A stretch of 55,522 nucleotides of DNA. It comes from Chthonomonadaceae bacterium. GTDB lineage: Bacteria > Armatimonadota > Chthonomonadetes > Chthonomonadales > Chthonomonadaceae. The notes under the pieces are model-generated. The model did no database searches and was not told the origin of the DNA. It saw only the letters and a program-made list of their open reading frames with translations. The translations under genes and the position numbers were made by a program. This document shows, piece after piece, positions 1 to 55,522 of this stretch. How positions within the stretch are numbered: the first letter of the stretch is position 1; each line of letters begins with the position of its first letter. The stretch spans positions 1 to 55,522 of the forward strand of contig JANWZQ010000092.1 in NCBI GenBank assembly GCA_025054835.1, given 5' to 3'.

Positions 1-1089
1 GATGTGTTGCGTGCCCTGGAGGCTCACATCGCCGGCCGGGGCTTTGCCTATCCGCCTCTCACAGTACGTACCTGCTACCTGTGTCTGCAGACTCGCCCGC
101 TGGTGCTGCTCTCTGGCCTCTCCGGGACTGGCAAGACCCACCTGACTTTCCTTATCGCGGAGGCCCTCACTGGCAACACGGGGGAACAGTACCGTTTGAT
201 CCCGGTACGGCCCGACTGGGCAGACTCTTCTCCCCTGCTCGGCTATGTGAACTATCTGGCGCGTGGCGGAGAAGGGCGTTACATCATTCCGCCGTTCCTG
301 CAGTTCTTGCAACAGGCAGCGCGCCCGGAGAACGCGCATCGGGCTTTCTTCCTCTGCCTGGATGAGATGAATCTGGCCCGGGCCGAGCACTATCTGGCCG
401 AGGTGCTCTCCGCCATGGAGGCCCCAACACGCATCCTGCTCCTGCCGGATGGCACTGGCATGCCTCTGCCTCCGAACCTGTTCCTCACCGGCACGCTGAA
501 CCTTGACGATGCGACCCACCCGCTATCGCGCAGGACGCTGGATCGGGCCAGCGTGCTTACGTTCTCTGATGTTCATCTGGACGATCCTGCAACGCCACCG
601 GCGCCGGCCACAGATCCTCCCTTCGCCCTGCGTCAGGCCGTTTTTCTACACACCCGTATTCAGGACGTACAGGAGGCGCGTAGCATTCTGACGCGCATCC
701 CGTATGCCGGGGATACCGGACTCCACCGGGTCCTGCGCACTCTCTCCGAAGCCCACCGCCTACTGGAGCAGCACGGACTCTCCTTTGCCTACCGCGTACG
801 CGATGATGCCCTGCGTTTCTGCGCCCGGAGTTTTGACTGTAACGGGCAGGGGTTGCTTGCCATCGAGACCCCGGATGACCCTCGGGCCAATCTGCATATT
901 GCTCTGGACCTCTTCCTGACCACACGTGTCCTGCCACGGCTCTCCGGCCCTGCAGAACAGGTGGACCCGCCGGCCCGGGAGTTGCTGCAGTGGGCCACAG
1001 AGGTTCGCTTCCAGCACGCTGCCACTCGCCTCGAGCGCTTTCTGCACAGACTACAACGCACCGGTTTTGCCAGTATGGACGAGGTCTGA
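1..1089 (+). CDS. McrB-like AAA+ ATPase (5' end probably beyond the window)
   Basis: The reading frame is open from the first base, so the protein may begin upstream; the first in-window start would be GTG at 4. The product resembles the AAA+ module of McrB-type GTPase/ATPases. A Walker A loop, GLSGTGKT, lies near residue 38, the Walker B-like FFLCLDEMNLAR near residue 116, and a sensor-type TGTLNLDDATHPLSRRTLDRA stretch near residue 162. In McrBC systems this motor is paired with a McrC nuclease and an N-terminal DNA-binding domain. No McrC is seen downstream, and any partner would lie to the left. The next gene is the unrelated pseB on the same strand, 112 bp away. Assignment to the McrB-like AAA family is firm; a restriction role is inference. 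Confidence 0.75.
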   Translation, partial: DVLRALEAHIAGRGFAYPPLTVRTCYLCLQTRPLVLLSGLSGTGKTHLTFLIAEALTGNTGEQYRLIPVRPDWADSSPLLGYVNYLARGGEGRYIIPPFLQFLQQAARPENAHRAFFLCLDEMNLARAEHYLAEVLSAMEAPTRILLLPDGTGMPLPPNLFLTGTLNLDDATHPLSRRTLDRASVLTFSDVHLDDPATPPAPATDPPFALRQAVFLHTRIQDVQEARSILTRIPYAGDTGLHRVLRTLSEAHRLLEQHGLSFAYRVRDDALRFCARSFDCNGQGLLAIETPDDPRANLHIALDLFLTTRVLPRLSGPAEQVDPPARELLQWATEVRFQHAATRLERFLHRLQRTGFASMDEV

Positions 1090-1201
1090 ACCTGCCGAAC
1101 GATCAGTGTTCTCCCTGCGCTCTTCTCGCCATTTTACCGATAACTCTACCGGAGCAGGCAGGGATGTCACATTACCGTCACGGAGCTTGAGGTCAACAGT
1201 G

Positions 1202-2278
1202 ATGCATCTCGAAAATCAGACGGTCCTGATCACGGGAGGCACCGGTTCATTCGGCAAACAGTTTGTGGAGATCGTTCTGCGCGAATGCCGTCCCAGAAAA
1301 GTCATCGTGTTCAGCCGGGATGAGCTCAAGCAATTTGAGATGCAGCAGAACCCGAAGTATCAGGACGATCGCCTGCGTTTCTTCCTTGGTGATGTACGGG
1401 ACGTGGATCGGCTCCAGCGCGCTTTCGCCGGTGTGGACGTGGTGATCCATGCTGCGGCTCTCAAGCAGGTGCCTGCCGCGGAGTACAACCCGTTTGAGGC
1501 CGTCAAGACCAACATCAATGGTGCGCAGAACGTCATCAATGCGGCTATTGATCAGGGGGTCCGGCGGGTTGTCGCGCTTTCTACCGACAAGGCGGCCAAC
1601 CCGGTCAATCTCTATGGTGCCACGAAGCTCTGCTCGGATAAGCTCTTCATCGCTGGAAACGCCTACACGGGGGGCGGCACAACACGCTTCAGCGTGGTGC
1701 GCTACGGCAACGTGCTGGGTTCTCGCGGGAGTGTGCTGCCGCTTTTCCTGCAGCAACGCCAGACTGGCGTGATCACCCTCACGGACCCGCGCATGACTCG
1801 CTTCTGGATCACGCTGGAACAGGCGGTCCGCTTCGTGCTACGTGCTCTGGAGACCATGCAGGGTGGAGAACTCTACGTGCCCAAGATCCCCAGTATGAGC
1901 ATGGGCGAGATGGCCGCCGCGATTGCTCCTGATTGCGAGCACCGGATCGTCGGGATCCGGCCGGGAGAGAAGATGCATGAGGTGATGATCCCGGAGGACG
2001 AGGCGCATCGCACACTGGACTGCCATGGCTACTACGTTATTCAACCCGCATTTCCCTGGTGGAGCCATGACACTGCCGCAGCACACCGGGGCACTCCGGT
2101 GCCGGAGAACTTTCGTTACGCCAGTGACACCAACCCGCAGAAGATGAGTCGCGACGAACTTTTGCGCCTGGCCCACGCGATGTTCCCGGAAGCCGGGCTC
2201 CTGCCCGACGGGCCGATTGACGAGGCAACTGTCCGGGTGCGCGCCGACGCCGAAGTCCCGACCACCAGAGCAGCCTGA
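1202..2278 (+). CDS. pseB: UDP-N-acetylglucosamine 4,6-dehydratase (inverting), PseB
   Basis: This is an extended SDR enzyme of the PseB/FlaA1 family. It makes UDP-2-acetamido-2,6-dideoxy-beta-L-arabino-hexos-4-ulose, the first committed step to pseudaminic acid. The N-terminal GGTGSFG NAD(P)-binding loop and the DVRD and HAAALKQVP segments are typical. The SDR catalytic pair is seen as Y138 and K142 (NLYGATK), after the family signature STDKAANPVN. I chose ATG 1202, after a weak TGAGG about 10 bases upstream; an in-frame GTG sits directly before it at 1199. The protein is 358 aa, slightly longer than usual because of a hydrophilic tail. pseC follows after 5 bp, so the two are almost certainly co-transcribed. 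Confidence 0.93.
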   Translation: MHLENQTVLITGGTGSFGKQFVEIVLRECRPRKVIVFSRDELKQFEMQQNPKYQDDRLRFFLGDVRDVDRLQRAFAGVDVVIHAAALKQVPAAEYNPFEAVKTNINGAQNVINAAIDQGVRRVVALSTDKAANPVNLYGATKLCSDKLFIAGNAYTGGGTTRFSVVRYGNVLGSRGSVLPLFLQQRQTGVITLTDPRMTRFWITLEQAVRFVLRALETMQGGELYVPKIPSMSMGEMAAAIAPDCEHRIVGIRPGEKMHEVMIPEDEAHRTLDCHGYYVIQPAFPWWSHDTAAAHRGTPVPENFRYASDTNPQKMSRDELLRLAHAMFPEAGLLPDGPIDEATVRVRADAEVPTTRAA

Positions 2279-2283
2279 CGCCC

Positions 2284-3474
2284 ATGGAGCTTCCGATACC
2301 CTACAGCCGACAATGGATCGATGAAGAGGACATAGAAGCCGTCGTATCGGCCCTGCGCTCCGACTTCCTGACCACCGGGCCACAGGTCGAGGCTTACGAA
2401 GAGGCGTTCGCGGCCAGCTGCGGGGCACGATACGCGGTTGCGGTATCCAGCGGCACGGCCGCACTGCACCTGGCCTGCCTGGCAGTCGGGATCTCTCCCG
2501 GATCAGAAGCGATCACTTCTCCCATCACCTTCGTTGCCACGGCCAATGCACCGGTTTACTGCGGCGGCACACCGGTCTTTGCGGATGTATGTCCCGACAC
2601 GGTCAACATCGATCCGGAACAGGTACAGGCCCGGATCACGCCCCGTACCCGGGCGATCCTTCCGGTACACTTCGCCGGACATGCCTGCGACATGCCCGTG
2701 CTCCGTTCCATCGCGGAACGACACGGTCTCACTGTGATCGAGGACGCCTGCCACGCGCTGGGCGCGGAGACCCCGGAAGGGGGCCGGGCAGGTGATTGCC
2801 GCTACTCCGATCTGACTGTCTTCAGCACGCACCCGGTGAAGACCATTGCTACTGGCGAAGGAGGCGTGATCACCACCAACTGCCCGAGCCTGAACGACCG
2901 TCTGCGCCGTCTGCGCACGCACGGCATCACCCGCGAAATCGAACACATGACGCGGCATGACGGCCCGTGGTTCTATCAGATGCTGGAGCTGGGCTACAAC
3001 TACCGGATCACCGACATTCAGTGTGCGCTCGGCAGAAGTCAATTGCGCCGCCTCAGCACGTTCCTCGCGCGCCGCCGGGAGATCGCCACGCGTTACACCA
3101 CGGCCTTTGCGGACCTGCCACAACTGCAGCTGCCCACGGAACGTCCCGGACATCGCTCCGCATGGCATCTCTATGTGATCCGTCTCCGGGGGACCGACCC
3201 CACGGCCCGCAGGCGCTTGTTTGAACGCTTGCGCGCGGTCGGGCTTGGCGTCAACGTGCACTACATTCCTGTGTACTGGCATCCTTTCTACCGGGAGCGG
3301 TTCGGCTACGCGGTCGGATTGTGTCCGGAGGCCGAACGCTACTATCGTGAGGCTGTCACCCTGCCTCTCTACCCATCAATGACCGATGCGCAGGTTGACT
3401 GCGTGATCCAGAGGGTACGCGAGGCAGTCATGGAAGTCACGTCCCTGCTGTCCGATGCCCCGGCTGCAGCATGA
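2284..3474 (+). CDS. pseC: UDP-4-amino-4,6-dideoxy-N-acetyl-beta-L-altrosamine transaminase, PseC
   Basis: This is a PLP-dependent aminotransferase of the DegT/DnrJ/EryC1 family, 396 aa, full length. It would aminate the PseB product at C4, the second step of pseudaminic acid synthesis. The PLP-binding lysine is K186 in HPVKTIATGEGG. The cofactor-contacting motifs SSGTAALHLA (near residue 56) and VIEDACHALGAE (near residue 157) are present. The end GYNYRITDIQCALG is also typical of the family. The start ATG at 2284 is 5 bp after the pseB stop. The remaining pathway genes (pseH, pseG, pseI, pseF) are not next to it. The stop lies 2 bp from the stop of the converging ABC ATPase gene, leaving no room for a conventional terminator. 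Confidence 0.93.
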   Translation: MELPIPYSRQWIDEEDIEAVVSALRSDFLTTGPQVEAYEEAFAASCGARYAVAVSSGTAALHLACLAVGISPGSEAITSPITFVATANAPVYCGGTPVFADVCPDTVNIDPEQVQARITPRTRAILPVHFAGHACDMPVLRSIAERHGLTVIEDACHALGAETPEGGRAGDCRYSDLTVFSTHPVKTIATGEGGVITTNCPSLNDRLRRLRTHGITREIEHMTRHDGPWFYQMLELGYNYRITDIQCALGRSQLRRLSTFLARRREIATRYTTAFADLPQLQLPTERPGHRSAWHLYVIRLRGTDPTARRRLFERLRAVGLGVNVHYIPVYWHPFYRERFGYAVGLCPEAERYYREAVTLPLYPSMTDAQVDCVIQRVREAVMEVTSLLSDAPAAA

Positions 3475-3476
3475 CC

Positions 3477-4451
3477 TCACGCGTACAGGTGACACTGCAC
3501 CGTTTGATGCGGGGCTACCTCCACGGCACGTGGTTCCACGCGATCGCATACCCCCTCTCTTCTCTGGCCGCAGCGCGGATAGAAAGGGCACCCCGCAGGG
3601 AGCGCGGCCAGATCCGGAGGTTGCCCCGGGATGCTGATCAGCCGACGTCCTTCCTGCTGTACCGTTTGAAAGTCCGGCAGTGAGGCCAGCAATCCCTGCG
3701 TGTACGGATGCTTTGGAGCGCGAAAGATTGGCTCCACGAGACCACTCTCCACAATCTGGCCGGCATACATGACCAGCACACGGTCGCAAACCTGTGCCAC
3801 AATGCTCAGGTCATGCGTGATGAGCAGGATCCCTGTGCGGGCTCGCTGCTGCATCTCCTGCATCAGAGCCAGTACCTGCGCCTGCACGGTCACGTCCAGT
3901 GCCGTTGTTGGTTCATCCGCGATCAGCAGCTCCGGGTCCCCCGCAAAAGCCATGGCAATCATCACGCGCTGTCTCTGCCCCCCTGAGACCTGATGCGGGT
4001 ACTGCCGGTAGCGCAACTCCGGTTCTGGCAGATGCACGGCCTGTAGCAGACGCAATGCCCGGGCCCGGGCCTCGTGCCGGCTTACACCGGTGTGCAGCCA
4101 GATCGGCTCCGCTACCTGCTCGCCCAGCGTCATGGTCGGATTGAGCGCAGAGAAAGGGTCCTGAAAGACCATGGCCATGCGTCGCCCGCGGATTTTCTGC
4201 ATCTCGCGCTCGCTCTTGCGTAGCAGGTCCTCTCCATCCAGGCATACGGTACCTCCGGTGATCCTCCCCGGTGGGCTCGGGATCAGGCGCATCAGTGCCA
4301 GTGCTGTCGCACTCTTGCCAGAACCCGACTCGCCAACCAGACCGACGGTCTCCCCCCGCTCTACCCGGAACGAGACCCCACGCACTGCCGGTACCACACC
4401 ATCCGGCGTCCGGAACTCGACCATCAGATCCTGCACTTCCAGCATTGCCAT
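3477..4451 (-). CDS. oligopeptide/dipeptide ABC transporter ATP-binding protein (OppD/DppD type)
   Basis: Cytoplasmic ATPase of an Opp/Dpp-type peptide or nickel importer, 324 aa from the chosen start. Walker A is GESGSGKSATAL, the ABC signature is VSGGQRQRVMIAMA, and Walker B is LLIADEPTTALD. The C-terminal oligo_HPY region ends in PAGCPFYPRCGQRREGVC, the cysteine-containing tail of this subfamily, which binds an iron-sulfur cluster in some members. An AGGAGG at 4461-4456 precedes ATG 4451 by 4 bases and a second in-frame ATG (4445) by 10, so either could be the true start. No permease or OppF partner is adjacent, so this ATPase is an orphan here. The neighbour upstream is divergent. Confidence 0.88.
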   Translation of the reverse strand: MAMLEVQDLMVEFRTPDGVVPAVRGVSFRVERGETVGLVGESGSGKSATALALMRLIPSPPGRITGGTVCLDGEDLLRKSEREMQKIRGRRMAMVFQDPFSALNPTMTLGEQVAEPIWLHTGVSRHEARARALRLLQAVHLPEPELRYRQYPHQVSGGQRQRVMIAMAFAGDPELLIADEPTTALDVTVQAQVLALMQEMQQRARTGILLITHDLSIVAQVCDRVLVMYAGQIVESGLVEPIFRAPKHPYTQGLLASLPDFQTVQQEGRRLISIPGQPPDLAALPAGCPFYPRCGQRREGVCDRVEPRAVEVAPHQTVQCHLYA

Positions 4452-4593
4452 CGCGCCTCCTCCCGGCATATCATACCCGCCGGATCTTTCATCACACCCT
4501 CCGGGAGCGAGCGGATACGATCGCGACACAAGGATTTCCTGCCCCGGTACGCCAAATAATCACAGGAACCTGTTCCCGGCATGGAGGTGTACT

Positions 4594-5787
4594 GTGGACA
4601 TGCTCTTCCCGGGCGCCCTGATCGCCAGTGCGGCCGTGCTCATGACTGGAATGTCGCAAATCCCCACACTCGAAGAGATTCATCAGCTGCCAGCTGTGCG
4701 AGAGCTTCCAGACCCGTTCCTCAAGCCCGACGGCGAGCGCGTGCGCACGGCGCAGGAGTGGGAAGCCCGGCGACGTCAGTTGCTGGAGCAGATCCTGCGC
4801 TACGAGTACGGTCCTCTTCCTCCAGAACCCGGGCGCGTTGTCGTAGAAGAGATCGCCACGCGCATCCTGCCCGGAACCGATATTATGGAGAAGGAACTGG
4901 TTCTGCGCACCGGACCGGATCTTGCAGTGCGCACTCGCCTTCTGCTCTTCATCCCGCCCGGGGAAGGTCCCTTCCCGGTAGTGGTGCGAGGGGATCTCTG
5001 CTGGGGACGCATCTCCACTGACATCGTGACGCAGATCGCGCGCCGGGGTTATGCGCTGGCTGACTTTGATCGTGTCGACATCGCCCCGGACAGCGCAGAG
5101 CGTGCCGGCGTTTACAGGGCCTATCCGGACTATCGAGGGGGACGCCTGGCCGCATGGGCGTGGGGATACCATCGAGTCATCGATTATCTGGTCACGCTCC
5201 CGTACATTGACGTGAAGCGTATTATCGTGACCGGTCACTCCCGCGGAGGCAAGACTGCTCTGCTGGCCGGTGCCACCGACCAACGGATCGCGCTTACCGC
5301 GCCCAACAATTCCGGTTGCGGCGGGGCCGGATGCTACCGCTTTCAGGGAGAAGGCAGTGAGGACATCGCGGCTATTCTCAGAAATTTCCCATTCTGGTTC
5401 CAGCCCCACTTCCATGCGTTCATCGGCCAGGTCGAGCGCCTGCCGTTTGATCAGCATACGCTCAAGGCCCTCATTGCGCCGCGCGCCCTGCTGAGCACGG
5501 AGGCACTCGGAGATCTCTGGGCCAACCCCTCTGGATCTCAGATCACTTACCAGGCGGCCCGCGAGGTCTACACTTTCCTCGGGGCGAGCGACCGCATTGG
5601 CATTGTCTTCCGGCAGGGCCCACATGAGCACAACGCGGACGACTGGAACGCCCTGCTGGACTTTGCCGACTGGCAACTGGCTGGCAAAACCGTCGCGCGC
5701 CGGTTTAATCAGCTGGCCTTTCCTGATCTGCCGCTCCCATACACATGGAGAGCTCCTACCCGGATCGACGCTCCCCATACGCCGTAA
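4594..5787 (+). CDS. secreted CE15-like glucuronoyl methylesterase / alpha-beta hydrolase
   Basis: An alpha/beta hydrolase of 397 aa that resembles bacterial carbohydrate esterase family 15. These enzymes cleave the ester between lignin and glucuronic acid side chains of xylan. The nucleophile is S216 in GHSRGGKTAL; the following PNNSGCGGAGCYRFQGEGSED block is a hallmark of CE15. The likely catalytic histidine is H344 or H346 in the GPHEHN segment. The start is GTG 4594, with GGAGG six bases upstream. The hydrophobic N-terminus (FPGALIASAAVLM) is a short signal peptide or anchor. It stands alone, divergent from the OppD-like gene and convergent with an acyltransferase. It could also be another acetyl-xylan-type esterase, but the NNSGCGGA block favours CE15. 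Confidence 0.82.
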   Translation: MDMLFPGALIASAAVLMTGMSQIPTLEEIHQLPAVRELPDPFLKPDGERVRTAQEWEARRRQLLEQILRYEYGPLPPEPGRVVVEEIATRILPGTDIMEKELVLRTGPDLAVRTRLLLFIPPGEGPFPVVVRGDLCWGRISTDIVTQIARRGYALADFDRVDIAPDSAERAGVYRAYPDYRGGRLAAWAWGYHRVIDYLVTLPYIDVKRIIVTGHSRGGKTALLAGATDQRIALTAPNNSGCGGAGCYRFQGEGSEDIAAILRNFPFWFQPHFHAFIGQVERLPFDQHTLKALIAPRALLSTEALGDLWANPSGSQITYQAAREVYTFLGASDRIGIVFRQGPHEHNADDWNALLDFADWQLAGKTVARRFNQLAFPDLPLPYTWRAPTRIDAPHTP

Positions 5788-5798
5788 TGGCCTGTAGC

Positions 5799-7046
5799 TC
5801 AGGAGGAACGTGCAGCGGAGGGCGCCAGCGAGCGTCCAAACAGCAGGCGATCCGCTTTCAGGCGCCACACCAGAGCTGTGACCCCCCAGGATGCGGTCAG
5901 AACCATCAATGCTAACCAGAGGAAAGGAGCCGGCAGTGCGTTTAACCATTGCGTTGCTCTGGGGCCTCCGAAGAAAAACAGAACGGCCGGGTGCACCAGA
6001 AACAGAGGTAACGACCAGTCTCCGATCCGTGCGAGAACGTCCCCGATGCGCTGCGCAACCAGATGCTGGCACCACGCCAGCAGTTCCAGTGCAATCCCCG
6101 TCGCATACGCAAGGTATGCAGCATTGAACATCGGACTGGGGATGGGTACCCCCTGTAACTGCCGCCACGAGAGCCACAGGTAGACCCCCGCGCCAAGGCC
6201 GGTCAGCCATCGGAGCGCAATACGCCACTGCGACCACCATGAAGCCCATTCCTGCCAGTGCACCCCCAGCCAGACGCCAATCAGGACGGGAGGCAGGTAC
6301 CAGAGCAGAGAGGAAGCCGGGGTTGTGAACTGCAGGACGGGCAGAAGCACCTGCGCATGCAGGTGGAACGCGCCCCCCTGCAAAACGACACAGACAAGCA
6401 ATAACATGCCGAATCCCGGTCGGGTACGCTTCACGGCACAGAACAGCAGGGGAAACACCAGACAGAACTGCAATAGCACCGACATGAAGTAGAGATGATA
6501 GTAGCCTTTGCCCCAGATCAGATTACTCCGCCACACCTTCGCGTCGGCCAGAATGACCGGTAGAGTGACCGTGCCCCCCCATGGCAGGTTCACCTCCGAT
6601 GGCAGGATGTCCGGCTCGGCACGCAACAATTGCACGCGAAAGGCAATGTAGATCAGCGTCCAGACCAGATAGGGCCACAGTGTACGTTCTGCGCGACGCC
6701 AGTAGAACCGCTTCCAGTCCGGCTGCACACGGGTGGCAGCGCTCCGGGCCAGTAGCAGCGCGGTTGCCAGCAAAAACGCGGGCACAGCGAAATGGAGCAC
6801 CCGATTTGCCAGCATCATCGTCCACCACTCAATGCTTCCGGGAACGGCATACCGCCGCGCGCTGTAGGAGAGCAGGTGATGGCAGATGACCTCCAGAATG
6901 CTGATCCCCTTGAGGATATCAAACGCGATGTCACGCGGGGTCTGCGGGGACGGGGGCACATCAGCAGAGTGGGATGCCGTATCGGTCTGGCTCACATGCA
7001 CAGCCTCCCCTTCCGGCAGGTTGCCCCTCTTTTCACGTTCTGCCAC
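5799..7046 (-). CDS. acyltransferase 3 family integral membrane protein
   Basis: A 415-aa polytopic membrane protein of the acyltransferase-3 (OafA/YrhL-like) family, which O-acylates cell-surface sugars. The N-terminal FDILKGISILEVICHHLLS matches the family's first membrane helix with its conserved histidine. About ten hydrophobic segments follow. The start is GTG 7046, preceded by AGGAG at 5 bases' distance. The first 40 residues are hydrophilic and probably cytoplasmic. It lies 70 bp downstream of the MacB-type permease in the same orientation and could be read from the same message. A role in decorating surface polysaccharide, perhaps together with the pseBC sugars, is inference. Confidence 0.85.
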   Translation of the reverse strand: MAEREKRGNLPEGEAVHVSQTDTASHSADVPPSPQTPRDIAFDILKGISILEVICHHLLSYSARRYAVPGSIEWWTMMLANRVLHFAVPAFLLATALLLARSAATRVQPDWKRFYWRRAERTLWPYLVWTLIYIAFRVQLLRAEPDILPSEVNLPWGGTVTLPVILADAKVWRSNLIWGKGYYHLYFMSVLLQFCLVFPLLFCAVKRTRPGFGMLLLVCVVLQGGAFHLHAQVLLPVLQFTTPASSLLWYLPPVLIGVWLGVHWQEWASWWSQWRIALRWLTGLGAGVYLWLSWRQLQGVPIPSPMFNAAYLAYATGIALELLAWCQHLVAQRIGDVLARIGDWSLPLFLVHPAVLFFFGGPRATQWLNALPAPFLWLALMVLTASWGVTALVWRLKADRLLFGRSLAPSAARSS

Positions 7047-7116
7047 CGCAGCTCCTGCCGGAGGTGCTGCCCGGGCGTCCGGTTCCGCAGCGCGCTACGG
7101 CCGCGTCGCAGCCGGG

Positions 7117-8391
7117 CTATTCGAAGCGCAGAGCCTCGATGGGGTGCAGCGCTGCCGCTTTGCTGGCCGGATAAATCCCGAAGAAGATCCCCACGCCGGC
7201 AGCTACCACCACAGCAGCCACTACAGCCGTGGTGTTGATGATTGTGTTCCACCCGCCCACCGAGGCCAGCATTATGGCGCCGGCGATGCCCACACCGATC
7301 CCCACAATGCCCCCCAGAATGGAAATGATCGCCGACTCAATCAGGAACTGCATCAGGATATCGCGTGGTGTCGCCCCGATCGCCTTCCGGATGCCGATCT
7401 CCCGCGTGCGCTCCGTGACCGAGACCAGCATGATATTCATGATCCCGATCCCCCCGACGATCAGGGATACCACGGCCACAATGGAGAGCAACGAGGTCAT
7501 CGTGTCTGTCACACTGCGTTGCCGCTCCATCAGTTCGGTCTGGCTCCGGATCTGGAAGTCGTCGTTATCCGGGAAAGGGGGTTGCAGTCGATGCCGATTG
7601 CGCAGAAACGTCGCGATCTGCTCCTGCGCCAGAGGCATCATGCGCTCGCTCACGCATCGCACCGAGATAATATCGATCGACTGCCGGTTCGCCAGCCGCC
7701 GCATAGCCGTGGTAATTGGCACAATCACCACGTCATCCTGATCCTGCCCCCACGCGGTTGCGCCCTTCGGGGCCATCATGCCTACCACTGTGAAGTTCTG
7801 CCGGTTCAGCAGGATCGTTTGCCCGGTCAGGTCCGCGTCTGGATTCCCCGTCAGCTTCTCTGCCACGGTACGCCCCACCACACAGACCTTCAGGCTCCCC
7901 TCCTGCTCATAGTCCGTGAAGAAGCGCCCGTAGGTGGTCTCGGTATTCGTCACAAACGTATACTCCACCGTGGTACCCGTGATGTTGGTGGAGGCATCGG
8001 TGTTGCCCAGGCGCACCTGTCCTCCGGTACGCACCTGTGGCGCTACAGCCGCCACGGTTCTGGGGAAGTTCCGCGCGATCAGGCGTGCGTCCTGCAGGGT
8101 CAGGCGATTGGGAGAGGCCGCCTGTAACTGCCGGGCGGTATCTGCGTCCTGCATAGCTTTGGTGATCGCCGCAGTGATCCGCAGGCGCGGACGGTCCGGT
8201 CGGACCGTCAGAATGTTGGTTCCCAGAGAGTTCACGGCCTCCGTGACGTTCTTTGTTGCTCCCTGCCCGATCGCCACAACAATGATCACCACAGCGACCC
8301 CGATAATGATCCCGAGCATCGTCAGAGCCGTGCGCAATTTGTTGCTGATCAACCCGCGCAGGGCGATCTGTATCGAGTCCAGAAGGGTCAT
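7117..8391 (-). CDS. MacB/FtsX-type ABC transporter permease
   Basis: A 424-aa permease with the MacB architecture: one N-terminal helix ([24 protein letters not shown]), a large periplasmic MacB_PCD domain, and three C-terminal helices of the FtsX family. The motif [20 protein letters not shown], just before the second-last helix, is diagnostic. The start ATG overlaps the stop of the ATPase gene by 4 bp (ATGA), so translation is coupled. With the ATPase and the adaptor upstream it forms a tripartite mechanotransmission exporter. Substrates of such systems include lipoproteins, peptides and macrolides, and the sequence does not say which. ATPase and permease are separate proteins rather than the fused MacB of enterobacteria. 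Confidence 0.92.
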
Positions 8392-9161
8392 ACCACGACC
8401 TTTCCCAGCGCAGCGCGTTCCACGCGCATCCGTTCCAGCACATCCCGGGCGAAGATCCGGTCGGTCACCGGCCCGTCATTCACCACACGCCCATCCCGGA
8501 TGTGCACCATGCGTTTGCAATGCTGCCCGATGTCCGGCTCATGCGTCACCATCACCACGGTGATCCCGTCGTCGTTGAGCTCCTGGAAAATCTGCATGAT
8601 CTCTTCGCTCTGCAGGGAGGCCAGATTGCCAGTGGGCTCATCCGCCAGGATCAGTAAGGGCTCCGAGGCCAGCGCACGCGCGATTGCCACCCGTTGTTGC
8701 TGCCCTCCAGAAAGCTGATTGGGGCGGTGATCCAGCCGATTTCCCAGCCCCACACGTTCCAGCGCCGCAATTGCGCGCTCACGACGGTCCTTCCGTCGGG
8801 CATAGCGCATCGGCAATTCCACGTTCTCCAGAGCGGTCATGCGGGGCAGCAGGTTGAATCCCTGAAAGACGAACCCGATCTTCCGATTGCGGATATGCGC
8901 CAGTTCATAGTCGTCCATGTCCGCAACCTCGATCCCGTCCAGCTTGTAGGAGCCAGAGGTGGGCGCATCCAGACAACCGATGATGTGCATCAGAGTCGAC
9001 TTCCCGGAACCGGAAGGCCCCATGATGGCCACAAATTCACCCATATGGATGTCCAGATCGACCCCATCGAGCGCATGGACTTCCTGATCTCCCATGAAGT
9101 AGGTCTTGCGGATCCCGCGCAGCTGCAACATCGGCTGTCGGGCATTCTCCAGATTTTGCAT
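8388..9161 (-). CDS. MacB/LolD-type ABC transporter ATP-binding protein
   Basis: An ATPase of the LolD/MacB class, 257 aa. Walker A is [15 protein letters not shown], the Q-loop region is [17 protein letters not shown], the signature is [15 protein letters not shown], and Walker B is [12 protein letters not shown]. The [15 protein letters not shown] start and the [18 protein letters not shown] stretch are typical of this exporter family. The gene starts 2 bp after the adaptor stop and overlaps the permease by 4 bp, a tight three-gene operon. The tail after the H-loop (VMVTHEPDI) is about 25 residues longer than in LolD. Confidence 0.93.
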
Positions 9162-9163
9162 GG

Positions 9164-10945
9164 CTACCGCCCCGCGCCACTCCGACCAGAACCGCCACCA
9201 CCGCCTCGATCCTGCCGTGGCCCGAAAGGATTGTTGTTCGGTCGGCGACGGCGCCCATCATCCATGCCAGCCAGCACGATCGTCTCTCCCTCGTTCAGGC
9301 CTTCGAGGATCTCCGTGTGCACCCCATCGCTCGCTCCCGTCTTTACCGGTCGCGGCTCTGGCTTGGGCGTTTCCCCGGACTTTGCTGGCGGCAGTACGTA
9401 GACCGTCGATCCGCGTACCCCTACCTTCACTGCTTCAGCAGGCACCAGCAGCACGTTACGCCGTTTCCCGGTCTCGATCGTTACGGCCGCAGTCATATCC
9501 GGCTTCAGCGCCAGATCATGCCTGTCCAGAGCGATGGTCACATCGTACGTGATCACGCCCTGCTGGATCGTGGATCCGGAGGCGATTTTCACCACCCGGC
9601 CCCGGATCTTTTTGCCCGGAAAGGCATCCACCGTGATCTCTGCTACCTGACCGATCCGCAGCTTGCCGATGTCCGTTTCATCCACGAACACATCGACCTG
9701 CAGGCGATTGAGATCCGCCACAATGATCAGGGTTGGCGCCGAAAGGCCCGCCGCCAGCGTTTCGCCCTGTTGCGAGGCCAGTTGCAACACGGTGCCGGTG
9801 ATGGGTGAGCGAATGTAGGTGTAGTCGCGTCGGGCGCGGGCCGCCCGCACATCCGCCTCGGCCGCCCGCACCGCATCGCGCGCGGCCTGCACATCCTGCT
9901 CCCGGAGTGCAACGGTCTTCTGCCCCGCCAGAGCGACCTCCAGGCTGGCCTGTGCCTGCCGCACCTGCGCACGTGCATCCTGAACATCGGCCTGCCGAGC
10001 CTGATCGGAGTACGTACCGGCTCTGGCGGCCTCCAGTGCCGCTTCTGCCGCCTCCACATTCCGCTGTGCCTGCGCCACCTGATCCCGCGCCGCCTGCACG
10101 TTGGCCTCCGCCTGTACCTGCGCCAGCTGCACGTTCTGCCGCGCGGTGTCCACCAGCGACTGATTGACGGTGTCCGTCGCCTGCGCAGCATCCACCAGAC
10201 TCGCGGCCACAAATCCCCGGCGGAGCAACTCTTTCTGGCGTCGCAAATTGATCGCCGAGTTCTCCGCCTGTGCCTGTGCCTGTTTCAACTGTTCCTGCGC
10301 GGAAACGATCTGAAAACGTGCAGCCGCTTCCACCTGCGCCAGATTGGACTGCGCGGCGGAGAGTGCAGCACGGGTTCGTGCTACTTCAGCCTCCGCACGC
10401 TGGATGTTCGTCGGCGTTTGCGCTACCTGCAGACGTGCCTGCGCCTCTACCGCCTGCAGGCGTGCCTGTGCCGAACGCAGGGCTGCGCGCGCCTGCGCGA
10501 TCGCCGTGTCGGTCTGCAAGCGTGTCAGAGCCAGCGTGTTCTCCTGCTGCTTCAGCCGTACGCGCGCCGCAGACAGTTCTGCCTCGGCACGCTCATATTG
10601 CGCCTGAATATCTGGCAGATCCAGCTCTGCGATCACCTGACCTGCTCGCACCACCGTGCCCACATCGGCGTACAGACGGCGGATACGCCCGGTGATCTGC
10701 GTTCCGATCTTCACCATCGCGCCGGTCTGCGCGGTCACGCTCCCGGTCGCCGACACGGTCTCCGTCAGATCGCCGCGCACCACTCTGTCCGTTAGCAATT
10801 TGGAGGTTGCGTCTCCGGTCGGGCGGAGCTTCGACCATGCGTACCATCCTCCGGAGATCAAGAGCACCAGCGCGATCACAGCAGGCAACGCACGCGATTT
10901 ACGTTTCAGACGACGTTTCAACGTTGGAACCGCCGACGATGTCAT
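9164..10945 (-). CDS. MacA/HlyD-type periplasmic adaptor with very long coiled coil
   Basis: Membrane-fusion protein of the adjacent MacB-type exporter, 593 aa. A basic N-terminus and a membrane helix ([19 protein letters not shown]) are followed by a lipoyl half-motif ([32 protein letters not shown]). An Ala/Gln/Glu-rich helical hairpin then runs from about residue 95 to 375. The second lipoyl half ([26 protein letters not shown]) and beta-barrel domains follow. The C-terminal tail is a disordered Gly/Arg-rich stretch. Typical MacA is about 370 aa; the extra length is almost all in the hairpin. An SD (GAGGAG) precedes the ATG. The hairpin is built of AQA/ARA repeats, which also gives it an extreme GC-rich repeat character. 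Confidence 0.9.
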
Positions 10946-11233
10946 CCCTTACTCTCCTCATCATTCCGGTTCCATGCAGGGGGTCTGGCAGCAGCAGAGC
11001 TCACGGGAAGAACGTTCCACATCGTGGAGAGATGAACCGGAAGGTAACAGATGCTTTACAGTATACGCTTGCAATGGGCCGGAAGTTCACCGCAACGGTG
11101 CCAGAACCGGCCCGGTACTGCAGGCCGGGAATATGATCAGGCTTCTCTTATGTATGGACACCGTAGACTGGCAACTGGCAACATGCCGCAGGGAAATCGA
11201 GGACGGGATGTGCGATGCGCCGCAGGAAGCTCT
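10946..11233. other. 288-bp intergenic region, probable control region of the exporter operon
   Basis: The stretch lies between the c-di-GMP enzyme gene and the adaptor gene, both on the minus strand, and no convincing gene is seen in it. On the minus strand a TATACT (11065-11060) could be a -10 box, but no good -35 sits 16-18 bases from it. An SD for the adaptor is present next to its ATG. The region presumably carries the exporter promoter. Confidence 0.3.
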
Positions 11234-13399
11234 TCAGGCTGCTTGCGGCACCACTGAGGCAACGGGTGGAGCCACTGTCCACGGAGAGGCCAGGTAGCAC
11301 CATTCTTCCTCCGACACCGTCAGGAAGGCCTGTACCACGTCCGGGTCAAACTGCGTGCCCGCACCACGCTGGATCTCCGCCTGCGCCTCGGAGAAGCTCA
11401 CGTGATCGCGATACACCTGTGATACAGTCAGGGTGTCGAACGTATCGCAGACCGCGAAGATCCGGGCCGGCAGGGGGATGGCCTCCCCGCGTAACCCCTG
11501 CGGGTAGCCCGTGCCATCCCATCGTTCATGGTGGTAGCGGATCACGGGCAACGCTCGTGCCAGCAACGCGTTGCTGGCGATCAGCTCCGCGCCTGCCAGC
11601 GGGTGCCGACGGATCTGCCGCCACTCCTCATCGGTCAGACGCCCGCGCTTGCGCAACACAGCGTCTGGAATGCCCATTTTCCCGATGTCGTGCAGCAATG
11701 CACCGAACGCCAGGTCTGCCAGATCGCCCGGCGTCAGGCGTGGTAGCAGGGGGCGTACGGTGCGTAACTCTTCGTAGAGCGCACTGACCGCACGGCACAA
11801 CCGCAACGCATAACGCGTTACGCGTACGGAGTGCCCCCAGGACTCTGCGCTCCGTTGATCCATGATGTCGATCAACGCCAGCAGGATCGGCGCCGGGGCC
11901 TCCTGCAGCAATCCCTCAAGGCCACCCAGCAGGCGGATGATATCGTGCGGATAGCCACGCGGGCCCTCACCGTGCCACACGGTGTCTTCCGGTTTCGGTA
12001 CCGCAAGCGCGCTCTCAATCCGGGGTTCCGTATATCCCGCAGAGGCCGCAGTGAGGGATGGCTTCTGCGTGGCACGCGCGTCCCCTGCGCAACTCCCCTG
12101 ATGGCTGCATCCAACAGCGGGCAGGTACACCACGCGATTGCGACCGGCGGACTTGGCCTCATACAGCGCTACATCCGCACGCTCAATGACTGCATCGGCA
12201 TTCTCCCCGGCAGCGTAGAGTGCTACCCCGATCGATACAGTCACCTGCCGGTTCGGAAATGGAAACGCCTCTACCGCGGCCCGAACTCGCTCCGCGACCA
12301 GCAGGGCGGTCTCCGCGTCGGTGTCCTGCAGGATTACCGCGAACTCCTCCCCGCCGTAACGCGCGGCATAGTCCCCTTCTCGTACCCGGGTTGACAGGAT
12401 CTGCGCGACTCCCTTCAGTACCTCATCGCCTGCCGGATGCCCGAACGTATCGTTGTAGTGCTTGAAGTGGTCTACGTCCAGTAACATCAGGGCCAGAGGG
12501 GCCCGCGAGCGCGATACACGCGCAATCTGGTGCGTCAATTCCTCCTGAAAAGCACGGTGGTTGGCCAGCCCGGTCATCCCATCAGTCGTGGCCAGCGCGG
12601 CCAGCTGCGCGTTGGCCGCCTCCAGAGCCCGGTACTGAGCCTCCAGCTCTGCATGCACTGCCAGTAGCTGCGAGTTCATCGCGGCCAGTTGCTCCGCTTG
12701 CTCGGCTACCTTCTCATGATGCATCTCCAGCTGCGCATGCGCCTGACCGATCTGATACACTTCCTGCATCATACGCGCGATCGTTGCCTCGCTCATGCAC
12801 ACCAGTCCGGAGAGGAACAGCAGGATGATGCACAGGGTCACGACCAGCTGAAACGCGGAGAAAGAGACAAGCGGGGACACATGTGGCAACACAGACGCGT
12901 TCTGGAACACATGCAGGCTGACCACACCGCAAACGATCACCGCACAGGCCAGGGTGCCGACCTGCCCCAGTAGCAGTCCCGCCTCCACAATCACCACGGC
13001 CAGCAGGACGTAGACCATCATGCTCAGCGAGAGGGACTGAGGGGGCGTGCCGAAAAGGCCGATGGTACACCCTGTGAGCACGCCGGAGAGAAATAACATC
13101 CCGGCCTCACGCACTCTTCCCTGACGGTTGAGCAGCACGGCTATCACCTGCATTGTCCCGCACAGAGTGAGCGCGACAAGAAACCCCGGGATCAGGCGGG
13201 GAAACAGGCTGAAGGGGTAGAGAACCACGTAGAAGGGGAGCACCATCACGGCCAGAAACGCCAGCAGCACCCCGCGCCTCTGCTGCTCCTGATCCAGCAA
13301 CGACGCAGCAGAGCCATCAGCAACTCTCGGCGGAGAAGCCCATTCGAGCCAGCGTTGCCAGAAACGCCCCATGCGACCCTTTCCCGGAGAATGTCGCAT
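11234..13399 (-). CDS. membrane-bound GGDEF and HD-GYP bifunctional c-di-GMP enzyme
   Basis: A 721-aa protein that appears able both to make and to break cyclic di-GMP. The N-terminal half carries about six membrane helices (residues 45-215), then a coiled-coil linker rich in E/Q/A. A GGDEF domain follows, with intact GGEEF near residue 350 and the DVDHFKHYNDTFGH motif. The C-terminal HD-GYP phosphodiesterase has LLHDIGKMGIPD near residue 568 and HHERWDGTGYP near residue 622, so both active sites look intact. The start is uncertain: ATG 13399 has a poor SD, and ATG 13372, after GGGAAAGGG, is an alternative. It follows the Gfo/Idh gene by 57 bp on the same strand. Confidence 0.9.
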   Translation of the reverse strand: MRHSPGKGRMGRFWQRWLEWASPPRVADGSAASLLDQEQQRRGVLLAFLAVMVLPFYVVLYPFSLFPRLIPGFLVALTLCGTMQVIAVLLNRQGRVREAGMLFLSGVLTGCTIGLFGTPPQSLSLSMMVYVLLAVVIVEAGLLLGQVGTLACAVIVCGVVSLHVFQNASVLPHVSPLVSFSAFQLVVTLCIILLFLSGLVCMSEATIARMMQEVYQIGQAHAQLEMHHEKVAEQAEQLAAMNSQLLAVHAELEAQYRALEAANAQLAALATTDGMTGLANHRAFQEELTHQIARVSRSRAPLALMLLDVDHFKHYNDTFGHPAGDEVLKGVAQILSTRVREGDYAARYGGEEFAVILQDTDAETALLVAERVRAAVEAFPFPNRQVTVSIGVALYAAGENADAVIERADVALYEAKSAGRNRVVYLPAVGCSHQGSCAGDARATQKPSLTAASAGYTEPRIESALAVPKPEDTVWHGEGPRGYPHDIIRLLGGLEGLLQEAPAPILLALIDIMDQRSAESWGHSVRVTRYALRLCRAVSALYEELRTVRPLLPRLTPGDLADLAFGALLHDIGKMGIPDAVLRKRGRLTDEEWRQIRRHPLAGAELIASNALLARALPVIRYHHERWDGTGYPQGLRGEAIPLPARIFAVCDTFDTLTVSQVYRDHVSFSEAQAEIQRGAGTQFDPDVVQAFLTVSEEEWCYLASPWTVAPPVASVVPQAA

Positions 13400-13438
13400 T
13401 CATTCTGGCAAAGCGCTCTTTTTTCTTTAGCAAATGAC

Positions 13439-13465
13439 CGCCTGTGACACTTGCCATCACAGGCG
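13439..13465 (-). terminator. hairpin at the end of the Gfo/Idh gene
   Basis: A perfect 9-bp stem (CGCCTGTGA with TCACAGGCG) with a 9-base loop spans the stop codon of the Gfo/Idh oxidoreductase gene. There is no run of T on the minus strand afterwards, so it may be a weak or Rho-assisted terminator, or only an mRNA-stabilising hairpin. Confidence 0.4.
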
Positions 13466-14449
13466 CACCGGGGCCCCTAGCTCGGCCGAACGGTAGGCTG
13501 CAAACGCCACCTCCGCCGCGCGCAACCCGTCCTCCCCGGAGACCGGCACCGGCGCGCCACTGGCGATCGCGGCGGCGAAGGCCCCGATCATCGCATCGTC
13601 GATGTTGGTGCCCCAGAACTCCCAGGAAATGCTCTGCGTCCGGTCCGAGTAGAGCACCAGGTTCTGCGCGAACATGTCCATGGAGAGCGTGCCACGCTCG
13701 GTCACCACCTCCATGGTCACATCGCCCCACGTCGGAAAGGATTTTGGTCGTGACCACGATGCGTCCAGTGTGGCGAACACCCCGTTCTGGAAGGTCAGGC
13801 TCAGGAACCCGATGTCATCATAATCCTGATGATGGATTCCGTTGCTGATCTCTGCATACACCTCGCGCACCTCATCGCGCAGCAACCAGCGCATCAGATC
13901 GGTCACGTGCACGGTATGATCGATCGTAGCGCCTCCCCCCGACTCCTCCTTGCGCGTGAACCACCCTCCGGGATTGCGCCCGCGATTGGTGCCCCGGATC
14001 GCCAGCACCTGCCCTGCATCCCCGCTCTCTATCACAGCCTTCAAGCGCTGAAATACCGGGGAAAACCGGCAGGGAAACGCCGTCATCAGCTGTACGCCGG
14101 CACGCTGGCACGCCGCGATCATCGCCTCTCCGTCCTCCACGCTGGTTGCCAGTGGCTTTTCGCACAGCACATGCTTGCCCGCCTGCGCCGCCATCTCTGT
14201 GAGCGCGCGGTGCCGGGCGTTCTCGGAGCAGATCACGACGGCCTCCACCTCTGGCGACGCCAGCAGGGCTTCATAACTTGCGAACACTGGCGCTCCGTAC
14301 TTCTGGCCCATCTGTTGCGCTCGCTCCAGATCATGATCTGCAACGCCAACCAGCAGTGTGTCAGCGCGTTGCGTGAGGACCTGCGCGTAGCTGAGCGCGT
14401 GCAGATGCGCAAATGACATCATTCCGATCTTAACTCTGTGCTGTGCCAT
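13457..14449 (-). CDS. Gfo/Idh/MocA family oxidoreductase, SFAH-type
   Basis: An NAD(P)-dependent sugar oxidoreductase of 330 aa. The Rossmann domain is followed by the family's CEKPLATSVEDGEAMI lysine motif (EKP near residue 97) and a C-terminal alpha/beta dimerisation domain with DHTVHVTDLMRWLL. The usual glycine-rich GxGxxG loop at the N-terminus is replaced by KIGMMSFAHLHALSYAQ. A second protein in the window (29853-30917) has the same replacement. The gene overlaps the end of the hybrid kinase by 20 bp and is the last of a run with a sugar-binding protein, so it may act on the sensed or imported sugar. The substrate is unknown. Confidence 0.88.
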   Translation of the reverse strand: MAQHRVKIGMMSFAHLHALSYAQVLTQRADTLLVGVADHDLERAQQMGQKYGAPVFASYEALLASPEVEAVVICSENARHRALTEMAAQAGKHVLCEKPLATSVEDGEAMIAACQRAGVQLMTAFPCRFSPVFQRLKAVIESGDAGQVLAIRGTNRGRNPGGWFTRKEESGGGATIDHTVHVTDLMRWLLRDEVREVYAEISNGIHHQDYDDIGFLSLTFQNGVFATLDASWSRPKSFPTWGDVTMEVVTERGTLSMDMFAQNLVLYSDRTQSISWEFWGTNIDDAMIGAFAAAIASGAPVPVSGEDGLRAAEVAFAAYRSAELGAPVRL

Positions 14450-17114
14450 CCGTCTCCTGTCTCCTCTCCAGAGGCCGATCCAGCAACTCTCGCACCGCCC
14501 GCATCAGGTCCGCAGGTCGGAACGGTTTGGCCAGAAACGCCTCACTGGCCTTCAGGTCCCTCTGGTAGAACCCTGCGTTGTCGGTGTACCCGGAGATGTA
14601 GAGCACGCGCAATCCCGGATACTCCCGGCTCAACTGCATCGCCAGCTGCCGTCCTCCCATCTGCGGCATCACCACATCGGTCACCAGCAGGTCCGGTGCC
14701 CTGTCCAGACCCGCAAACGCCCGTAACGCCTCCAGCCCGTTGGCCGCCGACAGCACCGTGTATCCCGCTGACCGCAGCGCCACGGCAGCCATCTCCCGCA
14801 ATTGCGCTTCGTCCTCCACCAGCAGCACGGTTTCCCGTCCTCCACGCACGGGCTCTTCGGCCCCGACAGATATCTCCTCTTCCCCCTCATAGCGTGGCAG
14901 ATAGATGTGGAATGTAGCGCCATGCCCCGGTGCGCTCTCCACGGTGATCTGCCCACCCGCCTGCGTAACGATCCCGTAGCAGGTAGCCAGTCCCAGTCCT
15001 GTTCCTTTGCCCACGTCTTTGGTTGTGAAGAACGGTTCGAAGATGCGGGCCTGCGTTGCTGAGTCCATCCCGATGCCCGTATCCTGCACTGTTAGCAGTA
15101 CATACTCGCCCGGGCGCACCCCCCGGTGCTCCTGCAACGCATATCCGTCCACGATAACATTGGTTACTTCAATCGTCAGCACACCGCCGTCCGGCATGGC
15201 ATCCCGCGCGTTCACCACCAGGTTCAGGATCACCTGTTCACATTGCCCGGGATCCGCCAGCACAGGCCAGAGAGCTTCTTCGGTCCGGATCATCAGCGTG
15301 ACGTCCTCACCGATCACGGGGCGCAGGATCTTCTCCATGTTGTGCACCAGCTGGCCCAGATGTACCGGGCGGGGCTTCACCACCTGTCTGCGCGCAAACG
15401 CCAGCAGCTGCCGGGTCAGATTGGCTGCACGTTCTCCGGCGCGCTGGATCTGCGTCACATACAGTCCAATGGGATCTTCCGGTGGAAGCGCCTCTGCGAT
15501 CAACTCCGCATAGCCCAGCACTGCAGTCAGCAGGTTGTTGAAGTCGTGCGCAATTCCGCCGGCCAGTCGCCCGATACTCTCCATCTTCTGCGCCCGCAAC
15601 AACTGCTCTCGCTGCTCCTCCAGCGCCTGATACAATCGGTTGTTCTCAATGGCGATCGCGATGTGATTGGCCACGATCTGCAGGTGTTCCAGGTCCACCT
15701 CGGAGAACTGCTTCTGCCGACACACCGAGTAGACACCCAGCACGCCCACTGCCCGTCCTTCCACCAGGAGTGGTACCCCTGCGTAGGAGGTAAAGCGGTA
15801 GCTGCGGGGCAGAACTCCCGCAAGCCGATGCGTCAGCGGGTGCTTCTGCACGTTCTCAATGGCAATGGGGCGCTTCTGTTTCAGCAACTGTCCGGCGATC
15901 CCGAAATTGGCCGGGAGAGCGGTGTTCAGCACTTCCTCCGGGACTCCTGCATGCGCCAGCAGCGTGAGTTGCTCTCCTTCCAGCACCCGGATGATACATC
16001 CGTCCATCTCGAATGCCTGACGCGCCAGTTCGGCCAGCTCCCGCATCTGCTGCTCCATCGGGACCATACCCACCATGGCCCCGGTCACCCGGGCGATCAG
16101 GTCCAGACGCGCATTGCTGAAACGGAGCGCCGCTTCCGCATGCCGGTGCTGTTGCTGCATGTGTGCGTACTGCGTGGCAAAGGCCACGTAGGGCGCCACT
16201 TCCTGCAGGATCGAGCGCTCGTGATCGCCCCAGTCATGAGGCGCTGGCGCATTTAACGTGAGTAGACCGCATTGCGCTCCCGGATGGGGCAACAGCACGC
16301 ATAGCTGCGCCCGGATCCCTCTGGCAACCAGACAGTCTGCCCAGACCCGAACCCGCGGGTCCTGTGTTACATCGCGAATGGCCATCACGCGGTACGCGCG
16401 CAGGGATCGCAGATAGTCCGGATGTTGCGCCAGATCCACCCGGTGTCCTTTCAGGGATGCAAATAGCTCCGGAGGCTCTTCGGAGTGCGTGATGGCCATC
16501 TGGTCCTGCGCGTCCACCACAGCGTAAGTCACCTGATATGCCGCAAAGTAGTCCTGCAGGCGGCATACTGTCCCGCGGATGATCTCCTCCACGGAGACAT
16601 GCGAGACGATCTCGGAAGCAATCGAGGCCAGCAGCTGCAGGCGCGCCTGCTCCAGACGGTGCGATGTTCTCAAACCGTGTTGCGTCGTGATGTCGCGATG
16701 CACGATCAACGCGCCCTGTCGGACTCCTCCCTCCGTCAACGGCGAGACGGTGAGCTGAACCCATTGCACCGGCACCGGGTCGCTCACCGCATACTCCAGC
16801 GAGAAGCCCTGTGACGTGCCCTCCAGCACGGCGCGCAGGCCATCCGCGATTTCTCCTGCCTCTTTCACTCCGGCATTGCAGGCCAGATCGCACATCTGCA
16901 GGTAGTTCATGCCGGGCTCCAGTCTCTGTGCAATCCGATCCCCGGACTCCACGGCCTGTTGCCACCCGGCATTGACCGCTACCACGGTTCCTGCAGGATC
17001 AACCACCGCCAGACGATCCGGTAAGGCGTCCAGAATACAGCGCGACAGACAGAGAGGTGTACAGGGAGACCGCTCGACAAAGGTTGTCTGTTGTAGACCA
17101 GAGGGATCCATCAT
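14430..17114 (-). CDS. hybrid sensor histidine kinase (PAS-GAF-GAF-HisKA-HATPase-REC)
   Basis: A soluble hybrid kinase, 894 aa from the chosen start. It carries a PAS domain (about residues 25-145), two GAF domains (about 150-310 and 340-490), a dimerisation domain with phospho-accepting H522 in GGIAHDFNNLL, and an HATPase domain (N-box NLVVNARDAMPDGG, G boxes DTGIGM and GKGTGLGLA). A C-terminal receiver follows, with phospho-acceptor D near residue 814 in LLVTDVVMPQMGG. No membrane helix is seen. ATG 17114, with GAGGTG eight bases upstream, is the best start. It sits 50 bp after a sugar-binding protein gene and overlaps the downstream oxidoreductase. No separate output regulator is nearby, so signalling probably passes through the REC domain to an unlinked partner. 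Confidence 0.9.
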   Translation of the reverse strand: MMDPSGLQQTTFVERSPCTPLCLSRCILDALPDRLAVVDPAGTVVAVNAGWQQAVESGDRIAQRLEPGMNYLQMCDLACNAGVKEAGEIADGLRAVLEGTSQGFSLEYAVSDPVPVQWVQLTVSPLTEGGVRQGALIVHRDITTQHGLRTSHRLEQARLQLLASIASEIVSHVSVEEIIRGTVCRLQDYFAAYQVTYAVVDAQDQMAITHSEEPPELFASLKGHRVDLAQHPDYLRSLRAYRVMAIRDVTQDPRVRVWADCLVARGIRAQLCVLLPHPGAQCGLLTLNAPAPHDWGDHERSILQEVAPYVAFATQYAHMQQQHRHAEAALRFSNARLDLIARVTGAMVGMVPMEQQMRELAELARQAFEMDGCIIRVLEGEQLTLLAHAGVPEEVLNTALPANFGIAGQLLKQKRPIAIENVQKHPLTHRLAGVLPRSYRFTSYAGVPLLVEGRAVGVLGVYSVCRQKQFSEVDLEHLQIVANHIAIAIENNRLYQALEEQREQLLRAQKMESIGRLAGGIAHDFNNLLTAVLGYAELIAEALPPEDPIGLYVTQIQRAGERAANLTRQLLAFARRQVVKPRPVHLGQLVHNMEKILRPVIGEDVTLMIRTEEALWPVLADPGQCEQVILNLVVNARDAMPDGGVLTIEVTNVIVDGYALQEHRGVRPGEYVLLTVQDTGIGMDSATQARIFEPFFTTKDVGKGTGLGLATCYGIVTQAGGQITVESAPGHGATFHIYLPRYEGEEEISVGAEEPVRGGRETVLLVEDEAQLREMAAVALRSAGYTVLSAANGLEALRAFAGLDRAPDLLVTDVVMPQMGGRQLAMQLSREYPGLRVLYISGYTDNAGFYQRDLKASEAFLAKPFRPADLMRAVRELLDRPLERRQETDGTAQS

Positions 17115-17164
17115 GGGGCATGCACCTCGCCAGGGTCCAGGAAAACCACACAAACGGGTTGTAC

Positions 17165-18493
17165 TCAGTAGGGATTGCGTGCGATCAAGCGACGCACCTC
17201 ATCTGCACTCTTCTTCAGGCGGGCGCGTACGTACGCTTCAAAGCCCGCCTCACCACGCGTGTTATAGTACTGCACACATGCGGTCAATGCCTCGCCCAGT
17301 TTGCTCTTGGCCACGATCACAAACGGGCTGGTGTACTGCGGGGGCACTTGCGGCGCCAGTTCCGCATAGAGCCTCCCGATCGGCTGACCGCTCCAGTAGG
17401 CGCGGGGCTCATCATAGGAGGGATGATCCCACGCCGCACGCATTGCCGGTAGAATGTTGGACTCGCGGAACCGCTCGGCCAGTTCCGTTCTGTCCAGATA
17501 CAGGTGCAGAGCCAGCTCCCACGCCAGATCCGGGTTCTGGCACCGCTTTGTGATCCCCAGCATGGTGCCCCCTCGTGTGCTGGTCCGCCGCTCTCCCGGA
17601 CGCACGGCCGGCAGCGGCATCAGGGCCATTTTCCCTGCCATCCGGGGGATGTCGGTTTCCAGAACCCGGCTGCGCCAGTCCGGAGTGAGCAGGCAGAGCA
17701 GATATTCCTGCTCTACCGCCTGCGTCAGGATCTGACCGCCCCCCAGCGTGTTGCCAATCCTGCGCGGCCCGGCCACCAGTGGCACGTAGAAGAGAACGGT
17801 CTGTACCGCTGTCTCGTTATCAAAAATGCAGTGCCCCTGCGCGTCAAAGTAGCCGCCCCCACGCTGGAACAGGAACGTCTCCAGGTCCCCGGAATGCGTA
17901 TCGGCCAGCTCGATCATGTAGCGTTTGCCCGGAATGGTCAACTGCCGGCCCACACGCACGAAATCCTCCCACGTCCGGATCTGATGCGCGTCCACACCCT
18001 CTCGCTCAAAGACGTCCCGTCGGTAGGCGATCATCACCGGGTGCACATCATGGGGGAGGCCAAAGATCCGTCCCCGGCTGGTGTAGGGCGCGAATCGCGA
18101 GGCCACCATCGCTTCCCACAGACCGGAGCGACGGATCCGGTCCGTTAGATCCACAAACCCCACGTCTTCCAGCGGACCGCGAAAGAACGCGCCGGCCGAA
18201 CTGATCTCTACCTCCACCAGATCCGGTACGTCCACGTCCGCCAGAAACGCCGCCTGCAGGCGTGCGGCCAGCGAGGCGTTGGAAACCAGTTGCATCTGCA
18301 CCCGCACTCCCGGATGCTTCGCCTCGAAAGACGGGATCGCCTTGAGATAGGCGTCGTAGTGGCTCCGGGCGAATACCCAGAGCGTTAGCGTGGCGGACCG
18401 GCGCGGCACCGGATGCGCGCTCAACCACGCTCCGGCTCCCAGCGCCAGAACCAGCATGGCAAACGCGGCGCGACCGAAGGGGAACCAGCGCAT
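17165..18493 (-). CDS. ABC transporter extracellular sugar-binding protein (family 1)
   Basis: A 442-aa secreted substrate-binding protein of the MalE/UgpB-like family 1. The N-terminal signal (FAMLVLALGAGAWLSAHP) has no lipobox cysteine. The mature part shows TLTLWVFARSHYDAYLKAIPSFEAKHPGVRVQMQ, typical of this family, and ends in a helical lobe (EAYVRARLKKSADEVRRLI). A strong SD (GGAGAGGGA) precedes ATG 18493. No permease or ATPase genes are adjacent; instead a hybrid histidine kinase gene follows. It may therefore serve a transporter encoded elsewhere, or act as a sensor input. The sugar bound cannot be inferred. Confidence 0.88.
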   Translation of the reverse strand: MRWFPFGRAAFAMLVLALGAGAWLSAHPVPRRSATLTLWVFARSHYDAYLKAIPSFEAKHPGVRVQMQLVSNASLAARLQAAFLADVDVPDLVEVEISSAGAFFRGPLEDVGFVDLTDRIRRSGLWEAMVASRFAPYTSRGRIFGLPHDVHPVMIAYRRDVFEREGVDAHQIRTWEDFVRVGRQLTIPGKRYMIELADTHSGDLETFLFQRGGGYFDAQGHCIFDNETAVQTVLFYVPLVAGPRRIGNTLGGGQILTQAVEQEYLLCLLTPDWRSRVLETDIPRMAGKMALMPLPAVRPGERRTSTRGGTMLGITKRCQNPDLAWELALHLYLDRTELAERFRESNILPAMRAAWDHPSYDEPRAYWSGQPIGRLYAELAPQVPPQYTSPFVIVAKSKLGEALTACVQYYNTRGEAGFEAYVRARLKKSADEVRRLIARNPY

Positions 18494-18522
18494 GTCTCCC
18501 TCTCCTCTCTGGCCACCTTATT

Positions 18523-19623
18523 TCATTGCAGGTGTCCCGGATCCCTCTGAACCGTTGCAGGCAGCAGGTTCTGTGCCCCCAGAAATTCTCGCGCAAATCG
18601 GTACGCCGCCTCCACCGGGCTGACCTGCAGCAGCAGGTTCAGACCAGTGCTGGACCGCAATGCCAGCGTGCCGTACTGCACCACAGGCAGTTGCGGGTTC
18701 CACGCGTGCCGTCGATCCGGCCCTCCGTCCCGCCGTACATACTGCCACGTGTAGTCCACAATCTGACAGTCAGCAGGCGGCGGAACGCTCTCCACAAAGC
18801 GCTCCTGCCCGGCCGTCACAGAGAGGTCCGCATAGGTGATCGCACCGTAAGTGCCTCGTTGATACACGTAGACCCGATCCGGGAAGAAGTACAGCTGCTT
18901 ATCCCCCGCATCCAGACAGTAAGGCGTGTAGTTCGACACGATGCAGGGCGCAGGCGATTGGTGCAACGAGACAGGCCGACGTGCCACGCGTCGAGCTCCC
19001 TTCTCACGTCGGGCTTGCTCCGGCACCAGTACATCGGCTGTGATGCGCCAGAGCCGCGCGCCTTTGCTCAGTGCGGTCAGCGCGCTACTGCGTGCTGCCC
19101 ATTGCTGTCGCGCCGCACTATCCAGTCGGAACAACAGCGGAAAAGCCCTCCGTTGCGCGTCGATCTGCCCGGCGATATACATCAGCAGCAACGTGAATCC
19201 GCCAACCGCCGCGGCAACTACCGGATGGATAGTAATCAGAGCCACCGCGGCCGTCAGGAACCCGGCCACAGCCACGACATTCGTGTAAGCGAACCGGTGC
19301 ACACTCCGGTTCAGGCGCTCCAGCGTGGCCGCAGACGTCGAGTCCACCAGCTGCCCGACGTGCGCGCTGGGTATCGGGAGCTGTGCTTCCAGCACCGGAA
19401 CTGCATTCCCGGAAGCGCGTTGTGCGGAACGAGCGCGCCGGTCAGGGCCACCGATCCGCTGTCGATAGTAGATCCCGTTACCCCCAACGGTCACGTAGGC
19501 GCCTCGCGGGTTCACCGACAATCGGAAGCCCCGTACCCCCCACGACAGCCCTGCACCCGAGCTGGAAAGATTGAGCCGCAACCCGCCGAACAGCCGGATA
19601 GATTTTCTGAAGTACAGCGGCAT
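18523..19623 (-). CDS. DUF4236 domain protein with two membrane helices
   Basis: A 366-aa protein whose first 55 residues (MPLYFRKSIRLFGGLRLNLSSSGAGLSWGVRGFRLSV...) match the DUF4236 family, a small domain of unknown function. A pair of adjacent hydrophobic helices lies near residues 115-160 (VVAVAGFLTAAVALITI; VAAAVGGFTLLLMYIAG). The remaining soluble part resembles a domain that reports or binds at the membrane face (LYFFPDRVYVYQRGTYGAITYADLSV). The start ATG 19623 directly precedes the DUF4236 motif and has a GGAAGGG upstream. It is 29 bp ahead of the sugar-binding protein gene, in the same direction. The function is unknown. Confidence 0.75.
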   Translation of the reverse strand: MPLYFRKSIRLFGGLRLNLSSSGAGLSWGVRGFRLSVNPRGAYVTVGGNGIYYRQRIGGPDRRARSAQRASGNAVPVLEAQLPIPSAHVGQLVDSTSAATLERLNRSVHRFAYTNVVAVAGFLTAAVALITIHPVVAAAVGGFTLLLMYIAGQIDAQRRAFPLLFRLDSAARQQWAARSSALTALSKGARLWRITADVLVPEQARREKGARRVARRPVSLHQSPAPCIVSNYTPYCLDAGDKQLYFFPDRVYVYQRGTYGAITYADLSVTAGQERFVESVPPPADCQIVDYTWQYVRRDGGPDRRHAWNPQLPVVQYGTLALRSSTGLNLLLQVSPVEAAYRFAREFLGAQNLLPATVQRDPGHLQ

Positions 19624-19749
19624 ATGCCTTCCCTTCCTGTCCCCGACGGCTCTACAACCACGGCAACGCACAGCAGGAAAACATGTCTGTCTCACAGAAC
19701 CTGCAACGCACCCCGAACGCCCTTACCACACGGCAGGCAGAATGCGCCC

Positions 19750-20649
19750 ATGAAGCACATTGTGGTTATCCTCAACCCGCAGGCTGGCGGGGGCAGAGCT
19801 GCGGGCCGTCGCGTGGCGATGGAACGCTGGATCGCGGACCATTCCGCACATGCCCTCTGGGAGATCCAGCAGACTGCCGGGCCGGGACATGCCACGGAAC
19901 TGGCCGCACAGGCCATGGAGCGCGGCGCCGACCTCATCGTGGCCGCCGGCGGTGATGGCACGCTGAGTGAAGTGGCCAACGGAGTTGTGGGCGGCCACGT
20001 GCCCGTCGGCCTGCTCCCTCTTGGCACCGGTAACGACTGTGCCCGCCACTTTGGCATCGGAGCGGACCTGCTCTCCGGGTTGCACACGCTCCTGCACGGC
20101 AAGCCGCACCGGGTAGACCTCGGGAGAGCAGGGAACCGCTACTTCATTAACATCGCCGGATGCGGGTTCGACGCGGCGGTCGCCCGGCACGTACGACAGG
20201 GATGGCGCCGATTGCCCGGTACCCTTGCCTACATCGGTGCCGTGCTCCACACCCTCCTGACGTTTACACCGACCTGGATGCGCCTGACTCTGGACGAGAC
20301 GCCCCGGGAGCTGCGTGCACTGATGTGCTCCGTGGCCAACGCCAGCAGCTACGGAGGCGGCATGCGCATTGCCCCGAACGCACGCATGAGTGATGGATTA
20401 CTCGACGTGTGCGTGATCGCAGAGGCCGGGCGCATTGAGTTTCTGCGTACCTTTCCACGCGTGTTCCGCGGCACTCACCTGGATCACCCGAAGGTGCAGA
20501 TCCACCGCGCGCAACGGGTTTACGTGCAGAGTGACCCGCCGGTTCCCGTCCTGATCGACGGGGATGTCTGCGGTCACACGCCCGTGGAATTCCATATCTG
20601 CCCCCGCGCTATTTCGATCCTGATACCACCGGACCGTGACGCTGTATGA
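19750..20649 (+). CDS. YegS/DgkB-type diacylglycerol or lipid kinase
   Basis: A 299-aa member of the DAGK catalytic family. The N-terminal ILNPQAGGGRA loop and the VAAGGDGTLSEVANGV nucleotide-binding motif (GGDGT near residue 70) are clear, as are PLGTGNDCARHFGI and the C-terminal IDGDVCG block. Members phosphorylate diacylglycerol or related lipids at the inner membrane. The open frame extends far upstream, but ATG 19750 starts the conserved domain; the SD is weak. It is divergent from the DUF4236 gene (126 bp between) and its stop is 9 bp from the stop of the converging membrane operon. Confidence 0.88.
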   Translation: MKHIVVILNPQAGGGRAAGRRVAMERWIADHSAHALWEIQQTAGPGHATELAAQAMERGADLIVAAGGDGTLSEVANGVVGGHVPVGLLPLGTGNDCARHFGIGADLLSGLHTLLHGKPHRVDLGRAGNRYFINIAGCGFDAAVARHVRQGWRRLPGTLAYIGAVLHTLLTFTPTWMRLTLDETPRELRALMCSVANASSYGGGMRIAPNARMSDGLLDVCVIAEAGRIEFLRTFPRVFRGTHLDHPKVQIHRAQRVYVQSDPPVPVLIDGDVCGHTPVEFHICPRAISILIPPDRDAV

Positions 20650-20658
20650 ACGGGCCCT

Positions 20659-21441
20659 TCAGATCGCGCCGGTGTCCTCCCCGCGCTCGGCGGCACGCTT
20701 CGAAAGGTAGAGCACCAGACCGGCCAGCCCGATCAGCACCAGAAACATCACCCAGGGTCCCCCGATCTGCGGCCCGAAATCGTTCACCAGAAAGTCCATC
20801 CGATCAATCATCAGAGCCAGTCGCCCCATGATGGTAGAGCCGAAGATCGCTCCGAAGGTGAACATCATCAACCAGCGCCCCAGTTGCGCTGAACGCTTGA
20901 GCACCGGATGCTTCTGCTCAAAAGAGAAGAAGAAGTAGCTCATGACGCAGAGCAGGATCACCATGAAGAGGATATTGTTGAGCGCATCCGACCATGTGAG
21001 CGCAGGCAACGTCTGGCCGTCCGGAGTGGTCACCGGGCCGTGTGGAATGACGGGCTTGAACGAGGTCGGGATCTGTGGCCAGTAGTCGTTCACGAACGCC
21101 TGAAACGCTCTGCCCGACGTCACCCCGAGGAAGAAACCGATGACCAGCCGGGCCAGCCAGTTGTACCGGGGCGAGTAGACGAAGTAGTAGAAGAGCCCGA
21201 TGATCATGACAAAGATGAGCCACCAGTGCCCCCTGTGTACCAGTGGTTCCCACCACTTGGGTTGCAGGGTGTCCGTCCAGACGTTGGCGACCCCGTAGCC
21301 CATGGCCAGCCCGAGGAACAGGTGTTCGAAAAAGCGGTAGATCCGGTTCTCCCGGTAGAGAATGGAGTAGAACCCGAGCGTGCAGATGGCGCCGATCCAG
21401 AGCACCAGCGTATCTTTATGGGTCTCCAGAAACTCGCTCAT
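20659..21441 (-). CDS. unknown 7-helix membrane protein (last gene of a conserved-looking operon)
   Basis: A 260-aa hydrophobic protein with about seven predicted membrane helices, for example near residues 12-30, 36-55, 70-90, 92-112, 150-172, 184-212 and 228-246. I recognise no named family. A soluble loop of about 35 residues (NDYWPQIPTSFKPVIPHGPVT...) lies between helices 4 and 5. The order of helices and the charged patch after helix 5 (SFEQKHPVLKRSAQLGRW) resemble the 273-aa protein two genes upstream, so the two may be paralogues. GGGAGGGG precedes ATG 21441, which overlaps the previous stop by 4 bp (ATGA). Confidence 0.8.
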   Translation of the reverse strand: MSEFLETHKDTLVLWIGAICTLGFYSILYRENRIYRFFEHLFLGLAMGYGVANVWTDTLQPKWWEPLVHRGHWWLIFVMIIGLFYYFVYSPRYNWLARLVIGFFLGVTSGRAFQAFVNDYWPQIPTSFKPVIPHGPVTTPDGQTLPALTWSDALNNILFMVILLCVMSYFFFSFEQKHPVLKRSAQLGRWLMMFTFGAIFGSTIMGRLALMIDRMDFLVNDFGPQIGGPWVMFLVLIGLAGLVLYLSKRAAERGEDTGAI

Positions 21442-22277
21442 AAAGCCCCTCCCTGCGCACGGAGACGGCGTTCCATCACCATGGCCAGATTCCCCAGAAG
21501 GATAAACGTGATCACCAGCAGGTGCGCGGCGTTGGACGAATTCGTCGCACGGGTTCCCTTACCCGGGATGCCCAGCAACCGCTCGTACTCCGTAGCGCCC
21601 GCCAGCCCGGGGATCAACCCGACCAGTTGCCCTGCATCCAGCCGGTTGAAGGCCTCCGGCGCCATGACCGAGGTGGTGCCCAGACCCATCTTCAGTTTGT
21701 AGGGCCCCTGCAGGAACTGAATGTAGGTTTCGTAGGTGGAGGAACCGGTCACATCCAGCAGTAACGCAATGTCGTTGGCGTTCTTGATGCCCTTCATCAC
21801 CTCCAGCTGGCCCAGCGGGTTGCCGTGAATATCCTGCTTGACCGTACCGATGATATCCGGTCCAAACGCTTTAAGGTAGTTCTCCTGATCCACCTTGTAG
21901 CCGAAGTTGACCCAGTGCACGCCCTCCCGGTAGCCGTACTGCTCCTGCAGGCGCAACGCAATGTTCTGCGCCAGTTTCTTGCCCTGCGGGTCAAACGCCA
22001 GCAGGGCAAAGCGCAGCCGCTTGCGCATCAGGTGATGGATCAACGCCTCCGTGTGCGGCCGGCTCTCCCCACGCGTCCCGGCGCCCCAGTCCACTCCCAG
22101 CAGCACGAAACTGCCTTCGGGCAGGCTCTCGATGGTATCGTACAGCCGGCGTGTCGCGGTAGAGACACGGGCAGGCAGCTGGAAGTTGATGAAGAACGGG
22201 GTCACCACCACCAGCATGAGCAAGGCGTAGAGAAAGCGCCGGTCCACCGTCTGTAAGAAGCGCAGTACACGTAGCAC
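21438..22277 (-). CDS. unknown membrane-anchored alpha/beta protein
   Basis: A 279-aa protein with one N-terminal helix (FLYALLMLVVVTPFFINF) and one C-terminal helix (HLLVITFILLGNLAMVM). Between them is a globular domain of about 210 residues with alternating strands and helices, including FVLLGVDWGAG, FALLAFDPQGKK, HWVNFGY and DIALLLDVTGSSTYETYI. The pattern is Rossmann-like and would face the periplasm or cytoplasm depending on topology. No catalytic motif is evident. The start is GTG 22277, with GGGGGAG upstream. It overlaps the next gene by 4 bp and starts 12 bp after the previous stop. The function is unknown. Confidence 0.8.
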   Translation of the reverse strand: MLRVLRFLQTVDRRFLYALLMLVVVTPFFINFQLPARVSTATRRLYDTIESLPEGSFVLLGVDWGAGTRGESRPHTEALIHHLMRKRLRFALLAFDPQGKKLAQNIALRLQEQYGYREGVHWVNFGYKVDQENYLKAFGPDIIGTVKQDIHGNPLGQLEVMKGIKNANDIALLLDVTGSSTYETYIQFLQGPYKLKMGLGTTSVMAPEAFNRLDAGQLVGLIPGLAGATEYERLLGIPGKGTRATNSSNAAHLLVITFILLGNLAMVMERRLRAQGGAL

Positions 22278-22289
22278 CCTGATCTCCCC

Positions 22290-23111
22290 CTACCGTTGAC
22301 TGTCGAAATAGCTCCCGCGCTCCAACCCGAGCCAGATGCGCAGAGCCACCGCCAGACTGCCCACCCCCAGACCGAAGTTAATCGCGCGCACAGCGGGCGT
22401 GTTAGCTTTGGTCAGGATCCAGTCACGCATGACCTCCACGCGGAAGTTGCCCCAGAAAGACTCACTCTGTTCCGGAAGCCAGTTGGTCAGCATCTGCCCG
22501 ACGGTGATCTGCCCGAGCATCACAACCATGGCCGTGATGAGCAGCATGGTCGCCTCCAGCGAACGTACCCGGAACGCCCGGTAGGCCGCGGAGACAATGT
22601 AAAACGCGATGATGGAGAACATCGTCGCATCCAGCGCCTGATAGGCCCCTTCCTGAAGCAGGTAGTAGATGTTCTTGGGGATCGATCCCTCTGGCGCGGT
22701 CTTGTCCAGAATGCCAAAAGTGAGCATCAGGAAAAAGGCGATGAAAAACACCAGGCTGTTCGTCCACCCCGTTGCCCCTTTCAGGATCCTCCGGCCATGT
22801 AGCAGGAACAGGTTGATTACCCCGAGACCTACTGTGAAGCCGGCGATGACGGGCAACGTATCGGCGAAGGGCACCACGTAGGGCGTCAGAAAATTGCCCA
22901 TGCGGTTCGGATCCTGCGGGGTCGGCATGGGAGCCACAGGCAGGAAGAACTCCAGCGCGTAGAACAAGCCCCCGATGAAGGTAGCCGTCAGGATGATCGG
23001 ACGCCGGAAGCGCTGCGGCACGGCCTGCAGAACAGCTACCAGTATCGCGCTCAATACCAGCGAACCGATCACAAACCCCCACCAGGCCGCTCCGGTTTTG
23101 GGAGTGAACAC
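22290..23111 (-). CDS. unknown 7-helix membrane protein
   Basis: A 273-aa protein with about seven membrane helices, the first at residues 8-32 (AWWGFVIGSLVLSAILVAVLQAV) and the last near 245-265. A short loop rich in P/N (PVAPMPTPQDPNRMGNFLTPYVVPF) follows helix 2. It is similar in length and helix spacing to the 260-aa protein two genes downstream. The start is GTG 23111, after AGGAG. No named family is recognised. It lies within the six-gene minus-strand operon, 45 bp after the preceding gene. Confidence 0.8.
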   Translation of the reverse strand: MFTPKTGAAWWGFVIGSLVLSAILVAVLQAVPQRFRRPIILTATFIGGLFYALEFFLPVAPMPTPQDPNRMGNFLTPYVVPFADTLPVIAGFTVGLGVINLFLLHGRRILKGATGWTNSLVFFIAFFLMLTFGILDKTAPEGSIPKNIYYLLQEGAYQALDATMFSIIAFYIVSAAYRAFRVRSLEATMLLITAMVVMLGQITVGQMLTNWLPEQSESFWGNFRVEVMRDWILTKANTPAVRAINFGLGVGSLAVALRIWLGLERGSYFDSQR

Positions 23112-23156
23112 CGTTTCTTCTCCTAACAGTCTCTGCTGCGCCAGCGTATGGTCAGA

Positions 23157-23945
23157 TTATTTGAACAGGTTCGTGAACTGCGTACCGAGAGGGGAGCCCG
23201 TCACCCCGCTGTAGGACACCAGCGCGGTACCGGCCAGCACAATCGCAATCAGGATGCCTTTGGCGATGTCCTGCCCTACCAGACTGCCCAGCGCCGTCGG
23301 CTCGCGCGACAGGTACGCGCTGGCGGCGTAGAACTCGTCACCGATGATCACGTAATCGCAGGCAGCAATGAAAAAGGGGATCTGCGTGGTAGTAGGCGTT
23401 CCAGCGACCTGGATCGCCCCGACCTGTTGCCCGGTCTCCGCCAGGATCAGAGACTCAGCGTAGTAGTAGCCGAACAGGAAGTTGGCCGCGGCTTTCTCAC
23501 GCCAGATCAGTCCGGCGACCGAGGCGGCATAGGCAAACTGGTTGCTGCTGAGGAAGCGCACGTCATCCGGATTATACATCTCCGGACGGCCCTCAGCGGC
23601 ATAGGCATCGCGTACCGCTTCCTGAGTGACGGGTAGCATCTGGGAGTCGAAAACGGGCACGATAGAGCGAGTGCCGAAACGGGCCGAGGAACGAATGATG
23701 TAGGTCACGATGGAGAGCGCCTGTAGCGTGACGATCTCGATCCCGCCCTGTTTGCCTCCGAGCCCGGTCGTACAGACCATCGGGCGCCCCATCTCCGTGG
23801 CCCGACCGATAGCCTCATCGATCGCGGTCAGGCCCTGAATGCGGCGGATGAACAACTGTTTGCGCCGGGCCGTCAGGATCATGACAACGATGATCACACT
23901 CATCAACGGCACGAGTATCCGCACCGTCGTGCTCGCATGTTCCAT
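23157..23945 (-). CDS. unknown membrane protein, possibly DUF6754-like
   Basis: A 262-aa protein with an N-terminal helix (LVPLMSVIIVVMILTA) and a C-terminal helix (ILIAIVLAGTALVSY). The globular middle includes GRPMVCTTGLGGKQGGIEIVTLQ, RFGTRSIVPVFDSQMLPVTQEAVRDAY and IPFFIAACDYVIIGDEFYAASAYLSREP. From memory this looks like the DUF6754 family, a label given to uncharacterised membrane-linked proteins, but I could not verify it. GAGGAGAG precedes ATG 23945 at 4 bases. The preceding small gene runs through its start region in another frame. The protein is the most recognisable member of the operon. Confidence 0.78.
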   Translation of the reverse strand: MEHASTTVRILVPLMSVIIVVMILTARRKQLFIRRIQGLTAIDEAIGRATEMGRPMVCTTGLGGKQGGIEIVTLQALSIVTYIIRSSARFGTRSIVPVFDSQMLPVTQEAVRDAYAAEGRPEMYNPDDVRFLSSNQFAYAASVAGLIWREKAAANFLFGYYYAESLILAETGQQVGAIQVAGTPTTTQIPFFIAACDYVIIGDEFYAASAYLSREPTALGSLVGQDIAKGILIAIVLAGTALVSYSGVTGSPLGTQFTNLFK

Positions 23946-24252
23946 GTTCTCTCCTCATGGTATGATGGGAAGCGCTCATCTGCTCGATACGTTGTATCAA
24001 TCGCTCCACGTTATCCCGGGACTCCAGCAACCTGGCCCACTGTTGCACCCGGTGCGGCCCGAAAAGTGGCACGAGGAACCCGGATCCGAGCAACACCGAC
24101 TGGCTGGCAAGGAAGCAGAGCGGTTTGTGCAACTCCAGAAACCAGATGGCAGGCAGATGCAGTCCGCGCGCATCCACCAACCGCGCCACCTGTTCAATCA
24201 GGGCATCGCGTTCCGCCTCGGGGAGCTCGGCATCCCAGTCAAAGTGCCACAT
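23815..24252 (-). CDS. small unknown protein overlapping the next gene
   Basis: A 145-aa frame whose first ~100 residues look like real protein: HFDWDAELPEAERDALIEQVARLVDARGLHLPAIWFLELHKPLCFLASQSVLLGSGFLVPLFG, then ARLLESRDNVERLIQRIEQ. Short proteins with a similar LELHKPL...SRDNVERLIRRIE pattern are familiar from other phyla, but I cannot name a function. The last ~44 residues (rich in H, D and C) run 131 bp into the following gene in a different frame and look like non-selected sequence. The start ATG 24252 overlaps the previous stop (TGATG), so translation is coupled. Confidence 0.55.
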   Translation of the reverse strand: MWHFDWDAELPEAERDALIEQVARLVDARGLHLPAIWFLELHKPLCFLASQSVLLGSGFLVPLFGPHRVQQWARLLESRDNVERLIQRIEQMSASHHTMRREHGTCEHDGADTRAVDECDHRCHDPDGPAQTVVHPPHSGPDRDR

Positions 24253-24788
24253 CAGGTTGTGTCCTGCCCTTCTTGTTCCCGATGCACCGGCATGTTCGGA
24301 AGGGTTGCAATCAGACCGGGCGCGAACCGCCCGATCGCATCCACCACGGACGCACGGTCACCGGGCTGCCCATCAGGCGCGAAGCGCAACAGGACCCCGC
24401 GAAACGCATCCAACCGTGAAGGAGCTAGCAGAGGCGAGACGAGCAGACTCTGCCGCTCCGGAATCAGGCGCCGGGCCTGCTGCCAGGAGAGCCGCATCCG
24501 GCTGGTGAGCGCGTCGGCCTGTATGCCTTCCGCAGTGATCCGGTAGTGGATCGGGAAAAGATATTCACTGATGGAAGCGACCAGCAGTAACACGGCAACC
24601 ACAGCAGGCAGGAGGTTCTGAAACATCAGATAGACCGCGACGAACCCCAGCAGAAGCGTGGCGCCGACCAGGGGCAGACGGGTGGGATCGCGTCGCAGGA
24701 GGTGCACACGCCATTCCAGCGCCATACCATCCTGCAACATCAGGCAACGTTCATCGGGATACTGTGTGCGCCAGTCACTCTGCAACAT
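24252..24788 (-). CDS. membrane-anchored PH-like domain protein
   Basis: A 178-aa protein. Two adjacent hydrophobic helices (LVGATLLLGFVAVYLMFQNLLPAVVAVLLLVASISEY) are preceded by a polar N-terminus. They are followed by a domain resembling bacterial PH domains (YRITAEGIQADALTSRMRLSWQQARRLIPERQSLLVSPL). That strand-rich layout after two helices is the YdbS/YcxB style. ATG 24788 is the start nearest the conserved part, although the SD is weak. It is the first gene of the six-gene membrane operon and its stop overlaps the next start by one base. The function is unknown. Confidence 0.65.
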   Translation of the reverse strand: MLQSDWRTQYPDERCLMLQDGMALEWRVHLLRRDPTRLPLVGATLLLGFVAVYLMFQNLLPAVVAVLLLVASISEYLFPIHYRITAEGIQADALTSRMRLSWQQARRLIPERQSLLVSPLLAPSRLDAFRGVLLRFAPDGQPGDRASVVDAIGRFAPGLIATLPNMPVHREQEGQDTT

Positions 24789-24908
24789 GGAAACACCCTG
24801 TCTGATGGGCCGTGCGACACCATGCGTCACGCGTGCGCGAACGGCCGGGGAGCGTCTGTGGGCATTGCGTCTCTACACTAAATACCCGAATGAGCAACCA
24901 AAAATCCA

Positions 24909-24937
24909 TTGACACTCCGGGAAATCTTTGGTACACT
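24909..24937 (+). promoter_or_regulatory. consensus promoter of the infC operon
   Basis: TTGACA (24909-24914) and TACACT (24932-24937) are separated by exactly 17 bases. This is a near-consensus housekeeping sigma-70 promoter facing infC. Transcription would start near 24944, leaving a leader of about 77 bases before the infC start. Confidence 0.82.
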
Positions 24938-25020
24938 GTTGCGTCTGACGGCACGGACTATGGCCAAGGTCCGGGCGCGAAACCGGTCGCGTCCGTTGCA
25001 CGGCGTCGGAGGGAGAAGCC

Positions 25021-25644
25021 ATTAACAGAGACTTCCGTGTCAACGAACAACTGTTGCGCGGGCCACGAGAACAGCGACCGCGCGAGGTGCTCGTCATCGA
25101 CGAAGAGGGTCAGAAGCTCGGGATCATGGGGGTGCGCGAGGCGCTGACCCTCGCTCAGGAAAAGGGGCTGGACCTGATTGAAGTATCTCCCAATATGAAC
25201 CCGCCCGTCTGCCGCTTGATGGACTACGGCAAGTACAAGTATGAGCAGGGACGGCGGGAACGAGAGCAGCAACGTAAGAACCGGCATCAGGAAATCAAAA
25301 GCATCAAAATGGGGCCCGCGACGGCAGAACACGACTTTCAGGTGCGTGTACGTCAGGCACTGGAGTTCCTGAAGAAGGGCGATAAAGTCCGGGTTATCGT
25401 GCAGTTCAAAGGCCGCCAGATCACCCACCCGGAGCTGGCCAAGCGTCTCCTGGATCGCATGGTGGAGGCTACTGCAGAGGTTGGTATCGTGGAGAAGCCT
25501 GCGGCCATGGAAGCGCGCATGATGGTGTTGCAACTCACTCCGAAGCCGGAAGCACAACGCTCCGCAGAACCCAGACCGACGCCCTCCAGGCCTGCATCTC
25601 CCCCCCAGCCGGGGCTCTCCGCCGCGCCAAAGGACACAACCTGA
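25021..25644 (+). CDS. infC: translation initiation factor IF-3, with ATT start codon
   Basis: IF-3 binds the 30S subunit, promotes initiator tRNA selection and prevents premature subunit joining. The N-terminal domain starts INRDFRVNEQL, and the linker and C-terminal domain are clear (SPNMNPPVCRLMDYGKYKYEQ; FKGRQITHPELAKRLLDRM). The conserved N-terminus begins at ATT 25021, seven bases after GGAGGG. No ATG/GTG/TTG lies between the SD and that point, so the start is the rare AUU, as in E. coli infC, where it allows IF-3 to repress its own translation. The 207-aa product has a proline-rich tail of about 40 residues beyond the usual end. Confidence 0.95.
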   Translation: MNRDFRVNEQLLRGPREQRPREVLVIDEEGQKLGIMGVREALTLAQEKGLDLIEVSPNMNPPVCRLMDYGKYKYEQGRREREQQRKNRHQEIKSIKMGPATAEHDFQVRVRQALEFLKKGDKVRVIVQFKGRQITHPELAKRLLDRMVEATAEVGIVEKPAAMEARMMVLQLTPKPEAQRSAEPRPTPSRPASPPQPGLSAAPKDTT

Positions 25645-25707
25645 CACGCAACAGAAGTCTTTCTGCGCAGGCGTCGTCAGTGCGTTTCGGGGCTTGTGCC
25701 ACAGTGA

Positions 25708-25740
25708 GAAGCCGGGCGAACCATTCACCCGACTTCTTTT
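25708..25740 (+). terminator. hairpin with T-run between infC and rpmI (possible attenuator)
   Basis: GAAGCCGGGCGA can pair with TCACCCGACTTC (10 of 12 positions) and is followed by TTTT at 25737-25740. It lies in the 150-bp gap between infC and rpmI, ending 54 bp before the rpmI start. It may partly terminate infC transcripts or be an attenuator controlled by L20. Confidence 0.45.
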
Positions 25741-25794
25741 GATGTGTCCCCTGTGATACGCCCCTTGTAGCAGACATAGAAAGTGAAGTGATCC

Positions 25795-25998
25795 ATGAAA
25801 GTCAAGTTGAAGACGCGCAAGACGGTTGTGAAACGCTTCACCCGATCCGCTACCGGCAAGCTGATGCGTGGCAAAACGGGATTGAACCACCTGATGCGCA
25901 AGAAAGATGGCTCCCGTCGTCGCGCCCTGATCGCAGGCGGCGAGCTGTACAAAGGGGATCGCAAGCGCATTCTGAGGATGCTCGGCGAGCCCAGATAG
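25795..25998 (+). CDS. rpmI: 50S ribosomal protein L35
   Basis: A 67-aa basic protein, full length for L35. TRKTVVKRFTRSATGKLMRGKTGLNHLMRKKDGSRRRAL matches the KTxxxxxKRFKxTxxGKxxR...HxxxxKxxxRxR pattern of the family, and the end DRKRILRMLGEPR matches the usual KxIKxMLP tail. It sits in the conserved infC-rpmI-rplT order. The N-terminus MKVKLKT differs from the common MPKMKT. Confidence 0.94.
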   Translation: MKVKLKTRKTVVKRFTRSATGKLMRGKTGLNHLMRKKDGSRRRALIAGGELYKGDRKRILRMLGEPR

Positions 25999-26026
25999 GA
26001 TCCCAGAGGTTGAAAGGAGTTCGGCC

Positions 26027-26386
26027 ATGCCGCGTGTGAAACGTGGGGTCATGGTACATAAGCGGCACCGGAAGGTGCTCGACGCCGCGTCCGGATACTG
26101 GGGCGCAAAACACCGCCTGTTCAAAGCCGCCAATGAGCAGGTGATGAAGTCGGGCAACTACGCCTATCGCGATCGGCGTGCCCGCAAGCGCGATTTCCGG
26201 CGTCTGTGGATCACCCGGATCAGCGCCGCTTGCCGCGCGGAGGGACTGCAGTACTGTCGCTTCATTGAGGGCCTGCACAGGGCCGGTATCGCCCTCGATC
26301 GCAAAGTGATGGCAGAGATGGCTTTTTCCGACCCGGAGGCGTTCCGGCAGCTGATCGCCCGGGCGACCAGCGCACTGAGCGCCTGA
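26027..26386 (+). CDS. rplT: 50S ribosomal protein L20
   Basis: A 119-aa ribosomal protein L20, needed early in 50S assembly and in many bacteria the autogenous repressor of the rpmI-rplT message. It begins MPRVKRGVMVHKRHRKVLDAASGYWGAKH and contains YRDRRARKRDFRRLWITRISAACR, the family signature. GAAAGGAG precedes the ATG. It follows rpmI by 28 bp. Confidence 0.96.
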   Translation: MPRVKRGVMVHKRHRKVLDAASGYWGAKHRLFKAANEQVMKSGNYAYRDRRARKRDFRRLWITRISAACRAEGLQYCRFIEGLHRAGIALDRKVMAEMAFSDPEAFRQLIARATSALSA

Positions 26387-26546
26387 GGATAAAATCTCTC
26401 CCCAGCGTTGCCGCAAGCACAGCGGGAATGTCGTTCCTGACCGTGACGGCGTCGCTGGAACGCCCCGTTTCCGGCTTCTTCCCGAACACCACGGGAGCAG
26501 GAATCGCCGGGAGCGGGGCATCCTGCTGTTTGGGAGGTCTTCGGAT
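26387..26546 (+). promoter_or_regulatory. pheS leader region with a possible hairpin
   Basis: The 160-bp gap between rplT and pheS can form a stem of AGCAGGA (26496-26502) with TCCTGCT (26521-26527), just before the pheS SD. A short frame starting at ATG 26428 contains Phe codons (GFFP). No T-box consensus was seen. A leader-type control of pheST is possible but unproven. Confidence 0.25.
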
Positions 26547-27542
26547 TTGGCAGACACCATCGATCAAATGGTCCGGGATGCAGAAGCCGCCATGGAAGCC
26601 GCCCGCACAACGGCCGATCTGAACGCCGTGGAGACCCGGTACCTGGGGCGAAACAAAGGATTGAATGAGTTGCGTCGCTCCATCGGCACGCTCCCCCCGG
26701 AGGAGCGCCCGGCATTCGGGGCCCGTCTGAATGCCGCAGTCGCAGCGTTGACCGAAAAACTGGCCGCCCGTCGCGCAGAGCTGGAGGCGCGTGAGCTGCA
26801 AGAACGATTGGCTGTGGAACGCGTGGATGTGACGCTGCCCGGTCGCCCGATGCCGGTAGGACGATTGCATCCACTGACGCAGACCGCAGACCAGATCAAG
26901 CGTGTCCTCATCGGCATGGGCTATGAGTTTGTAGATGGCCCGGAGCTGGAGGACTACGCCTATAACTTCGCTGCGCTCAACTACCCGGAAGACCACCCGG
27001 CCATGGATGAGCAGAACTCTTTCTTCGTGACCGACACGCGGTTGCTGCGCACGCAAACCACCGCGTTGCAGGGCCGGGTCATGGCGCACCGTCGTCCCCC
27101 CTTCCGGATCGCAACAATTGGGCGCTGCTTCCGCTACGAGGCGGTCGACGCCACCCACCACCACACATTCCATCAGGTCGACGTGTTCATGGTAGACCGG
27201 GGAATCGGGATGTCCGATCTGAAGGGAACGCTGGGTGCATTCGCGCGTGCGCTGTTTGGCCATGACACACAGGTGCGTTTCCGTCCCGACTTCTTCCCCT
27301 TTGTGGAGCCCGGTGTGGACTACGCGATCGCCTGGAAGGGCCGCTGGCTGGAGCTGGGCGGCGCCGGCCTGATCCATCCCAGCATCCTGCGCGCCTACGG
27401 GATCGACACGGAGCAGTACAGCGGCTTCGCGTTCGGGCTGGGTGTGGAACGGATCCATATGATCCAGACCGGAGTGAACGATCTGCGACTCTACCTGGAG
27501 AACGACCTGCGGTTCCTCCGGCAATTCGGACACTTCATCTGA
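26547..27542 (+). CDS. pheS: phenylalanine-tRNA ligase alpha subunit
   Basis: Class II aminoacyl-tRNA synthetase alpha chain, 331 aa, which charges tRNA-Phe as part of an alpha2beta2 enzyme. An N-terminal coiled coil (residues 5-95) is followed by the catalytic core: LHPLTQTADQIKRVLIGMGYEF, motif 2 FRYEAVDATHHHTFHQVD, and motif 3 GFAFGLGVERI. The start is TTG 26547, with GGAGG nine bases upstream; the conserved N-terminus begins there. pheT follows after 15 bp, the normal gene order. Confidence 0.95.
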   Translation: MADTIDQMVRDAEAAMEAARTTADLNAVETRYLGRNKGLNELRRSIGTLPPEERPAFGARLNAAVAALTEKLAARRAELEARELQERLAVERVDVTLPGRPMPVGRLHPLTQTADQIKRVLIGMGYEFVDGPELEDYAYNFAALNYPEDHPAMDEQNSFFVTDTRLLRTQTTALQGRVMAHRRPPFRIATIGRCFRYEAVDATHHHTFHQVDVFMVDRGIGMSDLKGTLGAFARALFGHDTQVRFRPDFFPFVEPGVDYAIAWKGRWLELGGAGLIHPSILRAYGIDTEQYSGFAFGLGVERIHMIQTGVNDLRLYLENDLRFLRQFGHFI

Positions 27543-27557
27543 GCAAGGAACAGGCTC

Positions 27558-29705
27558 ATGCGTGTACCTGTGGAGTGGTTGAAGCAGTTTGTTCCCGTGC
27601 AGGCGTCCGCCGAGGAAATCGCCACGCGCCTGACGATGGGGGGCCTGGAAGTCGAGGGGCTCGAAACCGCGGAAGAGGTGTACCACCGCGCGCTCCGGGA
27701 AGGATGTTCGGAGGAGGTAGCGCACGCCGCGGCAGCGCTGGCTCCCGTGCTGGACGTGTACGTGACTCCGAACCGGGGCGACTGCAATTCCGTGATCGGT
27801 GTGGCGCGCGAAGTAGCCGCGCTCTACAACCTGCCTCTGACCCTGCCACACATTCCCCCATCGGTAGAGGGAGACGAGGCCGCCCGCCAGACCTCGGTAC
27901 AGATCGAGGATCTCCACGCCTGCCCTCGCTACGCGGCGCGCCTGGTGCGCGACGTCCGGATCGCTCCATCGCCGGTCTGGATGCAGGCGCGACTGCTGGC
28001 AACGGGACAACGCCCCATCAATAACGTGGTGGACGTGACGAACTACGTGATGCTGGAGATGGGGCAACCGTTGCATGCCTTTGATCTGGACCGGCTGGAA
28101 GAGGGCCGGATCGTGGTGCGGCGCGCACGCACAGGAGAAGTCCTGCGCACGCTGGACGGTGTGGCACGCACTCTTGCCCCCGATATGCTGATCATCGCCG
28201 ACGCACGCCGCCCTGTCGCGGTCGCCGGGGTGATGGGCGGGGCCGACTCGGAAGTTGACGAGGTAACCCGTAACATCCTGCTGGAAGCAGCGCACTTTGA
28301 CCCGCGGGTTGTGCGACGCACGGCACGCGATCTGGGTCTTCGGACCGAGGCCTCATACCGTTTCGAGCGCGTGGTGGACCCGAACGGGGTGCGTCGGGCC
28401 GCAGATCGTGCCTGTGCTCTGTTCGTAGAAATCGGTCTTCCGCTGGCCGTACCCGGAGTGGTGGACGTCTACCCGAACCCAATGCGAGAGCGTACGGTGC
28501 GCGTGCGGGTCTCCCGGGCCGCACAACTGCTGGGCATGGAGATCTCCTGCACGACCGCGATGGAATGCTTGCAACGCCTCGGCCTCACTGCAGCACCGGA
28601 TGGGAACGACTCGCTGCAGGTGACCGTTCCGACATTCCGGCCCGACATCACTCTGGAAGAGGATCTGATCGAGGAAATTGGCCGGGTTCACGGCTATGAG
28701 AACATCCCGGAGACCCTGCCAATCGGAGCCACCACACAGGGAGGGGATAGCGCGGAAGGGCGCTTCCTGACCACGCTGCGACAGCACCTTGTGCAGTGCG
28801 GCTTGCAGGAGGTGACCACGCACAGCCTCACTCCCCCGTTCCCCTTCGACCCACCGGAGGATGTCACACGCCGGGTGATGGTGCGCAACGCGCTCTCAGC
28901 AGAGATCAGCGTCCTGCGTCGTTCGCTTCTGCCCGGCCTTCTGGACGTAGCCCATCACAATGTCAAGCATGGCGTGACCGCCATGGGTCTGTTCGAGATC
29001 GGACGCGTCTGGCAGAACGAGGGAGAGGCCGGAGAGGTGGTTCCGGCGGAACACCTCGCAGTCGGCGGTCTGGTCGTCGGCGCGTTCTGGCCCTCCGGGT
29101 GGCAGAAAGAGGGAGCACCTCCTGTTGCGGACTTCGGTACGGCCCGGGGGATCGTAGAGCGCCTGTGCGCCGGTCTGGGGATCCCGGAACTGAAGTGCCT
29201 GCCTCCGGACGCGCAGCCCGGTTCCCTGCCACAGTTCCATCCGGGGCGCACCGCCTGGATCTTTCTGGGAGACGCCGGGCCGGCCGGGGTGGTCGGCGAG
29301 GTTCACCCCCGTGTGTCTGCAGAGATGCGATTGCGCGACCGCGTCTATGTATTTGAGTTGCGTGTGGATGCCTTGCAGAACGCGATACCCCCGGAGGGAC
29401 CACGCTACCTGCCGCTCTCTCCCTTCCCTTCTGTCGTGAGGGACCTCGCTCCACGCATCCCGGAGGAAGTCCCCTACGCCGAAGTCGATGCGGCTGTGCG
29501 CGCCGCGGAAGCGCCGCATCTGGAGCATTTCTATCTCACGGACCTGTACCGGGGGCATCCACTGCCGGAAGGGCTCAAGAGCCTGACACTGCGTTTCACG
29601 TTTCGCTCGACCGAACGCACCCTCTCGGACGCAGACGTCAACGATGCGCTCTCTCGCATCCGTACGTCACTGGAAACGCGCTGCCGGGCTACTTTCGTGG
29701 CCTAG
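27558..29705 (+). CDS. pheT: phenylalanine-tRNA ligase beta subunit lacking the tRNA-binding (EMAP) domain
   Basis: Beta chain of the Phe-tRNA synthetase, 715 aa, against about 790-800 aa in most bacteria. Present are the N-terminal VPVEWLKQFV...GGLEVEG start, the B3/B4 region (TPNRGDCNSVIGVAREVAAL), the B5 domain (about residues 315-390), the catalytic-like core, and the C-terminal FDX-ACB anticodon-binding domain (LSPFPSVVRDLAP...). GLEVEG at residue 29 is joined to TPNRGDC at residue 69 by only about 34 residues. In E. coli PheT about 130 residues lie between those points, including the OB-fold tRNA-binding domain. The domain is therefore missing, with no frameshift or stop visible. Confidence 0.95.
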   Translation: MRVPVEWLKQFVPVQASAEEIATRLTMGGLEVEGLETAEEVYHRALREGCSEEVAHAAAALAPVLDVYVTPNRGDCNSVIGVAREVAALYNLPLTLPHIPPSVEGDEAARQTSVQIEDLHACPRYAARLVRDVRIAPSPVWMQARLLATGQRPINNVVDVTNYVMLEMGQPLHAFDLDRLEEGRIVVRRARTGEVLRTLDGVARTLAPDMLIIADARRPVAVAGVMGGADSEVDEVTRNILLEAAHFDPRVVRRTARDLGLRTEASYRFERVVDPNGVRRAADRACALFVEIGLPLAVPGVVDVYPNPMRERTVRVRVSRAAQLLGMEISCTTAMECLQRLGLTAAPDGNDSLQVTVPTFRPDITLEEDLIEEIGRVHGYENIPETLPIGATTQGGDSAEGRFLTTLRQHLVQCGLQEVTTHSLTPPFPFDPPEDVTRRVMVRNALSAEISVLRRSLLPGLLDVAHHNVKHGVTAMGLFEIGRVWQNEGEAGEVVPAEHLAVGGLVVGAFWPSGWQKEGAPPVADFGTARGIVERLCAGLGIPELKCLPPDAQPGSLPQFHPGRTAWIFLGDAGPAGVVGEVHPRVSAEMRLRDRVYVFELRVDALQNAIPPEGPRYLPLSPFPSVVRDLAPRIPEEVPYAEVDAAVRAAEAPHLEHFYLTDLYRGHPLPEGLKSLTLRFTFRSTERTLSDADVNDALSRIRTSLETRCRATFVA

Positions 29706-29726
29706 CCCTGTCGCATCCCGGGATCC

Positions 29727-29763
29727 ATCAGGCTCACTCTTGTCTCGCAAGAGTGAGCCTGAT
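29727..29763 (+). terminator. strong hairpin after pheT
   Basis: A perfect 16-bp stem (ATCAGGCTCACTCTTG, 29727-29742, with its complement 29748-29763) and a 5-base loop begins 22 bp after the pheT stop. No clear T-run follows, so termination may be imperfect, but this is the most stable hairpin in the region. Confidence 0.7.
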
Positions 29764-29852
29764 CTGTATGCTGTCCGCGCGGAAGGAAACATGCGTCACA
29801 ACGGCGAAGGGGCCGGCATCACACATTTGCAGGCAGTGCAGAGGAGCTGCGC

Positions 29853-30917
29853 ATGAAAGCCAGAGTAGGTATCGGTATTCTTTCCTTCGCGCACGGTCAT
29901 GTGAACGCCTACGCGCAACAGATCCGGGGCTTCGACGATGCAGAGCTGATCGCCTGCTGGGACGACGACCTGACGCGCGGGCAACAGAACGCGCAATCCT
30001 TCGGGATCCCCTACTCGCCGCATCTGGAGGATGTGCTGCACCACCCGGCAGTAGACTGTGTGATCGTGGCAAGCGAAACCAATAAACATGCCGATCTGTG
30101 CGTTGCAGCAATGGAGGCCGGCAAGAGCGTACTGCTGCAGAAGCCCATGGCGACCTCCCTGCGTGACTGCGATCGGATCCTCGCGGCACTGGAAAAGTCC
30201 GGGGTGTGGTTCAGTCTGGCATTTCAAATGCGCTGTGATCCGCAGAACATCGCGATGCGCGATCTGGTCCGGTCGGGTGCGCTGGGGCGGATCGGTGCGA
30301 TCCGGCGGCGGCACTGCATCGGCGTGTTGTTCCACAGAGCATTCGTGGAGGGGCCCACACGATGGCACCTGAGCCGGGAGGCCAACCGGGGCATGTTTTT
30401 CGACGATGCCATCCACCCGATCGACTGGCTTCTCTGGATGCTGGGCCAGAAGCCGGTCTCTGTGATCGCCGAAATCGACAATGTGCTGACAAACGTGGCG
30501 CCGGATGACACCGGGATCGCGGTCTTTCGTTACGCGGACGGCATGTTTGCCGAAGTCTTCAACTCCAGCGTGACTCTGGCAGGAGAGAACACCACGGAAA
30601 TTTACGGCGATCGGGGCGTACTGATCCAGAACCATGGGGACGGACCTTCCTGCGCGGTGAAGCCACCGCATCCAATCGGGGTCAAACTGTTTCAGGCAGA
30701 CCGCGCCGATCTGGGATGGCAGGACCTGGGGATCCCGATCCCGGCGAGTCATGGCGAGCGGATCGCCGGTGTGGCTCGCCCCTTTCTGGACGCATTCCGG
30801 GCCGGTGTCCCCCTGTGCACCGCACAGGAGGGGCGGGACTCGGTAGAAATGTGCGCGGCCGCCTATCACGCCGCAGCAACCGGCTGCCGCGTACGGTTCC
30901 CCTTCTCAGAAGACTGA
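29853..30917 (+). CDS. Gfo/Idh/MocA family oxidoreductase, SFAH-type
   Basis: A 354-aa NAD(P)-dependent oxidoreductase. It begins RVGIGILSFAHGHVNAYAQQI, where a usual family member would have a GxGxxG loop, and shares this SFAHxH start with the protein at 13457-14449. The family lysine is in LLQKPMATS (KP near residue 97), and DDAIHPIDWLLWMLG carries the conserved histidine. An SD (GAGGAG) precedes ATG 29853. It stands just after the pheT terminator and 13 bp before the stop of a converging MalG-like permease. It is probably a sugar or inositol dehydrogenase-type enzyme, but no substrate can be assigned. Confidence 0.88.
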   Translation: MKARVGIGILSFAHGHVNAYAQQIRGFDDAELIACWDDDLTRGQQNAQSFGIPYSPHLEDVLHHPAVDCVIVASETNKHADLCVAAMEAGKSVLLQKPMATSLRDCDRILAALEKSGVWFSLAFQMRCDPQNIAMRDLVRSGALGRIGAIRRRHCIGVLFHRAFVEGPTRWHLSREANRGMFFDDAIHPIDWLLWMLGQKPVSVIAEIDNVLTNVAPDDTGIAVFRYADGMFAEVFNSSVTLAGENTTEIYGDRGVLIQNHGDGPSCAVKPPHPIGVKLFQADRADLGWQDLGIPIPASHGERIAGVARPFLDAFRAGVPLCTAQEGRDSVEMCAAAYHAAATGCRVRFPFSED

Positions 30918-30930
30918 GAGAATGCCGCGC

Positions 30931-31782
30931 TTATCCCTTCAGGCCAGTGACCGCAATGCCCTGAATGAACTGCTTCTGTGTGAAGAAGAAGAGCACGATC
31001 ACCGGCGCGATCACAATGGTGGAGGCAGCCATCAGCAGATTCCACTGGGTACCACCATGCTGGCTCTGATAGAACTGCAGGCCCAGTGAGAGGGTGAACG
31101 TGCGCTGATCCATCAGATAGATCAACGGCCCCAGAAAGTCGTTCCAGCTGGCCATGAAAGTGAAGAGCGCGACCACAGCCAGAGCCGGCCGGGCCAGGGG
31201 GAGAATGATCTCCCGGAAGATGGCCCACTCCGAGCATCCATCGATCCGCGCCGCCTCGGAAAGCTCGGAAGGAATGGTGCGGAAGAACTGCCGGAGCAGG
31301 AAAATGTTGAACGCGTTGCCAAACCACGCGGGCACCCAGAGCGGCCGGAACGTTCCGATCCAGCCCATTTCCTTGAAGAGCGCGTAGACAGGTACCATGA
31401 TCACCGGGAAAGGCACCATCATGGTGGCCAGCGTGATGGCGAACAGCAGGTCACGCCCCGGCCATCGGAGGCGGGCGAACGCGTAGGCCACCACCGCGTT
31501 GGAACAGACGGCCCCCGCCACAGAGAGTGTGGCGATCAGCAGGGTGTTACGGCCGTAAATCAAGAAGGGGATGTAGCCCAGCTGCTCGCTGCCATAGGTG
31601 AACGCTTTTGCGAAGTTCTCCCACTGCCACTGCGAGGGAACCCATCGTGGCGGTTGCAGCATCGTCTCCTCAATAGGCTTCAACGCGGTGATAATCATCC
31701 AGTACAGCGGGATGATAAACACGATGGACAGCAGGAGCAGCACGGTGTGGATGAGCAGAGTGCGCACGCTTCTGGCGGTCAA
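30931..31782 (-). CDS. MalG-like carbohydrate ABC transporter permease (orphan)
   Basis: A 283-aa inner-membrane permease of the MalFGK-type sugar importers, carbohydrate CUT1 class. Six helices are apparent, and the EAA loop EAARIDGCSEWAIFREIILPLARPAL, with the conserved G, is intact. The N-terminus (RTLLIHTVLLLLSIVFIIPLYWMIITALKP) is typical of MalG. Normally a MalF gene and a binding-protein gene lie immediately upstream. Here the upstream neighbour is divergent (DUF72), so no partner is present. The sugar-binding protein at 17165-18493 could be a distant partner, but this is speculative. Confidence 0.9.
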   Translation of the reverse strand: MTARSVRTLLIHTVLLLLSIVFIIPLYWMIITALKPIEETMLQPPRWVPSQWQWENFAKAFTYGSEQLGYIPFLIYGRNTLLIATLSVAGAVCSNAVVAYAFARLRWPGRDLLFAITLATMMVPFPVIMVPVYALFKEMGWIGTFRPLWVPAWFGNAFNIFLLRQFFRTIPSELSEAARIDGCSEWAIFREIILPLARPALAVVALFTFMASWNDFLGPLIYLMDQRTFTLSLGLQFYQSQHGGTQWNLLMAASTIVIAPVIVLFFFTQKQFIQGIAVTGLKG

Positions 31783-31791
31783 CGGGGTCCC

Positions 31792-31820
31792 TCGACAGAT
31801 GGTCTGGGAGATATTATATC
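31792..31820 (+). promoter_or_regulatory. possible promoter of the DUF72 gene
   Basis: TCGACA (31792-31797) and TATATC (31815-31820) are 17 bases apart and point at the DUF72 gene. The A/T-rich block GATATTATATCAC stands out from the GC-rich surroundings. Several overlapping -10 readings are possible. Confidence 0.4.
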
Positions 31821-31851
31821 ACAACACAGAACGCGGAATGAGAGAGAGGGG

Positions 31852-32688
31852 ATGAGCGTTCCAGCCTCTTCACCTCATGGGCCCCACGATGCACGGCCCA
31901 TTCACGTCGGAACAATGGGGTGGAGCTATGCGGACTGGCTCGGCCCGTTCTACCCACCGGGCATCACGTCCCGGCAGTTTCTCGGGCACTATGCCCGCGT
32001 GTTCGACTGCGTGGAGATCGACTCGACGTTCTATGGCACTCCCCCGGAAGCCTCCGTACGGAGCTGGGCGCGCGCAGTGCCGCCCGGCTTTCGCTTCTGC
32101 CCCAAAGTGCCGCGTTCCATCACCCATGACGCACGGCTCACGCACGTGGACGCAGACCTGTGCGCGTTCGTGGAGCGGATGTTGCTGCTGGAGGACCGGC
32201 TGGGCCCGATCCTGATCCAGATGCCCCCCGGATTCACGCGCACGGATCTGCCCGCACTGCAGGCCTTCCTCCCCCTGCTACGCCCGTTCCGTGCACAACA
32301 GGTCCGCTTTGCGATCGAGTTTCGCCACCCCTCGTTGCTCTGCCCGGAGGTCACAGCACTCCTTCAGGAGGAAGAGATCGCCCGGGTAGCCGCGGACTAC
32401 GCGGGGATGCCCCGCCGTTTCGCGCTCACTGCCCCCTTCGCCTACGTGCGCCTCATCGGACGACACGGAGCGTTCGAACATCACCGGCACCTGCAATCCG
32501 ATCAGACGCTCCGCCTGCAACAGTGGTGCCGGGCGCTGCAGGATCACCGTGCCCGCTATCAGGAAGCTTTCGTCTTCTGCAACAACGACTACGAAGGCTA
32601 CTCACCTGCAACCTGCAACCGCCTCAGGTCGTTGCTGGGCCTGCCGGTAGTTGAGCGCGTTCCGGAGGCGCAGGGCACCCTGTTCTAG
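31852..32688 (+). CDS. DUF72 (YecE-like) TIM-barrel protein
   Basis: A 278-aa protein of the DUF72/YecE family, predicted TIM-barrel-like, widespread but without a defined reaction. Signatures are HVGTMGWSYADWLGPFYPPG at the N-terminus, VEIDSTFYGTPPEASVRSWARAVPPGFRFCPKVPRSITHD, FAIEFRHPSLL, and the C-terminal FVFCNNDYEGYSPATC. ATG 31852 follows a GAGAGAGGGG purine run and begins just before the conserved region. Its stop is 3 bp from the stop of the converging lipoprotein gene. Confidence 0.88.
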   Translation: MSVPASSPHGPHDARPIHVGTMGWSYADWLGPFYPPGITSRQFLGHYARVFDCVEIDSTFYGTPPEASVRSWARAVPPGFRFCPKVPRSITHDARLTHVDADLCAFVERMLLLEDRLGPILIQMPPGFTRTDLPALQAFLPLLRPFRAQQVRFAIEFRHPSLLCPEVTALLQEEEIARVAADYAGMPRRFALTAPFAYVRLIGRHGAFEHHRHLQSDQTLRLQQWCRALQDHRARYQEAFVFCNNDYEGYSPATCNRLRSLLGLPVVERVPEAQGTLF

Positions 32689-32691
32689 GTC

Positions 32692-33741
32692 CTACCGCCG
32701 TGCGGGCACCTGACTGACAGCGCGCAACTCCACATCCCCGGCCATGGGAGCTGGAGAGAAAAACGTCCAGTACACCTCGTTTTCAGTGATCGGGTCGATC
32801 TGCCCGTTAGTCGCAATCACGCGTCCTGGCATGCGCACCCGATAGGTCATGGCTACGAACGCCACACCTCCCGAGCTCCTTTCCGAGGGCCCCGGGGGAA
32901 CCCCTCTCTGGACCTTCGCAGTCTGATCCTGCGCAAACTTGCGGGCAATTGCCCGACGCTGTGCCGCCGGAAGCGTGCTACCGAAGGTCTGTGCCAGAGC
33001 GCGATCGAAGACCCGATAGAAACCACGCAGGAGATCCGGCATGGTCATATCGGGGAACATGGCCAGCTTCCACAGATCCGCAACGAGCGGGTCGTGGGGG
33101 CCGAACATCAGCTGCCACACCTCGCGCATCAGGTTAGCTCCCAGCCGTTTCACAGTCTTCTCGGTCGCGAGTGCCGGGGGAAGCAGCGCCTTCAACTCCT
33201 GCACGGCTCGCTGAACTTCGCCTGCGGTCAGTTTCTCCATCTGTGTTGCGTCTCTGCCAGGTCCTTTCCATCGCAGCACTTCCCGGTACTCATAGCGCCC
33301 CGGCGCGATCTGACGCACCTGTGCTGTGTTCACCACCACGGGATCGGCTTTCTGTACCTCCGGGTTCCTGACAGCGACATCGTGATCGATCGCTTCGCCC
33401 GGTCTCAGGATGCGCTCGGCGGTGAAGACCTCCATGGGCCCGTTGCCCGGCGCGTTCTGTACGCCCGGAGCCTCCTTCTCGACGGAACGCGTGGTTTTCC
33501 ACTCCGATCCCCGCACCAGCACAAACGCGGAGTCCAGAGTTTCTCCTGACAACAAGATGCCACCCGTGGAGTCCCCGTCTCTCTGCGCGGATGGCGCGCG
33601 CAATCGGAGCGTGCGTTTCCAGGTGCCGTCCTCACGGACCTCCGTGGTCACTACAGCGCTACTGCATCCGGTCAACGCACCGAACGCCAGAAGCAGGAGT
33701 GCGAACATCCTGCGTGGCGTGGATGGTACGGAATTTCGCAT
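32692..33741 (-). CDS. unknown lipoprotein
   Basis: A 349-aa putative lipoprotein. The signal peptide MFALLLLAFGALTGC ends in a lipobox (ALTGC, Cys near residue 26). The mature part starts SSAVVTTEVREDGTWKRTLRLR and ends in a predicted beta-rich stretch. No known domain is recognised. The middle (residues ~180-290) is helical and basic. It follows no other minus-strand gene closely and is probably transcribed alone. Function and localisation (inner or outer membrane) are not inferable. Confidence 0.7.
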   Translation of the reverse strand: MRNSVPSTPRRMFALLLLAFGALTGCSSAVVTTEVREDGTWKRTLRLRAPSAQRDGDSTGGILLSGETLDSAFVLVRGSEWKTTRSVEKEAPGVQNAPGNGPMEVFTAERILRPGEAIDHDVAVRNPEVQKADPVVVNTAQVRQIAPGRYEYREVLRWKGPGRDATQMEKLTAGEVQRAVQELKALLPPALATEKTVKRLGANLMREVWQLMFGPHDPLVADLWKLAMFPDMTMPDLLRGFYRVFDRALAQTFGSTLPAAQRRAIARKFAQDQTAKVQRGVPPGPSERSSGGVAFVAMTYRVRMPGRVIATNGQIDPITENEVYWTFFSPAPMAGDVELRAVSQVPARR

Positions 33742-33782
33742 GGTTGTCCCTCCCTGATCTCCTCCATGGTCCAGCGTCCCGG

Positions 33783-33831
33783 AAAAGTTATTGGAACTTT
33801 TCGGATATCATGGCCCCGAATGTGTTATAAT
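33783..33831 (+). promoter_or_regulatory. extended -10 promoter with upstream inverted repeat
   Basis: TGTTATAAT (33823-33831) is an extended -10 box, with TATAAT at 33826-33831. No consensus -35 is seen. An inverted repeat AAAAGTT-5-AACTTTT (33783-33789 and 33795-33801) lies 24 bases upstream and could be an operator replacing the -35 contact. The downstream gene starts at 33871. Confidence 0.6.
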
Positions 33832-33870
33832 AAGCGAAATTCCCTCTGGTCCCGGCAAAGGAGAACGGTC

Positions 33871-34599
33871 ATGCCACATGGCCCCATCAGAGTTCTTCTC
33901 TCGAGTCTGTCACTCCTGTTGCTTCCCAGCACGGTGCTGGCCCAAGCAGGTATTTCGCACTTTGAGTTCAGTACCACCGTAGTGGACTACCCGGCTGCCC
34001 TGCCCCTGTCGACTGTGCACCTGCAGGGTTCTCTGGGGCAGACCATGGTCACTGCGGAACGTCCCACCAACACCGGGCAATCCCTGGCCTTTCTGGGCTA
34101 CTGGGAGACGGGCGTCAGGTACCGCTACGTGGGCCGGGCGGAACTGGAAGACTACCGGGGCAACCCGACCGGACGTATGTTGAATCTCCGTTTTCGGAAC
34201 GTGGACGGTGAGATAAACGACGTTGTCATCACGCCCATCCTGAACGCCACGGGGAGTTTCGTAGCCGACAGCTGGATGAACCCGGCGCGGGTCGCCGGGG
34301 TGAGCGCCAAGACGTCCAACTCCCTGCGCAGCTTCTCGGGCCTGACAGTGCCCCCGAACCCGCTGCAGTACCCCTCGGTGGATTTCACCGGACTGGCCAA
34401 CCTGTTGCGCGCCGGCGACGCCACGGATGACAACACGGTGGATTTGCTGGACCTGGATGCGTTCATTGCAGCTTTCGATGCCTGTAGCGGAGATGCTAGC
34501 TACAGCACGGCACCCGATTTCGACGGGGACGGTTGCGTGACCAATCTGGATCTGGATCTGCTGATCCGCAACTTCGACCAGTCAGGTGTGGTAGATTAA
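33871..34599 (+). CDS. secreted protein with C-terminal dockerin-like calcium-binding repeats
   Basis: A 242-aa protein with a signal peptide (VLLSSLSLLLLPSTVLAQA), a middle domain of unknown type (residues ~25-175), and a C-terminal pair of dockerin type I-like calcium loops: DATDDNTVDLLDLD and DFDGDGCVTNLDLD. Each has the DxDxDG-like calcium pattern and a following helix (AFIAAFD, LLIRNFD). In cellulosome organisms dockerins bind cohesins on scaffoldins; outside those organisms such repeats are common in secreted proteins. No cohesin is encoded in the window. AAAGGAGAA is the SD of ATG 33871. Confidence 0.75.
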   Translation: MPHGPIRVLLSSLSLLLLPSTVLAQAGISHFEFSTTVVDYPAALPLSTVHLQGSLGQTMVTAERPTNTGQSLAFLGYWETGVRYRYVGRAELEDYRGNPTGRMLNLRFRNVDGEINDVVITPILNATGSFVADSWMNPARVAGVSAKTSNSLRSFSGLTVPPNPLQYPSVDFTGLANLLRAGDATDDNTVDLLDLDAFIAAFDACSGDASYSTAPDFDGDGCVTNLDLDLLIRNFDQSGVVD

Positions 34600-34644
34600 T
34601 TCGGATCACATGGCGCGTTGCCACGGGAAAAGCGTGTAGTACGT

Positions 34645-34679
34645 GCATACCCGGCAGAGAGAACTTCTGCCGGGTATGC
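34645..34679. terminator. bidirectional hairpin between two converging genes
   Basis: A perfect 14-bp stem (GCATACCCGGCAGA, 34645-34658, with its complement 34666-34679) and a 7-base loop. It lies between the stops of the plus-strand dockerin-like gene and the minus-strand YjfB-like gene and can serve both. There is no long T-run on either side. Confidence 0.7.
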
Positions 34680-34686
34680 TGTTCAC

Positions 34687-34854
34687 TCAGGCGCGAACGT
34701 CCAGACGTCCCGTTTCGGGCAGAGGCAGCAGAGTGCTGACCACGTCTTTCTCCGCGTCCATGGCCCGCCTGAGCAGTTTCACTGCCACGCCGGGGTTCTG
34801 TTCCGCAGCACGCACGATCTGAGCGGCCGATGCGCTCAACGACGTCACTTCCAT
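34687..34854 (-). CDS. YjfB-like small protein (putative motility-associated family)
   Basis: A 55-aa protein: EVTSLSASAAQIVRAAEQNPGVAVKLLRRAMDAEKDVVSTLLPLPETG. This resembles the YjfB family of small proteins (motif VxVxKKAMDxxxxxxxxLL), annotated as putative motility proteins. ATG 34854 has an AGGAG about seven bases upstream. A longer frame extends upstream but codes poorly before that ATG. It is convergent with the dockerin-like gene and divergent from the LptD-like gene. Confidence 0.7.
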   Translation of the reverse strand: MEVTSLSASAAQIVRAAEQNPGVAVKLLRRAMDAEKDVVSTLLPLPETGRLDVRA

Positions 34855-34946
34855 CGATTTCTCCTCTGAGGTCTGTCGGGCACAGCACCGGAACGCCCGG
34901 GTCCCATCGGGCCCCGATTTTTTTCCGGGTCTCTCTATTGTCGGTT

Positions 34947-35025
34947 CACGGTGCCCTTTTCCGTAATTGTTACACCCCGGCCCGGACACCGTGTCGGCAC
35001 CGTGCTATAATGTAGGAGCACGGTG
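34947..35025. promoter_or_regulatory. promoter of the LptD-like gene with four CACSGTG repeats
   Basis: TATAAT (35006-35011) has an extended TG (35003-35004). Four CACSGTG elements lie around it: CACGGTG at 34947-34953 and 35019-35025, CACCGTG at 34987-34993 and 34998-35004. The last two elements flank the -10 box as an 8-bp perfect inverted repeat (34998-35005 with 35018-35025), so a regulator binding there would block RNA polymerase. Confidence 0.6.
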
Positions 35026-35081
35026 TGCCCGCACCTCCCCCCACCCTCGACAACGCGCCGGCTCCAGAGCAGGGATACCTC

Positions 35082-37547
35082 ATGGTCAGATTGCCTGTGC
35101 GACCTCCGATCTTTCTGCTGGTGCTGTGCGGTCTGGAGCGCCTCGGCGTCCCTGCAGCATGCGGTCAGGATGCAACGCCTGGACCACCGGACGTCACGCC
35201 TGCTCCTCCTGTCGAACCTGCTCGTATGGAGAGAGATCCTGCTCCGGACAGGGCCCGGATCGAGATAGAAGCGGTGGATCTGTTCCTGGAGGAGGCAACC
35301 GGCCGGCTCCAGGCACGGGATGTACGCCTGCGGTACCGGGAAGGCGTAATCACCGCGGAGCGCGCCGAGGGCAACATCCGCGAGGAAATCGTGTTCCGTG
35401 GCAACGCCCGGATCGAAACAACCGCCACGGTGCATTACGCCGACACGATCACGTTCTACCCGAACACACGTCAGTTCCGGGTGAGCCAGTTTCGTTCTGT
35501 GCTGCAACCGGAGCTGTTCGGACAGAACGTTCTGAGCCCGGTTTTTGCGCGCGGAACAGAGTTGCTTGGCGCACGCTCCGGCGACGCGCAGGCAGATCAG
35601 TGCGACGGCACCACCTGCACGGATCCCCGGCATCGCCATTACGAGTTGCGCTTTCGCTCCGCAGAACTCATTCCTAACCGCCGCCTCCGACTGCGCAGGG
35701 TCGCGGTTTACCTGTTCGGGCAACGCCTGATTGTGCTGCCCGAACTGGTGATCCCGCTGGACCGGCAGGAACGGCGGCCCCGTTCCGACTATGCGCCGGA
35801 GCTCGGGCGTAATGCCTTCGAGGGCTATTTCGCCCGCTTCCCGTATGCCTTTGCCATCGGTGCGGCGGCCGCAGCCTTTCTGCGCCTGGACGTGACCGAG
35901 CGCCTGGGGCCGGGGTTCCGGATCGAGCAGGAGTATCTGGCAGGCAAACAGCAGAGTACATTCGGCACCGGAGGCCCTGCGGACGCCCCGGTCGGATTCG
36001 CTCCAGCCTCCGAGGGTACGTTCACGCAGGCCTACGGGTATGGCCGTTTCAATCCGCGTCTACCTCGCTTTGGCACCGGTATCGGCCCACAGAACGGCGG
36101 CCTGCTCACCCTGCAGGGGTACTTTGCCGACGGGTTGCGCCGCAACTTCAACGGCAGTTTCCGTCACCAGCAGTATATCGGAAGCAATAATCGCGTCGGT
36201 CTGAATACGGAGTTGCGGCGCAACAGCTTCCTGAGCTTTCAGGCACAGGACGCCTGGAACACACGCCTGCAGTTCAACCATACCGACCCCGCGCACGGCG
36301 TCAACGCCGACGTCAACCTCACTCATAACGTGAGCACTGCTGGCGCGTTCCGAACCGAACAGACGACCGCCACCTATCGCCATACGTTCGAGTTTGATGT
36401 GTCCGGCGCCAACCGGAACCACCTGTCCATCGACCTGGATGTGACGCGCTACCTCTCTGTAGCGAACGCGGCGCGCAACCGCACCATGCGCCTGAACGGG
36501 CAGTTCCAGTTCCAGCACTTCTCGCGCGAATACTCGTTTCAGGCGATTGCCAGCAAAAACGTGCCGATTGGTCCCCAGTCTGCCGGAAGCGCGTTCGGCA
36601 CGCTGGAGCGCCTGCCTGAATTGCAGCTGGCAGTGAGCACGTACAACTTCCAGCGCGGATGGTTGAAACGGCTTCCCCTGCAGATGGAACTGGGAGTAGG
36701 ACGCTACTCGGAGCCGGGCAGCGAGGTAAACACGGAACGTGTGACGATCGGCCTGAGTTTCCAGGAGTCGACGATCCTGCGGGGCACGCGTACAGAGATC
36801 GTGACAGGAGGCGGCTTTGAACAACGCGTTTACGGCGATGGGGCAGCGCAGTACGTGTTGCGCAACACGACGCGCCTGCGCCAGCGCCTCGGCGGCCGGT
36901 CCGGATTGGACCTGAACTATCAGTATCAGGAGCCAGCCGGCGGGACCCCGTTCCTGTTCGACACGTTTGGCCGCACGCACACGCTCTCCGCCGAAGCAGG
37001 CTACCTGGATGACCGGCACTTCCAGTTCACCGCGCGCGCCGGCTACGACTTCCTGGGTACATCACGTGACCGTCCATGGCAATCGGTAGGCTTACGCCTG
37101 ATGTGGCGCCCGGGGCCTGCCACGCGCCTGGACGCCGTGGGATCGTTCGATCCCAACACCGGCCGCTTCTTCCAGGTGACCCAGCAACTGCGGTTGCGAG
37201 GTCGGCGAGACTTCGCGCTGGACCTGACCGCCCTGTACGATCCCGGCACCGGCAAGTACAGTCAGATCAACAGCCAGTTCGACATCCCGATCGGCAGGGC
37301 GTGGCGCTTCGCCGGTCTCGTGCGCTACAACGGCTTCCGCGGCCTGTTCGAGAGCACCAGCCTGCAACTGACCCATCGGTGGGACTGCATGGAGGCCACG
37401 CTCACTTACACAGACACGCCCCTCGGGTTCCGCAACGAACGGCAGCTCTTTCTAACAGTCCGGCTCACAGCGTTCCCGTTCTTCCGTGCCTTTGCACGCG
37501 GTCCCGCTGGCGACGTACTGGGAACCGGGTTCGGTAGCCTGTACTGA
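35082..37547 (+). CDS. LptD/OstA-like outer-membrane LPS-assembly protein
   Basis: An 821-aa outer-membrane protein that resembles LptD, the beta-barrel that inserts lipopolysaccharide into the outer leaflet. A signal peptide (PIFLLVLCGLERLGVPAACG) is followed by an OstA-type N-domain (GRLQARDVRLRYREGVITAERAEGNIREEIVFRGNARIE; ITFYPNTRQFRVSQF). A segment with a CDGTTC pair precedes HYELRFRSAELIPNRRLRLRRVAVYLFGQRLIVLPELVIPL. The rest is a long series of amphipathic strands typical of a beta-barrel. ATG 35082, after AGCAGGG, starts the signal; GTG 35025 is too near the -10 box. It is divergent from the YjfB-like gene. Confidence 0.75.
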   Translation: MVRLPVRPPIFLLVLCGLERLGVPAACGQDATPGPPDVTPAPPVEPARMERDPAPDRARIEIEAVDLFLEEATGRLQARDVRLRYREGVITAERAEGNIREEIVFRGNARIETTATVHYADTITFYPNTRQFRVSQFRSVLQPELFGQNVLSPVFARGTELLGARSGDAQADQCDGTTCTDPRHRHYELRFRSAELIPNRRLRLRRVAVYLFGQRLIVLPELVIPLDRQERRPRSDYAPELGRNAFEGYFARFPYAFAIGAAAAAFLRLDVTERLGPGFRIEQEYLAGKQQSTFGTGGPADAPVGFAPASEGTFTQAYGYGRFNPRLPRFGTGIGPQNGGLLTLQGYFADGLRRNFNGSFRHQQYIGSNNRVGLNTELRRNSFLSFQAQDAWNTRLQFNHTDPAHGVNADVNLTHNVSTAGAFRTEQTTATYRHTFEFDVSGANRNHLSIDLDVTRYLSVANAARNRTMRLNGQFQFQHFSREYSFQAIASKNVPIGPQSAGSAFGTLERLPELQLAVSTYNFQRGWLKRLPLQMELGVGRYSEPGSEVNTERVTIGLSFQESTILRGTRTEIVTGGGFEQRVYGDGAAQYVLRNTTRLRQRLGGRSGLDLNYQYQEPAGGTPFLFDTFGRTHTLSAEAGYLDDRHFQFTARAGYDFLGTSRDRPWQSVGLRLMWRPGPATRLDAVGSFDPNTGRFFQVTQQLRLRGRRDFALDLTALYDPGTGKYSQINSQFDIPIGRAWRFAGLVRYNGFRGLFESTSLQLTHRWDCMEATLTYTDTPLGFRNERQLFLTVRLTAFPFFRAFARGPAGDVLGTGFGSLY

Positions 37548-37616
37548 TCCCCGGACAATCGAGCAGGACTTACACGGGCGGGCGCCGTACTTGAGGCAGA
37601 AGGACAATCTGCACCC

Positions 37617-38177
37617 ATGTCAGCACCTCCAGTTGAGTTCAAATACGCCGACGAGTCCGAAGTGCGCGCCGCGCAACTGATGGGCGCGGAGATGGCCAAT
37701 ATTTTTGGCAGTGTACATGGCGGGCAGGTGATGCATCTGGTAGATAACATTGCCTACGTGTGCGCAGCGCGCTACGCCGGCACGGCCTGCGTCACGGCCG
37801 CTGTCGATCGGATCGACTTCCACGAGCCGATCCATGTAGGCGAGCTGCTGCACATCGTGGCACGGATCACCTATGTAGGACGCACCTCCATGGAAGTGGA
37901 GATCCAGCTATACGCGGAAGATATCCCCACCGGGAACATGCGTCACACCAACACCTGCCACTTCACCATGGTGGCCCTGCGGGATGGCCGGCCTGCGCCA
38001 GTGCCCCGGCTCGTCTGTCGTACGCGAGAAGACCGGATACGCTACCTGCAGGCCCGGATGCGCCGGGAGATGGGCCTGCGCTATCGTACAGAACGCGACC
38101 GCTTCCTGAAACAGGTTGAGACCATGGATGATGCCGCACTGGACGCCCTGATCACCCGGGAGACACCCGCCCCATGA
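37617..38177 (+). CDS. acyl-CoA thioesterase, hot-dog fold (YciA/BACH type)
   Basis: A 186-aa hot-dog thioesterase that would hydrolyse acyl-CoA. NIFGSVHGGQVMHLVDNIAYVCAARYAG is the usual active-site helix region (N..G..HGG..M...D), and VDRIDFHEPIHVGELLHIVARITYVGRTSMEVEIQL is the typical strand core. The tail (residues 130-186) is longer than in YciA. It overlaps the biotinyl-carrier gene by 4 bp and so is part of the cluster with the HMG-CoA lyase. The gene follows the LptD-like gene by 69 bp. Confidence 0.85.
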   Translation: MSAPPVEFKYADESEVRAAQLMGAEMANIFGSVHGGQVMHLVDNIAYVCAARYAGTACVTAAVDRIDFHEPIHVGELLHIVARITYVGRTSMEVEIQLYAEDIPTGNMRHTNTCHFTMVALRDGRPAPVPRLVCRTREDRIRYLQARMRREMGLRYRTERDRFLKQVETMDDAALDALITRETPAP

Positions 38178-38692
38178 AGCTCGCTTTCCACCATCACGAT
38201 CGGACGCTGCAGATGGAGGCGCATGCCGAAGGGGACGGCTACCGTGTGCGCCTGCCGGATGGCCATGAACGCTCCTTCACCGCACGCCGCCTGAGCGATG
38301 GACGCATTCTGCTCTCCATGCACACCGCAGAGGGCACCATGCGGGTACTGCGCGTACCGGTATCACGCACGGAACGCGGAATTGAGATCTGCTGGCACGG
38401 CAACACGTTCCTGTTCACACCAGCGGCAGGGCAGGCAGCACCGGCGCGTTCTGCCCGGGAGAGCGGGCGTCTGACCGCGCCCATGGTGGGAGTGGTCGCT
38501 GCGGTTCTTGTGTCGCCTGGGGATCCAGTACAGGCCTACCAGCCACTGGTCGTGGTGGAGGCTATGAAAGTCATGACAACGATCGATGCCCCCTTCGCAG
38601 GTATCGTACAGGCAGTGCACGTGCAGCCCGGAGAGCGCGTAGCACACGGCGCGCTGGTCGTTGAAATTGCGCCTGTAGACAATGGAGCCTGA
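38174..38692 (+). CDS. biotinyl/lipoyl carrier protein (acyl-CoA carboxylase subunit type)
   Basis: A 172-aa protein whose last 75 residues form a biotinyl-attachment domain: VEAMKVMTTIDAPFAGIVQAVHVQPGERVAHGALVVEIAP. The modified lysine is K132 in EAMKV. The usual motif is EAMKM; here the second methionine is valine. The first 90 residues are a beta-rich domain (FHHHDRTLQMEAHAEGDGYRVRLPDG) like that of methylcrotonyl- or geranyl-CoA carboxylase alpha subunits. No biotin carboxylase or carboxyltransferase gene is adjacent, so the catalytic subunits must be encoded elsewhere. Confidence 0.85.
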   Translation: MKLAFHHHDRTLQMEAHAEGDGYRVRLPDGHERSFTARRLSDGRILLSMHTAEGTMRVLRVPVSRTERGIEICWHGNTFLFTPAAGQAAPARSARESGRLTAPMVGVVAAVLVSPGDPVQAYQPLVVVEAMKVMTTIDAPFAGIVQAVHVQPGERVAHGALVVEIAPVDNGA

Positions 38693-38695
38693 GCG

Positions 38696-39577
38696 ATGTC
38701 GTCCCTGCCGCAGAGAGTGCGTATCGTGGAAGTCGGACCCCGTGATGGGTTGCAGAACGAGCCGATCACCGTACCCACTGCAGACAAGGTACGCTTCATC
38801 ACGATGCTCGCGGAAGCTGGCCTGACCGACATCGAGGTCGGGGCCTTTGTCAGCCCGCAACGTGTGCCCCGGATGGCTGACACCGCGGAAGTGCTGGCGC
38901 AGCTGCCCTCGTTGCCGTTCGTGCGTTACATCACGCTGGTGCCGAACCTGCGCGGTCTGGAGCGGGCGATGGCGGCCGGTGCCCGGGCCATCGCGGTGTT
39001 CACCGCGGCCAGCGATACGTTCAACCAGCGCAACGTCGGCATGCGTATTGCAGACTCGCTGCGAGAGTTCCGTACGCTGATCCCCGCAGCGAAGGATGCG
39101 GGGCTCTGGGTGCGGGGCTACGTGTCGACTGCGTTCGTCTGCCCGTACGAAGGGCCGATCGCCCCGGAGCAGGTTGTTCCGGTAGCACAGGCGCTGCTGG
39201 ACATGGGAGCCGACGAGATCTCTATCGGGGATACCATCGGTCATGCGACTCCAGAGGATGTAGCGCGCCTGAACCGTACCCTGCTCCCCGTTGTGCCGTT
39301 GTCCCGGTTGGCCTACCACCTGCACGATACCCGGGGAAACGCCCTGTCTAACGTGCAGCAGGCCCTGCGTGACGGGATCGCGATTTTCGATGCGTCCGCT
39401 GGCGGTCTGGGAGGGTGTCCGTTCGCGCCGGGAGCGCCCGGCAATCTGGCCACCGAGTCGCTTCTGGATCTGCTGCATGACCTGGAGATCGAGACCGGTG
39501 TGGATCGTGCTCGACTGGCGGAAGCAACGCGCTTCCTCACTTCCCGGATCGGTCGACCACAACACGAACACTCCTGA
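38696..39577 (+). CDS. hydroxymethylglutaryl-CoA lyase
   Basis: A 293-aa TIM-barrel lyase that splits HMG-CoA into acetoacetate and acetyl-CoA, the last step of leucine degradation. The N-terminal VRIVEVGPRDGLQNEP and the metal-binding LAYHLHDTRGNALSNV are family motifs, and GLGGCPFAPGAPGNLATE carries the catalytic cysteine loop. It begins 3 bp after the carrier protein gene. With the thioesterase and biotinyl protein it suggests leucine or isoprenoid-acid catabolism, though the methylcrotonyl-CoA carboxylase and hydratase are not seen here. Confidence 0.93.
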   Translation: MSSLPQRVRIVEVGPRDGLQNEPITVPTADKVRFITMLAEAGLTDIEVGAFVSPQRVPRMADTAEVLAQLPSLPFVRYITLVPNLRGLERAMAAGARAIAVFTAASDTFNQRNVGMRIADSLREFRTLIPAAKDAGLWVRGYVSTAFVCPYEGPIAPEQVVPVAQALLDMGADEISIGDTIGHATPEDVARLNRTLLPVVPLSRLAYHLHDTRGNALSNVQQALRDGIAIFDASAGGLGGCPFAPGAPGNLATESLLDLLHDLEIETGVDRARLAEATRFLTSRIGRPQHEHS

Positions 39578-39616
39578 GGTCCGGAGCAGACCTGTCATCC
39601 CCTCCTCCCTGCTGGC

Positions 39617-39646
39617 TTGACAGCGCCCGCCAATTGCTTCTATCAT
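39617..39646 (+). promoter_or_regulatory. promoter of the DeoR regulator gene
   Basis: TTGACA (39617-39622) and TATCAT (39641-39646), with 18 bases between. A TTG within the -35 box opens a reading frame, but the promoter overlaps it, so translation must begin downstream, at 39680 or later. Confidence 0.65.
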
Positions 39647-39679
39647 AAAGTGCACTGTACCCCTATCCCCTTCCGAGGC

Positions 39680-40534
39680 ATGGCACAGAGCACGATGGCA
39701 GGCCCGAAAGAGACCAGACCGGTGCAGAGAAATACAGAAGCAGTGGGCGCGAAGACGCGACAGGGCGCCCTGTTTGCCGAGGAGCGCCAGCGCGCCATTC
39801 TGGAGCAACTGCGGCAACGGGGCAAGGTGACCGTGGAGGAGCTAACTGCTGCCTTCCGTGTATCGCCCCCGACCATTCGCACAGATCTCGCCCGTCTGGA
39901 AGAGCGACGTCTGCTCCGACGCACGCACGGGGGCGCCATCGCCATCGGGAGCACGCTCTACGAGCCTCCCTACGCCGAACGAGCCGTGCTCCGGCTCCCC
40001 GAGAAGCAGGCGATCGCACGCAGTGCGGTAGCACTGGTGCGCGAAGGGGAGACACTCCTGCTGGATGCAGGCACCACCTGCTACCAGATTGCTCTGCTAC
40101 TGCGCGACTTCCGACGCCTCACCGTCGTGACCAATTCCCTGGCCACCGCGCAAACGCTCACAGAAAACGAAGGGATCGAAGTGATCCTGATAGGCGGCGC
40201 GGTACAGTTGCGTCGGTGTGCGACACTCGGCGCGCTCGCCGCACGCTTTCTGGACCCCATCCAGTGCGATCGTGCCTTCGTAGCGATGAGTGGCGTGCAC
40301 AGCGAGGCCGGGTTGACCGTGATCGACTTCGACGCCGCGCAGGTCAAGCAGAGAATGCTGCAGAAGGCGCGTGAGGCGGTTGTAGTAGCTGACTCCAGCA
40401 AGATCGGGCAGATCGCTTTTGCGTGCGTCGCTCCCCTGGGCGCGGCCAGCCTGCTGATCACCGATGCCGGGATCCTCCCGGGTGACCGCCAGGCGCTGGA
40501 GAATGCCGGTCTGCGCGTTCAGGTCGCCGAATAG
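39680..40534 (+). CDS. DeoR-family transcriptional regulator
   Basis: A 284-aa repressor-type regulator. The N-terminal helix-turn-helix is RQRAILEQLRQRGKVTVEELTAAFRVSPPTIRTDLARLEERRLLRRTHGGAI, and the C-terminal sugar-phosphate sensor domain has LLLDAGTTCYQIALLL and VVADSSKIGQIAF. DeoR proteins usually control sugar catabolic genes in response to a phosphorylated intermediate. ATG 39680 is preferred because a good promoter sits just upstream; ATG 39695 is the alternative. It converges on nagA, whose stop is 6 bp away; regulation of amino-sugar genes is possible. Confidence 0.9.
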   Translation: MAQSTMAGPKETRPVQRNTEAVGAKTRQGALFAEERQRAILEQLRQRGKVTVEELTAAFRVSPPTIRTDLARLEERRLLRRTHGGAIAIGSTLYEPPYAERAVLRLPEKQAIARSAVALVREGETLLLDAGTTCYQIALLLRDFRRLTVVTNSLATAQTLTENEGIEVILIGGAVQLRRCATLGALAARFLDPIQCDRAFVAMSGVHSEAGLTVIDFDAAQVKQRMLQKAREAVVVADSSKIGQIAFACVAPLGAASLLITDAGILPGDRQALENAGLRVQVAE

Positions 40535-40540
40535 CGCGCG

Positions 40541-41716
40541 TTATTCCTTCCAGTGGACACACTGGCCCCCAACGAACGTCGCGCGCACCGTGCCCCCCGC
40601 ATCCAGCAACACAAAGTCGGCATCGTAACCGGGTGAGAGAAGCCCTTTGCGCCCTCCGAGACCGAGCGCGGCCGCGGCATTGTACGCGCTCATTGCGGCT
40701 CGTTCGGGCAGAGAGAATTCGGCAGCGTTCTGAAACGCGCGGTCCATGGTGAGCAAGCTTCCGGCCAGCGTGCCATCCGGCAGGCGCGCCGTGCCGTTCT
40801 GCACGGTTACGGGAAGATCTCCCAGCGAGAACGTGTATCCGTCCGGCATGTCGGTGCCCGGGATCCCATCCGAGATCAGGATCACTCCGCTGGCGCGTCT
40901 GGCCTGCACCAGGGCACGGCAGGAGGCCGGATGCACATGCACGTTATCCCAGATGAGTTCCGCCGTGAGCTCCGGGCGGGAGAACGCCGCGCCCACGGTC
41001 CCCGGCTCCCGGCTCTCCATGGGGCGCATGGCATTGAAGCAATGTGTCACATGCCGCGCACCCACAGCAATGGCTGCCTCCACCTGCGTGTAGGTCGCGT
41101 CAGTGTGTCCAATGGACGCAATAACGCCGTGCGCGGTCAGGAAGCGGATCAAATCGAGCGCGCCTTCCATCTCCGGGGCCAGGGTCATCACCCGGACGGC
41201 ATGCAGGTTGTCTCCCACGTACTGCTGCAATTCTGCAACATCCGGAGGGCGGATGAACGCTTCCGGTTGCGCTCCCTTCTTCTTCGGGTTGATGTAGGGC
41301 CCCTCCATATGACACCCCAGCACTGCTGCGCCTCGCGTGCCATTGTGCGGGGAGCGCAGGGCGCGCGCGGTCACGTCCAGCACCTGCGCCTGCGCCTCCC
41401 ACGGGGCAGTAATAGTCGTCGGCAGAAACCCGGTAACGCCGTGCCGGGCCAGATGCGCCGCAACGGCCTCCAGCGTGTCCATTGTGCCGTCCATCAGGTA
41501 GCAGCCTGCGCCTCCATGCACATGAATATCAATGAACCCGGGCAACAGCAGGCAGTCCCGCATGTCCACATCCCCGGATTCTGGCCGGGCCCCTGTCAGC
41601 GGCTGGATCTCCACGATGCGCCCGTTCTGCACCGTCATGAGCACGCTGGCACGCTCCCCGCGCGCATCAGCCATGCGCCCTGCCAGCAGACGCCAGCGCT
41701 CCTCTCGTGTTCGCAT
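40541..41716 (-). CDS. nagA: N-acetylglucosamine-6-phosphate deacetylase
   Basis: A 391-aa amidohydrolase that removes acetate from GlcNAc-6-phosphate, a key step in chitin or peptidoglycan sugar recycling. Metal-site and active-site motifs are LLLPGFIDIHVHGG, HMEGPYINPKKKGAQ, SIGHTDATY and THCFNAMRP. ISDGIPGTDMPDG carries the catalytic aspartate region. The length is normal. It is the last gene of a long minus-strand run and lies 10 bp after the pseudopilin-like gene. Confidence 0.94.
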   Translation of the reverse strand: MRTREERWRLLAGRMADARGERASVLMTVQNGRIVEIQPLTGARPESGDVDMRDCLLLPGFIDIHVHGGAGCYLMDGTMDTLEAVAAHLARHGVTGFLPTTITAPWEAQAQVLDVTARALRSPHNGTRGAAVLGCHMEGPYINPKKKGAQPEAFIRPPDVAELQQYVGDNLHAVRVMTLAPEMEGALDLIRFLTAHGVIASIGHTDATYTQVEAAIAVGARHVTHCFNAMRPMESREPGTVGAAFSRPELTAELIWDNVHVHPASCRALVQARRASGVILISDGIPGTDMPDGYTFSLGDLPVTVQNGTARLPDGTLAGSLLTMDRAFQNAAEFSLPERAAMSAYNAAAALGLGGRKGLLSPGYDADFVLLDAGGTVRATFVGGQCVHWKE

Positions 41717-41726
41717 CCGCTCCTCC

Positions 41727-42329
41727 CTAGCGATAACGATCCGGTGTGAACGTCTCGATCGGATCCTCCACGCGAATCTTGCGGACGCTCCCGGCCATCA
41801 TCAGAACCAGCTGCCATCCTCTGGAACCGGGGTCATTGTGGTCCTGATGCGGGCGAAACCGGCGCGCCCAGTGCCACGGGCACTCGACTACCGGGGTCAG
41901 ATCGCCCCATTTACCCGGGCCGAAGTGCGGGAAGGGATCCCACCACCCCAGTTCCTGAGCGACACGCCATCGCGGCACATAACAGTAGCTGACACCAGAA
42001 GGCAGGTAGGTGTTGCCCTCCACCCGCGCGTTGCCGGCGAACTGTCCTGCATACGGGTCCGCAGGACAGATCAGCAGGGGTGATGCAGTGAGATACGTCG
42101 GCACAATACTGGAGAGCAACGGCGGCAACTCCCCGTAGTCCTCCCGGTAGAGTTGCAACGCTATCCCGACCTGCCGGAGATTGGCGATACAGGCGGCACG
42201 CCATCCCATAGCGCGCACACGGGGAAACACAGGCAGCAGAACTGCCAGCAGAGTTGTCAGAATGGCGCACACTACCAGCAATTCCACCAGAGTGAATGCG
42301 ATTGCTCTGTCCCGGAAGCGAGGCCCCAT
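41727..42329 (-). CDS. prepilin-like protein with type IV pilin N-terminal motif
   Basis: A 200-aa protein beginning MGPRFRDRAIAFTLVELLVVCAILTTLLAVLLPVF. The FTLVELLVV stretch is the class III signal of type IV pilins and type II secretion pseudopilins; the residue before F is alanine rather than the usual glycine. The body contains ACIANLRQVGIALQLYREDYGELPP, typical of the pseudopilin family (DUF1559-type) abundant in Planctomycetes and Armatimonadota. No pilus assembly or prepilin peptidase genes are adjacent, so it probably uses machinery encoded elsewhere. Confidence 0.85.
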   Translation of the reverse strand: MGPRFRDRAIAFTLVELLVVCAILTTLLAVLLPVFPRVRAMGWRAACIANLRQVGIALQLYREDYGELPPLLSSIVPTYLTASPLLICPADPYAGQFAGNARVEGNTYLPSGVSYCYVPRWRVAQELGWWDPFPHFGPGKWGDLTPVVECPWHWARRFRPHQDHNDPGSRGWQLVLMMAGSVRKIRVEDPIETFTPDRYR

Positions 42330-42387
42330 AGCATTCCCCTTGCGCGAAAGAGATGGAGCGTATACGCCCGGCTCAGGAAGCGACGGC

Positions 42388-43020
42388 TCAACGAATATCT
42401 GGCAACTGCAGCATCTCTGCCCTCAGGCCGTGCTGCTGTGCCAGATCCACAATCCGGGCGAGACAGGCAGCTTCCGGAGCTGTGAAGTGCAGATCGAATT
42501 GACGGCAGGCCAGCACGGAGAACGCCGGCGGAAACGCAGCAAACAGCACGTCACTCCCTCCAGAGAAGGCCTGCGCGGCCAGCATGGGAAGCGTCCGACG
42601 GAAGTCCGATGCTGGTATCAGGAACCCTCCCTGAAATCGGTCAGTCAACCCGCGCCGCCGCAGGAACCGTGACACGCGTTGCGCGTCCGGCACATCGGCC
42701 AGATACTCCCGTTGCGCGCGATTGTTGAGCCAGAGTGCGCCCCTCTCGATAGTCGCGAGCACATAGCGTGCACGTACGGCTTCGAAGCCGGTTGCCACAA
42801 AAGCTGAGAGCGCCGGGCGGTCCGCAACAGGCACTTTCTCCTGCTCTGCCCCCTCTGGCAAGAACACCCGCCGATGGGGCCCCCCTGTGAAGGCCGGGGG
42901 CGCCTGCTCACGCACAGTCAGACGGTGCAACCGTTCCGGATGCGGGAATTCCCGGGTTTCGGGCGCGAGGCCGCAGGCACGCAGGAGGCGCGGCAACCGG
43001 GAACGCGGCACCACCTGCAT
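42388..43020 (-). CDS. hypothetical protein
   Basis: A 210-aa protein of unknown family. It is mixed in composition, with an arginine-rich N-terminus (MQVVPRSRLPRLLRACGLAPETREFPHPERLHRL) and a possible helical core (RFLRRRGLTDRFQGGFLIPASDFRRTLPMLAAQAF). It has no signal peptide, no clear catalytic motif and no membrane helix. It starts 2 bp after the ceramidase-like gene on the minus strand, so it is probably part of that operon. The frame is coherent in base composition with its neighbours. Confidence 0.6.
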   Translation of the reverse strand: MQVVPRSRLPRLLRACGLAPETREFPHPERLHRLTVREQAPPAFTGGPHRRVFLPEGAEQEKVPVADRPALSAFVATGFEAVRARYVLATIERGALWLNNRAQREYLADVPDAQRVSRFLRRRGLTDRFQGGFLIPASDFRRTLPMLAAQAFSGGSDVLFAAFPPAFSVLACRQFDLHFTAPEAACLARIVDLAQQHGLRAEMLQLPDIR

Positions 43021-43022
43021 TG

Positions 43023-44477
43023 CTAATCACACCTCCCCTTCCGAACATCCTCCAGCAACTGCACACACGCCTCCACGAAAATCTCCCCGACGGAGGGCGC
43101 AAACGGAAACTGCTCCAGCAGGTAGGGCGCGACCTCTGCGGCGTAACCACGCCGCCGGTACTCCATGACGTCAGGCACATAGCCAATGTAGCCGTTGGCG
43201 TTGCCAATCATGCAGGTTACTTCGAACGGAGAGTGCCGCAGGATCTCCTGCCCCGGCCCCGTGTACAGCTGTGCCGGATGGGCCAGAAACGCGATGTCTC
43301 CTACCTGTATCACCTGCACCGGACACTGCATGGTCGTTGGCGCGGGAGGTGCCATATCGGCCTGCTGCAGACGTAGCAGGCGCGTCACGGAGTCGGCGGG
43401 TAGGTCCAGCACTGCGGCCAGTTCCTGCACACGCGGAGCGCGCCCGGTACGCCGGGCAATGTCGCCCTGCGCATCGCGCAACGTCTCCAGCAGGGGTTCC
43501 GGTTCTCCGGTCAGACGATAGAGCAGCCCATCGCAGGCTTCCGCCCAGAACCGGGCCGTCTGTCCTTCGGGAGAATCTGGATCTCGCTCCGCCAGAAGGG
43601 CCAGATTGTCCTTACGACGCTGGCGCAACACCTGCGGGTCCGGAGGCGCCAGAGGCAACGTGATGGATCGCTCAACGCAACGCAGGGGATGCAGGGATTC
43701 GAGCTCCCGACCGTTGCCCAGCGCGATCAACCCGGCGCCAGCCAGCATGCGTGCTGACCTCCGGACGCCAGTCAGGCCGGAGCGCGCGTGTACCGGCTCC
43801 AGATCCCCGAATGTACCGGGCAGACAGATCGCGAACTCATATTCGGGCAGGCTCTCCAGCATGTGCGCCGCGATGCCCGGAAAGTCCGTATGCACATCGG
43901 TGTCCTCGGGAGCCATACAGGATGGGCTGCAGTGGTACAGCAGGATCGCACATTTCTGATCAGAGTCGGTCTGCCAGATGTCCAGCGCAGTGACTGGTGT
44001 GTCGACGATGTCGAAGGGAAGTACCCGCCGGCGCGCCAGGCCGGCCAGATCCATGCTGCCGACAAGCACACGAGCCGGCTCCAGATCCTGTTCGGCTTCT
44101 GCCACGGCACTGGCAATGAGACGGGGAAGCAGGGCCACGTAGGATGCGTCCGGTTCTCCCAGACCATGCGTCCAGAATGTGGCCGGTGCAGAGTGCGTGC
44201 CCGTACAGGCGATCAGCACATGGCTGCCCGGAACGCGCGTCATCGCCTCGATCTGCTGACGGGCCTGCCGGACTACCTCCGCAGAGAGGCCCAGCAGATC
44301 ACAGGCGACCAAGGCCACCCGGGTGCCCCCCTGCGCCAGCACCAGCGCGCGCGCATAGAGGTTGCGCCGGATGACAGTGGCCCTGCGCTTCAGATAGTAG
44401 CCGTACCCACCCAGCTCCACGCCAAGCGGAGGCGTCAGTATCGAATAACCGGTTCCTGCCTGTAGCGTGCCTGCCAC
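43023..44477 (-). CDS. neutral ceramidase-like protein without the catalytic serine
   Basis: A 484-aa protein with the N-terminal fold of neutral/alkaline ceramidases (ILTPPLGVELGGYG; ACTGTHSAP near residue 91; PGIAAHMLESL). In true ceramidases a GDVSPN loop supplies the nucleophilic serine; here it reads GDLEPV (residues 224-229), so a standard ceramidase reaction is unlikely. A segment at residues 344-372 (RTGRAPRVQELAAVLDLPADSVTRLLR) resembles sigma-factor region 3. The N-terminus carries no signal peptide, and the protein appears cytoplasmic. It lies 17 bp after the thymidine kinase gene. Confidence 0.75.
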   Translation of the reverse strand: MAGTLQAGTGYSILTPPLGVELGGYGYYLKRRATVIRRNLYARALVLAQGGTRVALVACDLLGLSAEVVRQARQQIEAMTRVPGSHVLIACTGTHSAPATFWTHGLGEPDASYVALLPRLIASAVAEAEQDLEPARVLVGSMDLAGLARRRVLPFDIVDTPVTALDIWQTDSDQKCAILLYHCSPSCMAPEDTDVHTDFPGIAAHMLESLPEYEFAICLPGTFGDLEPVHARSGLTGVRRSARMLAGAGLIALGNGRELESLHPLRCVERSITLPLAPPDPQVLRQRRKDNLALLAERDPDSPEGQTARFWAEACDGLLYRLTGEPEPLLETLRDAQGDIARRTGRAPRVQELAAVLDLPADSVTRLLRLQQADMAPPAPTTMQCPVQVIQVGDIAFLAHPAQLYTGPGQEILRHSPFEVTCMIGNANGYIGYVPDVMEYRRRGYAAEVAPYLLEQFPFAPSVGEIFVEACVQLLEDVRKGRCD

Positions 44478-44494
44478 GTTTACGCGGGCTCCTG

Positions 44495-45232
44495 TCAGGA
44501 GACTTCGTTGCTGGTGAACATATCCAGCTGGGTGCTGTGCTGTGGCGCCACAGCCTCGCTGGCCGGGGCGCTCTGCCCGTTTCGCACTCCGGTTGTGCCC
44601 CCCCGGCTTCGGCGCGCTCCCCCGGCGACGGTTCCATCGTGCACGTCACGGGGCCGGTTGCGCACGACATGACACCGCCGGCAGCGCGCCTCATAGGCCT
44701 CTTCGGCCCCGATGAGAATGGTCGGCTCGTTCCAGTCGGCCGGACGCCCGTCCACCAGACGTTGCGTTCGACTCGCCTCCCGTCCGCAAACCTTGCAGAT
44801 GGCATGCAGTTTGAGCACGTGGTCGGCGATGGCCATCAGTGTAGGCATAAATCCGAACGGCATGCCCCGGAAGTCCTGGTCCAGACCGGCAACGATCACT
44901 TCCACACCCCGGTCGGCCAGACGTTGCAACAGGGATAGGATCGCCTCATCGAAGAACTGCACTTCTTCGATACCGACCACCTGTGTATCAGGCTCAATCA
45001 TTGCCTCCAGCATCCGCGCATTCGCCACTGCGAGGGCGTTGAAGCAGACGCCGTCGTGGGTACGGATCACGGTGGTCTCGCACCGCGTATCCAGAGCCGA
45101 TTTGAAGACCTGCACCTTCTTGCGCGCGTGCATAGCCCGGCGGACCAGGCGGATCAGCTCCTCGGTTTTACCGGAGAACATGCTGCCACAGATCACTGTG
45201 ATCGAGCCCACGGGTTCCCGGGATCTACGCAC
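44495..45232 (-). CDS. tdk: thymidine kinase (type II)
   Basis: Phosphorylates thymidine to dTMP in salvage, 245 aa. The P-loop is ITVICGSMFSGKTEELIR, followed by VVGIEEVQFFDEAI and VIVAGLDQDFRGMPFG. The zinc-binding cysteines appear as CKVCGREA and CRRCH. The C-terminal ~50 residues (GGARRSRGGTTGVRNGQ...) extend beyond the usual end and look disordered. The gene overlaps the alpha/beta hydrolase gene by 8 bp, so the two are probably translated from the same message. The assignment is certain. Confidence 0.95.
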   Translation of the reverse strand: MRRSREPVGSITVICGSMFSGKTEELIRLVRRAMHARKKVQVFKSALDTRCETTVIRTHDGVCFNALAVANARMLEAMIEPDTQVVGIEEVQFFDEAILSLLQRLADRGVEVIVAGLDQDFRGMPFGFMPTLMAIADHVLKLHAICKVCGREASRTQRLVDGRPADWNEPTILIGAEEAYEARCRRCHVVRNRPRDVHDGTVAGGARRSRGGTTGVRNGQSAPASEAVAPQHSTQLDMFTSNEVS

Positions 45233-46139
45233 GAAACGCCTCCTTGAAAAACCGGGTCAGCTCCTGCCGGTACGCCGGGTAGACAGCAGGATCTATCCAG
45301 GCGTGCCGGGAACGTGGCAACAGACGCAACAGCTTCGGAGGACGCGCCGCCCGGAAGAGTATGCGGGCATCCTCGGGATGCACTACCGGGTCCTCGGTAC
45401 CATGGGATAGAAACAGGGGGCGTGGGGCAATCCGCGCGACCTGATCCACAGGCGCGATCCGACGCGGGTGCTCGCCGAGCCACTGCTGCATCCAGAAGAC
45501 TGCGGGCGCACTGAATATACGCCCGATTGGACCGAGTATCATCCGCCCTCGTTGATGGATCGCACGCTCCAGAGTTGCGTAGGCCCCATGTGTGGCGACA
45601 GCAGCAATGCGTGCCTCCTGTGCGGCCGCCATGATCGCCACTGCGCCCCCCATGGAAAATCCGTACACTCCTATGGGATGTCCGGCCGTCTCCGGGCGTG
45701 AGGCCACAAAGTCCACTGCACCGAGCAGGTCCTGCACTTCCTGCAAGCCGATGGACGTGCGATTGCCCCCGCTCTCTCCCATAGCGCGAAAATCGAACAA
45801 CAGCGTGTGAAAACCCGCCTCACCGAACAACCGCGCCCACCCCAGCATTTCGGATCGATTGGCCGGGTAACCGTGACAGAGAATGATCGTTGCTGACGCT
45901 CCCGGACGCGCACAGAACCACCCGGAGAGGGGTATGCCGTCGCGTGCGAGGAAACACACGCTCTCGTAGCACCCGGTACTCAGATCGTCTGGCCGTGTTA
46001 CCGGGCGACGTGGCGGGTGCAGGGCCAGATAAGCACAGACCAGTGTGCACGTGGCCATGCTGACTGCAGTGACGGTCGCGCCCAGACCAGCCTGCCTGAT
46101 CAAACGCTGTCTGTTCGAGAACCTTTTCTGCGGCTTCAT
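45225..46139 (-). CDS. alpha/beta hydrolase with N-terminal anchor
   Basis: A 304-aa serine hydrolase. After a membrane helix (ATVTAVSMATCTLVCAYLAL), the core shows ILCHGYPANRSEML, nucleophile GFSMGGAV, acid DPVVHPEDA and histidine RSRHAW. This resembles the peptidase/acyl-peptide hydrolase-like S9 or DUF-type family with a broad substrate range. ATG 46139 is chosen because AGGGA precedes it and it overlaps the upstream stop (ATGA). It overlaps tdk by 8 bp. The natural substrate is unknown. Confidence 0.85.
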   Translation of the reverse strand: MKPQKRFSNRQRLIRQAGLGATVTAVSMATCTLVCAYLALHPPRRPVTRPDDLSTGCYESVCFLARDGIPLSGWFCARPGASATIILCHGYPANRSEMLGWARLFGEAGFHTLLFDFRAMGESGGNRTSIGLQEVQDLLGAVDFVASRPETAGHPIGVYGFSMGGAVAIMAAAQEARIAAVATHGAYATLERAIHQRGRMILGPIGRIFSAPAVFWMQQWLGEHPRRIAPVDQVARIAPRPLFLSHGTEDPVVHPEDARILFRAARPPKLLRLLPRSRHAWIDPAVYPAYRQELTRFFKEAFRA

Positions 46140-46666
46140 CCGTCCATCCCTGGAGTCCGATGCGCTGGATGCGCCGGCACGTCTCTGTTCTGGAGACACG
46201 AGTCGTGCAGCGCACCGGTAGTCAGGATGGACGCGGCAGGTCGCAGGAGGCACGTTACCTCGTTCTCCGGTCCATCGGGATTGGCCGGACGCAGGTAATA
46301 CGACGCCGGCTCCACATGGCCCACGGGACGGAGCAGGGCACGGTCATCGGCCCTCCCGGATACTTCCAGCGCGCGTAGCAGCTTCACAGCGCGATCGCCT
46401 TCTGCCAGCACCCCATTGCCAGAACGCAGGGGCAGGAGCGCTGCAGGCACGACGCCAGCGCGGACCATCTGATAGACGCGCAGGTCGGCAGCGCGACGCC
46501 GTGTCCCATCTGTGTACACAGCCGAGAGGACACAATCCTCATCCTGAATGGCCCCGACAGCAATCCACCGGAGAAACGCATTGAACTCCAGCAGGGTCAC
46601 CCTGCCATCCGCATGCAGGACAAACACGCCGGCCCCCCGTCTGGCCAGTGCCCAGTCGGTCTCCAT
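46136..46666 (-). CDS. hypothetical protein with a possible GYF-like N-domain
   Basis: A 176-aa protein. The N-terminus VFVLHADGRVTLLEFNAFLRWIAVGAIQDEDCVLSAVYTDGTRRRAADLRVYQMV resembles the GYF_2/DUF4339-type small domain (tryptophan in RWI, then DD and W/R-type pattern). The rest is hydrophobic and leucine-rich (GVVPAALLPLRSGNG). ATG 46666 follows GAGAGGAA by a short gap; the 3' end overlaps the hydrolase start. It starts 13 bp after the phosphopantetheinyl transferase gene. The function is unknown. Confidence 0.55.
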   Translation of the reverse strand: METDWALARRGAGVFVLHADGRVTLLEFNAFLRWIAVGAIQDEDCVLSAVYTDGTRRRAADLRVYQMVRAGVVPAALLPLRSGNGVLAEGDRAVKLLRALEVSGRADDRALLRPVGHVEPASYYLRPANPDGPENEVTCLLRPAASILTTGALHDSCLQNRDVPAHPAHRTPGMDG

Positions 46667-46679
46667 TTCCTCTCTGCAG

Positions 46680-47447
46680 TCACTCCCGGGATCGCCACAG
46701 CACAACTGCGCTGATCAGATATTCGCCGCAGACCGCCCAGTCCCCTGCGCATTCACCGCCCCGGAGTGCTTGCCGACGCGCTTCCGCCTCCGGTCCCAGT
46801 AACAAACGTACTTCCGGGCGCAATCGGGACACACCCAGAGCGCGTGGAGGCAGGGCCAGCGGGCGTGCCCCTCGCATTGCCAGACGCAGTCCGGTGCCCA
46901 GCGCTTTGGAAGCGGCCTCCATCAGGCTGAAGTGCGCTGCCACGCGCACGCGCAACGCTTCCTCATCCTCCCCGTGGGAAGCAGCCGTGAACGCCTGCCA
47001 CTCCTGCACCGACATGAAACGCGTTGCGAGCCGCCGCAGATAGTCCGCATCTTTGCCCGGACGCCGCAACCGGGGCAGGTAGACCAGATCTACCCCGACG
47101 CCGAGCAGTCCCGGTTCATAAGCAGCCAGCACGAGATGCAATGGACCATCATGCGTGTTGGACACATGCAGGTGCCGGGCGCAGAGTTGCCGGCTGGCCG
47201 CCCAGTCCGCGAGGCCACCCTGCCAGTCGATCGCAGGCTTGCCCAGTGCATCCCGTTGCCAGAGTAATTCCGCAGGATGCGCGGCGGCGGGGAAGTGCTG
47301 ATCCGCAAACAGACGTTGCAGGGCACGCAGTGCCGCGATCTTCTCTGTGTCACGCTCTGCAGTACGGGAGAAACGACCCGCCGGCAGCCCGACATGGCCA
47401 AAGGCATGGGCCACGGAGAGACGCATCAGCAACGTCTCGGGGAACAT
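46680..47447 (-). CDS. 4'-phosphopantetheinyl transferase (Sfp/AcpS-like)
   Basis: Transfers phosphopantetheine from CoA to acyl or peptidyl carrier proteins, 255 aa. The magnesium-binding LLGVGVDLV motif (GVD near residue 117) and the C-terminal FSLMEAASKALGTGLRLAMRG are present. In most relatives this last motif is W/FxxKEAxxKA; here the first lysine is methionine (FSLMEAASKA), while the glutamate and second lysine remain. The arrangement of two AcpS-like halves suits the Sfp group. No polyketide or peptide synthase is nearby. It sits 6 bp before the CRTAC1 gene's stop. Confidence 0.8.
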   Translation of the reverse strand: MFPETLLMRLSVAHAFGHVGLPAGRFSRTAERDTEKIAALRALQRLFADQHFPAAAHPAELLWQRDALGKPAIDWQGGLADWAASRQLCARHLHVSNTHDGPLHLVLAAYEPGLLGVGVDLVYLPRLRRPGKDADYLRRLATRFMSVQEWQAFTAASHGEDEEALRVRVAAHFSLMEAASKALGTGLRLAMRGARPLALPPRALGVSRLRPEVRLLLGPEAEARRQALRGGECAGDWAVCGEYLISAVVLWRSRE

Positions 47448-47453
47448 ATGCGC

Positions 47454-49187
47454 TCAGTTCCCTTCTGTTACCACAAGCGCGGTGTTACGTTGTGGCGGTG
47501 GCACCGGTTGCACCCTTCCCCCGGGCCAGCGGATCTCCACGCTATCCACCCTGAGTGCTCTCCCCAGGCCGAAGAGCAGTCGCCGGTCACTGGCTGCCAG
47601 GTAAGATCCCCCGCTGCGCACCTCCTGCGTTTGCGTGACACCCCCTGCAGTCACTCGCACGCGCGCGCCGATGGCGTTGCGATTGCTGGTTTTGCCCCGC
47701 AACGCCAGCCGGATCCACCCGTTTCCGGTGCGATTGTCGTTGCGCATCAGGGCAGGCCGCCCCCGGTTGGAGACAACCAGCACGTCCAGATCGCCGTCGT
47801 TATCGTAATCGCCGCAGGCCGCAGCCCTCCCCACACGTCGCACGGTGAGCGCCGGCCCGGAGAGCGCGCTCACGTCCATGAAACGCCCCTGCCCCAGATT
47901 GCGAAACAGCAGGCAGGGCTCTTCATAGGTGACACCCAGTTCGCGCCCCTCAATATCATCGTGGATGTGCCCGTTGGCGACAAAGATGTCCGGCCACCCA
48001 TCCAGATCGTAATCGAAAAAGAAGGCGCCGAACCCGAGATAGCGTTGCGACGGGACACCTACCCCGGCCTGCGCCGCCACGTCCAGAAACAGTCCGCTCC
48101 CCTCCGGAGCCCGCCGGTAGAGCGCGACCTGCTCACCGGCGAAGTTGGTGATCAGGATATCGAACTGCCCCCGGTTCAGCACGTCGGCTGCGTCGATGCC
48201 CATCCCGGCACGCGAAGTGCCCTGATCCGAGAGGGCGATCCCGGCTTCCATGCCGATGTCCAGAAACGTGCCATCGCCCTGATTGTGGAACAGAAAGTTG
48301 GGCTCCGTGTCGTTGGCAACGAAGATATCGGGCCAGTTGTCGCCGTCGTAGTCCACGACAACAACCCCGAGCGACTTGCCCGTTCTGAGCACCCCGCTCT
48401 TCGCCGACACGTCTGTGAAGCGGTTGCCATCGTTGCGATAGAGCCGGCAGGGTTCACCGTTGTAGGCCTGTGGGCGGGCATAGGATTTGTGAACACCGTC
48501 AATGGTGTACGGCAGGTCGGTCTCCGGGGTCCAGCGCACATAGTGGCAGACGAACAGGTCGAGATCGCCATCCCGGTCGAAGTCCACCCATGCGGCTGAG
48601 GTCGACCACCCGCGGTCGTTCAGACGGAACCGTTCCGTAACATCGACAAACCGGCGCCCGCCCCGGCCATCGGACACATTGCGGAACAAACGGCTCCTGC
48701 CCACCGCGGTAATGAACAGGTCATCCCAGCCATCATTGTCAAAGTCGCCCACGGCCAGTCCCATGCCGTACAGCGACACGCTCAACCCGGCCCGCGCGGT
48801 CACATCCTCGAACGTCCCATCACGACGATTGCGATAGAGGGCCAGCGTAGGACGCCGGGCACCCGGGGGAGCGTGCCCCGGCCAGTAGTCTCCATTGATC
48901 AGAAGGATATCGAGCCAGCCATCGGCATCGTAGTCCAGAAATCCGCCTCCTCCCCCCATGGTTTCTGGCAACCACTTTTCTCCGAATGCGCCATTGACGT
49001 ACTGGAAGCGGATCCCGGCCTGCTCGGTCACGTCCACAAAGGTCACAGCAGGTACAGGGGGCAGAGTCCGATCGTGCGCCGGCGTTGCTCCCCTCGGCAT
49101 TGCGCATCCGGACAGCAGCACGCAGAGCGTCAGCATTCCCGGGAGCACGATCCTGTACTGCTTGATATTCTGCCGTGACGGGCTCAT
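47454..49187 (-). CDS. CRTAC1/UnbV family lipoprotein with FG-GAP/VCBS repeats
   Basis: A 577-aa extracytoplasmic protein. The signal peptide ends in a lipobox (VLLSGC, Cys near residue 30). Several FG-GAP/VCBS-like repeats follow, recognisable by D(Y/F)D.DGW.D(I/L)F patterns such as FLDYDADGWLDILLIN and DFDRDGDLDLFVCHYV. The C-terminal ASPIC/UnbV domain is seen as GNGWIRLALRGKTSNRNAIGARVRVTAGGVTQTQEVRSGGSYLAASDRRLLFGLG. Such proteins often bind calcium and are surface-exposed. ATG 49187 is the start of the lipoprotein signal; the SD is weak. The gene follows an FAD oxidoreductase by 14 bp. Confidence 0.85.
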   Translation of the reverse strand: MSPSRQNIKQYRIVLPGMLTLCVLLSGCAMPRGATPAHDRTLPPVPAVTFVDVTEQAGIRFQYVNGAFGEKWLPETMGGGGGFLDYDADGWLDILLINGDYWPGHAPPGARRPTLALYRNRRDGTFEDVTARAGLSVSLYGMGLAVGDFDNDGWDDLFITAVGRSRLFRNVSDGRGGRRFVDVTERFRLNDRGWSTSAAWVDFDRDGDLDLFVCHYVRWTPETDLPYTIDGVHKSYARPQAYNGEPCRLYRNDGNRFTDVSAKSGVLRTGKSLGVVVVDYDGDNWPDIFVANDTEPNFLFHNQGDGTFLDIGMEAGIALSDQGTSRAGMGIDAADVLNRGQFDILITNFAGEQVALYRRAPEGSGLFLDVAAQAGVGVPSQRYLGFGAFFFDYDLDGWPDIFVANGHIHDDIEGRELGVTYEEPCLLFRNLGQGRFMDVSALSGPALTVRRVGRAAACGDYDNDGDLDVLVVSNRGRPALMRNDNRTGNGWIRLALRGKTSNRNAIGARVRVTAGGVTQTQEVRSGGSYLAASDRRLLFGLGRALRVDSVEIRWPGGRVQPVPPPQRNTALVVTEGN

Positions 49188-49201
49188 CGGTTCAGCGCGA
49201 T

Positions 49202-50467
49202 CTACGCCATGGCCCGTTGCGCCGCGACCCGGCCCGCTGTGAGCGCGCCGTGCAGGGAGCTGGACTGCGTGATCTCTCCCGCGAGGATGAGACCGGGGAT
49301 ACCTGTGTCTGCATCGGGCAATTGTTCCCAGATGCCTGCTGGTTGCGCAAACTGCGCCCACGGGATACGATAGATGCGCAGCAGGCGCCACGTGTCGGGC
49401 CGCGCTTCCGGAAAGGAGAGAAGTAGATCCGTCGTAATCCGTCGCACGATCTCCTCGTCTGGCAGATCCGTCTGTCCGAGCAGGGTCACGGACAGCAGGT
49501 GCTGCCCCGGTGGCGCGTAGGAGGGAGCAACGTTGGACATCATGACCGCATGGTTGATGTACTGCGCCTCCGGGAAGAGTACCAGCAATTTGCCTGTGTC
49601 GAGGGGCTCTGGCAGGGCAAAGTAGGCTGTGGTAGAGGTACGCCAGTGCACGGGGAACTCGCGGCCCATCAATCGGGCGGCCACGTCGGCCTGAGTGGCC
49701 AGTACCACTCTGTCGGCGATGATCTCGGTACCATCCTGCAGCCGGATACCGGTGATACGCTCTCCCTGCCAGAGCAACGCCTCCACCGGACTGTTCAGAT
49801 GCAACGTCCCCGGAGCCAGGCTGTCAGCGAGCTGTTGTCCGAGTGCCCCCATGCCCGCCTCCGGCACTGCGGTGTCTCCTTCGGACAGCATCTTGAACAC
49901 AAAGGCGAACATACGCACGCTCGTTTCCAGCTGACGCTCGAGGAAGATCCCCCCGAAGAAAGGACGAACGATCTGGTCCAGAAACATCCCGGAGAAGCCA
50001 GATTTCTGCAGGTACGCGCCCAGGGTCTGATCTTCCATTGTGAAGATCTCTGGCACTGTGCGCTTTCCAATGGTCATGGCCAGCTGAAACGCGCGCAACT
50101 TGTCGGACACGCTCATGAGAGGCGACATAGCGGCAGCCAGCAGGTGTGCGGGAGCGCGCCGGGGGTCGACCAGCATGTGCTTTTCGCTCGCACGGCATAT
50201 GATCGCGCCGGGTGTAAATGCCTGCAGGCGCAACGCGTCAAGATCCATCTCTTCGCGGATTGCGGGGTAGGCGGTGAACAACACCTGAAAGCCACGATCG
50301 AGCAGAAAGCCCTCCCATGTGTCGGTGCGCACCCGCCCACCAACGCCGTCACTGGCCTCGTAAATATGCGCTTCTACTCCGGCACGCTGCAGTGTGCGTG
50401 CGCAGCACAGGCCCGAAAGGCCGGCTCCAACAACGATCACCTGCTTGCTCTGTACCATATGCACCAC
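49202..50467 (-). CDS. FAD-dependent amine-oxidase-like dehydrogenase
   Basis: A 421-aa flavoprotein of the protoporphyrinogen oxidase/phytoene desaturase/amine oxidase superfamily. The dinucleotide-binding motif VIVVGAGLSGLCCARTLQRAGVEAHIYEASDGVGGRVRTD is intact, and the C-terminal FAD motif is GLILAGEITQSSSLHGALTAGRVAA. The middle (DRVVLATQADVAARLM) is typical of these oxidases. The substrate cannot be deduced: carotenoid or porphyrin precursors are possible, but no other pathway gene is near. The GTG at 50467 or ATG 50458 could start translation. Confidence 0.8.
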   Translation of the reverse strand: MVHMVQSKQVIVVGAGLSGLCCARTLQRAGVEAHIYEASDGVGGRVRTDTWEGFLLDRGFQVLFTAYPAIREEMDLDALRLQAFTPGAIICRASEKHMLVDPRRAPAHLLAAAMSPLMSVSDKLRAFQLAMTIGKRTVPEIFTMEDQTLGAYLQKSGFSGMFLDQIVRPFFGGIFLERQLETSVRMFAFVFKMLSEGDTAVPEAGMGALGQQLADSLAPGTLHLNSPVEALLWQGERITGIRLQDGTEIIADRVVLATQADVAARLMGREFPVHWRTSTTAYFALPEPLDTGKLLVLFPEAQYINHAVMMSNVAPSYAPPGQHLLSVTLLGQTDLPDEEIVRRITTDLLLSFPEARPDTWRLLRIYRIPWAQFAQPAGIWEQLPDADTGIPGLILAGEITQSSSLHGALTAGRVAAQRAMA

Positions 50468-50495
50468 CCCGGAATGCGGCAGGAACTGCGAGCCG

Positions 50496-51776
50496 TTATT
50501 TACGCCCTTTGCCGGCGGGTGACCAATCGCCCTGTGCGTTGTCGCCTTTCAGCTCTGCGGTCAGGTTGATCGGGTTCGACCCATCGTAGTTGACCACCCA
50601 CAGGTCGCGCTTACCATCGGGTTTGACCAGTTCGTAGAGCAGTCGCGTCCCATCGGGCGACCATCGCGGTCTCTGCGGGCGGCCCTGCGATGTGGATGGG
50701 ATCAGGTATGGAACCTGGTCCGCTTCCGCCGGGGTGCGTACACTGCTGGGTCGATCGACATCGATCAACGTGATGCCACGCAGCTCGCGCACTCCCTCGC
50801 TCTTGAACCGCCATCCTTCGAACGCGATCCGCTTACCGTCGGGCGACCATGCGATGTTTTTGGGAAGCAGCGTGTACCCGAAGCAGAGCAGGATCGGGGA
50901 TACTTCCGGTTTGTTTCCCCTGGTGAAGTCGTAAAGATAGATCCCGCTGAGCAGGGTTGGCTTGCCCGCCACTCTGGTCTCGACCTCGGTGAAGGAGCAG
51001 GCGATGCGCAACCTGTCTGGATCCCACGCCATGCTGACCTCTTTACCTGTAGCCAGGATCGGGGCGCGATCGCCATCGGGTAGCACCACCCTGCCCACCT
51101 GTGATCCGGGGATCAGATCGCCCATGTTGGGCGGGTTGTCCTCCACGCTCAGCGACTGTACGCCGGCGATTGCTCTGCCATCATGCGAGAAGAGCGCGTT
51201 CAGGAAGGGCCCCTGCAGTTCCATGGTCATGGCCAGCGCGTTCGGGTCCTCCATGGGTGCATTGCCGGCGCGCGGCGGGGGCAGGACCTGCAGAACGTCC
51301 GCGCCATTAAGAAGTACTGTCTTGATAGCACCCTGTGTAACGAAGGCCACACGTCGCCCATCCGGGCTGGCAGCAGGCGCGAATTTGTTGCCTGTGCCGT
51401 ACGTCAGCTGCTTGGTCTCGCCGTTACCCAGGATGTAGATCTGCGAGACCCTCCCATCGATCTTGTTAGACGCGTAGAGGATCGCCTTGCCATCGGCTGT
51501 CCATGTTGGGTCCTGCTTGTTGGAACGATCCTCATCGGCGGTGAGCTTGCGCAGGTCGGAACCATCGGCGCGTATGGAGTAGAGGCTGAGATTGCCATCA
51601 GCACCCTGATGCACGAAAACGATGTGGTTGGTGGTATCGAAATTGATATCGCCAACGGCACCAATGCGTCCGTAGGCTGCTCGCCAGTAGAAGAAGCCGA
51701 TCAGCACCATGACCAGCGCCAGAAAGAGCAGGAGTCGGGCCTGGCGCCGTTGTCTCTCGCGGTACCACCAGTCCAT
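50496..51776 (-). CDS. TolB-like WD40/PD40 beta-propeller protein
   Basis: A 426-aa protein. A single membrane helix near the N-terminus (ARLLLFLALVMVLIGFFYW) is followed by several TolB/PD40-like repeats, e.g. DPTWTADGKAILYASNKIDG, FAPAASPDGRRVAFVTQG, IAWSPDGKRIAFEGW and PRWSPDGTRLLYE. It probably faces the periplasm as a beta-propeller that binds proteins or ligands. The frame extends about 50 codons upstream; ATG 51776 (MDWWYRERQRR) is preferred because it directly precedes the membrane helix, although it lacks a clear SD. No Tol-Pal partner genes are adjacent. Confidence 0.75.
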   Translation of the reverse strand: MDWWYRERQRRQARLLLFLALVMVLIGFFYWRAAYGRIGAVGDINFDTTNHIVFVHQGADGNLSLYSIRADGSDLRKLTADEDRSNKQDPTWTADGKAILYASNKIDGRVSQIYILGNGETKQLTYGTGNKFAPAASPDGRRVAFVTQGAIKTVLLNGADVLQVLPPPRAGNAPMEDPNALAMTMELQGPFLNALFSHDGRAIAGVQSLSVEDNPPNMGDLIPGSQVGRVVLPDGDRAPILATGKEVSMAWDPDRLRIACSFTEVETRVAGKPTLLSGIYLYDFTRGNKPEVSPILLCFGYTLLPKNIAWSPDGKRIAFEGWRFKSEGVRELRGITLIDVDRPSSVRTPAEADQVPYLIPSTSQGRPQRPRWSPDGTRLLYELVKPDGKRDLWVVNYDGSNPINLTAELKGDNAQGDWSPAGKGRK

Positions 51777-51922
51777 ATTGGTCGAGTCGGTCTGTATACT
51801 TGACACAGGCGTCACTCCATGAGGCACGACATGTTGCAGCAGTTCCTTTTGAGTTACGCGCGGGCTATCCGGGGGCGTTCCGAGGATGGCAGCACCCCGC
51901 TTCCTTTTTGCCCGTCGCACCA

Positions 51923-51951
51923 TTGACAAACTGCTGGAGGCGTGCTATATT
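51923..51951 (+). promoter_or_regulatory. strong promoter of the tRNA pair
   Basis: TTGACA (51923-51928) and TATATT (51946-51951) with exactly 17 bases between, a near-consensus housekeeping promoter. The start point would be near 51958, about 16 bases before tRNA-Val. Confidence 0.85.
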
Positions 51952-51973
51952 ATTCTACACCCATCGCGCCAAC

Positions 51974-52045
51974 GGGCGAATAGCTCAGCGGTAGAGCGCT
52001 TCGTTTACACCGAAGATGTCCGGGGTTCGAATCCCTGTTCGCCCA
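51974..52045 (+). tRNA. tRNA-Val (anticodon TAC)
   Basis: A complete cloverleaf of 72 bases: acceptor GGGCGAA with TTCGCCC, D arm GCTC-GAGC, anticodon stem CTTCG/CGAAG enclosing TTTACAC with anticodon TAC, and T loop TTCGAAT. The discriminator base is A. CCA is not encoded, so a CCA-adding enzyme is needed. Confidence 0.97.
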
Positions 52046-52143
52046 TGCGAACCATCAGAAAGCGCTCTGAAAGGCGTCGGGTGCGCAGGCACAACAGAAA
52101 TCGGGGATACAAGTTCACCGGTTCTGTTGCCTGTGTTGCAAGT

Positions 52144-52216
52144 GGGGGTGTAGCTCAGTGGTTAGAGTGCCTGCCTGTCACGCAGGAAGTCGCGGGTTCA
52201 AGTCCCGTCATCCCCG
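52144..52216 (+). tRNA. tRNA-Asp (anticodon GTC)
   Basis: A 73-base cloverleaf: acceptor GGGGGTG with CATCCCC, anticodon stem CCTGC/GCAGG enclosing CTGTCAC with anticodon GTC, T stem GCGGG and loop TTCAAGT, discriminator G. CCA is not encoded. It is 98 bases downstream of tRNA-Val and probably shares its transcript. Confidence 0.97.
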
Positions 52217-52271
52217 TTTCTGATGTTGCCCACGTATTCTCTGGATCTCAGGGAGTTTTCGATTTTGTGAG

Positions 52272-52301
52272 AAGCGCTTGAAGACCTTCCTTCAAGCGCT
52301 T
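52272..52301. terminator. bidirectional hairpin after tRNA-Asp and the symporter gene
   Basis: A perfect 12-bp stem, AAGCGCTTGAAG (52272-52283) with its complement (52290-52301), and a 6-base loop. It serves the tRNA operon on the plus strand, where TTTCT overlaps and follows the stem, and may also serve the converging symporter gene, whose stop is at 52328. Confidence 0.78.
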
Positions 52302-52327
52302 TCTGCATCGGACCCTGTGCATCGATG

Positions 52328-54058
52328 TTACCCGCCTCGCAACGCCAGCGGAATATCCTCGCCCTGCTGGGCTTCTCTGGCCCGACGGCGGGATTCCTCC
52401 AGCACGGACGCCGGCGTGCGGAACAGCACCCCCACCAAGAACACCACGACGGCGCCAATCATCGCAAACCAGGTGAAAGAGACCTTCGGCAACCATTCCG
52501 GGCGCACGAAATTGGCCGGATGCCCGAATAAGGGTGCCAGTGCATTGGCCGCGACGATGTGGAGCTCTCCCAGAACAGTCGTGGCGATCAATCCCAGAGT
52601 CACTGCGATCACGTTGCCTGTATCGGAGCCACGATCCCGGGTGAACATGCCGATCAGGAACACACCCAGCATGGGCCCCAGAATAAAGCCCGCCACTCCC
52701 AGCACAACCGGGATGATCCGCACCCCCGGGTTAGTGACCTTGGCGTAGGCGAACGCCCCTGCGATCAGAACCATCAATCCACCGAAAAGCACCGTGAAGC
52801 ACCGTGCTGCCGTCACATAGTGGCCTGCCGGCTTCCCGCGCACCCGGGGCAGATACCAGTCATTGGTCGCACTGGTTGCCAGCGCGTTCAACGCCGCGGA
52901 GAGGGACCCCATGGCTGTAGCAAAGACACCGGCCAGCACCAGCCCGCGTACTCCGACCGGCATCACATTCAGGATGTAAGAGCCAAACACATCAGCCGTT
53001 GCTGCCGGCCTGTACGTCGGGTCTTTCTGGTAGTAGACGTAGAGCAGAATGCCGATGAAGGTAAATGCCGCAGCAATAGGCAGATCCATCAGGGCGGCAG
53101 TGATCAGGCTGCGCCGCGCCTGCTGGTGTGTCTCCGCGGTCAGCATGCGTTGCACCATGTCCTGATCGGTGCCAAACGCGGCCATGTTCATGAGCATGGT
53201 GCCAATCAATGCGGAGAACACCGTGTAGTCGCTGGCGAGGATCAGCTTCACATATTCCCACAGGTTCATTCCGCTCAGGTGATGTTCTGCCTGCCAGCGC
53301 GCCACACGATCTGGCTCCAGACCGGTCAGAAAGTATCCCTCCAGCCGCGTCATCTGCGGTACCGTCTCCGCCACGGCTCCCGGCCCGCCAACGTGGTACA
53401 GCAACGTGCCAATCGCCACCAGCGCGCTGCCGAACATCAGGGTAGCCTGTATCACGTCTGTCCAGATCACCGCCTTGATACCACCGATGGTCGTGTAGAG
53501 GCCGGTAGCGAACGTCAATGCGATCACAGCGACCAGATAGGGCCCCACACTGTTGACTGATTGCTGACCGAACTGCACCTGCCCCCGCTCCACAAACAGA
53601 CGCCATGCCAGCACCATCACCAGAGCAGGCACAAACAGGCGAGTCCCGGAGGCCAGTGTGCGCATGAGCAGGAACAACGCCGAGATGTAGCTCTTGCTGA
53701 CCGGGCCGAACCGCACGGCCAGGTAATCGTAGACCGTGTAGACCCGGTACAGGTAGTAGGGCCTGAGGAAGACGTAGCCCACGACCACACGCCCGAGGAT
53801 CAGTCCGAATACCAACTGCACATAGGCCAGGCTACGCTTCTCATATCCCTCCGCTGGCGCGCCCAGGAAGGTCGCAGCGCTTGTCTCTGCGGCGATGATC
53901 GAAGCCATCACAGCCCACCAGGGCACACGGCGCCCGCCGAGCGCGAAATCGTGCAGGCTCTCCTCACGACGCCCCATGTACAGCCCGATGGATGCGATGG
54001 TCACAAAGTAGAGCAGAATGATGAGGCCGTCAATCAGCAGTCCCATGCTATCCCTCAT
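52328..54058 (-). CDS. sodium:solute symporter family (SSS) transporter
   Basis: A 576-aa transporter of the sodium/solute symporter superfamily (SGLT/PutP type), with about 13 membrane helices. ALGGRRVPWWAVMASIIAAETSAATFLGAPAEGY is the sodium-site region of helix 1. GLYTTIGGIKAVIWTDVIQATLMFGSALVAIG and AGVFATAMGSLSAALNALATSATNDWYLP are family hallmarks. It probably imports a sugar, polyol or organic acid using sodium. The gene downstream on the same strand end faces the tRNA terminator; upstream, 21 bp away, is the sugar epimerase-like gene, which may handle the imported solute. Confidence 0.92.
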   Translation of the reverse strand: MRDSMGLLIDGLIILLYFVTIASIGLYMGRREESLHDFALGGRRVPWWAVMASIIAAETSAATFLGAPAEGYEKRSLAYVQLVFGLILGRVVVGYVFLRPYYLYRVYTVYDYLAVRFGPVSKSYISALFLLMRTLASGTRLFVPALVMVLAWRLFVERGQVQFGQQSVNSVGPYLVAVIALTFATGLYTTIGGIKAVIWTDVIQATLMFGSALVAIGTLLYHVGGPGAVAETVPQMTRLEGYFLTGLEPDRVARWQAEHHLSGMNLWEYVKLILASDYTVFSALIGTMLMNMAAFGTDQDMVQRMLTAETHQQARRSLITAALMDLPIAAAFTFIGILLYVYYQKDPTYRPAATADVFGSYILNVMPVGVRGLVLAGVFATAMGSLSAALNALATSATNDWYLPRVRGKPAGHYVTAARCFTVLFGGLMVLIAGAFAYAKVTNPGVRIIPVVLGVAGFILGPMLGVFLIGMFTRDRGSDTGNVIAVTLGLIATTVLGELHIVAANALAPLFGHPANFVRPEWLPKVSFTWFAMIGAVVVFLVGVLFRTPASVLEESRRRAREAQQGEDIPLALRGG

Positions 54059-54079
54059 GCTGGAGAAGCGCCTGTGAGA

Positions 54080-54856
54080 TCAGAGGCCCAGCACATCCCG
54101 GAGGTACTGACGGCTGATTGTGATCGCCTCGCGTGGCGTCACCTGCGTGCTGTCTTGCTCGGCAACGATCCATTCTGCGCCGGCCTCCAATGCGGCTGCA
54201 TAAGCCCCCTGCAGATCCACATCACCACGCCCTAGCTCCAGAAACTCCGGACGCATCCCGGCATCTGTGGCGCGCCGCCGACCATCCTTGAAATGGAAGT
54301 AGCCGGCGCGACCGGCGTGTTTCCGAATGAATTCGGCCGGGTCCTGACCGGCGTAGTAGAGCCAGAACACATCCAGATTAAAACGCACCAGCACCGGGTC
54401 GGTCTCCTGCGCAAGGATCTCCATTCCCGTTATGCCCCCGAGATCCCGGAACTCCCAGTCGTGGTTGTGATAGTGGAACAGTAACCCCTCATCGGCCAGA
54501 CGCCGGCCTACCGCGTTGAACACCGCTGCCGACTTCCGGTACCCTTCTGCCGAACTGCCATCGGCCACTCCAGAGCACAGCAGGTGTTTGAGTCCGACAG
54601 CCTTTGCATAGGCGATATGACCGGCCAGCTTCTCCGGATCAGCGTAGTCCCCGTAGCCGAAATGCGCCCCGGAGACCTGAAGGCCATTTTCCTCCAGCAA
54701 CTGGCGCGCGCGATCCTCACCGCAGGCCAGAAACAGGTTGCCTGCTTCAATCGCAGGAAAGCCCGCGGCGGCCACGTCACGCAACACGCCCGCGATGTCT
54801 TCCTGATTGCGTTGCCCGAAAACGATCAGTTGTACGGAAACTCCGGGTGGTGCCAT
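54080..54856 (-). CDS. sugar phosphate isomerase/epimerase (xylose isomerase-like TIM barrel)
   Basis: A 258-aa AP-endonuclease-2-type TIM barrel. GFPAIEAGNLF, GAHFGYGDYADPEKLAGHIAYAKAVGLKHLLCSG, LLFHYHNHDWEF, FNLDVFWLYYAGQDPAEFI and YFHFKDGRR are the usual metal-binding loops with E, H and D ligands. Such proteins act on keto-sugars or inositols. It lies upstream of the symporter in the same direction, 21 bp apart, so the two are probably an operon for uptake and conversion of one sugar. It is divergent from the amidohydrolase gene. Confidence 0.88.
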   Translation of the reverse strand: MAPPGVSVQLIVFGQRNQEDIAGVLRDVAAAGFPAIEAGNLFLACGEDRARQLLEENGLQVSGAHFGYGDYADPEKLAGHIAYAKAVGLKHLLCSGVADGSSAEGYRKSAAVFNAVGRRLADEGLLFHYHNHDWEFRDLGGITGMEILAQETDPVLVRFNLDVFWLYYAGQDPAEFIRKHAGRAGYFHFKDGRRRATDAGMRPEFLELGRGDVDLQGAYAAALEAGAEWIVAEQDSTQVTPREAITISRQYLRDVLGL

Positions 54857-55076
54857 CCTTCGATGCCTTTCTCAGCAGGTGGTGATGTGAAGCATGTGTG
54901 AGAACCTTCCGTGCTGCACGGCGTCGAAGCGTCCTCACACCTCCCCGGTCATCTACGGCGCTATAACGGAGATTTCCTCTGCCATGCGGGCGCAGGACTG
55001 TCAGGTGCCTGTAAATCCGCAGCAGAGAAGGCATTGCGGCTCTGACCGGAGTATATCAAAGGAGAGGAGGAAGGCG
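54857..55076. promoter_or_regulatory. divergent intergenic region
   Basis: 220 bp between the epimerase-like gene (minus) and the amidohydrolase gene (plus). TATAAC (54962-54967) could be a -10 box on the plus strand but lacks a matching -35. No convincing repeat or operator is seen. It should hold promoters for both directions. Confidence 0.35.
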
Positions 55077-55522
55077 ATGCTCCCTGTGATCGACACACAC
55101 CAGCACCTCTGGGACCTGAGCCGGTTCCGGCTGCCATGGTTGGACAGCGAACCCGCTCTGGCGCGTTCCTATTTGATGGAAGAGTATCTGCAGGAGAGCG
55201 CCGGATTGCAGGTGGTCCGAACGGTCTACATGGAGGTCGACGTGGAGCCCTCGCAGCATGTGGCAGAGGCAGAGTACGTGATTGCGCTGTGCGAACGTGC
55301 GGACAACCCGATGGCCGGCGCAGTGATCGGAGGTAGACCGGCGGCTGCGGATTTTGCGGCGTATCTGGATCGCTTCCGTGGCGTCCCGTACATCAAGGGC
55401 GTGCGACAGGTGCTGCACGGCTCCACACCTGCTGGCTACTGTCTGACCCCGGAGTTTGTGCGGGGCCTCCGTCTGCTCGGGGAACGCGGCCTCTGCTTTG
55501 ACCTCTGTATGCGACCGGAGGA
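55077..55522 (+). CDS. amidohydrolase/lactonase (COG3618 type), truncated by the window edge
   Basis: Only the first 148 codons are in the window. The N-terminus VIDTHQHLWDLSRFRLPWLD is the metal-binding HxH start of the amidohydrolase-2 TIM-barrel family that includes L-rhamnonolactonase and L-fuconolactonase. LQVVRTVYMEVDVEPSQHVAEAEYVIALCERADNP is also typical. A strong SD (GGAGAGGAGG) lies six bases before ATG 55077. A role in hydrolysing a sugar lactone would suit the divergent epimerase and symporter, but it is inference. Confidence 0.85.
   Translation, partial: MLPVIDTHQHLWDLSRFRLPWLDSEPALARSYLMEEYLQESAGLQVVRTVYMEVDVEPSQHVAEAEYVIALCERADNPMAGAVIGGRPAAADFAAYLDRFRGVPYIKGVRQVLHGSTPAGYCLTPEFVRGLRLLGERGLCFDLCMRPE

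Follow-up and report, generated by a model that had tools for sequence, protein, structure and literature searches.

A bacterial-type phenylalanyl-tRNA synthetase beta subunit without the B2 OB-fold domain in Armatimonadota

Results

Gene cluster and domain content of PheT

The window, by which we mean the whole stretch of 55,522 nucleotides that was analysed, is contig 76 of a 202-contig draft genome (3.7 Mb, 97% complete) of a Chthonomonadaceae bacterium. It carries infC-rpmI-rplT-pheS-pheT, the standard bacterial cluster (Table 1). The pheT reading frame starts with ATG and lies next to pheS, the product of which retains its N-terminal and catalytic domains according to Pfam. An Rfam scan of the window detected only two tRNAs, tRNA-Val (tac) at 51974-52045 and tRNA-Asp (gtc) at 52143-52217, as the sole RNA families; a leader RNA was not found.

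Table 1. Features of the pheT locus in the window.
Feature	Position	Strand	Basis
pheT, phenylalanine--tRNA ligase beta subunit without B2 (EMAPII-like OB-fold), 715 aa	27558..29705	+	ORF, Pfam, NCBIfam, alignment, model
Part of B1 N-terminal domain, residues 1-36, ending in GLEVEGLE	27558..27665	+	alignment; matches Thermus 1-37
Linker at the place of B2, residues 37-62, two modelled helices	27666..27743	+	alignment, gap measure, model
B3/4 editing domain, residues 121-292	27918..28433	+	Pfam B3_4, alignment
B5 domain, residues 314-380	28497..28697	+	Pfam
Catalytic-like module B6-B7 (CLM), residues 383-602	28704..29363	+	Pfam
B8 FDX-ACB anticodon-binding domain, residues 621-712	29418..29693	+	Pfam
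pheS, alpha subunit, 331 aa, N-terminal domain and catalytic core	26547..27542	+	PF02912, PF01409
rplT (L20), conserved neighbour	26027..26386	+	sequence inspection
rpmI (L35), conserved neighbour	25795..25998	+	sequence inspection
infC (IF3), conserved neighbour, start codon tentative	25054..25644	+	sequence inspection

An initial annotation of this DNA had proposed that PheT lacks the OB-fold domain B2, and our analyses agree: a Pfam scan gave no match to the B2 profile tRNA_bind (PF01588), the gap between B1 and B3 measures 27 residues, and the alignment with Thermus PheT points to the same conclusion. In this alignment residues 1-37 correspond to Thermus 1-37 and residue 63 to Thermus 154, approximately 116 Thermus residues being reduced to 25. 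The motif GLEVEG occupies residues 29-34, as first placed, and TPNRGDC residues 70-76 rather than 69; the distance between them, originally estimated at about 34 residues, is 35.

The protein otherwise resembles the bacterial PheRS beta subunits of known structure (Thermus thermophilus, E. coli and Staphylococcus haemolyticus) in having B1, the B3/4 editing site, B5, the CLM and B8, and differs from them in the absence of B2 and in its length (715 versus 785-845 aa). Its score against the bacterial model TIGR00472 (pheT_bact) is far above the cut-off (589.4 versus 402.65 bits, E 1e-176), the main match beginning at model position 160, and the gene order with pheS is likewise that of the bacterial type. 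B2 is usual but not universal in bacterial PheRS beta, and its presence is not decisive for membership of TIGR00472.

Archaeal and eukaryotic PheRS also lack B2. The likeness to these enzymes drawn in the initial annotation holds for this shared absence, and B5 and the CLM are of common ancestry with archaeal/eukaryotic cytosolic PheRS beta (TIGR00471; human 3l4g). The remainder of the protein is of the bacterial type: it scores 103.7 bits against TIGR00471, below the cut-off of 282.65, and keeps B8 and the bacterial His261.

Short PheT in the Armatimonadota

PheT loci that were read at the sequence level were divided into long and short forms by the B1-to-B3 gap, which was bimodal (2-27 versus 116-151 residues) with no intermediate values. 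The window PheT has the gap of 27, and all other short loci have 2-11 residues. PF01588 was found in seven of 33 aligned rows, equal to the number of long PheTs among the 33.

The PheTs of genomes of the same family, mostly 48-60% identical to that of the window, have the same short type of junction, and all PheT relatives that were read within the order are of the short form. A PheT search matched 275 of 291 Armatimonadota genomes. Among the matches listed, the rows starting at residue 1 extend over no more than about 2.2 kb, too little to accommodate B2, and all full-length matches are short PheTs of about 680-715 aa.

Since the genome is a 202-contig draft, an assembly gap, chimera or sequencing error could be thought to have deleted B2. 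However, the frame is open through the B1-B3 junction, and the short form is common to more than 100 PheTs from other Armatimonadota genomes, one of which consists of a single contig (G002). As the same junction occurs in independent genomes of the family, the order and the phylum, the domain is truly absent, as had been supposed from the open frame, and an artefact can practically be dismissed.

In three genomes of one Armatimonadota family (f4; G031, G045 and G058) the PheT matches were weak and confined to the C-terminal half, with frames of 565-639 aa; these PheTs look archaeal-type. Weak C-terminal-half matches were also obtained in the Acidobacteriota sample (G306, G311, G346 and G362) and in many Nitrospirota. 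Most frames in the three groups have about 565-640 aa, some of those in Acidobacteriota being longer. The weakly matching genomes of these three groups suggest a replacement by PheRS of the archaeal/eukaryotic type.

An insert at the former B2 site

The linker of the window PheT is about 16-21 residues longer than those of its relatives (gap of 27 versus 6-11 within the order), and two confident helices are modelled in it, at residues 38-47 and 52-59. The insert of about 21 residues is confined to the window genome among the relatives read. No second copy of the insert DNA was found in the window genome, and an origin by duplication of other genomic DNA was therefore rejected. A short alignment match (CSEE) would make the insert a remnant of B2; we judged this match to be due to chance, because close relatives lack the insert and because it is helical in the model. 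The plain reading is that of a surface insertion at a tolerant site.

Distribution outside the phylum

Each of the 61 Chloroflexota genomes searched was matched, and their whole frames are of the long type; the sampled Chloroflexota keep B2. Most frames and spans in 70 Acidobacteriota genomes fit a short PheT, and all ten loci that were read at the sequence level (L112-L121) are short, so that the short form is apparently the rule in this phylum. The Nitrospirota are mixed, with long, short and archaeal-type PheT, as are the Margulisbacteria, part of which have the short form. In one Bacillota phylum, frame length and match span point to a short PheT in about five of the 51 genomes. The absence of B2 is also on record for many PheRS beta subunits of the CPR (Mukai et al. 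2017, PMC5370408). The window PheT resembles these in being of bacterial type without the B2 OB-fold and differs in coming from another phylum, a likeness that is drawn from the published statement. The description of such a subunit as unusual in a bacterial tetramer is accordingly true in relative terms only, the short form being the rule in the Armatimonadota, apparently also in the Acidobacteriota, and occurring in members of the Nitrospirota, Margulisbacteria, Bacillota and CPR.

Origins of the short form

Trees were built from PheT without its N-terminus. The short forms of Armatimonadota, Acidobacteriota and Nitrospirota were placed apart in them, and five changes of form were needed in a tree of 69 rows and three in a more careful tree of 34 rows, the trees being unrooted and the counts blind to gain versus loss. 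A single clade of all short forms was rejected by the AU test (p-AU 0.0136), and no bootstrap tree of the 34 rows had a single origin. Short PheT has more than one origin and, given the rejection of a single one, B2 was probably lost repeatedly.

It could also be argued that the absence of B2 is ancestral in the short lineages and that the long forms gained the domain later. The B2-less archaeal/eukaryotic enzymes would fit this, as would the human subunit 3l4g_B, which has only 589 aa, and the nearly equal length of the short junction (6 residues) across three phyla. However, the short PheTs of the Nitrospirota are nested in a supported group that also contains long Nitrospirota and Deltaproteobacteria, and this is most simply read as a local loss. 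We consider an ancestral absence improbable.

One PheT from a MAG labelled Armatimonadetes (L105) grouped with Bacillota in a quick tree, without strong support; this could be due to transfer, misbinning or a mislabelled genome.

The editing site and the search for OB-folds elsewhere

The Tyr-editing site of Thermus PheRS beta comprises Thr249, Asn250, His261, Gly315, Glu323 and Glu334 (PMC3275996), which align with Thr161, Asn162, His173, Gly224, Glu232 and Glu243 of the window PheT. Five of these do not vary among the 52 short forms read and hardly vary in the long forms; the sixth, Glu232, is kept in 49 of the 52. The short forms show no greater variability in the B3/4 domain than the long ones (mean entropy 1.23 versus 1.35 bits). 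A model of the beta subunit alone had a mean pLDDT of 90 and matched full-length bacterial PheT chains with Z mostly 45-48 over approximately 656-686 residues.

A profile search of the window genome gave one PF01588 match, at the C-terminus of MetG. Neither a stand-alone substitute for B2, nor a second PheT copy, nor a trans-acting OB-fold protein beyond MetG was found in this genome. Of the 31 genomes of the order, 29, that of the window among them, have a single PF01588 match, located in a MetG-size frame; the other two (G010 and G013) have a second, free-standing copy. In the 2.1 Mb genome of Nitrospirae JdFR-81 (G293, locus L070) PF01588 was matched nowhere, so that both a B2 in PheT and a C-terminal OB domain of the MetG type went undetected.

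A separate OB-fold tRNA-binding protein resembling Trbp111 or CsaA might fill the role of B2 in trans, and free-standing PF01588 proteins of 114-141 aa are indeed present in six genomes with short PheT (G291, G292, G296, G297, G010 and G013). In the window genome and 28 others of the order, however, the single PF01588 lies in the MetG-size frame, and although a missed gene is possible in a genome that is 97% complete, it is improbable across the entire order. We therefore hold a substitute in trans to be very improbable.

Discussion

From our analyses we conclude that, very probably, the window encodes a functional bacterial-type PheRS beta subunit, an ancestor of the Armatimonadota having lost B2, as other bacterial lineages did separately. 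The enzyme would be an alpha2beta2 tetramer that binds tRNAPhe through the N-terminal domain of the alpha subunit and through B8. B2 would be an accessory module that aids editing and is dispensable for charging; on this premise we infer that aminoacylation of tRNAPhe by the short PheRS is normal and that Tyr-tRNAPhe continues to be cleared at the B3/4 site. The retention of the editing residues, the B3/4 domain that is no more variable than in long forms, the confident model and the occurrence of PF01588 in MetG only all favour a normal PheRS that would charge and edit without B2.

The dispensable RNA-binding domain of PheRS reportedly contributes to editing, as the title of the 2006 work of Roy and Ibba has it, and editing could thus have been weakened or lost along with B2, leaving a PheRS poor in proofreading. 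This seems unlikely, as the editing residues are equally conserved in short and long forms and the entropy of B3/4 is not raised in the short ones. A further reading appears quite unlikely to us: that after separate losses in whole phyla (Armatimonadota and Acidobacteriota) and in parts of others, compensating changes in PheRS or tRNAPhe keep editing efficient, with the two-helix insert of the window PheT taking part.

The lack of B2 is no peculiarity of this genome. It is an ordinary lineage trait of the Armatimonadota, a B2-less PheT being normal throughout the phylum as well as in several further groups of bacteria. In the literature collection that was searched, no paper stated a phylum-wide pattern of B2-less PheT, and none treated PheRS and B2 in Acidobacteria. 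Bacterial PheRS without B2 has, however, been recorded before, and the biology is in this respect unsurprising. Our results caution against taking the absence of the domain in draft genomes of this kind for an annotation error. Natural B2-less PheRS in large free-living phyla are ready test cases for the role of the OB-fold in editing.
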